From Pseudomonadota bacterium (GTDB taxonomy: Bacteria > Myxococcota_A > Bradymonadia > UBA4248), in NCBI GenBank assembly GCA_017555665.1, contig JAFZFY010000022.1:1-33317 (forward strand): a stretch of 33,317 nucleotides of DNA, in the 5' to 3' direction. Shown here in pieces: positions 1 to 33,317 of the stretch (position 1 is its first letter; the number at the start of each line of letters is the position of its first letter). Below the pieces are notes generated by a model, which had not been told where the DNA came from, searched no databases, and was given only the letters and a program-made list of their open reading frames with translations. Made by a program: the position numbers and the translations under genes.

Positions 1-17
1 AATAGCCGGGCGCAAAA

Positions 18-52
18 GGGCGTATCGGCAAGCGGAGCGCCGCCGATAGCCC
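18..52 (+). repeat. Bulged-G palindrome, copy 1
   Basis: The left arm GGGCGTATCGGC (18-29) pairs with the right arm GCCGATAGCCC (42-52), leaving one unpaired G after GGGC. The first bases of the window (2-13, ATAGCCGGGCGC) look like the right arm of another copy cut off by the window edge. The rest of 1-102 holds no gene; it is the leader of the lipoprotein gene starting at 103. Confidence 0.75.
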
Positions 53-102
53 GAACAGATAAAAGAATCCTAAAAGAAATCTGCATATATGGAGGCGTGA
101 GG

Positions 103-3100
103 ATGAAATATAAACTTGTGTTTTGTGCGGCGCTTTGTCTTTGCCTTGCATCCTGTGGTGAGGAAGGGACGCAGAAAACGCCGGGCGGTCTGGAGCCTGT
201 GGAATCTTGCGGCAATGGCGTGATTGATGACGGCGAAGCCTGCGATGATGGCAACGATGTTTCAGGAGACGGCTGCGCTTCAGGTTGTGTCGAGGTCGAG
301 CGCGGCTATGCATGCGAGACGCCTGGTGAGCCTTGCAAAGAGAACAAGACAGATCCTGAAAAGCCTGGGCCGGAGCCTGCGGCGTGTGGCAACCGTGTGG
401 TCGAGTCTGGCGAATCGTGTGATGACGGCAATACGGAGTCTGGGGACGGCTGTAGCGCGGATTGTACGACCGTGGAGCCTGACTGGTCGTGCCCGGCTGC
501 GGGAGGCGCGTGTGCAAAAGGGCAGGCGTGTGGTGACGGTCATCTCGATGACGGCGAAGCGTGTGATGATGGCAACACGGCAGACGGAGACGGCTGCGCC
601 GCCGATTGCTCAAAGATCGAAGATGGCTGGAAATGCCCGATTGAAGGGCAGGGCTGTGCGACCATGAAATGTGGCGATAGCCATGTCGATGATGGCGAAG
701 CGTGTGATAACGGTGATCTGTTCAATACGGATTACGGCGTGTCTGAGGATGACTGCGCGACGAATTGCCAGCCGGCGCATTACTGCGGCGATGGCCTTTT
801 GGATGCGATCGATGTGCAGTATGGCGAGCAGTGTGATGCAGGCGGCGACAAGTCTTCGGAATACAATGGCTGCACATCGGACTGCAAGCGCGTCAATTAT
901 TGTGGTGACGGCAAGATTCAGTCGGAACATGAGCAGTGTGATGACGGCAATACGGCCGATGGTGATGGCTGTGATGCGGATTGTCAGTTTGAGTCGAATT
1001 TTGTCTGTGTGACGGAAGAAGGCAAGAGCGTGTGTCGCCCGATACTGTGTGGGAATGGCGTGATTGACAGCGGTGAAGCGTGTGATGATGGCAACCGTGT
1101 ATCGGGGGATGGCTGCTCCAATATCTGCCTTGTGGAAAAGTTGTATCGATGCGAGGCGGATTCCTTTGGAAAATCGAACTGCACGCTGACCTGTGGGGAT
1201 AAGACGCTTGATGTCGATCAGGGCGAAGCGTGTGATGATGGCAATACCCAAAATGGGGATGGCTGCTCGTCGCAGTGTTCGGTGGAGCCGGGATATTCGT
1301 GTGCCGGGTCGGCCTGTTTTGCGCGTGCCTGCGGTGACGGGATCGTTGCCGGTTTTGAGGAATGTGACGATGGCAATACGCAGAGCGGCGACGGCTGCTC
1401 GAAGTTCTGTCTTCGTGAAGAAAACTATCACTGTGACGAGGGCGGCAGGCTTTGCGATGAAGATGTTTGTGGGGATGGCAAGGTTACCGGGGACGAGACG
1501 TGTGACGAGGGCAAGGGTAATGAAACCGCAGGCTGTGTGAATTGTCGCGTGCAGATGGGGTGGAAATGTCCGATCATGGGGGCATCTTGTGAACACGCGG
1601 AATGCGGCAACAGCGTCATGGAGGGGGCTGAGACATGCGATGAGACATCGGAATGTTGCAAGGCGTGTGTGATTCAGCCGCACTGTTTGTGCGATGATGC
1701 CGGTCATAATTGCAAGCAGGGGGAATGCGGCAACGGCGTGCTCGAATCTGGTGAAGAATGTGATGACGGAAACCATGATGCCGGTGACGGCTGCAGCCCG
1801 GTCTGCCAGGTGGAGGCGATTTTTTCTTGTAAAAACGGCGTATGTCAGGCGCGTTGTGGCGACGGTCTGACGCTTTGGGAAGCCGGAGAGGAATGCGATG
1901 ACGGCAACCTCGTGTCGGGGGACGGCTGCTCCTCGGAATGCAAAATTGAGCCGGGATATACATGTACAGACTTTTCGATTCCCAATCCGCCATCGATCTC
2001 GCTGCCCATCACGTATCGTGATTTTCGCGGCTGGCACGAAGGTTCGAGTGCGACAGCGCCCGGATTTCTCACGCAGGCTCGCTATGATTCATTACCCGAT
2101 ACATGCACGAAGAATTCGGCCTACAGGACTCAGAATTATCCTCAAGTGCACTGGGCGATCCCCGATTTCCAGTCTGAATGTCTGGGGCAGAACTGCATGA
2201 ACACGGTCTATGAAGATCTCGATAAGGACGGCAAACCGGTATTGCAGCCACAGACAAACTTCAGGAATTCCTCAAATGGCACGTACAGCCGGGATCTCGG
2301 GGCGACTTATACGTGTCCGGAAGTCTATGCCTGGTGGTATCGCGACCTGCCCGACCTCAATGTGACGATCCGCACGTTCCTGCCGCTCACGCAGGATGCG
2401 AACGACAAGAGCCGTTATTCGTTCCAGAGCCTTTCCTTTTTCCCGTTCATCAACCAGGGGTATCACGACCCGAACATGGAGAAGCGGTCGCCGAATTCCG
2501 GCACGTTCACTTCGGAATTCGAGACTTATTTCAGGTTTAAGGGCGGGGAGTCGCTGACATTTAACGGCGATGACGACGCATGGGTGTTCATCAACAACAA
2601 GATTGCGGTCGATATGGGGTGCATGCATGGCAGCATGACGCGCACGGTGACGCTTGATGATAACACGGCGAAGCGCCTGAATATCTATCCGAACGGCATT
2701 TATTCGATCAAGATGTTCCACGCGGAGCGGTGTTCGAGCGGCGTGGATGGCTCGACGTATCAGATCACGCTTTCGGGCTTTGTGAACATGGGGACGAGCG
2801 ACTGCCAGGCGACATGCGGCGACGGCCTGATCCGTGGTGCCGAGGAATGCGATTTGGGCGATGGGCATGTCAATGATGCGTATGCGCAGATGGCAGGGTG
2901 TGTGAACTGCCGCCTTGCACCGAAATGCGGCAACGGCAAGGTCGAAGCCGGCGAGATCTGTGACAGCGGTCATCTGTGCAAGTCAGGGGCTGCCGAAGGA
3001 TGCACTTATCATGCGGATGTCGAGGCCAATGGGTGCACGACGAGCTGCACGAACCCGAACTGCAACAACGGCAAGCTCGATCCTGGCGAGGACTGCGACT

Positions 3101-3597
3101 GTGCCGGCAGCGGCACGTGTATCTTTGCCGATGCCTACCAGTCTGGGAATCCGGCTTGCCTGAATTGTCGCATATCTGGATGTGGTGACGGCATTCTGGA
3201 TGGGTCAAACAAGGAAGAATGCGACGACGGCAATCTTTCTGACGAGGATATGTGCACGTCGAAATGCACGCTTCCCAAGTGCGGTGACGGGATCGTTTCT
3301 CCGGCAATTGGCGAGGTCTGCGATGACGGTATCAACGATGGCGGTTATGGACATTGCGGTTACGGCTGTTCATACGAACCGCCTAAATGTGGCGATGGCA
3401 TTGTGGATCAGGCACATGGCGAATTATGCGATGATGGTCCCGATATGGCTGGCGGCTATGGCAAATGCACCAAAGCGTGCAAATATGAGGAATATTGCGG
3501 TGATCACATTGTCCAGGACGCATACGAGCAGTGCGATGACGGTGATCAGAACGGCAAGGGAAGCTGCACCGCGCAGTGTGAGTTTGCCGTGAATTGA
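103..3597 (+). CDS. DUF4215 / Myxococcus cysteine-rich repeat lipoprotein with fibro-slime domain
   Basis: This is a large secreted lipoprotein, 1164 residues from the ATG at 103. GGAGG at 91-95 lies 7 bases before that ATG; an in-frame GTG at 97 is too close to it. The signal peptide ends in the lipobox LASC (Cys18). About 13 repeats of the DUF4215 type (CGDG...GEECDDGN...GDGCS..C) cover residues 30-630. A fibro-slime/PA14-like domain follows at about 635-893, recognisable by [27 protein letters not shown] and DMGCMHG. About seven further, more degenerate repeats run to the C-terminus. Such proteins are known mainly from Myxococcota and relatives, as cell-surface or extracellular proteins; the ligand is unknown. 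The acidic repeats with paired cysteines suggest a disulfide-stabilised, possibly Ca-binding stalk, which is inference. Palindromic repeats begin 10 bases after the stop. The domain assignment is confident, the function is not. Confidence 0.93.
190..1965 (+). repeat. Intragenic DUF4215-coding repeats
   Basis: The coding repeats are similar at DNA level too. The string GAAGCGTGTGATGATGGCAA recurs almost unchanged near 557, 1075 and 1224, with variants near 236, 698, 943 and 1755. Exact repeats of this kind allow unit gain or loss by recombination. A second, more diverged block lies at about 2812-3580. Confidence 0.8.
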
Positions 3598-3606
3598 TGT
3601 GTGTGG

Positions 3607-3636
3607 GCGCGGCTATAGCTTTGCGATACGCCGCGC
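3607..3636 (-). repeat. Bulged-G palindrome, copy 2a
   Basis: GCGCGGCTAT (3607-3616) faces ATACGCCGCGC (3626-3636), with one extra base in the right arm. It begins 10 bases after the stop of the DUF4215 gene. No T-run follows, so it does not look like an ordinary intrinsic terminator. Confidence 0.75.
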
Positions 3637-3640
3637 GTGG

Positions 3641-3671
3641 GCGTGCCTATGCCTGACGGCATACGGCACGC
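3641..3671 (-). repeat. Bulged-G palindrome, copy 2b
   Basis: GCGTGCCTATGCC (3641-3653) pairs with GGCATACGGCACGC (3658-3671) around a 4-base loop. One base in the right arm is unpaired at the family position. The loop-proximal stem is TATGCC rather than TATCG, showing that the stem sequence can change. Confidence 0.75.
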
Positions 3672-3682
3672 GCGTTTTGGGG

Positions 3683-3711
3683 GCGTGCCTGCCTGATCGC
3701 ATACGGCACGC
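3683..3711 (-). repeat. Degenerate bulged palindrome, copy 2c
   Basis: GCGTGCC (3683-3689) and GGCACGC (3705-3711) keep the outer stem of copy 2b. The left arm has lost its TAT, so the inner stem is broken. It looks like a decayed tandem copy. The rest of 3598-3751 lies between convergent genes and holds nothing else I can see. Confidence 0.55.
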
Positions 3712-3751
3712 ATGTGGGATATTTTATATCAATGCGTCTCGATGATATATA

Positions 3752-4537
3752 TTATTTAAGTTGATATTCCATGTGAATCAACCAGGCACCTTGTTCTGTA
3801 TAAGTGTAGGATGTAAACCCTTTCTGTTCGTGCAGTTTATATTGGGTTGTGCGTGGGATGACGGGGATCTCTGTGGTGATTTCCCATACATTGTCATGAT
3901 GGGTCACGTTTTGGGTGTTAATCAGACGGCCTTCGGTTTCACCTTCCTTGGGGTCGTCTCGGGTTTCTAGGATCCCATTTGTCGGTTTCCACGGAATGAT
4001 GAGGTCATAATCGGTGAGTGGGTTGGGGGAAGCCATGTCTTCCATTTCGTTCTGTTCTGCATAACCGATAAAGTATAGGCCATTTGCATCGACATGCCAG
4101 TTGCCCTTCAGTAAGTAGACCAAGGGATCGCCCCAGACATCGGCGTATTCTTCAGGCAGATCGGAAGTGCAGGATACTGAGGCTGTGCAGTGATCTTCAC
4201 TGGCAAGGGTGAGTGATGTTCTGCACGTTGCACTGTATTGGTGATCGCCAATGCAGATGCCGTCACTGTCACATGTCCAGCCGTCAGGCAGGGGGGCCGA
4301 GAGATTGTGATCGACTTCATGGATCAGGATTGCATAATTGAACTCGTGCCCGTCCGTGAACAGATCCTGGCCAGGAAACTGTGCGCAAGGGGAGGGGGCA
4401 GTGGTGGCCTCGGCTGTGGCGGGCGTTGGGGGCGTGTCTGTGGTTTTCTGGCAGGCAGTTGTGGACAGGCCCACTAAACTCGCTAGGAAAATGCAGCTGA
4501 TCAAGGTGATAAGTCTTTTGGGTTTGCGCGCATTCAT
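3752..4537 (-). CDS. Putative lipoprotein, unknown function
   Basis: This 261-residue protein is not recognised as a member of a named family. It has a basic N-terminus (MNARKPKR), a hydrophobic stretch and a cysteine after STTA (Cys29), consistent with a lipoprotein signal, although the residue three before the cysteine is not the usual Leu. A Thr/Pro/Ala-rich linker (about residues 30-50) leads to a globular part with eight or so cysteines in the first half (such as CDSDGICIGD) and aromatic-rich strands at the C-terminus. It is transcribed toward the DUF4215 gene and ends about 40 bases from the palindrome cluster there. It appears to be a single-gene unit. No strong ribosome-binding site precedes the ATG. 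It is probably an envelope protein; the role is unknown. Confidence 0.8.
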   Translation of the reverse strand: MNARKPKRLITLISCIFLASLVGLSTTACQKTTDTPPTPATAEATTAPSPCAQFPGQDLFTDGHEFNYAILIHEVDHNLSAPLPDGWTCDSDGICIGDHQYSATCRTSLTLASEDHCTASVSCTSDLPEEYADVWGDPLVYLLKGNWHVDANGLYFIGYAEQNEMEDMASPNPLTDYDLIIPWKPTNGILETRDDPKEGETEGRLINTQNVTHHDNVWEITTEIPVIPRTTQYKLHEQKGFTSYTYTEQGAWLIHMEYQLK

Positions 4538-4705
4538 TGTGTTGTCTCTGTGTGTGGATTGCAGAAATGACGTGAGATCATCTATACGATATCTGTCGCA
4601 GTGATAGGAATTTTATATGTTTGTGCAGAGACTGGTGTGGGCGCAATCGGGGGCGAAACAGCCGTGAGTTTCATGCACGACATGCGGGACATGCATAAAA
4701 ATAGG

Positions 4706-4742
4706 GGCTTTGCGTATCGGCTGACGAGCCGATAGCAAAGCC
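4706..4742 (+). repeat. Bulged-G palindrome, copy 3a
   Basis: GGCTTTGCGTATCGGCT (4706-4722) pairs with AGCCGATAGCAAAGCC (4727-4742) around the loop GACG. The pairing is complete except for one G in the left arm. On the minus strand, reading from the helicase gene, the last copy is followed by CCTATTTTTA, so this cluster could also end transcription. Confidence 0.85.
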
Positions 4743-4747
4743 GCGGC

Positions 4748-4785
4748 GGGCGTATCGGCTGGCGCGCGGCGCCTGCCGATAGCCC
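4748..4785 (+). repeat. Bulged-G palindrome, copy 3b
   Basis: GGGCGTATCGGC (4748-4759) pairs with GCCGATAGCCC (4775-4785) with one unpaired G. The 15-base loop is GC-rich. The arms are the same as in copy 1 but the loop differs. Confidence 0.85.
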
Positions 4786-4794
4786 GAAACGCGA

Positions 4795-4816
4795 GGCGTA
4801 TCGCGAAGCGATAGCC
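4795..4816 (+). repeat. Bulged-G palindrome, copy 3c
   Basis: GGCGTATCGC (4795-4804), loop GAA, GCGATAGCC (4808-4816), with one unpaired G in the left arm. It lies 15 bases beyond the helicase stop codon. Apart from copies 3a-c, the 294 bases between 4538 and 4831 hold no convincing gene. Confidence 0.8.
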
Positions 4817-4831
4817 GCGCCCCAAAAAGCG

Positions 4832-7378
4832 TCAAATGGCCCACAGGAAGCGTGCGATGATCGTGCGGACGCCTGCCTGTAGGAATTGCACGGTGGCTTT
4901 GTAATCGTTGCCGGAAGGTTCGAGCTGGACGATCGTGCCGACGCCGTGGATGGAATGGGTCACGCGTGAGCCGCAGACGAGTTTTTTGCCGTTCTTGGAG
5001 ATGGCGGAGACGGCGCTGTTTCCGATCTTTCGGACTTCAGCGGAAACGCCCAGGACGGCTGGAGAGTCTGATCTTTGCGTGTCTTTCCAGGTGAAGGATT
5101 GGCCGGACGCTTTGGGCTGTGGGGATCTGGGCGGATTGTGACGCGGTTTGGGCTGAATATCCTCGTAGATGTCGTGTGATTCCTCTTCGTAGGGGAGATC
5201 GGGTTCAAAATCTAAAGTTTTCGTGTTCGATGGGAACGGCCTTGTGCGCCCGCCGCCGACTTCATTTTCAAAGTCGTTAGCTGCACGTGTGCGTGTCTTG
5301 GGCTTTTGCGAGATCGAGGACCAGGCGGGTTGCGGAGAACGGCGAGCAATGTAATCGTTCGGGGTGTCAATGTGCGCTTGATCGATGGTATCGGCATCGT
5401 CAGGGCGTTGCATTTCGTTAATAAACAAGCTCCGTTCCTGGCAGTTGAGCTGCCCGAAAGTATGTGTTTTTTCGGCATACGTGATCGTGAGCACTTTTCG
5501 TGCGCGCGTCATGGCGACGTACATGAGTCGGCGTTCCTCTTCGAGGTTGCATTCGCCGTTCCGGCGCAGCGGCAGGGTGCCGTCTGAAACGCCGACGATA
5601 TACACGACATCGAATTCGAGGCCTTTCGCGCTGTGAATGGTCATGAGGTTGACAGCGCGTTTGGTGTCATCGGATTCCGGGCGGATCAGCGTCATATCCT
5701 CGAGGAAACCGGGAAGGTCGTTCGGGCTTTTTGCCTGATGCGCATCGAGCTCCTGGATCAGGCTGTGTATGCGGTCTTCGGCTTCGGCGAAATCCTGACC
5801 TTTTTTGATTACGGATTTTTTGAGATGCGACATGAAATTCGTTTCGTCGAGGATGTCGAGCAAGGTGTCGCGTGGGGGGCGTGTCCGCCAGTCTTCGACG
5901 CGCGAGAAAAGGGCGAGTAGCGCGTTGCAGCCGGCCGTGACCTTTGCGCCGGCACGGGGGATTTTGACACGGCCGGCGGCGATATCTTCCAAAAGGCTGA
6001 TGAGGCACTGCGTGGGCGTGAGGTTGAACATCATCGATTTTTTTTCCATGAGCTCGATGATTTTGTCGCATGTTTTTTCGCCGATGCCACGGTTCGGCTT
6101 GTTGATGATGCGGCGAAGCGCCACGGTGTCTGCCGGATTGACGAGGACGCGAAGATAGGAGATCAGGTCAACGATCTCTTCGCGGTCATAAAAGCCTGTG
6201 GCTCCGATGATCTGGTAGGGGACAGCATGATGCGTGCATTCGCGTTCAAAACTCACGGACTGGCTGTTTCTGCGGTAAAGGATCGCGAATTTTTCCCACG
6301 AGACATGGGCGGCATTGTGCCTGGATATCATCTGCGAAATGACATCAGCGGCTTCATCCCAGTCGGAATCGTAGGCGATGACGTGTACCTTTTCGCCGCC
6401 TGTGGTGTTTGTCCAGAGCCGTTTTTCGGTGCGCATCTCATTGTATGCGATGAGGTTTCCGGCGCAGGTCAGGATCGGCTTTGTGGATCTGTAATTCTGT
6501 TCGAGCTTGAAGACGGCGCATGCGCCATATCGATTTTCGAATTCGAGAATGGCCGTCGGATCTGCGCCGCGCCAGGTATAGATCGATTGGTCGTCATCCC
6601 CGACGACCGTGAACTGGGTGTTTGGCCCGGCGAGCTGGCGGAGCAGCTGCAGCTGGACGCCGTTCGTGTCTTGGAATTCATCGACAAGGATGTGACGGTA
6701 CCGCGCCTGGATGCGGCAGCGGACGTTATCGTATTGCTTGAGGATGAAAAGCGGCCAGAGCAGGAGGCCGCAGAAATCGACGGCATTGTTGGCAATGAGC
6801 TGCTTTTCATAGTTTTCATACACATTTGCCATGTGCTGTGCTTCGCGTGACTTGGCATTTGAATGTGCTTGCTCGACGGTTTCGCCGGCTTCTTTCCATG
6901 ACATGATCGTGTTCAGATACTCGGCGACCACGGCTTTCTGTTTTTGTGACTCAGATTCGGAGAGTTCGGCTTTGTCCGAGCCGATCAGGTTGAGCTGAGT
7001 CATGATGGTTTTGATCAGGGCTTTCTGTTCGTTTTCAGCATAGATTGAAAAAGACGATTCCAGGCCTGCATAGGCGGCATATTGGCGTAAAAATCTCGCA
7101 CCGAATGCATGGAAAGTCGAGAGCTGCAGTCCGGAATGATCTTCTTCGGGAAGCAGCGACATGGCGCGTTCGCGCATCTCTCTGGCGGCTTTATTGGTAA
7201 ATGTGATTGCGAGTATCGCGGATGGCGCGACGCCCTGAGAGATCAGCCATGCAATGCGGTGGGTGAGGACACGCGTCTTGCCGCTGCCGGCTCCCGCAAG
7301 GATCAGGCAGTGTTTCGGACCATCATAGGTCACGGCATCGCGTTGCGGAGGATTGAGTGAGTCAAGAGAGAAATTCAT
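4832..7378 (-). CDS. UvrD/PcrA/Rep-type ATP-dependent DNA helicase
   Basis: This superfamily 1A 3'-5' DNA helicase (848 residues) unwinds DNA in repair or replication restart in the cytoplasm. The canonical motifs are present in order: Walker A AGAGSGKT (residues 28-35), motif Ia ITFTNKAAREM, motif II VDEFQDT (232-238), motif III VVGDDDQSIYTWRGAD (258-273), motif IV LEQNYRST, motif V TIHSAKGLEFDVVY and motif VI LMYVAMTRARK. A charged, low-complexity linker follows (about 690-800). The last 45 residues (GSRVTHSIHGVGTIVQLEP...) match the small Tudor-like C-terminal domain of PcrA/UvrD. The length is a little above the usual 720-780, owing to the linker. It stands alone, with tRNA-Leu behind it on the same strand and palindromes after its stop. 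Whether it is UvrD, PcrA or Rep cannot be settled from sequence alone. Confidence 0.96.
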   Translation of the reverse strand: MNFSLDSLNPPQRDAVTYDGPKHCLILAGAGSGKTRVLTHRIAWLISQGVAPSAILAITFTNKAAREMRERAMSLLPEEDHSGLQLSTFHAFGARFLRQYAAYAGLESSFSIYAENEQKALIKTIMTQLNLIGSDKAELSESESQKQKAVVAEYLNTIMSWKEAGETVEQAHSNAKSREAQHMANVYENYEKQLIANNAVDFCGLLLWPLFILKQYDNVRCRIQARYRHILVDEFQDTNGVQLQLLRQLAGPNTQFTVVGDDDQSIYTWRGADPTAILEFENRYGACAVFKLEQNYRSTKPILTCAGNLIAYNEMRTEKRLWTNTTGGEKVHVIAYDSDWDEAADVISQMISRHNAAHVSWEKFAILYRRNSQSVSFERECTHHAVPYQIIGATGFYDREEIVDLISYLRVLVNPADTVALRRIINKPNRGIGEKTCDKIIELMEKKSMMFNLTPTQCLISLLEDIAAGRVKIPRAGAKVTAGCNALLALFSRVEDWRTRPPRDTLLDILDETNFMSHLKKSVIKKGQDFAEAEDRIHSLIQELDAHQAKSPNDLPGFLEDMTLIRPESDDTKRAVNLMTIHSAKGLEFDVVYIVGVSDGTLPLRRNGECNLEEERRLMYVAMTRARKVLTITYAEKTHTFGQLNCQERSLFINEMQRPDDADTIDQAHIDTPNDYIARRSPQPAWSSISQKPKTRTRAANDFENEVGGGRTRPFPSNTKTLDFEPDLPYEEESHDIYEDIQPKPRHNPPRSPQPKASGQSFTWKDTQRSDSPAVLGVSAEVRKIGNSAVSAISKNGKKLVCGSRVTHSIHGVGTIVQLEPSGNDYKATVQFLQAGVRTIIARFLWAI

Positions 7379-7499
7379 GATTTTGCCGTCAGATAGAATA
7401 ATCGTTTGGAAACTACTTTATTATAAATTGTTTGGATTCTGTCGTATGGGGGCAGAATCAGAATTCATCGTCATCTGCAATTATCGGCAGGATGCGGCT

Positions 7500-7522
7500 A
7501 AAAAAAAAGCCGCAAACGCGGC
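7500..7522 (-). terminator. Intrinsic terminator of tRNA-Leu
   Basis: On the minus strand GCCGC, a 4-base loop and GCGGC (7522 to 7509) are followed by a run of eight or nine T (7508-7500). It lies 17 bases after the 3' end of the tRNA. Confidence 0.85.
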
Positions 7523-7539
7523 CTCACATGATGTCTGCT

Positions 7540-7623
7540 TGCCGAGGGCGGGACTTGAACCCGCACGTCCACAGGGGACAGAAGATTTTAAGTCTCCTGC
7601 GTCTACCATTTCGCCACCCCGGC
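7540..7623 (-). tRNA. tRNA-Leu (anticodon UAA)
   Basis: This is an 84-base class II tRNA read on the minus strand. The acceptor stem GCCGGGG pairs with CCTCGGC with one G-U pair. The anticodon loop is CTTAAAA, giving anticodon UAA. A variable arm is present, and the T-arm contains GGTTCAAGTCC. The 3' CCA is not encoded, so it must be added by CCA transferase. It has its own promoter and terminator. Confidence 0.95.
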
Positions 7624-7635
7624 AAACCGCCGTGT

Positions 7636-7664
7636 CTTTTATGCATATCTCTTACGGCTGTCAA
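7636..7664 (-). promoter_or_regulatory. Sigma-70-type promoter of tRNA-Leu
   Basis: The minus strand carries a perfect -35 TTGACA (7664-7659), a 17-base spacer and a -10 like TAAAAG (7641-7636). The -10 ends 13 bases before the tRNA, leaving a very short leader. Confidence 0.7.
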
Positions 7665-7725
7665 ACAGTTTTTTCGATGTTTTGCTGCACGCTTTGAGCG
7701 TGCTGAAGCGAGGGATATCTTTTCT

Positions 7726-7755
7726 CCTTGGGGACGCGCTGCGCGATCCCCAAGG
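7726..7755. repeat. Strong hairpin with one bulged base
   Basis: CCTTGGGGACGCG (7726-7738) pairs with CGCG-A-TCCCCAAGG (7742-7755), with a single unpaired A in the right arm. It lies between tRNA-Leu and the stop of the Cys-rich gene at 7858. There is no T-run on the minus-strand side. The arms do not match the TATCG family. Nothing else is visible in 7665-7857. Confidence 0.6.
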
Positions 7756-7857
7756 CAGCGATAGGTTTAACGCCACCGTCGTATCACCGCGCCTGAAATG
7801 ATGGCTGTGCCTGGCGCGATGGGCTAATCACTCAGGATTTATAAGCCGGCTGGCCCT

Positions 7858-9378
7858 TTACTCGTTGCAGGTGCTGTTGTCTTTGCAGCCTTTGGGACAA
7901 AGCATCGGGATGAGTTCAAGCGCATGTTCCATGCAGGGGAGAAGGATGCCCTGTGCATTCGGGAGTTTGATGCATAACGCGGACTCGCAGGCGCATTTAA
8001 ACGGGGATTCCGTCGTGATGGCGCATGTCGAGATCGTGTTCCAGGCGTTATCGGAACACAGTTCGATGTCGATATCTGTGGCATCGGATTGCGACGTGAA
8101 TCTCATCGAGCCGTTCGGACAGGCATTGCATTCCAGGGTGACATCATTGCATCCGTATGTGCATGCCTGAATGGGTTCCCAGATGCCGTTGCGGCATTGC
8201 TGCCGCTGATTGCCATCACATTGATATGTGAATTCCTCACAGAGTGCCGTGCTCTGCGGCCGCGTACAGGCGGCTTTGTTATTGGTCTCTGTGCAGTTGA
8301 GACATTCGGTGAGTTTGTTCCATCTGCCGTTATTGCATATCTGCAGGATATTCCGCTCTGTATCTTCACAGGTTTCGTTGCCGCACCAGCATCGTGTTGC
8401 ATAATTCTGGCATTCGCCCAGGATATTTTTTAATTCTTTGTCGGGATAAGTGCTCATGCAGGAGCTTTGATTCGGATTGAGATTTTCCTGTTCGCTCCAT
8501 GTGTTGTCCTGGCATTTTGAAATGATGCCGATTCCAGCGCTGCTATCTTTGCAAAGATAGTAATTATTTTTGCAGGAGAGACAGTCTGTGCCCTTCTCAT
8601 CACAACCGCTCTGGCAGGTAAAGGGGGCGCTCCACGTGCCATTGACACATCGGCGGACCTCGTCATTTGTACATACCGAGGTCTGATTGATACATTCGCC
8701 GCACCCCTCTCCCTTGCAGGAGACATTATTGCAAGTTTCGGATTGCCATAGGCCGTTCTGACATGTCTGGATCAGGCCGATGCCGTTGATATCTTCGCAG
8801 ATGGTTTCATCCCGTTCGCAAGATTCTCCGATCTTGTCCGTGCATTGATCGACGCCGTTCACTGTTTTGCATCCCCAGATGCAGGGTTCCTCAAAAGCGA
8901 TGCCTTGAGCGCATCGAATCAATGTTTTTTCGTCTTTGCAAGTGACCGAATCGTTGAGGCACTGTCCGCATCCGGAGTTATCCGCCCTGCATGAGACGGG
9001 CTTGTCGTTGATCATGCATTCCGAGCCGTAAGACCACTGTTCATTTCTGCAGATCATCATGCGTCCAGCATTGTCTGATGTGGTATTCAGTCCGTTGGCG
9101 CAGACATCCAGAGCGTTATGGCATGCAGTGCCTGCCTGCGGGCCTGCGGAGGAGCAGTGCAGGCCTCTGTCCACACAGACCGCGCCTTGTGCGCATGGGA
9201 TTTCGTTCTTTTGGCCGCAGAAACACTGGTTATATCGGATTTCTCCAGAGCCGTTATGGAGCGTGCCGCCGCTCGCGAGGCAGAGCGATTCAAATTCCGA
9301 GACATTGACATCGAAACCGTCACAGCCCAGTGCAAAAAAAGCCGCAGTGACCGCAATCAGGAATGGGTGTTTATGCAT
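7858..9378 (-). CDS. Cysteine-rich repeat lipoprotein (cassette 2)
   Basis: This secreted protein of 506 residues starts at the ATG at 9378; AAAGG six bases upstream overlaps the stop codon of the preceding TPR gene. The signal peptide ends at FALGC (Cys19), compatible with lipidation. The mature protein is a string of degenerate units of about 40-50 residues built on C.NG.W....C and CG.C.N....C, for example GCGECINQTSVCTNDEVRRC and C.NNGRWNKLTEC. Tens of cysteines, presumably all in disulfides, imply an extracytoplasmic location. It is paralogous in style to the proteins at 10601 and 12426 but lacks their shared C-terminal module. I recognise no named family; EGF-like or DUF4215-like stalk modules are the nearest comparison. 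It is co-transcribed with the TPR gene 9 bases upstream. Confidence 0.88.
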   Translation of the reverse strand: MHKHPFLIAVTAAFFALGCDGFDVNVSEFESLCLASGGTLHNGSGEIRYNQCFCGQKNEIPCAQGAVCVDRGLHCSSAGPQAGTACHNALDVCANGLNTTSDNAGRMMICRNEQWSYGSECMINDKPVSCRADNSGCGQCLNDSVTCKDEKTLIRCAQGIAFEEPCIWGCKTVNGVDQCTDKIGESCERDETICEDINGIGLIQTCQNGLWQSETCNNVSCKGEGCGECINQTSVCTNDEVRRCVNGTWSAPFTCQSGCDEKGTDCLSCKNNYYLCKDSSAGIGIISKCQDNTWSEQENLNPNQSSCMSTYPDKELKNILGECQNYATRCWCGNETCEDTERNILQICNNGRWNKLTECLNCTETNNKAACTRPQSTALCEEFTYQCDGNQRQQCRNGIWEPIQACTYGCNDVTLECNACPNGSMRFTSQSDATDIDIELCSDNAWNTISTCAITTESPFKCACESALCIKLPNAQGILLPCMEHALELIPMLCPKGCKDNSTCNE

Positions 9379-9387
9379 AGCGAGCCT

Positions 9388-10239
9388 TTAAAAAGTGATC
9401 AGAACGTTCAGGTTGGACGGTCCAAATGCCACGGATAGATCCGATGCAGTGTCTGTTTCTGATTCTGGGCGCAGCTGAATATATTTATATCCGGAAATGC
9501 CGGTCACGATCGCGCCAGCCACTGTCGCGCCCAGACCGATGCCGAGTATGGAATAACCGGCTGGATAGAGCGGCACGAGATTGTAGTGAAGTTTTGTTTC
9601 GGTGCTGTCGCGTTCCACCGGATTCCTGCCCGCGAGCACAACCATTATGGAGCCTGCAAACGTCAAAGCAATCCCGCCAAGCCCGATGCCTGCACCGACC
9701 CACATCATCCGTTCGTAAGCGAGGTATTCCTTATCTTTTTCATGGATCAGCACTTTGTCGCTGTCCATGAGTTCGAGCTTGAGCTTTTCGATCTCTTTTG
9801 CTTGTGCTTCCTCAAGTTCGAGATGTTTGTCAATCGCTTCCTTTGTGCGTTCAGGATGTTCGCTTTCATAAAGCGTGTACCAGATGCGTCGCGACAGGTT
9901 TTTGTCGACTTCAAACTGCGAAGTGTTGACGCTGGCGATCTGAAAGTATTGCAGCGCTCGGTTTTCCTCGCCTTTTCCCCTGAATGCAAGTCCCGTGTAG
10001 TAGTTCAGGGCAGGTGAATCCTTACATATCGGAAACAGGACTTTGGCATCTTCGAGCGCCTCGTCATAATTCTGTTCCATCAGGTGGCGGAGCAGCTCCT
10101 GCATCATGCCGTTCCACTCGTCGTGGGCCTCTAGGTTGTCACATTCATTTGCCCAGGCATTCGCGGCAGCCAGAAACATCAGGCCGGCAGCCAGCACGGG
10201 TACCAGGCGGAACTTCAGGGAAGAGATGAATTTGGGCAC
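9388..10239 (-). CDS. Secreted TPR-like protein with two membrane segments (cassette 2)
   Basis: The protein has 283 residues from the GTG at 10239, which has AAGGA six bases upstream; an in-frame ATG at 10254 has no such site. A signal peptide (ending near NAWA) precedes a TPR-like helical region (SPALNYYTGLAFRGKGEENR), the block RRIWYTLYESEHPER, a short charged coiled coil (KEIEKLKLELMDSDK), and two glycine-rich hydrophobic segments (WVGAGIGLGGIALTFAG and ILGIGLGATVAGAIV). The C-terminus FGPSNLNVLITF ends in Phe after alternating hydrophobics, resembling an outer-membrane beta-signal. The protein at 14477 shares every one of these elements, so the two are paralogs. It starts a two-gene unit with the Cys-rich lipoprotein at 7858. 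The role is unknown; an envelope scaffold is my guess. Confidence 0.88.
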   Translation of the reverse strand: MPKFISSLKFRLVPVLAAGLMFLAAANAWANECDNLEAHDEWNGMMQELLRHLMEQNYDEALEDAKVLFPICKDSPALNYYTGLAFRGKGEENRALQYFQIASVNTSQFEVDKNLSRRIWYTLYESEHPERTKEAIDKHLELEEAQAKEIEKLKLELMDSDKVLIHEKDKEYLAYERMMWVGAGIGLGGIALTFAGSIMVVLAGRNPVERDSTETKLHYNLVPLYPAGYSILGIGLGATVAGAIVTGISGYKYIQLRPESETDTASDLSVAFGPSNLNVLITF

Positions 10240-10314
10240 TTTGGATCCTTGCATTAAGACGACTGTTCTGATTGCGGCAGGGGAATTGGCTGATACCAGA
10301 CCGCGCTTTATTCT

Positions 10315-10366
10315 AACGCGATTTGCTGGAATTAGGCATGTATTAATTTATGGATCGCGTTTTTTT
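10315..10366. other. Inverted repeat in leader of cassette 2
   Basis: AACGCGAT (10315-10322) and ATCGCGTT (10354-10361) form an 8-base inverted repeat around an AT-rich 31-base spacer, followed on the plus strand by a T-run to 10366. No plus-strand gene precedes it. It may be part of the promoter or leader of the TPR gene at 10239. Otherwise 10240-10486 shows nothing I can name. Confidence 0.35.
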
Positions 10367-10486
10367 GCTGCCAGGTCATTCGCAGGCGCTTTCAAAATAA
10401 CGGGGGAACTTGAGGCATGCCAGACTTGCAAGGGCGCGTCATGGTATGGGATATAGCGTTTGAGAAAATGAGCTGTGGTCTGGGGC

Positions 10487-10517
10487 GCGGCTATCGGGCG
10501 GCTGCCCGATACGCCGC
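10487..10517 (-). repeat. Bulged-G palindrome, copy 4a
   Basis: GCGGCTATCGGGC (10487-10499), loop GGCT, GCCCGATACGCCGC (10504-10517), with one extra base in the right arm. It lies about 80 bases past the stop of the Cys-rich gene at 10601. Relative to that gene, this pair of copies points opposite to most others. Confidence 0.85.
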
Positions 10518-10523
10518 ACAAGG

Positions 10524-10561
10524 CGCTTTGCTATCGGGGCAGAGCCCCGATACGCAAAGCG
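10524..10561 (-). repeat. Bulged-G palindrome, copy 4b
   Basis: CGCTTTGCTATCGGGGC (10524-10540), loop AGA, GCCCCGATACGCAAAGCG (10544-10561). This is a 17-pair stem with one extra base in the right arm, the longest of the family here. It shares the CTTTGC outer arm with copy 3a in the reverse orientation. Confidence 0.87.
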
Positions 10562-10600
10562 GTTTTCGCTCATGTCATGCATGATCAAGGCTTGTGCGGC

Positions 10601-12313
10601 TCACGGATCGTTTTCGATACACGCGCCGTCTGTGCAGCCATCCGGGCATTGTCTGTCAAACTCAGATGCCCATATCCCGTTGACACATGTCTGGAGCGTG
10701 CTGCCGACGCATTGGGTGCTCAGTTCCTGGCAATTGCCGCATTGGGTTTTGCCGGCATCGACGACTTGGCAGGAGGCGTTGTTGGCGCAAGGTTTGTCCG
10801 AATCGCGGCTGTATCCGACGAGTTTGCCATCTTTATATTGATTGTAACACTTAATATCGTCCTTGGATTGAAATCCCGATATCTTGCAGGCCATATAAAC
10901 ACCTAATTCGATGAATGGATTTGAAAAAAATTTGCAAGGCGTGGTCGTAAGGATCTTTCCATTCAGACATGTATATAATTCTTTATCGGATTGAGATGCC
11001 GTGATCGTATAATTCGTGCAGGTGCCGCAATGTATTTCGCCACTCGTTTGATGCGTGCACGAAACGTTTCCGGCACAGAGCGAGCTTTCAAGCCAAGTGC
11101 CGTTTTGACAGATGTATTTTCGGCATTGAAGCGTCGGAAGATCGGCATAGGATTCGTTTCCATCCTGGCATTCGCCGCATTGATTGAGATTGCATGAGTA
11201 ATGATTCGGACAGGGCTCAATCTGCCATTTGCCCTCCACGCATGTCTTTAGCGTCGAGTTTTCACAGATGACCTCGCCATATCGGCATTCGCCGCACTCC
11301 GTCTCGGAGGCGCACATGACATTATCCTGGCAGATGGCTTCAAGGCGTTTTTGACCTTCGCAGATTGAAAAAATGCCAATATTCTCAGAATTATGGCATT
11401 TCTTTTCGCCCTCCGTGTTGCATATTTGCTGACATGTGAACGCCTCTTCAGTCTGTATGCATTCGGTCGGGCATTTGACGGCTTCTATATATTTGCCATC
11501 CACACAGGTTTCGATGGATGGGCCAGCACATCTCTGGGTGCCGTTGATGCATTCGCCGCATCCGTCTTTGGTGCATGAGTATGCGCAGGTGAACGATGAG
11601 TCGATCTGATATTCACCGTCATGGCAAATCTTCTTTTGGCAGATATCGGCTTGGTTGTGGTAGGTGGCGGATCCTTCTTTGCATTTCTCGCAGTAGTTAG
11701 GATTATTCTCTTCGACCATGTCATCCCATTCGCCGTTAGTGCAGATTCGCCTGAAGCAGATATCGCCCCAAAGGAAATATTCGACCGTGTTGTTGAGGCA
11801 TGTGCCGCAGATATAGTGGGGATCCGTCTTGTCATCTGTGTCACTGTCAATCGCACATGAAACGCTGCCACAGCTTTCCAGGTCAGTCCATTGTTTGTTT
11901 TCGCATTGTTGCTTGACACACGTGCCATCTGGATTTTGAAAGAACCTGGTTTCGTCATTTTTGCACAGACCGCAGAACAGGCTGTTGTCTTCGGGCTGAT
12001 AATCCGTCCATCTGCCGTTTTTACATATTCTTTTTTGGCATTGATTGTCCTCAAACTGATAATCGGCGGTATTATTGCGGCATTCGCCGCACACGTATTT
12101 ATCATCGGTTTTTCGGCAGGAGGCATGGGCGCAACTGTTTTCTGCGACCGTGACCCAGGCTTTGTCGGTGCAGATCTGTATGGCGCAATAGCCGTCGTCG
12201 GTCGGGGCGAGCCGGGTTTCGCCTTCAAGCGTGCATTCCACGACATGGTCGATGTCAGTGAGCGAGCATGCAGAGCAAATGACAAGGATCGCGAAGGGCA
12301 TAATCGTTTTCAT
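10601..12313 (-). CDS. Cysteine-rich repeat lipoprotein with conserved C-terminal module (cassette 1)
   Basis: This 570-residue secreted protein has GGAGG five bases before its ATG at 12313. The signal sequence ends at ICSAC (Cys16), a passable lipobox. Repeats follow of the form CGECRNNTADYQFEDNQC then C.NGRW, about 40-45 residues each. The last 140 residues (from CGTCTNY on) align closely with the end of the neighbour at 12426. Shared landmarks are LYTCL.GK, YMACK/YIACK, KDDIKCYN, YSRDSDKPC against YYRDNDKAC, and LSTQCVGSTLQTCVNG. This common module marks the pair as duplicates that diverged in their repeat parts. It lies 112 bases behind the 12426 gene with a bulged palindrome in between, so it may be expressed both with and apart from it. 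Function is unknown; a surface-exposed adhesive or protective role is inference. Confidence 0.88.
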   Translation of the reverse strand: MKTIMPFAILVICSACSLTDIDHVVECTLEGETRLAPTDDGYCAIQICTDKAWVTVAENSCAHASCRKTDDKYVCGECRNNTADYQFEDNQCQKRICKNGRWTDYQPEDNSLFCGLCKNDETRFFQNPDGTCVKQQCENKQWTDLESCGSVSCAIDSDTDDKTDPHYICGTCLNNTVEYFLWGDICFRRICTNGEWDDMVEENNPNYCEKCKEGSATYHNQADICQKKICHDGEYQIDSSFTCAYSCTKDGCGECINGTQRCAGPSIETCVDGKYIEAVKCPTECIQTEEAFTCQQICNTEGEKKCHNSENIGIFSICEGQKRLEAICQDNVMCASETECGECRYGEVICENSTLKTCVEGKWQIEPCPNHYSCNLNQCGECQDGNESYADLPTLQCRKYICQNGTWLESSLCAGNVSCTHQTSGEIHCGTCTNYTITASQSDKELYTCLNGKILTTTPCKFFSNPFIELGVYMACKISGFQSKDDIKCYNQYKDGKLVGYSRDSDKPCANNASCQVVDAGKTQCGNCQELSTQCVGSTLQTCVNGIWASEFDRQCPDGCTDGACIENDP

Positions 12314-12360
12314 GACAACCTCCTAACTCACACATTCAATCAAAAATGCACATCATGGAC

Positions 12361-12394
12361 GCCTTGCGAATCGGGGTGAATTCGATTGCAAGGC
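12361..12394 (+). repeat. Bulged-G palindrome, copy 5 (AATCG variant)
   Basis: GCCTTGCGAATCG (12361-12373) pairs with CGATTGCAAGGC (12383-12394). The inner stem is AATCG/CGATT instead of TATCG/CGATA, a compensated change, and the single unpaired G sits at the same place. It lies between two genes of the Cys-rich cassette, 31 bases after a stop codon. Confidence 0.8.
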
Positions 12395-12425
12395 ACAATT
12401 TGGGAGGGGGATGAGTTTTTGTGGC

Positions 12426-14459
12426 TTATTGGGATGGGCAATTATCCTGTGTATTCCATTCGGCAGGGTCATCGACCCATTTGCCGTTAATGCAGGTCTG
12501 AGGTGTGCTTCCAATGCATTGGGTGGCCAGTTCAAGGCAATCACCACATGTTGTCTGGTTAATGCCACTCACATGACATGAGACACTATTTTCACACGCT
12601 TTGTCATTATCGCGGTAATAGCCTATAAGCATACCATCGCTGTTTTTTTTGTTGTAACATTCAATTTTATCATCTTTGTTGGGGGCAAAGAGAGTGTCAC
12701 GCCATTTACACGCTATATATTCTCCATAATACTCAAGCGTACACGTTTCATTCGTCTCTTGTTTGCCATCAAGACATGTATAGAGCTTTCTAATAACGCC
12801 ATCCACTGTTCCTGAGAATGAATAGTTTGTGCAATTTCCACATGTTGCGTTTCCATTTTCTATTTTGCAGGAATGTTGGTCAGGGCATGTGTAATTATCC
12901 ATTGTCCATTGTCCATTCTTGCAAATAAATCGCTGACAAGACTGGTTTGGCATATCTAAATATTTAAGATCACCGTCTCGGCAAAGACCACATTTGTTGT
13001 CAGTACATGATACGGCGACATCTGAGCATGGAATAGATTTAGCCCAAACGCCTTGCTCACAAGTGGTATAGAAGGCGTTGCTGTCGCCCTCTTCACATTT
13101 CGTATCTCCGTTATGACATAAGCCACATTGGGTACCATCGCAAGAGTTGTTATCTTGACAGAATTGATCGGAAATGTCTGTGAATGCACCATTCTGACAG
13201 ATTTGTATGATGCCGACATTCATGTCATTATCACGGCAACTTTTTTCTTCAAATTTGCACTGCCCACATTCTGGTAAATCGCTGTTGCACATGTTATTGT
13301 TTGGACATGGATTGATTGTACTGATTCCGTTCTCACATTTTGAAAGCACACCTACATGACTTGAATTGTCATTGCATATTGTATCATTGGATAGACAATC
13401 TGTTGTACAGAGCACATTGTTATCTTCTGAAATGGCGCAGTCTTTACATTGCATAAGTGGTTCATACTGACCGTTTGAGCATATTTGAAGTGTATCTGCG
13501 TCGCAATTGCGTTTGCCGTTCAGGCATTTACCCATCTGTTTGGTTCCATCAATACTATAGATACATGATACTGGAGATGAAGTGTCTTGATTAGAGTTCA
13601 CCCATGTGCCATCAGTACATACATAAGTAGAGCATATGTTATCAACTTCACGTATCTCGGTTTTGCCATTTGCGCACTCACCACATGATGGAGCGCATGA
13701 ATTAGCATCTGTACAGGCTTTTCCTAAACATGAGACTCTTTTTTCATCTGATGCATCTGATCGGCACTCATATAGCTTCTTCCAGTCACCAAAAATGCAC
13801 TGCTCTATTAATCCATATTCTTCATTACTATTAGGATCCGTAATACATCTTTGTTCACCATTTATGCAATTGCCGCATTCTGTTTTTTCTGAGTTACACG
13901 AAGCGTCGTCGCAATTGATACTATGTTCCCAATTCCCATTTTTACAAATTTCAATATAAGCATCTGAATAAGCATCTGAGGCATTGGGGACTGAGTTGTC
14001 GATGCAGCGAGAAACGCCGTTTTTGCATTTCCCGCATTTATTGTCATTACAAGAGGCATCTTCGAGACAGATTTGGCTATCCCAATGACCGAGCACGCAT
14101 TTTTTTACTAATCCCGTGTTGCTCGAATTATCACTGCATGTAGATTGATCATCTTGGCATTCTCCACATTGATATTCTACTGACTCGTCGCTATTTGTAT
14201 TAAGCGCACATGAAACAATATTTCCATCGCTATCTTTGCATGAGCCCGTTGTATCCCATTTGTTTTGATGACAACTCTGAATGAGACATTCTAGATTATT
14301 ATCGGTTGGATAGTATCGGGTCTCGCCCTCTGTGGAACAATCGATTTCAACGACTACTTCAACTTTTGTCGACTCAATCTTAAAAATATAATAATCTTCA
14401 CAGCCGCTTAGTAAAACAGAAGCACAGATTGAAACAATATATGCAAGCTCTTTTTTCAT
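12426..14459 (-). CDS. Cysteine-rich repeat lipoprotein, AT-rich (cassette 1)
   Basis: This 677-residue lipoprotein has a textbook lipobox LLSGC (Cys20) and an AGGGG-type ribosome-binding site seven bases before the ATG at 14459. The mature part holds roughly a dozen degenerate units. CG.C.NG...C alternates with a variable spacer, C.NG.W and a closing C....SC, as in KCGKCKNGVSRC and CKNGNWEHSINC. Many units include C.DN...VG/TG, also seen in the two sister proteins. The final module of about 130 residues matches that of the protein at 10601. By eye this gene is more AT-rich than its paralogs (many AAT, GAT and TTT codons), which may reflect a different history. It starts 17 bases after the TPR-like gene at 14477 and is certainly in its operon. 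Function is unknown. Confidence 0.9.
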   Translation of the reverse strand: MKKELAYIVSICASVLLSGCEDYYIFKIESTKVEVVVEIDCSTEGETRYYPTDNNLECLIQSCHQNKWDTTGSCKDSDGNIVSCALNTNSDESVEYQCGECQDDQSTCSDNSSNTGLVKKCVLGHWDSQICLEDASCNDNKCGKCKNGVSRCIDNSVPNASDAYSDAYIEICKNGNWEHSINCDDASCNSEKTECGNCINGEQRCITDPNSNEEYGLIEQCIFGDWKKLYECRSDASDEKRVSCLGKACTDANSCAPSCGECANGKTEIREVDNICSTYVCTDGTWVNSNQDTSSPVSCIYSIDGTKQMGKCLNGKRNCDADTLQICSNGQYEPLMQCKDCAISEDNNVLCTTDCLSNDTICNDNSSHVGVLSKCENGISTINPCPNNNMCNSDLPECGQCKFEEKSCRDNDMNVGIIQICQNGAFTDISDQFCQDNNSCDGTQCGLCHNGDTKCEEGDSNAFYTTCEQGVWAKSIPCSDVAVSCTDNKCGLCRDGDLKYLDMPNQSCQRFICKNGQWTMDNYTCPDQHSCKIENGNATCGNCTNYSFSGTVDGVIRKLYTCLDGKQETNETCTLEYYGEYIACKWRDTLFAPNKDDKIECYNKKNSDGMLIGYYRDNDKACENSVSCHVSGINQTTCGDCLELATQCIGSTPQTCINGKWVDDPAEWNTQDNCPSQ

Positions 14460-14476
14460 ATCCGTACCCCTCTTGG

Positions 14477-15307
14477 TTAAAATGTAAGTCTGAAATTGAC
14501 GCTTGATGGACCTATACTAAAGTCGAGGGGGCTTTTTTCTTTTTTATTCTCGATATAATAATAGGCTCCGATGCCAGTCATGGCAGCGCCTGCTGCTAAC
14601 ATTGCAATGCCGGCACCGAAAACCGCCCAGTCGAATACATAGGATCTGTTTATGTCATATACGCGTTCCGATGTGTCATCTTTGTGCGATGCTTTGTATT
14701 CTTCGGTAATATCGACATATTTGTCGTTATAATCTTTTCTAAATCCCAGCACGCCACCTGTGATGGTCATCAGCAGCCCCGCGCCGGCGATACCGACACC
14801 TGTCCACATGATGATATTGTTTTTGAGCTGGTCCTTATCGATAAGATCAATATTCTCTTGGAGCAGGCGCGTGTTTTCTTGATGCAACTGCTGGTTGATA
14901 TCATTGAGGGAATTCAGCGCGGATTCCTTGCGCTCCGGGTGTTCTGCCTCGTATCGCTCGTACCAGATGATGCGCTGCATTTCGGGTTCTACGACGAACT
15001 CGGACGTGTATTCGCTCGCTTTCTGCAGATACATCACGCCTTTGGTATGCTCGCCAGTTTCCAGAAGCGATTTGCCGATCAAATAGTTCAGGGCAGGCGA
15101 TCTTGGGCAGGTGTTGTACAGTTCGCGCGAAATTTCAAGCACCTTGTCATACGATTTGTCTGTGAGGGCTTCATGGGCGCGTTTGATGTTTTCATTCCAA
15201 GTCGGATCCTGGCTGATGGTATCGCAGGGGTCGGCAAAAACCGTTGAACTTAGGAATGGCAGCAGGATCAGGCTGCATAGAAATGCCTTGCTTATGGTGG
15301 TCTTCAT
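14477..15307 (-). CDS. Secreted TPR-like protein with two membrane segments (cassette 1)
   Basis: The protein has 276 residues from the ATG at 15307, with AGAGG seven bases upstream; the open frame runs further but the signal peptide (MKTTISKAFLCSLILLPFLS, cut near VFA-DP) begins here. Then come a TPR-like region (SPALNYLIGKSLLETGEHTK), the block RIIWYERYEAEHPER, a coiled coil (QQLHQENTRLLQENIDLIDK), a first hydrophobic segment (WTGVGIAGAGLLMTITGG), a charged loop, a second one (AVFGAGIAMLAAGAAMTGIG) and the C-terminal strand IGPSSVNFRLTF. The same order and several identical blocks occur in the protein at 9388. It heads cassette 1. The terminal aromatic residue suggests possible outer-membrane insertion, but a full barrel is not visible; two inner-membrane helices are the alternative. 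Confidence 0.9.
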   Translation of the reverse strand: MKTTISKAFLCSLILLPFLSSTVFADPCDTISQDPTWNENIKRAHEALTDKSYDKVLEISRELYNTCPRSPALNYLIGKSLLETGEHTKGVMYLQKASEYTSEFVVEPEMQRIIWYERYEAEHPERKESALNSLNDINQQLHQENTRLLQENIDLIDKDQLKNNIIMWTGVGIAGAGLLMTITGGVLGFRKDYNDKYVDITEEYKASHKDDTSERVYDINRSYVFDWAVFGAGIAMLAAGAAMTGIGAYYYIENKKEKSPLDFSIGPSSVNFRLTF

Positions 15308-15442
15308 TTGATCGCCTCTCGAAAAAAATTCACGGCGGAGACGCGCTTCGCCGTTGATATCATCATGGAATTTGCTGTGTCTGTCAAACGGCAAATATCC
15401 GGAAGTCCTCTGTCGGGCTGCGCCGCGCATCCTTGCGCGGAT

Positions 15443-15748
15443 CTATCGCGTCGGCGTGTGTGGCGCGGCTTTGGGGGCTTGATCTGCCGAGGGATGCGAC
15501 GTGTGCGCATACGCCGTCTTGACCGTGATGCCTGGCAGACGGCCGATCTTGCCCGAAAGGGCATTGATGACGGCTGACGGCGCATCGACGGCAAGACTGA
15601 CGATATTGATCTTTTTCTGGCGATATGGAATGCCCATGCGCCCGAGCACGATGTCGCGGTATTCGTGCACGATGGCGTTGAGCGCTTCCACGGATTCTGG
15701 ATTTTCAATGATGATGCCGAGCACTGCGACACGTGTTTCTTCAGACAT
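15443..15748 (-). CDS. TM1266-like iron-only hydrogenase system regulator
   Basis: This 101-residue protein is of the TM1266 family, small ACT/NikR-C-like proteins usually encoded with [FeFe]-hydrogenase maturation genes and annotated as putative regulators. Landmarks are RVAVLGIIIENPESVEALN, the central ILLR-type block (here IVLGRMGIPYRQKKINIVSL) and SAVINALSGKIGRLPGITVK, which fits the family pattern of IGALSGKLG..GV.VK closely. The start chosen is the ATG at 15748; the open frame extends upstream to 15826, but that part overlaps the LRR gene and has no family similarity. The last 16 residues are a Pro/Ala-rich extension. It begins 8 bases after the LRR gene and probably depends on that transcript. 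hydG lies divergently about 2.3 kb away; hydE, hydF and the hydrogenase are not in the window. Confidence 0.85.
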   Translation of the reverse strand: MSEETRVAVLGIIIENPESVEALNAIVHEYRDIVLGRMGIPYRQKKINIVSLAVDAPSAVINALSGKIGRLPGITVKTAYAHTSHPSADQAPKAAPHTPTR

Positions 15749-15756
15749 GACGATGC

Positions 15757-17454
15757 TCAGACCAGGCGAAGTCCGCATGATGTCTGGCCTGCCGAATAGA
15801 TCTCGACCGCCAGATCGATGCCGCAATCATCAAACAGTGCTTTGACGGATCGCGCATCCGAGTCGCTGAGAATCGCGATCACATCATCGAGGCCGCCGAA
15901 CACGGCAGGCACACCGATCCGCACGATCGACACCTTGTGCGTTTCCAGCGCAATGCTCCATGCGCGGCACCAGCCGTCCATCTGCTCGCCTGGTTCCGGG
16001 CGATAGGCGACCTTGCATATATCGATTCCTCGGCCGCGCATCAGCCCCTCCAGGCAGATCAGGAAGTCCCAATATGTGCTGTTTTTTAGGATATATGCGC
16101 AGCAATGATAGATGCCCGGGTGGTATCGGTATGGCGTGACCGTGACATCGAGCTGGCTGAGCATTTCGTTCAGCGCGGGCTGCGAGTCCGAGGCTTCGCC
16201 ATTGAGCACTGAAAAATCATGCATGGCTGCCGGCGCGAGCTTGCGGTCAAGTGCCTCAAGATCACTGCCGGATCCGCCGATCAGCGCCATGATCCGCGTC
16301 GCCATATATGTCTTCAGATCTGTCGTCGACACGTTGCCGGAAGCGATGCCTTGCATGACTTCGACGCATAGCCGAACCACGTGGAACGCGATGTAGATCT
16401 CCGATCCGGAGAGCAGGTTGGAAAAACGGAGCGCGAATTTGCACATTTCCGCATACTTCGATACGGCCTCCATGTTCCAGGGCGCATTTGAAAGGATCAC
16501 ATTCTGAAGCGTCCGGCTGAACCCTTCGGCATAGGGCGTGTCGGCAAACTCAAAGGATGCGCTGTCCATGTATGGGTTGTGGTCCGATTCGGTGCGCACA
16601 TAATCGCCCTCGGCGTTTTCGGTGAAATAGCAGAATTCCGAAGACCGTCTTGCGATCTCTTCAAAAACCTGTGTCCCGACTGTCTCTGGCTTTCCTTTGT
16701 AGTGGATCGTCTCAAGTGCGAGGCAGCCTTTGAACAGATTTGACGGGATATGCACGAGGTCTGGCGAAAGCGTGATTTCGCGGAGCTTTCGGCAGTCCCT
16801 GAACGCGCCGTCTTCGATTTCTGTCGCCGAATCGGGCAGGCAGACGCGCTCCAGCGAGATGCACTCGGCAAAGGCTTCCTCGGCGATCAGGCTGATATTA
16901 TTGGAAAAAATGATTTCCTTGAGGCTGATACACGACTGAAATGCCCCGCCTTCGATGGCGGTGACGGAATCGGGGAGGATGACCTTGCGGACGCTGTCGG
17001 CATTTTTAAACGCGTTCGGGCCGATCGTCTCGATGCCTTCCGGAACTGTCACGACCTGTTTCTTTCCCTGATATCGGATGAGCATGCTTGAAACGCTGTC
17101 AAAATCAGGGTCATTGTCGCTGTCGAGCGACGGCATGCCGTCCGCATTGAAAAAGGCATCCAGGGCTTTGAGCGCCGCCTCGTCGATTGCTGCCTCCGTC
17201 TCCGTCTCGTGTGTCTCTTCTTGTTCCGGTTCCGCAGGTACAGCTCGCTTTGTCTTTTTTTTGTCCTTGTCCCCTTTGACCTGAAACTCAATGTGATAGT
17301 TGAGCGGTCCGAGTTTGCCGTCGGCTGAGGTTCCGGACGGGCTCGCGCTCGCTTCCGTCCTGGCCTGCTCGACGGATTCCTGTATTTTTTTGCCGAGCGC
17401 GTTCAAAAGCGAGCCGAGAATTTTGCCAAACTCTGAAGGTCCATGATCTGCCAT
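15757..17454 (-). CDS. Cytoplasmic leucine-rich-repeat (LRR_5/BspA-type) protein
   Basis: This 565-residue protein has a strong ribosome-binding site (AAAGGAGG, six bases before the ATG at 17454). There is no signal peptide. Residues 1-120 are polar, with a charged low-complexity part (KGDKDKKKTKR and a Glu-rich stretch). Residues about 125-255 hold five BspA-type LRR units of the pattern I...AF..C.SL..I.LP.S...I. The 310 C-terminal residues match nothing I recognise; they contain a helical part (YAEMCKFALRFSNLLSGSEIY) and a compact Cys/Trp-rich end. BspA-type LRRs are most often secreted, so a version without export signal suggests an internal binding role. A second LRR protein without signal lies at 19829. 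It is followed at 8 bases by the TM1266-like gene. Confidence 0.9.
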   Translation of the reverse strand: MADHGPSEFGKILGSLLNALGKKIQESVEQARTEASASPSGTSADGKLGPLNYHIEFQVKGDKDKKKTKRAVPAEPEQEETHETETEAAIDEAALKALDAFFNADGMPSLDSDNDPDFDSVSSMLIRYQGKKQVVTVPEGIETIGPNAFKNADSVRKVILPDSVTAIEGGAFQSCISLKEIIFSNNISLIAEEAFAECISLERVCLPDSATEIEDGAFRDCRKLREITLSPDLVHIPSNLFKGCLALETIHYKGKPETVGTQVFEEIARRSSEFCYFTENAEGDYVRTESDHNPYMDSASFEFADTPYAEGFSRTLQNVILSNAPWNMEAVSKYAEMCKFALRFSNLLSGSEIYIAFHVVRLCVEVMQGIASGNVSTTDLKTYMATRIMALIGGSGSDLEALDRKLAPAAMHDFSVLNGEASDSQPALNEMLSQLDVTVTPYRYHPGIYHCCAYILKNSTYWDFLICLEGLMRGRGIDICKVAYRPEPGEQMDGWCRAWSIALETHKVSIVRIGVPAVFGGLDDVIAILSDSDARSVKALFDDCGIDLAVEIYSAGQTSCGLRLV

Positions 17455-17564
17455 AATCGTCCTCCTTTAACCAGCTGTCTGCAAAAAACTTGCAGTTCAA
17501 CATCAAGCCATTACCACAAGCCTGCATACACTGCCACAAGTGAAACCTCAATGCTTCTTTTGGG

Positions 17565-17592
17565 GCGCGTCTATGCGTTGCATACGCCGCGC
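17565..17592 (-). repeat. Bulged-G palindrome, copy 6a (TATGC variant)
   Basis: GCGCGTCTATGC (17565-17576), loop GTT, GCATACGCCGCGC (17580-17592). It has TATGC/GCATA as inner stem, one mismatch and one extra base in the right arm. Confidence 0.75.
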
Positions 17593-17596
17593 ATCG

Positions 17597-17626
17597 GGCG
17601 CGTCTATGCGTTGCATACGCCGCGCC
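17597..17626 (-). repeat. Bulged-G palindrome, copy 6b (tandem duplicate of 6a)
   Basis: GGCGCGTCTATGC (17597-17609), loop GTT, GCATACGCCGCGCC (17613-17626). It is identical to copy 6a in arms and loop, so the two form a direct tandem duplication with a unit of about 33 bases. This pair lies between divergent genes, not behind a stop codon. Confidence 0.75.
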
Positions 17627-17629
17627 TTT

Positions 17630-17653
17630 CCCCGGTAGCTAACGCAACCGGGG
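17630..17653. other. GC hairpin in the LRR-hydG intergenic region
   Basis: CCCCGGT (17630-17636) pairs with ACCGGGG (17647-17653) over a 10-base loop, directly after palindrome 6b. There is no T-run. Its role is unknown. Confidence 0.45.
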
Positions 17654-17727
17654 GCTGCAAACCTCAAATTCCTACGGGCTATTTGGGGATGATCGGCTCT
17701 CTTGGGCGGCTATCGGCTGAACCGTAC

Positions 17728-17909
17728 AGGTTTGTAGTTACTAGTCAGCCGCCCACTAAATCATGCGTGTTATAACATCGTTCTCGCCCTTAAGCAGGCG
17801 AACTTTTATTGTCCTCAGGGCAAAAGTTCCTGGGCGGCTAGCTACTGCCTGCCATCTACTGCCTACTGCCTGTCCGCAATGCCCTCCACACTTCAGACAA
17901 GTCTGTGGG
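17728..17909. ncRNA. Structured non-coding repeat, copy A (candidate RNA)
   Basis: About 180 bases here are similar, with substitutions and small gaps, to 24943-25141. Shared blocks are CAGCCGCCCACTAA, CTACTGCC (three times, near 17842, 17856 and 17863), ACTGCCTGTCC and ACTTCA. AGCCGCCCA (17747-17755) can pair with TGGGCGGCT (17831-17839), enclosing three smaller stems: TGTTATAACA (17768-17777), GCC/GGC (17786-17788 with 17797-17799) and GAACTTTT/AAAAGTTC (17800-17829). That is a multi-branched fold. CAGAC/GTCTG (17894-17905) is a further hairpin. No protein is encoded. Strand and promoter are undetermined; it lies upstream of hydG, read toward it on the plus strand. Confidence 0.55.
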
Positions 17910-17912
17910 CTG

Positions 17913-17935
17913 AATAGTTACGGCTTGTAACTATT
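17913..17935. other. Perfect 9-base-pair hairpin
   Basis: AATAGTTAC (17913-17921), loop GGCTT, GTAACTATT (17927-17935), immediately after repeat copy A. The second copy of the repeat does not have it. No T-run follows, so it is more likely a structural or regulatory element than a terminator. Confidence 0.5.
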
Positions 17936-17992
17936 ACGTATGAATATGGCTTCCATAATTTGATGAAATGTAATAAAGCGGGCTCGCAGTTG

Positions 17993-18011
17993 GCAGTAAT
18001 CGGTTTACTGC
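17993..18011 (+). promoter_or_regulatory. Inverted repeat upstream of hydG
   Basis: GCAGTAA (17993-17999) and TTACTGC (18005-18011) form a 7-base dyad with a 5-base spacer, ending 50 bases before the hydG start. It could be an operator or a leader hairpin. I see no convincing -35/-10 pair. The identity of any binding protein is unknown. Confidence 0.35.
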
Positions 18012-18061
18012 ATACGATTCTCTAACGAGGAAGCTTTTCCCTGACTCGAAAGGAACTTACC

Positions 18062-19477
18062 ATGTACGATCCCAAATCGCTCAAAGCTGAAGAATTTATA
18101 GATCATCAGGAAGTGCTTGATTCGCTTGCCTGGGCGGATGCGCACAAGAATGACCCTGAGACTCTGGCCGCCGTGATATCAAAAGCTCGCCTGCACAAAG
18201 GGCTGTCCCATCGCGAGGCATCGTTGCTTCTCGCGTGTGATGATCCTGAGATCAATGCGCAGGTTTACGCGCTCGCGCGCGAGATCAAGGATGCTTATTA
18301 CGGCAACCGCATCGTGATGTTTGCGCCGCTTTATCTGTCGAACTACTGCGTGAACGGCTGTGTTTATTGCCCGTATCACTACAAAAATAAGCATATTCTG
18401 CGCAAGAAGCTGACCCAGGAAGAGATCGAAAAGGAAGTCATTGCCCTTCAGGATATGGGGCACAAACGTCTGGCTTTGGAAACAGGTGAGGATCCCGTCA
18501 ATAATCCGATTGAATATATCCTTGAGAGCATCAAGACGATTTACGGCATTAAGCACAAGAATGGCGCGATTCGCCGTGTCAATGTGAATATTGCAGCGAC
18601 GACGGTCGAGAATTACAGAAAGCTCAAGGAAGCCGGCATCGGGACGTATATTCTTTTCCAGGAGACCTATCACAAGGAATCTTATGAGAAGCTTCATCCG
18701 ACAGGGCCGAAGCACAATTACTGCTATCACACCGAGGCGATGGATCGCGCAATGGAGGGCGGCATCGACGACGTGGGGCTCGGCGTGCTCTTCGGGCTGG
18801 AGCTTTACCGCTATGAATTTGCCGCTTTGCTGATGCATGCGGAACATCTAGAAGCCGTGCATGGCGTGGGGCCGCATACGATCAGCTTCCCGCGTGTCAA
18901 GCATGCCGATGATATCGATCCCAATGCATTCGATAACGGCATCACAGATGAGACTTTCTGCAAGATCATCGCATGCGCGCGCGTGGCGGTGCCTTATACG
19001 GGCATGATCATTTCGACGCGCGAGTCGGCTGATGTGCGTGCGCGTGCGCTTGAACTCGGCATTTCGCAGATCAGCGGCGCATCCAGGACGAGCGTCGGCG
19101 GCTATTGCGAGGAAGAACGCGACGATTCCTCTGCGCAGTTCGATGTTTCCGACCAGCGCACGCTCGATGAAGTGATCTGCTGGCTCATGAAGCTCGGCTG
19201 CCTGCCCAGCTTCTGCACGGCGTGTTATCGCGAAGGGCGCACCGGCGATCGCTTCATGTCGCTGTGCAAGTCCAATCAGATATTGAACTGCTGTCATCCC
19301 AATGCGATCATGACGCTCAAGGAATACCTGATGGATTATGCTTCTCCCGTGACCAGGCTCATTGGCGAGGATCTCATCGCAAAAGAAATACAGAAGATTC
19401 CGAATGAAAAAGTGCGCGCTTTTGTCGAAAAGAATCTCGTCAAGATCGAGAATGGCGAGCGCGATTTTAGAATCTGA
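18062..19477 (+). CDS. hydG: [FeFe]-hydrogenase H-cluster radical SAM maturase HydG
   Basis: HydG cleaves tyrosine with S-adenosylmethionine to p-cresol, CO and cyanide, and builds the Fe(CO)2CN precursor of the H-cluster. The radical-SAM motif CX3CX2C is Cys96-VNG-Cys100-VY-Cys103 within LSNYCVNGCVYCPYHYKN. The auxiliary C-terminal cluster motif CX2CX22C is Cys385, Cys388 and Cys411. Length (471) is typical. AAGGA lies seven bases before the ATG. Conserved blocks such as LALETGEDP, ILFQETYH and SGASRTSVGGY are intact. All catalytic features are present, so the enzyme should be active and implies an [FeFe]-hydrogenase elsewhere in the genome. hydE and hydF are not adjacent; instead hydG is preceded by a 600-base region with structured elements and followed by a DUF3791 gene. 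Confidence 0.98.
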   Translation: MYDPKSLKAEEFIDHQEVLDSLAWADAHKNDPETLAAVISKARLHKGLSHREASLLLACDDPEINAQVYALAREIKDAYYGNRIVMFAPLYLSNYCVNGCVYCPYHYKNKHILRKKLTQEEIEKEVIALQDMGHKRLALETGEDPVNNPIEYILESIKTIYGIKHKNGAIRRVNVNIAATTVENYRKLKEAGIGTYILFQETYHKESYEKLHPTGPKHNYCYHTEAMDRAMEGGIDDVGLGVLFGLELYRYEFAALLMHAEHLEAVHGVGPHTISFPRVKHADDIDPNAFDNGITDETFCKIIACARVAVPYTGMIISTRESADVRARALELGISQISGASRTSVGGYCEEERDDSSAQFDVSDQRTLDEVICWLMKLGCLPSFCTACYREGRTGDRFMSLCKSNQILNCCHPNAIMTLKEYLMDYASPVTRLIGEDLIAKEIQKIPNEKVRAFVEKNLVKIENGERDFRI

Positions 19478-19485
19478 GCTTTTGT

Positions 19486-19564
19486 GGGGAAACGTTTTTG
19501 TTTTGCCAAAAGAACGCGTTTCCCCGCGCATCCTTTCTTCAAGAAAGGAATCGCCACTGGCGAT
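19486..19564. other. Three consecutive hairpins behind hydG
   Basis: The first pairs GGGGAAACG (19486-19494) with CGTTTCCCC (19517-19525). The second pairs CCTTTCTT (19532-19539) with AAGAAAGG (19541-19548). The third pairs ATCGCC (19550-19555) with GGCGAT (19559-19564). They fill most of the 115 bases between hydG and the DUF3791 gene. None has a T-run, so they may slow decay or end transcription by another route. Confidence 0.55.
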
Positions 19565-19592
19565 CCGCGCAACTCTTTGTACATCAAGGGGG

Positions 19593-19808
19593 ATGAAACT
19601 GAATAAGGAATTTCGTTTTTTTGCATATCTGCTTGAAAGCTATGCAGCGCATAAGAATATGAGTGCCTCGGAAGTATTGCGAATGCTTGATGAGAAGAAT
19701 CTCACTGATTTTGTATTTGGCATGTACGAAATCTATCATTGCGAGAGTATCGATAATGCATTCATGGATTTGGATTCCCTCATTGAGACAGGGAAACCCG
19801 CGTGGTGA
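19593..19808 (+). CDS. DUF3791 family protein
   Basis: This 71-residue cytoplasmic protein begins MKLNKEFRFFAYLLESYAA. It fits the DUF3791 family: a helix with EFRFFAYLLESYA, then MSASEVLRMLDEKNLTDFV, then MYEIYHCESIDNAFMDLDSL. Family members are small helical proteins of unknown function, often found beside DUF3990 or other small accessory genes in gut bacteria; no such partner is visible here. The start chosen is the ATG at 19593, preceded by AAGGGGG at close spacing; the open frame continues upstream through the hairpins, where it has no family similarity. It is downstream of hydG by 115 bases and convergent with the LRR gene, 20 bases away. Confidence 0.75.
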   Translation: MKLNKEFRFFAYLLESYAAHKNMSASEVLRMLDEKNLTDFVFGMYEIYHCESIDNAFMDLDSLIETGKPAW

Positions 19809-19830
19809 TTTACTGTGCAGCGGCTTTTTT
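19798..19830 (+). terminator. Possible terminator of the DUF3791 gene
   Basis: CCGCGTG (19798-19804) can pair with CAGCGG (19818-19823) with one unpaired base, followed by six T (19825-19830). It overlaps the end of the gene. The stem is modest. Confidence 0.4.
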
Positions 19831-21301
19831 ATAGCTTCAATGAGCCGTTCTGGGGTTCGCGTTCGTGCAGGTAGTTCATGAGATAAGCCGTGACTGTTGC
19901 GAGCTGGAGCTCCTGAGAGAGCTTGAGCAGTTTTTTGAGGGCGTTTACGCTCAGATAGACCGATTCGTCTCTGAGATAGTTGATGACTAAGGTTTCGTTG
20001 CGCTGGGACATGATATCTTTGCCATAGGCGAACGCGCTTCGTTTGAGATAGTCGATATAGCACGGGAGTGCATTGTTGTGCGCGATATTTTGAAGCGCGA
20101 TCTGCCGCTTCTTTGCGCGATCGGAGGATGCGGCGAACAAGGCGAAATCGATGTGATCTGGGTCGAATTGATGTTGATCCCATATCAGAGAGAACTGCTC
20201 CTTGAGGCTTGGGTTCGATTTTTTGAACTGGTAATCTATGACGGAGCCGTCTGGTTGAACGACATGTAGACTTTGTGGGATGACCGGAAGAGCGTTGAAG
20301 ATGCCTGCGGCTGTGTTGAGATGAACCGTGAGGTCGGTGATTTGTGTATTCATAAATGCGTGTTCGCTTATCGTTTTGAGCGATTGCGGCAGGATGAGTT
20401 TTAGCTTTTTGCCTGTGGGATGACAGAATGCGGCACAGTTGATATGTTTGGTTCCATCTGGCAGTTTGAAAGTTTTTTGAGATTTTCCGCATGGATAATA
20501 GATCAATGAGGTCAGGTCTTTGGAATATAGAATGCCATCTACTGTTTTGTAGGGACTGGTGTTATCCTGATTACAGATCTCAATGTTTTTAAGGCAATCC
20601 ATGTGAGCGAGTATGTCAATATCAATATATGGCGCATTTCGGATGATATATTTTCCGATTTTGAATAAATGATTTTTAATAATAGTATAATCCAAGTTTT
20701 TGGACATACTTGAGAGCGGATATGGCGTATTGATCACATTGATGGCGGCGTGTGCGGGAAAACAGTCGAAAGCCCGGTCATCGATTTCGGTGATATCATC
20801 TGGGATGGTGAGGGTATTACGTTTATATTGGGCACGAAACAGTGTTTTATTGATGATAAGGAATTCGTTGGTTTGCTGCCAATATGAGTCTTCAAAAGCT
20901 GAGACGTGGCAGTCGATATACGGGAATTCACAGATGATATGCGAGCAATAGGTATGTTTGAATGCCTGATAGCCGATGGCTTTGATTTCTTTGGGCAATG
21001 TGAGGGTTTCATTTTTGCCGGCAGAGAATACGAAGCGCAGTTTGTCGTAAGCGATGAGCAGCGGGCCGATGCTTTTTAAGATAGTATTTTGTGGATCAAT
21101 GGCATTAATAATGATGATTTCTTCGAGATTTGGAAACATGAGGTTGTCGAGCTTGTTGTAGTTGACGCGACCCCATTTTTCATCGATATAAATTTTGCGT
21201 ACATTTGGATAGATGACTGGGGAGCCATCCAGATTCTGGAGGCGATATTCAAAAATAGCGAGGTCGAGTTCTGTGAACGCATCGGAGGAAAACTGGTCCA
21301 T
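19829..21301 (-). CDS. Cytoplasmic leucine-rich-repeat protein
   Basis: The protein has 490 residues from the ATG at 21301, with GGAG five bases upstream. The open frame extends to 21442, but that part runs through a palindrome and was rejected. No signal peptide or membrane segment is present. LRR_5-like units are spaced irregularly: TLTLPKEIKAIGYQAF, NTLTIPDDITEIDDRAF, KTFKLPDGTKHINCAAF and KLILPQSLKTISEHAF, the last two close together. The C-terminal 110 residues are helical (FALFAASSDRAKKRQIALQN, VNALKKLLKLSQELQLATV). The region between is unusual in having ordinary sequence where further repeats would be expected. It lies downstream of the VWA-like and MoxR genes on the same strand, 176 bases after the MoxR stop. 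It may be their target or adaptor, which is inference. Confidence 0.85.
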   Translation of the reverse strand: MDQFSSDAFTELDLAIFEYRLQNLDGSPVIYPNVRKIYIDEKWGRVNYNKLDNLMFPNLEEIIIINAIDPQNTILKSIGPLLIAYDKLRFVFSAGKNETLTLPKEIKAIGYQAFKHTYCSHIICEFPYIDCHVSAFEDSYWQQTNEFLIINKTLFRAQYKRNTLTIPDDITEIDDRAFDCFPAHAAINVINTPYPLSSMSKNLDYTIIKNHLFKIGKYIIRNAPYIDIDILAHMDCLKNIEICNQDNTSPYKTVDGILYSKDLTSLIYYPCGKSQKTFKLPDGTKHINCAAFCHPTGKKLKLILPQSLKTISEHAFMNTQITDLTVHLNTAAGIFNALPVIPQSLHVVQPDGSVIDYQFKKSNPSLKEQFSLIWDQHQFDPDHIDFALFAASSDRAKKRQIALQNIAHNNALPCYIDYLKRSAFAYGKDIMSQRNETLVINYLRDESVYLSVNALKKLLKLSQELQLATVTAYLMNYLHEREPQNGSLKL

Positions 21302-21352
21302 AATTGCTCCATTTGGGGAAAGAGATGTATGGGATGCGATGTCGAGGGGGTA

Positions 21353-21417
21353 GCGGCGTATGCGCGCAGACAGCAGAGACGTGTCGTGACACGTCTCGCT
21401 GGCGAGCACATAGCCGC
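21353..21417 (+). repeat. Bulged-G palindrome, copy 7, with hairpin in its loop
   Basis: GCGGCGTATG (21353-21362) pairs with CATAGCCGC (21409-21417) with the usual single unpaired G. The 46-base loop contains its own perfect hairpin, GAGACGTGTC (21376-21385) with GACACGTCTC (21388-21397) and a 2-base loop. It lies between the MoxR stop and the LRR start. Other copies have loops of 3 to 15 bases. Confidence 0.65.
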
Positions 21418-21477
21418 GCAGGGGGAGACTTCCCCCGCCCAAGAAAATAGCGGGGAAAGTATCGGCGTGAAGGGCGA

Positions 21478-22974
21478 TTATAGGGCTTTGAGCAGGTCTG
21501 AGATTTCGTCTTTGAGCTTTTGATCCTGATCATAGACGAGGAGTTCGTGATTGTATTGATAATAGTCTTCGGAGCCCCATTTGGCGATGAAGGATGTGGC
21601 GTAGCGGTTGATCGTGAGTTCGGAGACGAACAGGATCATTTCCTGGCCTTCTTTCCAGCAGGCTCGGATGAATTTGAATACATTTTGGAGGTATTTGGCG
21701 CATTCTTCGGTCTGCTTGTTGTGTGTTTCCACACGTTTTGCAAAGGCCGTCTGAATGGCTTTGAACTTGTTTTTGTCCGTGTTTGCGACGAGGTCGGCGT
21801 ACTCGTTGAGCAGGATGATCGTGCCTTTGGTGACGATTTTGTCGTCTTTGGTAAGGTTTCCGGCGGCCTGCTTGCTCGAAAGCTCTTTTTCGAGTTCTCC
21901 TAATTTGTTGTGTATTTCCATCAGAATGTGGGTGTCGCCGCTCGTTTTGAGTGTTCTGAGGATCTTGACGCTTTTTTGCAGGATATCTTCTTCATATACG
22001 GCTTTGCAGAAGTGCTCGCAGAGGGTGTCTTTGAGCATGGCGATGATCGAGAGTCGCTCGTCGAATTTTGCAGAATTTGCTTTGGCGATGAGCAGTTTCG
22101 TAGTTTTTCCGCGCAGGATGTTGGGGATATCATAATCCGTTCTATATTTTTTGAAGAGGTCGTAATAGACGGAGAATTTTCGGGCGATTTCCGGCACGGT
22201 GATATATTCCATGACCAGAGATGAATTGACCGGGATGTTGTTCCGCTCGTAGCCGCGCAGGGCTGTGGAGAGGTCTTCCCAGCCACGAGCGGTGACATAT
22301 TGTTTGCCGTTGACGGTCGATTTGATCACATAGAAGTGGTCTTGATTGATGTCGAGATATGCGAGCACGGCGGGATGTATATTGGCTGTGGAGGCATATT
22401 GTTTCCAGACCTGATAGTTTTCTTCGACAGCCATATATTTGAGGCGGTCGAGTGTGACGACATCATATTCCTTGACGGATTTGTTGAATTGCGGCGGGTT
22501 GCCTGCGGTGACGACGACCCAGCCCTGGGGGACTTGTTCGTTTCCGAAGCGTTTATATTGCAGAAAGAGCAGCATGGAAGGTGCGAGTGTTTCGGAAACG
22601 CAGTTGATCTCATCGAGGAAGAGGATGCCTTCTTTTTTGCCGGACTTTTCCATGACCTCATAGATGGATGCGATGATCTCGCTGACCGTGTATTCTGAGA
22701 CAGTGCATTTGCGTCCGGCATATTCTTTTTCGGCGAGATAGGGCAGTCCGATGGCGCTCTGGCGCGTGTGATGCGTCATGGAGTAGCTGACGATCGCGAT
22801 ATCCATTTCGGATGCGATCTGCTCCATGATTGCGGTTTTGCCGATGCCGGGCGCGCCGATCAGAAAGACCGGCCTTTGGCGCACCACCGGAACCAGATAG
22901 TCGCCTGTTTCGTCTTTTTCGAGGTAAAGGCGGATGGTGTTCTTGATTTCGTTTTTGGCTTCCTGAATGTTCAT
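21478..22974 (-). CDS. MoxR-like AAA+ ATPase
   Basis: This 498-residue ATPase is related to the MoxR/dynein-related (AAA_5) group. Walker A is GAPGIGKT (residues 40-47) and Walker B ILFLDEIN with Asp121-Glu122. A sensor-like stretch VVTAGNPPQFN is followed by the VVTLDRLKYMAV block typical of MoxR. A C-terminal helical part of about 230 residues is longer than in classical MoxR (about 320 residues in total). MoxR proteins work as chaperones or metal-insertion motors with VWA partners. The gene begins one base after the stop of the VWA-like gene (TAA-G-ATG), with GGAGG inside the end of that gene, so the two are translationally coupled and very likely form one complex. Confidence 0.93.
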   Translation of the reverse strand: MNIQEAKNEIKNTIRLYLEKDETGDYLVPVVRQRPVFLIGAPGIGKTAIMEQIASEMDIAIVSYSMTHHTRQSAIGLPYLAEKEYAGRKCTVSEYTVSEIIASIYEVMEKSGKKEGILFLDEINCVSETLAPSMLLFLQYKRFGNEQVPQGWVVVTAGNPPQFNKSVKEYDVVTLDRLKYMAVEENYQVWKQYASTANIHPAVLAYLDINQDHFYVIKSTVNGKQYVTARGWEDLSTALRGYERNNIPVNSSLVMEYITVPEIARKFSVYYDLFKKYRTDYDIPNILRGKTTKLLIAKANSAKFDERLSIIAMLKDTLCEHFCKAVYEEDILQKSVKILRTLKTSGDTHILMEIHNKLGELEKELSSKQAAGNLTKDDKIVTKGTIILLNEYADLVANTDKNKFKAIQTAFAKRVETHNKQTEECAKYLQNVFKFIRACWKEGQEMILFVSELTINRYATSFIAKWGSEDYYQYNHELLVYDQDQKLKDEISDLLKAL

Positions 22975-22975
22975 C

Positions 22976-24487
22976 TTAGTCCTCCTCTGTCCAGCAGATT
23001 TTTAAAGCCCATGCGGGCACGTTTAGATTTGAATATTTGTCGGTGAATACGAATGCCGTTTTATATTCGGTCGGTTTTGTGGGGAAAGGGCCGTAGCCAT
23101 CGGTGAAATAGATCAGCCCGCAGAGGTTTCTGAGTTCACCGGTCTTGCGGAGCTTTTCTACATATTCGAAAACAGGTCTGAAATCAGTGCCGCCGCAGCC
23201 TCTGATCTTGAAATGTGAAATGTATTCTTCGATTTCATCAAGCGAGTGAATTTCCATATCGTCCTGAATTGCGGCATCGCATTGAATGATGCGGATGTGC
23301 ACTTGGGATGTGAACATTTCTGTTGCTTTGAGAATATTGTAAGTTTTGTTGAGAAACTTTTTCACAAGCGTGTGATAACAGGAGCCGGAGGTGTCGATGG
23401 CGATGACAAACTCTCGGATCTGTTTGACTTCGCGGTATTCGAGCGGTTCGATCAGGAGTTTTTTCTGACCAGGGAGCCTGAGACCGTATGTATAGTACAT
23501 ATAATCAAAATCATCGGGATCGAGCGACATCGTTTCTTCCATGACGGCAAACTGTTCAAGGAATTCTGTATAATCCATCTTGTCGCGTGTGAGGTAATCG
23601 AGTGTCGCTTCAATCTGGCCTGGGATCCGTCCCTGCTGGAAAGCCTGCATATCAACCATGAGCATTCTCCCGGCTTCTTTCCATCCATCCATTGAGCCAC
23701 TGGGGGTTGAGGTGTTTCCAAGAAGATTGGCTTCGATCATGGCACCGGCTTGGCCGTCAGTGCCATTTTCTTGATCGGTGGTGCCGTCATTGGAAACCGT
23801 GATCGCATCGACATCGATGGCGTTTTCGAGAAGTTCCTGTAGCTCGTCGGGGCTGAGTGAAGTCACGTCGATTCCGTTGAGTGAAGTCATATCGAGACTT
23901 TTGAGGTCGGTGGGGACCACAGGCGAGACGGGCGTTTGTGGATTGAGTATTTGGTCGATGCGTTTTTTTTCTTCGGGCATCCAGAGGTGAGAATCAAGCT
24001 TGAACAGCTGCGCCATGCCATGTTTGTAGATCGGTGTTTTTTGCAGATATGTATAGGTTTCCTGTGCGGTGAGTAGGGGAACATTTGGTTTGATCTTATT
24101 GATGATATCGAGCTTTTGTTGGTCGTTTGGAAGCGTGAATGCATTGAGCTGCTCAATGATTGCGGCTTCGGTTACGATGTCGCATGCGAGTTCCCATAGG
24201 CTGTGATCAGTCTTTGGGGGGAAGAAGGGATGCAGGAATATGCAGTGAAATATCGTGTGCAGATATCGCCTGATTTCCAGGCGTGAATCTTCTTTGAAAC
24301 GCTTGAGCCAGCTGAGAGGATCATATCGAAGTATCGATCCGTCTGTGCCGAATATATCGGGAATTTTGTCCGTTTCTTCGAGATTGAGGCGGTAAAGCGC
24401 CGGTTCAAGAAATCGATACTGCAGGAAAAGTCTGTTCTGGATATGCCGTATCATTTTGCCGGCAAGCGTGGTGATATCTGAATCCAT
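22976..24487 (-). CDS. DUF2201-type VWA-like protein with degenerate metallopeptidase motif
   Basis: The protein has 503 residues from the ATG at 24487 (GGAG six bases upstream). The N-terminal part fits the DUF2201 putative metallopeptidase domain: HTIFHCIFLHP (77-87) followed by LWELACDIVTEAAI. The normal HExxH has Thr instead of the catalytic Glu, so hydrolysis is doubtful, while the His ligands remain. A polar, Thr/Ser-rich linker spans about 185-270. The C-terminal VWA-like domain has a MIDAS set: Asp365-Thr-Ser367-Gly-Ser369, Thr434 in CGGTDF and Asp463 in YFTDGYG. DUF2201 proteins are commonly paired with a MoxR-like ATPase, exactly as here. The gene is first in the coupled pair. The substrate is unknown. 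Confidence 0.92.
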   Translation of the reverse strand: MDSDITTLAGKMIRHIQNRLFLQYRFLEPALYRLNLEETDKIPDIFGTDGSILRYDPLSWLKRFKEDSRLEIRRYLHTIFHCIFLHPFFPPKTDHSLWELACDIVTEAAIIEQLNAFTLPNDQQKLDIINKIKPNVPLLTAQETYTYLQKTPIYKHGMAQLFKLDSHLWMPEEKKRIDQILNPQTPVSPVVPTDLKSLDMTSLNGIDVTSLSPDELQELLENAIDVDAITVSNDGTTDQENGTDGQAGAMIEANLLGNTSTPSGSMDGWKEAGRMLMVDMQAFQQGRIPGQIEATLDYLTRDKMDYTEFLEQFAVMEETMSLDPDDFDYMYYTYGLRLPGQKKLLIEPLEYREVKQIREFVIAIDTSGSCYHTLVKKFLNKTYNILKATEMFTSQVHIRIIQCDAAIQDDMEIHSLDEIEEYISHFKIRGCGGTDFRPVFEYVEKLRKTGELRNLCGLIYFTDGYGPFPTKPTEYKTAFVFTDKYSNLNVPAWALKICWTEED

Positions 24488-24504
24488 AGTTGGCTCCTTC
24501 AAAT

Positions 24505-24744
24505 ATGAATGTGAAAGAACAGAGGTATGTTTGGGGACAATGCACTTGCAGGACAACTGGTATCAGGGTTGTAGTTAACAGTGCATATGGTGAGCCTGAG
24601 TGGATCAAGGCGAAACATCGCCCTTGGCGGTGTATGTGTGGATGCCGCCGATTCTATATTATAAAATATAGAAAACCTCAGGCAGACAGCAAGCCCATCG
24701 CAAAGCTCAAGATGCGCAAGCAAGCCTTCCGTTCAGCGAGGTGA
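24505..24744 (+). CDS. Possible small cysteine-cluster protein
   Basis: This 79-residue basic reading frame starts at the ATG at 24505, 17 bases from the VWA-like start and divergent from it. It contains CTC near the N-terminus and CMCGC in the middle (GQCTCRTTG and RPWRCMCGCRRFYIIKY), which could form a small zinc site, and a Lys/Arg-rich tail. No ribosome-binding site is visible. A good plus-strand terminator lies 100 bases downstream (24844-24865) with no other plus-strand gene to serve. It matches no family I know. It could equally be a chance frame in an intergenic region. Confidence 0.3.
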   Translation: MNVKEQRYVWGQCTCRTTGIRVVVNSAYGEPEWIKAKHRPWRCMCGCRRFYIIKYRKPQADSKPIAKLKMRKQAFRSAR

Positions 24745-24843
24745 TTCGATTGTGAACACAGATGAAAAAGCGAATGAAAAAGAGTCATAGTACCGCAATC
24801 CTTCTCTAAATTCAGGATGTTGCCAAGCGATCTTACCAAGATC

Positions 24844-24865
24844 AAGTCACCCTTGTGACTTTTTT
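24844..24865 (+). terminator. Intrinsic terminator, plus strand
   Basis: AAGTCAC (24844-24850), loop CCTT, GTGACTT (24855-24861) and a T-run to 24865. The minus strand has no T-run, so it acts on plus-strand transcription. The only candidate gene ahead of it is the small frame at 24505-24744. Confidence 0.65.
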
Positions 24866-24904
24866 AGCAACCGGAACCAGTGTTGACACTGCTATCGGTG
24901 ACAA

Positions 24905-24937
24905 CGCGAACCAGAATAATCACTTGTCTGGCTCGCG
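24905..24937. other. Long hairpin before structured repeat B
   Basis: CGCGAACCAGA (24905-24915) pairs with TCTGGCTCGCG (24927-24937) with one A-C mismatch and an 11-base loop. A perfect short palindrome CAGTGTTGACACTG lies just before it (24878-24891). It may belong to the element of which 24943-25141 is the conserved part. Confidence 0.5.
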
Positions 24938-24942
24938 TCAAG

Positions 24943-25141
24943 AGGTTTTGTAAATATTTGTGTTACTGCGTTACAATCAGCCGCCCACTAATCATGAGCG
25001 TTGCAACGCTATCGCGCCCATGTGCAGTCATAAACTTATATCCCCTCAGACCTAAAATCTTGTGAAGCTATCTACTGCCTACCATCTGCTGGCTACTGCC
25101 TGTCCCGCAGTGCCCACGATACTTCATAAACCACTTATGGA
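24943..25141. ncRNA. Structured non-coding repeat, copy B (candidate RNA)
   Basis: This is the second copy of the element at 17728-17909. It keeps CAGCCGCCCACTAA (24978-24991), the CTACTGCC blocks and ACTGCCTGTCC. In place of TGTTATAACA of copy A it has AGCGTTGCAACGCT (24997-25010). In place of CAGAC/GTCTG it has CATAA/TTATG (25125-25139). So two hairpins persist with changed bases. The long outer stem and the 8-base stem of copy A are not intact here, so copy B may be decaying or may fold differently. Apart from these elements, 24745-25210 contains no gene I can support. Confidence 0.55.
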
Positions 25142-25210
25142 TGAGCTCAGCCTTATAGAAGTATATGATCTGTATGCGAAGCAGGTCAATGAGGATGATA
25201 GAAAGCGCGA

Positions 25211-25236
25211 AGCCGTATCGCTTTAGGCGATAGGCT
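25211..25236 (+). repeat. Bulged-G palindrome, copy 8a
   Basis: AGCCGTATCG (25211-25220), loop CTTTAGG, CGATAGGCT (25228-25236), with the usual unpaired G in the left arm. Confidence 0.8.
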
Positions 25237-25241
25237 GAGCA

Positions 25242-25269
25242 GCCGGGCGTATCGGCACGATAGCCCGGC
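25242..25269 (+). repeat. Bulged-G palindrome, copy 8b
   Basis: GCCGGGCGTATCG (25242-25254), loop GCA, CGATAGCCCGGC (25258-25269): a 12-pair stem with one unpaired G. It ends 8 bases past the stop of the AAA+ gene. Confidence 0.88.
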
Positions 25270-25277
25270 ATTCCAGA

Positions 25278-27368
25278 TTACCATTGAACGTCGTTTGGAT
25301 CCGGTGCGGTGTAGGTGGGGACGAGTTTTCCGAGTTTTCTGTATTCGAGTTCGGCAGAGCGGAGCAGAAGGTCCTGGGTGACGCATTTTTCGTCGGAGCC
25401 GTAGGCGATGGATGCTGCGCGCAGGACGGCTTCTTTGATGTGGCCGCCGGAGAGTTCGAATGTCTCGGCGAGGAATTCGAGCTCGACATCGTCGGCGCGC
25501 GGGATTGATTTTGAAAGGAATTTGTTCCATAGGATCAGGCGTGATCGTTCGTCAGGCAGATCGAACGGGACGCGGAATCGTATGCGGCGCATGAATGCCT
25601 CGTCAATGCCGGATTCAAAGTTAGAAGTCAGGATGCTGACACCGCTGAAGCGTTCGAGGCGCTGCAGCAGGTAATTGACTTCGAGATTTGCATATCTATC
25701 CACGCTTGATTTGACTTCAGTTCTTTTACTGAATACGGAATCGGCTTCATCAAATAGCAGTAATATTTCGCCCTGTTCGGCGGCATTGAATAGTTCTGCG
25801 AGATGTTTTTCGGTTTCGCCGATATATTTTGAGACGAGCTGGGAGAGATCGACGCGATAAAGTTCGAGCTGAAGTTCTGTGGCGATGACCTGAGCGCCAT
25901 AAGTTTTGCCGGTTCCCGGCGGCCCGCAGAAGAGCGCGGCGAGTCCGAGGCCGTAGGGCATGGATCGTTCAAAGCCCCAATTTTTGGCGAGATCTCGGCG
26001 ATGTTTGGCGTACATGAGAAGATCTTGCAGGGCAGTTTCACATTCCTGAGAAACGATGAGCTGATCCATTGTGACGCGTGCAGGTTCGGGCGTCGCTAGG
26101 CTTCCGAGCCCTTCCTTGCTGATTGCGCGTGCCTGTGCAGATATATTTATATATAATTTTTCTTCATCGTCATAGGGCTGTGTGAGGGCAGCTTTATATA
26201 CAGAATCCATCTGCCCATGCGTGAGCAGGAACTGCCCGGCGAGTTGTGAGATCCAGGTGTCGGAGAGATTTTCGCCGACGAGGTCTTTCCATAAAACTTC
26301 GCGCTGTTTTCGGTTCGGCATGGGGATGCGAATGATATTTTCAGGCTGGACGTTGAGACATGACGGCGTATCGCCTGTGATCGTCCAGATGACAGGACAG
26401 ACGGATGGATCAAATATCTGTATGAGCTGGTAGATGCCGTCGCCCCATCTGTCGATCCATCGCGTGACGTTTTTGAGCACGAGTATATCGTGTCTGAGTA
26501 CAGTCATGGCGATGGCATGCCGGATGGCTTGTGCGGCGTGTTCGAGCGTCGTTTCCGGCATGAGATCGAGTATTTTAACGCCGTTATAACGGAGGCGAGA
26601 TGCAACGCATTGGGAAATATATATTTTGCCCGAACCGGAAGCGCCCATGACGATGATATGGCTTGGTGTTGGCTTTTCAGGGATTTTCTTTATTATTTTT
26701 TTGATCGGGTCTTCGAGTGATTTATATGGAATGGCATTGAGATGTGACGGGTCGATATAATCATCATTGAGAAGATATTGCACGGCACTGGGAATGACGG
26801 AGAGTTCAGCCGTGGAGAGGGGCACGCTTTGATCGCACTGGAGGATGCCGGATCTGAAGAGGATGCTCTGTTCAGGCGCGAGTGCGTGTTCTGTCATGGA
26901 TGTATCGACGGTGTCGGAAAGAAAATGCGTGATGAAGCCCCATCTCGGCTGTCTGGGCTCTTTTTCTGACATGGCGAACCGGAGGGCGCGCAGAAGCGGC
27001 CAGTCCAGATAGGTGAGCGTGAGCACGGCCAGGAGTGAGATTTCTTCTGGCGACAGCAGGAGCATTTCGTCGAGCGCAGCCCATCGGCTTGCGAGCGTGT
27101 CGTTGTGCATGCTGAGCTCAATGATCTGCCCCCAGAAGCGTGTAAAGTTTGGGCCTTGCCAGTCGATGACTTCCTGCTGGAGCGCAGGGGTGTTCATGAC
27201 CATGTTTTGGCTGAGTTCCCGGAAACGCAGTTTGAGCTCTTCTGGCCAGGCGGCATTGAGGTCGTTATCAAATCGGATCCAGCCCTCCTGCCAGCCTCGG
27301 TACAGCCAGCGGCCGATCAGGAATATGACGAATTGCTTGAGATTGGTTTTGAATGTGTCTGTAGTCAT
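25278..27368 (-). CDS. Tandem AAA+ protein with degenerate first ATPase domain
   Basis: This 696-residue protein has three parts. Residues 1-220 are helical with no known motif. A first nucleotide-binding region has a Walker A-like GASGSGKI (242-249) where Thr/Ser is replaced by Ile, and a Walker B-like ILVLKN (295-300) without acidic residues, so it probably cannot hydrolyse ATP. A second AAA+ domain (about 435-660) is complete: Walker A GPPGTGKT (482-489), Walker B LLLFDEAD (Asp540-Glu541), sensor Asn583 and Arg594-Arg595 as finger candidates. It is of the CDC48/FtsH-like classic clade. The architecture resembles ATPases found beside extracellular contractile injection systems (Afp15/PVC15 type), but no sheath or tube gene is present here, so that link is only a possibility. 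It is a single gene; an 18-base palindrome lies 42 bases before its start. Confidence 0.92.
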   Translation of the reverse strand: MTTDTFKTNLKQFVIFLIGRWLYRGWQEGWIRFDNDLNAAWPEELKLRFRELSQNMVMNTPALQQEVIDWQGPNFTRFWGQIIELSMHNDTLASRWAALDEMLLLSPEEISLLAVLTLTYLDWPLLRALRFAMSEKEPRQPRWGFITHFLSDTVDTSMTEHALAPEQSILFRSGILQCDQSVPLSTAELSVIPSAVQYLLNDDYIDPSHLNAIPYKSLEDPIKKIIKKIPEKPTPSHIIVMGASGSGKIYISQCVASRLRYNGVKILDLMPETTLEHAAQAIRHAIAMTVLRHDILVLKNVTRWIDRWGDGIYQLIQIFDPSVCPVIWTITGDTPSCLNVQPENIIRIPMPNRKQREVLWKDLVGENLSDTWISQLAGQFLLTHGQMDSVYKAALTQPYDDEEKLYINISAQARAISKEGLGSLATPEPARVTMDQLIVSQECETALQDLLMYAKHRRDLAKNWGFERSMPYGLGLAALFCGPPGTGKTYGAQVIATELQLELYRVDLSQLVSKYIGETEKHLAELFNAAEQGEILLLFDEADSVFSKRTEVKSSVDRYANLEVNYLLQRLERFSGVSILTSNFESGIDEAFMRRIRFRVPFDLPDERSRLILWNKFLSKSIPRADDVELEFLAETFELSGGHIKEAVLRAASIAYGSDEKCVTQDLLLRSAELEYRKLGKLVPTYTAPDPNDVQW

Positions 27369-27410
27369 GGATGCGATTGTTTATATTTTGACGTGAGTCC
27401 GTGGGGCGGT

Positions 27411-27428
27411 TACAGACGATCGTCTGTA
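27411..27428. promoter_or_regulatory. Perfect 18-base palindrome, candidate operator
   Basis: TACAGACGATCGTCTGTA is its own reverse complement with no spacer. It is centred about 50 bases before the start codon of the AAA+ gene, in an AT-rich stretch, where a dimeric repressor or activator would bind. I do not recognise the regulator. Confidence 0.5.
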
Positions 27429-27478
27429 TATTTATGTTCATTTATTTTATATCATCATCGTGGCATGTCGAGTTTTAA

Positions 27479-27727
27479 ATGTCAATTTTGCGTTTGGCTG
27501 TGCAGCCTATGGGGATGGCATGTCGCGCGAATAGATGTGAGCTGCAGGAAAAACAGGCTTTTGCGCTAGATTTGGATGGGTTGCGCTGGGGAGACGCGGA
27601 AAGCGTTGGCGCGAACAGAGAACTGGGGGGCAGCTGTTTGGGGGATGAGGATCTCAAGGATAAACAGCGCGATGTTTTGAATGATATGTATGATGGGAGC
27701 GAGTTTGATAGATGGATGAGATCCTGA
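27479..27727 (+). CDS. Possible small hypothetical protein
   Basis: This 82-residue frame begins MSILRLAVQPMG and ends DMYDGSEFDRWMRS. The second half is acidic and reads like a real protein. No ribosome-binding site is clear. It ends just before an inverted repeat (27731-27773) that could act as a terminator. A minus-strand frame covers the same bases and looks less protein-like (Ser/Pro-rich). No family is recognised. It fills most of the 380 bases between the AAA+ gene and ribF. Confidence 0.3.
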   Translation: MSILRLAVQPMGMACRANRCELQEKQAFALDLDGLRWGDAESVGANRELGGSCLGDEDLKDKQRDVLNDMYDGSEFDRWMRS

Positions 27728-27730
27728 AAT

Positions 27731-27773
27731 CGTCCGTGAACGGATGCGTTACGGATAATTCCTATCACGGACG
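27731..27773. terminator. Inverted repeat between convergent frames
   Basis: CGTCCGTGA (27731-27739) pairs with TCACGGACG (27765-27773) over a 25-base loop; four T follow on the plus strand. The right arm lies inside the last codons of ribF. It may stop transcription from either side. Confidence 0.45.
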
Positions 27774-28627
27774 TTTTGGCAGTCATCCTGAAGTTGACGG
27801 ATGAGCGCGTCACGGGATTGAAAGGCTATTTCAGGTCTGAGGAATGCGTCGAACTGGATCTGAATGGCGTGACCGTACAGATCGGCCGAGAAGTCGAGGA
27901 TATGCGTCTCGACGACGGTCTGTACGTTTTGGAATGTGGGTGTGTTCGTGACAGCAGTCATCGCGAGGCGTGATTCGGGCGAATGATCGATCTTGACATG
28001 CGTGGCATAAGCCCCGAGCGCGGGCATGACCTGTTCTGGCGTGTGTATGTTTGCCGTGGCGAAGCCGAGTTTGTGTCCTCGGTTTGCGCCGTGTTCGACG
28101 GTGCCATAAAGCGTGTATGGCATTCCGAGCATGGCTGCGGCCTCGCTCATGTGGCCGGTTTGTATGGCCGTGCGAATGCGTGTGGAACTGACGGGGCTTC
28201 CTTGCCATCGGGCCATTGTGAGCGAGTGAAGCGCGATGTCGTGCTGTGCGCACATCTGCCTGAGCATGGATATGTCTCCGGCCTTGTGCGCGCCAAAATA
28301 GAAGTTCTCCCCGAGCACGATGGCAGCCGGTTCAAGGGGGAGCAGTATGCTGTCGAAGAATGCCTGCGGGGAGAGCATTCGGATATCGGCAAAGGGGAGG
28401 TAGAGCACATCATCGAGGCCGAGTGTGTCGAGTATCTGTTCGCGGACATCCTGTGGCTGAATGAAGAAGTGCTTTGAGGGGTGAAAGAACTGTCGCGGAT
28501 GCGGCGTGAACGTGATGGCTACGGCGCGTGCGCCCCAGCTTCGAGCCAGCGAGATCGTTGTGGAGATGAGCTCGCGGTGTCCGATATGGAGGCCGTCAAA
28601 GTTGCCTATGGTCAGGATGGAAGTCAT
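27749..28627 (-). CDS. ribF: Bifunctional riboflavin kinase / FMN adenylyltransferase
   Basis: This 292-residue enzyme makes FMN from riboflavin and ATP, then FAD. The N-terminal adenylyltransferase has GNFDGLHIGH (8-17) with the nucleotide-binding His residues, LGENFYFGAHKAGD and the SSTRIR motif. The C-terminal kinase domain shows YGTVEHGANRGHKLGFATANI split by normal family spacing, then GAYATHV, AVTNTPTF and the VVETHILDFSADLYG block. Length is slightly below the usual 305-315. The start codon overlaps the stop of the upstream barrel gene (ATGA), so it is translated by coupling to an envelope gene, an odd pairing for a core cofactor enzyme. It ends opposite the inverted repeat at 27731. 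Confidence 0.96.
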   Translation of the reverse strand: MTSILTIGNFDGLHIGHRELISTTISLARSWGARAVAITFTPHPRQFFHPSKHFFIQPQDVREQILDTLGLDDVLYLPFADIRMLSPQAFFDSILLPLEPAAIVLGENFYFGAHKAGDISMLRQMCAQHDIALHSLTMARWQGSPVSSTRIRTAIQTGHMSEAAAMLGMPYTLYGTVEHGANRGHKLGFATANIHTPEQVMPALGAYATHVKIDHSPESRLAMTAVTNTPTFQNVQTVVETHILDFSADLYGHAIQIQFDAFLRPEIAFQSRDALIRQLQDDCQNVRDRNYP

Positions 28628-29436
28628 AGATTGCTGAAATCGAAGCGGAGTGCCAGCTGGAAGTCGATATAGGCATCCGGCTGCATGAGGGAGGTGAAGA
28701 TGTTCCCGCCAGTCTGAGTTTCGTGATTGATGCGAGTCTGGCTGTCTTGAGGCACCTGAGTGGCGAGGAAGAGCAGCTTGATGTCGAATTCTATCCAGAA
28801 AAGTTCAGTCATTCTATACATGACACCGAGCCTGGCATCCACGCTTCCGCCGAACCACGGCCCTTCGTCGAATGTCGTGGCGAGCGTGAGCCCGAGTGTT
28901 GCGCCCGCGAATATCCGCCAGTTTTCGCTTTTGAAGAAAGGGTATCGGATGCCGCCCGTGACGTGAAAGAATTTGAGGGAAGCGCGGTCTTCCGTGGAGA
29001 TGTCGTTTTCTGATGTGTAGGCGGCGCGGTTGAGGCAGGTTTCGTCGACATCGCCGATGGCGATATATTGAGTGGCTGCATCGCTGAACGTGCCGTTGAT
29101 GACATCGACAGGTTCGCAGGAGACATGCGTGATATGGCTCTTATTCCAAGCCATGATTGCCATGTCGAAGCGGATCTCGAGCTGTACCGGGAGATCGAAG
29201 TTGAGAAGCAGGCTCGCGCTGATATTTCCGGAGAGGGAATTGTCGAGTGTCTGAAGGACCGGATAATAACCCGGGGTTGGGGTGACCCGGTATTCGCGAT
29301 CTGTTTGTCCCGTGTAATAGCTCATGAACGGGATGCCGAACCCGAATCCGACGGCGAGTGATTGAGCGGCTGCAGTGAGCGGGCAGAGCATCGTGAGCGC
29401 AAAGAAAACGCCTATGAGCAGGAATCTTTGGTGCAT
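28624..29436 (-). CDS. Putative outer-membrane beta-barrel protein
   Basis: The protein has 270 residues from the ATG at 29436, which has GGAG five bases upstream; an in-frame TTG at 29463 is less likely. A signal peptide (MHQRFLLIGVFFALTMLCPL, cut after TAAAQ) precedes alternating hydrophobic strands such as LAVGFGFGIPFM, SASLLLNFDLPVQLEIRF, IFAGATLGLTLATTF and DARLGVMYRM. The last strand, IDFQLALRFDFSNL, is a plausible final barrel strand though it ends in Leu rather than Phe. Two internal cysteines may be bonded. No named family is recognised. It is the first gene of a two-gene unit with ribF. tRNA-Met lies just upstream on the same strand, separated by a terminator. Confidence 0.85.
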   Translation of the reverse strand: MHQRFLLIGVFFALTMLCPLTAAAQSLAVGFGFGIPFMSYYTGQTDREYRVTPTPGYYPVLQTLDNSLSGNISASLLLNFDLPVQLEIRFDMAIMAWNKSHITHVSCEPVDVINGTFSDAATQYIAIGDVDETCLNRAAYTSENDISTEDRASLKFFHVTGGIRYPFFKSENWRIFAGATLGLTLATTFDEGPWFGGSVDARLGVMYRMTELFWIEFDIKLLFLATQVPQDSQTRINHETQTGGNIFTSLMQPDAYIDFQLALRFDFSNL

Positions 29437-29474
29437 GATCGCTCCGCAAAAATGCCGTTGCAAGCGGCAGGGAC

Positions 29475-29504
29475 AAAAAAAAGGCGGTCAACACGATGAC
29501 CGCC
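29475..29504 (-). terminator. Intrinsic terminator of tRNA-Met
   Basis: On the minus strand GGCGGTCA (29504-29497), a 6-base loop and TGACCGCC (29490-29483) are followed by eight T (29482-29475). Confidence 0.9.
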
Positions 29505-29513
29505 TTTAATGAG

Positions 29514-29587
29514 TAGCTAGGAGTGGACTCGAACCACCGACCTGACGGGTATGAGCCGTCTGCTCTAACCAACTGAGCTACCTAGCC
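29514..29587 (-). tRNA. tRNA-Met (anticodon CAU)
   Basis: This 74-base tRNA is read on the minus strand. The acceptor stem GGCTAGG pairs with CCTAGCT with a G-U first pair. The D-loop is AGTTGGTTAGA, the anticodon loop CTCATAC and the T-arm GGTTCGAGTCC. The first pair argues for the elongator rather than the initiator; tRNA-Ile2 with a modified CAU cannot be excluded. CCA is not encoded. Confidence 0.93.
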
Positions 29588-29622
29588 ATATCTGAACGCC
29601 CGAAACGCTCAAGACGGGTGGG

Positions 29623-29651
29623 CTTATGCATCATAGTGTGAGAATTGTCAA
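29623..29651 (-). promoter_or_regulatory. Sigma-70-type promoter of tRNA-Met
   Basis: The minus strand has a perfect -35 TTGACA (29651-29646), a 17-base spacer and -10 CATAAG (29628-29623). The spacing matches the promoter of tRNA-Leu in this window. Confidence 0.65.
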
Positions 29652-29715
29652 TCGATTTTTTTATTCTCCGTTACTTTGTTGCGATTCAGGCCATAGGCGT
29701 TTTCTGAAACTTTGA

Positions 29716-29969
29716 GGGATTTCATGCTGCCAGCAGGCTGTCGTTGCGGCAGAGGGGCTTTGGGCATGCACAGAAGATGATTTGTATGACATAGAATATG
29801 CCGATGCTTACGAGGACGATATCCACGCTTGCAGGACAGAGCCAATTCCATAGGCGATGAAACGCTCATGATTCAGAGGGTAGCTGAATCGCAGCATTAC
29901 GATCCGGGGTATGAGCGTATTGGGATAAAGCGGTCGCACAGGCATCCGCCGGTTGGAGACGATGATTGA
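29716..29969 (+). pseudogene. Possible gene remnant with frameshift
   Basis: Two adjoining plus-strand frames read like pieces of one protein. The first, without a start, contains EGLWACTEDDLYDIEYADAY and ends at 29853. The next frame starts at 29853 with GDETLMIQRVAESQHYDPGY and ends at the TGA at 29969. A single frame change joins them. There is no start codon or ribosome-binding site and the first frame is closed by a stop at 29713. No family is recognised. The stretch between 29652 and 30095 contains nothing else I can support. Confidence 0.3.
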
Positions 29970-30095
29970 GCCGAGGTGATTTGGTGGGGGAGCATGCGCC
30001 GCTTTCTGTCGATTTTGAATGCCGAATTGGCTATATTGTATATGGACGATGAGTGGCCGTTTTATGGTCAGTTTGCCCTGGAGATATGTTTTTTT

Positions 30096-33000
30096 ATGCT
30101 CAAACGTAACGTGAAATATGTGTCAGTCTTCTGTGTGTCAGTTGGGCTCTGTCTATGCGGATGCATGCCGGAAGTTGATGACGTGTTCCATTTTCATGAG
30201 GGCGAGAAGCCTGAGCCGGGTCATCCGACGACGCCAACGACGCCAACGACCCCGACGGATCCCGGTGGGGAGTCGCAGCGTCCCGGTGGGTCAGGTGGTG
30301 TGACGCCAGGGCCGGACCCTGGAGAGCCGGAAGACCCCGGAAGCCAGGGCGGTGGCGGCGCAGTTGTCTCGCCTGAAGTGCTTGGCATCGAGCTTGTCTC
30401 GCCGGCATCCGGCGATGTACGCGGCGGTTACGAGGTCCGTGTGCATGGTGCCGCGCTCGATGCATCCGGGATCGTGCAGTTTGGCGGCATCCAGGCACCG
30501 TCGCAGACCTTTGTGAACAGCAACGTGGTGCGTGCCATCGTGCCGCCAGGAAAACTCGGCTGCGTGGATGTTCTGTGGCATCAGGGGGAGGAGACGCTGA
30601 CGCTTGAGCGTGGGTTCTGCTATACCGAGAATGTCGGGGTGAAGACCGTGACCCCCGATGTCGTCGTGGCTGGAGAGCTTTCCGAGATATCGCTGGTCGG
30701 AAACGGTTTTGATGACCGCACGACGGTGTATTTTTCAGACGGAACGCGGAGTTCCGGCTTGCTCGATATGGCTTTGTCATCCGAATCGCGGCTGGCGGGC
30801 AGCATCGTGCTCGATGAGCCGGGGCAGTCGACGCTTTATATCGTGAACAGCACAAGCCATGCGGTTTTGAAAGACGCGGTTCGAGTCCTTCCGCGTCTCG
30901 TGCCAGAGCATGCGGAACCTGCAGTCATCGAGGTCGGCAAACAGCCGTCCGTCAGCCTTTCGGGGCATGGTTTTTCCGAAAAGATGCATCTCCGCATCGG
31001 GTCTGCCGTCATCGAGCCGGCGTTTGTGAGTTCGGATAAGGTCACGTTTGCCGCGCCGATCCTTCCGGCCGGGAGTTACGATATCCTCGTGTATGACGAC
31101 TACAGGCAGTATCGTCTTGAGAAGGCGTTGCACTACTATGCGTCCGGGACAAAGCGCGAGCTGTACGCGGTGTCGCCGGCATTCGGGTCGGTCAAGGGCG
31201 GCGAAACGGTGCGCATCTCCGGTGTGGGCATGACGTCGGGCGCGACATTTATGTTTGGTTCCAAGACTGCGACATCGAAGGAATGTACGGATGTGTCCTG
31301 CACGGTCACGACACCGCCCGGCTTGGCTGGGGGTGTCGATGTGGTGTCTGGAGAGCTGAAGATCGCGAACGGGTATGAATATATCGTCATTCCAGAGGTG
31401 ATGTCGGTCGAACCGTCCAGCGGCAGTGCCGGGGACACGGTGGTGCTTGAAGGCACTGGCTTTGGGGACGGGCTTCGGGTTTATCTGGGCGGCCATGAGT
31501 CGTCGCAGGTCCGTGTCATGTCTGATCGTAAGGCGGAAGTCGTGGTGCCTGAAGGAAGTGGCGATGTCCGCATCCGGACGGTGCAAGGGCGCGCGGACAG
31601 AACCTCAGATGTCGTGTTTTCCTATGTGTCGCCGGTATCGGTCGTCGGTGTGTCGCCTGATCAGTCGGTCATCCTGGGGGGCACGACGGTGCAGGTGTTC
31701 GGCACCGGATTCACGCCTGGGATGACGCTTTGGCTTGATGGCGTGCAGATCGAGGATGTCACGGTGAATGCGGCGAATATGATCACATTTACGGCGCCGG
31801 CGCATGAAAAAGGCGAGGCCCGGCTGATACTTCGCTGTGAGGACGGGACGGCTTGTGCGGAAGCCGGGCTGACATATTTCAATCCGACGGGGATCAACAC
31901 GAGCGCCTCAGGCGGTGTGATCAATGGGCAGCTTCACGTGACAGTGCTCACGGTCGATACGGCGGTTCCGATCCCGAACGCGACGGTCTATGTGGGCAGC
32001 GACCTGAATTCTGCCGTGACCGCGACGACGGACGAGAACGGCCGTGTCTCATTCTTTTTGGATGATCTGAAAGGGGCGCAGATCGTGACGGCATGCGCGC
32101 CCGAGCATTCGTGCAACACGCTGCAGCCCATCAATGCCTCTGTAATCACCCTCTTCTTGGAAGACTGGCATGCGAATGACAAAAACTCGTCGGAACAAGA
32201 TCCGCCGCCTCCGCCGCCGCCTTCGGATGGCGATATGATCAACCCGATCGATGTCACGATCGAGTACACGCCTCAGCCGGCTTATTTCACCGGGACGGTT
32301 GGCAGTTTTGGCAAGGAGGAGCTGATTTCAAGCCCTGATCTCGTCAAAGCCGGCATCGTGATGCAGTCTACGCTCAGCCCGTATGCGCCTTATTATCAGT
32401 CTGGAGATGTCTATCTTCTTTTGGAAGAGGGCGCGGAATACAAGATCCAGGCGCGCAAGGGCGATGTGGCGCTCGCCCTTGTATGCGGGCTTTACAATCA
32501 GTTGACGGGCACGCTGATGCCTCGATATATCGGCGTGAAGCGCCATCAGTTCGTGTATGATGGCGTGGAGATCGTGAACCATCTGGAATGCCCGATACCG
32601 CTCAACCAGACGCAGAGCGTCAAGCTGCTCGATCCGCCGCTCCATTCCGGGCCGAATGTCGTATCCGGTTCCGCTTATCTTGAGTTTGGGGATGAGGGAT
32701 ATATCGGGGGCTTCATGAGCGGTCAGTCGGAGACAGATCTCGTCGTGATCACGAACATGCCGCCGCTTCGCGACAGCATCGCAGATGCGCATTTTGCGTA
32801 TTCGGTGGGGGCATACACGAACATGGGCTATCCGGCGACGGTATTTTACGAGTATGACACGCTGCCGTCCGAAACGCCGCTCGAGGTCGGACCGGCCGCG
32901 CCGATTCCCGTTTTCGTCACCAAGCCTTATGACGATGTGCTTTCCCAGGGCGTCGTGTCTTGGACGATCGAGCATCCTCAGAACGTTGATTTCTATTCGC

Positions 33001-33284
33001 TTGTCATGCGCGATTATCGTTCGTCAGGCGTGGTGCTCGTGAATCAGGCATACCTGCCTGGCAGCGCGACATCTTTTGAGTTTCCGAAAGTCTACCAGTG
33101 GGCGGAAGATCATTCCAGCCGCCTCTATATCTCGCTGACGGCTTACAAGTCTGTTCGCGAGGGGTTTGATTTCAACCGCTTTTCGACGGGTGACACGCGA
33201 TATAATTATATTCATTCGTCTGCGAATACGACGCTTGTCGTGTATGATCCAGAAACGGCAGCGCTGTATTATCCGCAGCACTGA
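30096..33284 (+). CDS. IPT/TIG-repeat lipoprotein
   Basis: The protein has 1062 residues from the ATG at 30096, where a signal peptide begins and ends in the lipobox LCGC (Cys23). The frame is open from 29976, but that extension has no export signal. A Pro/Thr/Gly-rich linker with PTTPTTPTTPT (about 45-90) leads to about six IPT/TIG immunoglobulin-like domains (about 95-600), each starting with V..VSP..G...GG..V.V.G.GF. A carboxypeptidase-regulatory-like domain follows (about 610-690, NATVYVGSDLNSAVTATTDENGR). A run of seven prolines (about 703) precedes a C-terminal 350-residue region that I cannot assign. It is anchored at the outer membrane and probably surface-exposed; adhesion or polysaccharide binding is usual for TIG arrays. 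No good ribosome-binding site is visible. Confidence 0.92.
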   Translation: MLKRNVKYVSVFCVSVGLCLCGCMPEVDDVFHFHEGEKPEPGHPTTPTTPTTPTDPGGESQRPGGSGGVTPGPDPGEPEDPGSQGGGGAVVSPEVLGIELVSPASGDVRGGYEVRVHGAALDASGIVQFGGIQAPSQTFVNSNVVRAIVPPGKLGCVDVLWHQGEETLTLERGFCYTENVGVKTVTPDVVVAGELSEISLVGNGFDDRTTVYFSDGTRSSGLLDMALSSESRLAGSIVLDEPGQSTLYIVNSTSHAVLKDAVRVLPRLVPEHAEPAVIEVGKQPSVSLSGHGFSEKMHLRIGSAVIEPAFVSSDKVTFAAPILPAGSYDILVYDDYRQYRLEKALHYYASGTKRELYAVSPAFGSVKGGETVRISGVGMTSGATFMFGSKTATSKECTDVSCTVTTPPGLAGGVDVVSGELKIANGYEYIVIPEVMSVEPSSGSAGDTVVLEGTGFGDGLRVYLGGHESSQVRVMSDRKAEVVVPEGSGDVRIRTVQGRADRTSDVVFSYVSPVSVVGVSPDQSVILGGTTVQVFGTGFTPGMTLWLDGVQIEDVTVNAANMITFTAPAHEKGEARLILRCEDGTACAEAGLTYFNPTGINTSASGGVINGQLHVTVLTVDTAVPIPNATVYVGSDLNSAVTATTDENGRVSFFLDDLKGAQIVTACAPEHSCNTLQPINASVITLFLEDWHANDKNSSEQDPPPPPPPSDGDMINPIDVTIEYTPQPAYFTGTVGSFGKEELISSPDLVKAGIVMQSTLSPYAPYYQSGDVYLLLEEGAEYKIQARKGDVALALVCGLYNQLTGTLMPRYIGVKRHQFVYDGVEIVNHLECPIPLNQTQSVKLLDPPLHSGPNVVSGSAYLEFGDEGYIGGFMSGQSETDLVVITNMPPLRDSIADAHFAYSVGAYTNMGYPATVFYEYDTLPSETPLEVGPAAPIPVFVTKPYDDVLSQGVVSWTIEHPQNVDFYSLVMRDYRSSGVVLVNQAYLPGSATSFEFPKVYQWAEDHSSRLYISLTAYKSVREGFDFNRFSTGDTRYNYIHSSANTTLVVYDPETAALYYPQH

Positions 33285-33298
33285 TCTCTTGTTTTGCA

Positions 33299-33317
33299 GG
33301 CTATCGGCCAAAGGCCG
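33299..33317 (-). repeat. Bulged-G palindrome, copy 9, cut by window end
   Basis: GGCTATCGGCC (33299-33309), loop AAA, then GGCCG where the window ends. The family rule predicts that ATACGCC follows. It begins 14 bases after the stop of the IPT/TIG gene. Confidence 0.7.

Follow-up and report, generated by a model that had tools for sequence, protein, structure and literature searches.

The window, that is, the whole stretch of DNA analysed here (33,317 nucleotides), is a complete contig (C150) of a gut Myxococcota metagenome-assembled genome (MAG) of 4.12 Mb in 416 contigs, which is 99% complete with an estimated contamination of 4%. Its named close relatives are rumen and omasum MAGs, namely "Proteobacteria bacterium" from roe deer and goat, "uncultured Myxococcales bacterium", and Myxococcales bacterium UBA4248.

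The main features of the locus are listed in Table 1. A gene encoding an exported protein, here called E, is followed by one or two genes encoding Cys-rich lipoproteins with lipobox-like signals (Lp), and this arrangement occurs twice in tandem on the minus strand, exactly at the coordinates given in the initial annotation. Gene calling followed a greedy ORF rule, and lipoboxes and kinases were assigned by sequence patterns. The gaps between consecutive genes are 17 nt (E1-Lp1), 112 nt (Lp1-Lp1b), 346 nt (Lp1b-E2), and 9 nt (E2-Lp2). The spacings of 17 and 9 nt had been noted before and are exact, but their interpretation as co-translation goes too far, as gaps of this kind suggest a single transcript. 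An RBS-like GAGAGG lies just upstream of the E1 start codon (ATG at 15307), and an alternative GTG start of E2, with AAGGA ahead of it, is possible near position 10239. Just upstream of the E1 operon is a gene for a BspA-type leucine-rich repeat protein (PF13306; 15757-17454, minus strand), and the gene at 29976-33284 (plus strand) specifies a large protein in which four TIG domains occur together with choice-of-anchor Z repeats.

Table 1. Features of the E-lipoprotein locus (positions counted from the first nucleotide of the window)
Feature	Position	Strand	Description
E1	14477..15307	-	Signal peptide, TPR-like domain, IWYERYEAEHPER block, coiled coil, TM1, TM2, C-terminal strand ending in F276
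Lp1	12426..14459	-	Cys-rich lipoprotein of 677 aa with 10.9% Cys and the lipobox LLSGC at residue 20
Lp1b	10601..12313	-	Cys-rich lipoprotein of 570 aa with 11.6% Cys, the second one in the E1 module; its signal reads LVICSAC
E2	9388..10254	-	Paralog of E1, 31% identity
Lp2	7858..9378	-	Cys-rich lipoprotein of 506 aa with 11.7% Cys and the lipobox ALGC at residue 19
Sigma-70-like promoter TTGACA-17-GATGAT	15359..15387	-	Upstream of E1; consensus match only

The five-gene order E1, Lp1, Lp1b, E2, Lp2 is also found in a roe-deer omasum MAG (L045/L129), where it is followed by an 848-aa gene of the same size as the UvrD-type helicase gene of the window; thus the arrangement is not an accident of assembly. 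The products of the two loci are 66% (E1), 42% (Lp1), 45% (Lp1b, with its ortholog at L045:7081-8916), 74% (E2), and 49% (Lp2) identical.

Architecture of the E protein

The signal peptide of E1 is likely cleaved after FA and before DPC, the pattern at this point in the family being A-x-A followed by D-x-C. The sequence motifs initially reported for E are present in both copies, E1 containing IWYERYEAEHPER and ending in GPSSVNFRLTF, and E2 containing IWYTLYESEHPER and ending in GPSNLNVLITF. A coiled coil runs into the first of two hydrophobic segments (TM1, residues ~168-188 of E1), which is separated by a short loop of ~29 aa from the second one (TM2, ~226-250); the charges flanking these segments do not define a clear topology. 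Both segments and the TPR-like region had been recognized in the initial annotation, and the present predictions agree with it. In the AlphaFold2 model, built from an alignment of 11 rows, three TPR helix pairs are predicted with pLDDT >90, a long helix (128-189) corresponds to the coiled coil continuing through TM1, and another one (221-254) to TM2. The profile search against chains of consensus TPR units gave E = 3e-22, a value inflated by the repeats, and the fold search retrieved TPR domains with an rmsd of ~2 A over ~86 residues, though with E above 1e-3; matches to single Pfam TPR models were below the cut-off. Judged by profile and structural model, E is a TPR protein, with predicted tandem helix-turn-helix pairs of the TPR type.

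In the alignment of 62 of the 73 gathered homologs, W37, C67, W168, G177, G184, G233, and the C-terminal F276 are invariant, and C28 is conserved in at least 90%; the invariant W168 and glycines fall in the TM regions. At the C-terminus, the Phe at position 0 (62/62) is preceded by hydrophobic residues at -2, -4, and -6 with mostly small or polar residues between them. Such alternation ending in Phe resembles the end strand of outer-membrane proteins. Nevertheless, E is not a barrel, as its AlphaFold2 model consists of TPR helix pairs and two long helices; the C-terminal strand region is modelled with pLDDT <50.

No Pfam or NCBIfam model matched the copies of E in the window above the cut-off. 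Matches to SycD/LcrH, MamA, HEAT_Nup120, and DUF3040 were below cut-offs and reflect the TPR or coiled-coil regions. The scan of a viral collection and the PHROGs search gave no relatives, and the viral fold search no significant match. Lp1, Lp1b, and Lp2 likewise contain no Pfam or NCBIfam repeat above the cut-off. The pair is not covered by any known family, in agreement with the initial annotation, which knew of no described system of such composition.

The search with E1 identified 11 copies of E in its own genome and 2 to 24 copies in each of five congeneric genomes; two further genera of the same family have one to three, and the next family gave a single weak match. The counts rest on fragmented MAGs, six of them from the genus; they bear out the earlier notion of a repeated two-part module with multiple paralogs, of which there are many per genome.

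Pairing of E with cysteine-rich lipoproteins

The partners of E are predicted to be bacterial lipoproteins: 51 of 54 passed the lipobox rule (a pattern rule, not SignalP), and the other three are lipoprotein-like by eye. Their common repeat unit, CGxCxNGxxxC...CxNGxWxxxxxC, carried for instance by Lp1 (CGxCxNG..C..CxNGxW), was found at E up to 1e-4 in both sampled genomes of the genus and once elsewhere in 113 genomes of the phylum, while in other partners EGF-like repeats are combined with PKD-like and DUF285 regions. Of 42 complete partners, 33 have an even number of non-lipid Cys residues (p = 3e-4), which would be expected if all of these were paired in disulfides. Matches of Lp2 to complement factor H (E = 0.015) were regarded as a mere resemblance in the spacing of Cys and Trp, and the structural model of Lp2, built from two rows, was too poor for a fold search (pLDDT 51).

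A Cys-rich gene (at least 7% Cys, same strand, within 200 nt) follows 51 of the 72 homologs of E that are not cut by a contig end, compared with 43 of 382 other genes of at least 150 aa in the same loci (Fisher p = 7e-25). The association of E with a Cys-rich neighbour therefore exceeds chance. The gap between E and its partner has a median of 15 nt and is 30 nt or less in 40 of the 51 cases. Copies of E lacking a Cys-rich neighbour fall into a few clades of the E tree, and in the paired clades the partner is directly downstream of 53 of the 54 E genes, counting as partners two proteins that contain 5.7 and 6.5% Cys.

The two genes are also inherited together. The N-terminus of the partner encoded next to the nearest relative of an E was among the three most similar ones in 23 of 46 cases, with 3.1 expected, and Mantel tests with whole E were beyond all 500 permutations. 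That the TM part of E correlated more strongly with the remainder of the partner was given no meaning, as alignment scores depend on length and composition. In four comparisons of orthologs between species, the lipoproteins (42-54% identity) are less alike than their E (60-74%), and in a fifth, lipoprotein and E have nearly the same identity (53 vs 55%). The Cys residues are largely retained; in particular, all 59 of Lp2 are aligned in its 49%-identical ortholog.

The initial annotation had asked whether the gene next to E is always Cys-rich, and this does not hold. In one clade (L044/L051), E precedes lipoproteins with 2-3% Cys, and all four of those scanned contain a GH13 alpha-amylase domain, with EGF-like repeats ahead of it in three (weak PF25024) and CBM48 in two. 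These loci (L051:3162-8849 and L044:462-5976), where E is followed by two or three lipoprotein genes, could represent a surface starch-degrading operon of a gut myxobacterium. In another clade (L095/L073/L098/L099), a conserved lipoprotein with ~3% Cys is encoded upstream of E, and a few copies have no adjoining lipoprotein at all. Conversely, the lipoproteins with the repeat unit and DUF285 in the genome of the window mostly do not adjoin E. The many Cys-rich lipoproteins with no E nearby indicate that E is not generally required in cis for such proteins. The same genome has ~76 matches to the DUF285 repeat, a family whose name derives from Mycoplasma, in some 20 genes (e.g., G000:C319, C40, C219), mostly away from E.

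These exceptions would be expected if E had a general role in the envelope and the pairs had spread by tandem duplication of both genes, their adjacency having no functional meaning: partnerless copies of E exist and form clades, and Cys-rich lipoproteins without E are common. We regard this as quite improbable, as the order and spacing of the two genes persist among E paralogs of only ~25-35% identity and in five or more species, whereas the lipoprotein heads have been exchanged, so that similar E proteins are followed by widely different ones (pure Cys-repeat stalks, DUF285 surface repeats, and GH13 amylases). In addition, a membrane-proximal module, CxxSGG...CxC...C....C, is enriched in the partners. 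This pattern, chosen post hoc after the sequences had been seen, matches 27 of 53 first partners, including one doubtful case, and three of seven second partners, but only four of 49 Cys-rich lipoproteins that are not downstream of an E; of these four, two are upstream of an E and one match is doubtful. In the window the module is found in Lp2 (CLASGG...CFC...C....C), whereas Lp1 and Lp1b do not match the pattern. In the clade of L055, L056, and L060, the downstream partner is reduced to 73-84 aa and consists of little beyond this module. Upstream of E in L055 and L060 there are ORFs of Cys-rich lipoproteins, apparently split over two frames.

The best explanation of the locus, in our opinion, is that an operon unit consisting of E and the one or two lipoprotein genes behind it is present here twice and has been multiplied in one genus of gut Myxococcota, and that E serves as a periplasmic adaptor, anchored in a membrane, whose specific task is to sort or anchor the lipoprotein encoded with it. 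The sequences show the conserved gene order, the inheritance of E together with its lipoprotein, the constant architecture of E, and the diversity of the lipoprotein heads, whereas the mechanism is inferred; we hold the explanation as a whole tentatively, with a probability of about 0.45. It has against it the Cys-rich lipoproteins with no E nearby, the E genes with no lipoprotein beside them, the lack of the module in Lp1 and Lp1b, the ambiguous charges around the TM segments, and the low confidence of the modelled C-terminal strand. According to this scheme, E would be an exported protein whose TPR domain lies in the periplasm, as the signal peptide suggests, and the helical hairpin would hold it in a membrane. 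The TPR domain, or the block that follows it, may bind the membrane-proximal part of the cognate lipoprotein, the target in about half of the cases being the CxxSGG..CxC..C..C module. E could then sort, retain, or assemble its lipoprotein towards the outer surface, while its alternating C-terminal strand with the invariant Phe would dock on another component of the envelope, for instance the outer-membrane assembly machinery. The lipoproteins themselves would be disulfide-stiffened stalks, and their many paralogs would provide a varied surface.

Distant E-like proteins

Of the 141 phylum genomes searched with the profile of E, 57 gave matches; outside the genus these are weak and mostly cover the two TM segments and the C-terminal part. 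Of 29 distant proteins inspected, most end in Phe and have a TPR region and two hydrophobic segments. These proteins, for which there is no curated family, resemble E in the signal peptide, TPR, charged linker, two hydrophobic segments, and C-terminal strand usually ending in F, although the homology is weak; E alone has the IWYxRYExEHPER block, the Cys pair, and the pairing with Cys-rich lipoproteins, and it forms its own clade with support 98/99. Hence E has probably arisen from an old myxobacterial family of TPR proteins with two TM segments, later becoming associated with lipoproteins and increasing in copy number in this genus.

About 12 of the 29 distant genes adjoin a gene for a Ser/Thr kinase, assigned by pattern (examples are L137, L141, L143, L180, and L187), and a few directly precede lipoprotein genes, four with the ligand-binding domain Peripla_BP_6 and one with FG-GAP repeats. 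Further, kinase genes are neighbours of two members of an unpaired E clade (L067 and L073). From this context, E and its lipoprotein could be thought to form a stable envelope-spanning receptor, in which the lipoprotein would bind a ligand outside the cell or in the outer membrane and E would carry the state across the inner membrane, as a relic of the kinase-linked E-like proteins. We consider such a receptor rather unlikely: none of the paired E genes inspected has a kinase gene beside it, the partners in the window have no recognized ligand-binding domain, and the loop between TM1 and TM2 is short. The lipoprotein neighbours of the distant relatives (six or seven of 29) do not clearly exceed the lipobox background of 16-21% either, and the idea that lipoprotein pairing is general to E-like proteins of the phylum was dropped for the same reason.

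Known systems and the proposed function of the pair

The proposed adaptor has a counterpart in the Slam/NilB proteins of type 11 secretion (DUF560, SlipAM PF04575), in which a periplasmic TPR domain is fused to a membrane part and encoded beside the surface lipoprotein that it handles, paralogs having distinct cargo (PMC8406197). Similarly to Slam and NilB-NilC, E has an N-terminal TPR domain, predicted to be periplasmic from its signal peptide, and its gene adjoins the gene of a lipoprotein, the putative cargo. In contrast to them, E has two hydrophobic helices and a single C-terminal strand in place of the DUF560 barrel; no Pfam match of E to PF04575 was found, and the AlphaFold2 model contains two long helices. 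As the defining barrel was searched for and is absent, E is not a member of the Slam/NilB family. The search for SlipAM in the genus gave no match either, but the control search was equally silent.

A more specific proposal is that E is a surface-lipoprotein escort or translocation factor of an undescribed kind that dispenses with a beta-barrel, a TPR domain mounted on a helical hairpin, one per lipoprotein, which would read the membrane-proximal Cys module and serve a display route separate from both MYXO-CTERM and Slam; we think this unlikely.

In Myxococcus xanthus, TraA and TraB are encoded by a two-gene operon and represent a Cys-rich surface stalk protein and its membrane-associated partner (PMC3325183). 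E-Lp has the same two-gene arrangement in the same phylum, with a stalk of Cys-rich repeats and many variants, and by this precedent could serve in cell-cell recognition, the lipoprotein being a polymorphic Cys-rich surface receptor and the adjacent gene supplying its helper. However, TraA has MYXO-CTERM, PA14, and TIGR04201 repeats and TraB an OmpA domain, none of which is shared by E-Lp: no Pfam or NCBIfam match to PA14, TIGR04201, or MYXO-CTERM was found in Lp1, Lp1b, and Lp2, and PF00691 (OmpA-like) is not among the Pfam matches of E members. Since, moreover, the helper gene comes first in E-Lp and there are more than ten copies per genome instead of one, a function of the TraAB kind seems highly improbable.

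To our knowledge, little is known in Myxococcota about the surface placement of N-terminal lipoproteins, except for the MYXO-CTERM sorting of other proteins. Proteins with MYXO-CTERM number 0-9 per genome in the family of the window (f1, genomes G000-G007) and 11-50 in other genomes of the class, and their scarcity in this lineage fits a shift to lipoprotein display. The two-gene unit looks like a dedicated, unstudied means of displaying a wide range of stalk-like proteins on the cell. If so, uncultured bacteria of the ruminant gut would combine a constant helper with a variable display protein, starch-degrading enzymes included, in a pair repeated with 2-24 copies of E per genome in the genus. 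E would then be a concrete candidate gene for dedicated lipoprotein handling, and the lipoprotein side offers a candidate marker module.

Lp1, Lp1b, and Lp2 share with TIGR02232 (myxo_disulf_rpt) and other myxobacterial Cys repeats the general property of being Cys-rich repeats in exported myxobacterial proteins, but differ from TIGR02232 in the repeat unit described above, and none of the three had a match to this model at E up to 1. Elsewhere in the window, the myxobacterial Cys-rich repeat (TIGR02232, DUF4215) does occur, in 15 stretches of a large lipoprotein that is encoded at 97-3597 (plus strand) and also has a fibro-slime/PA14-like domain.
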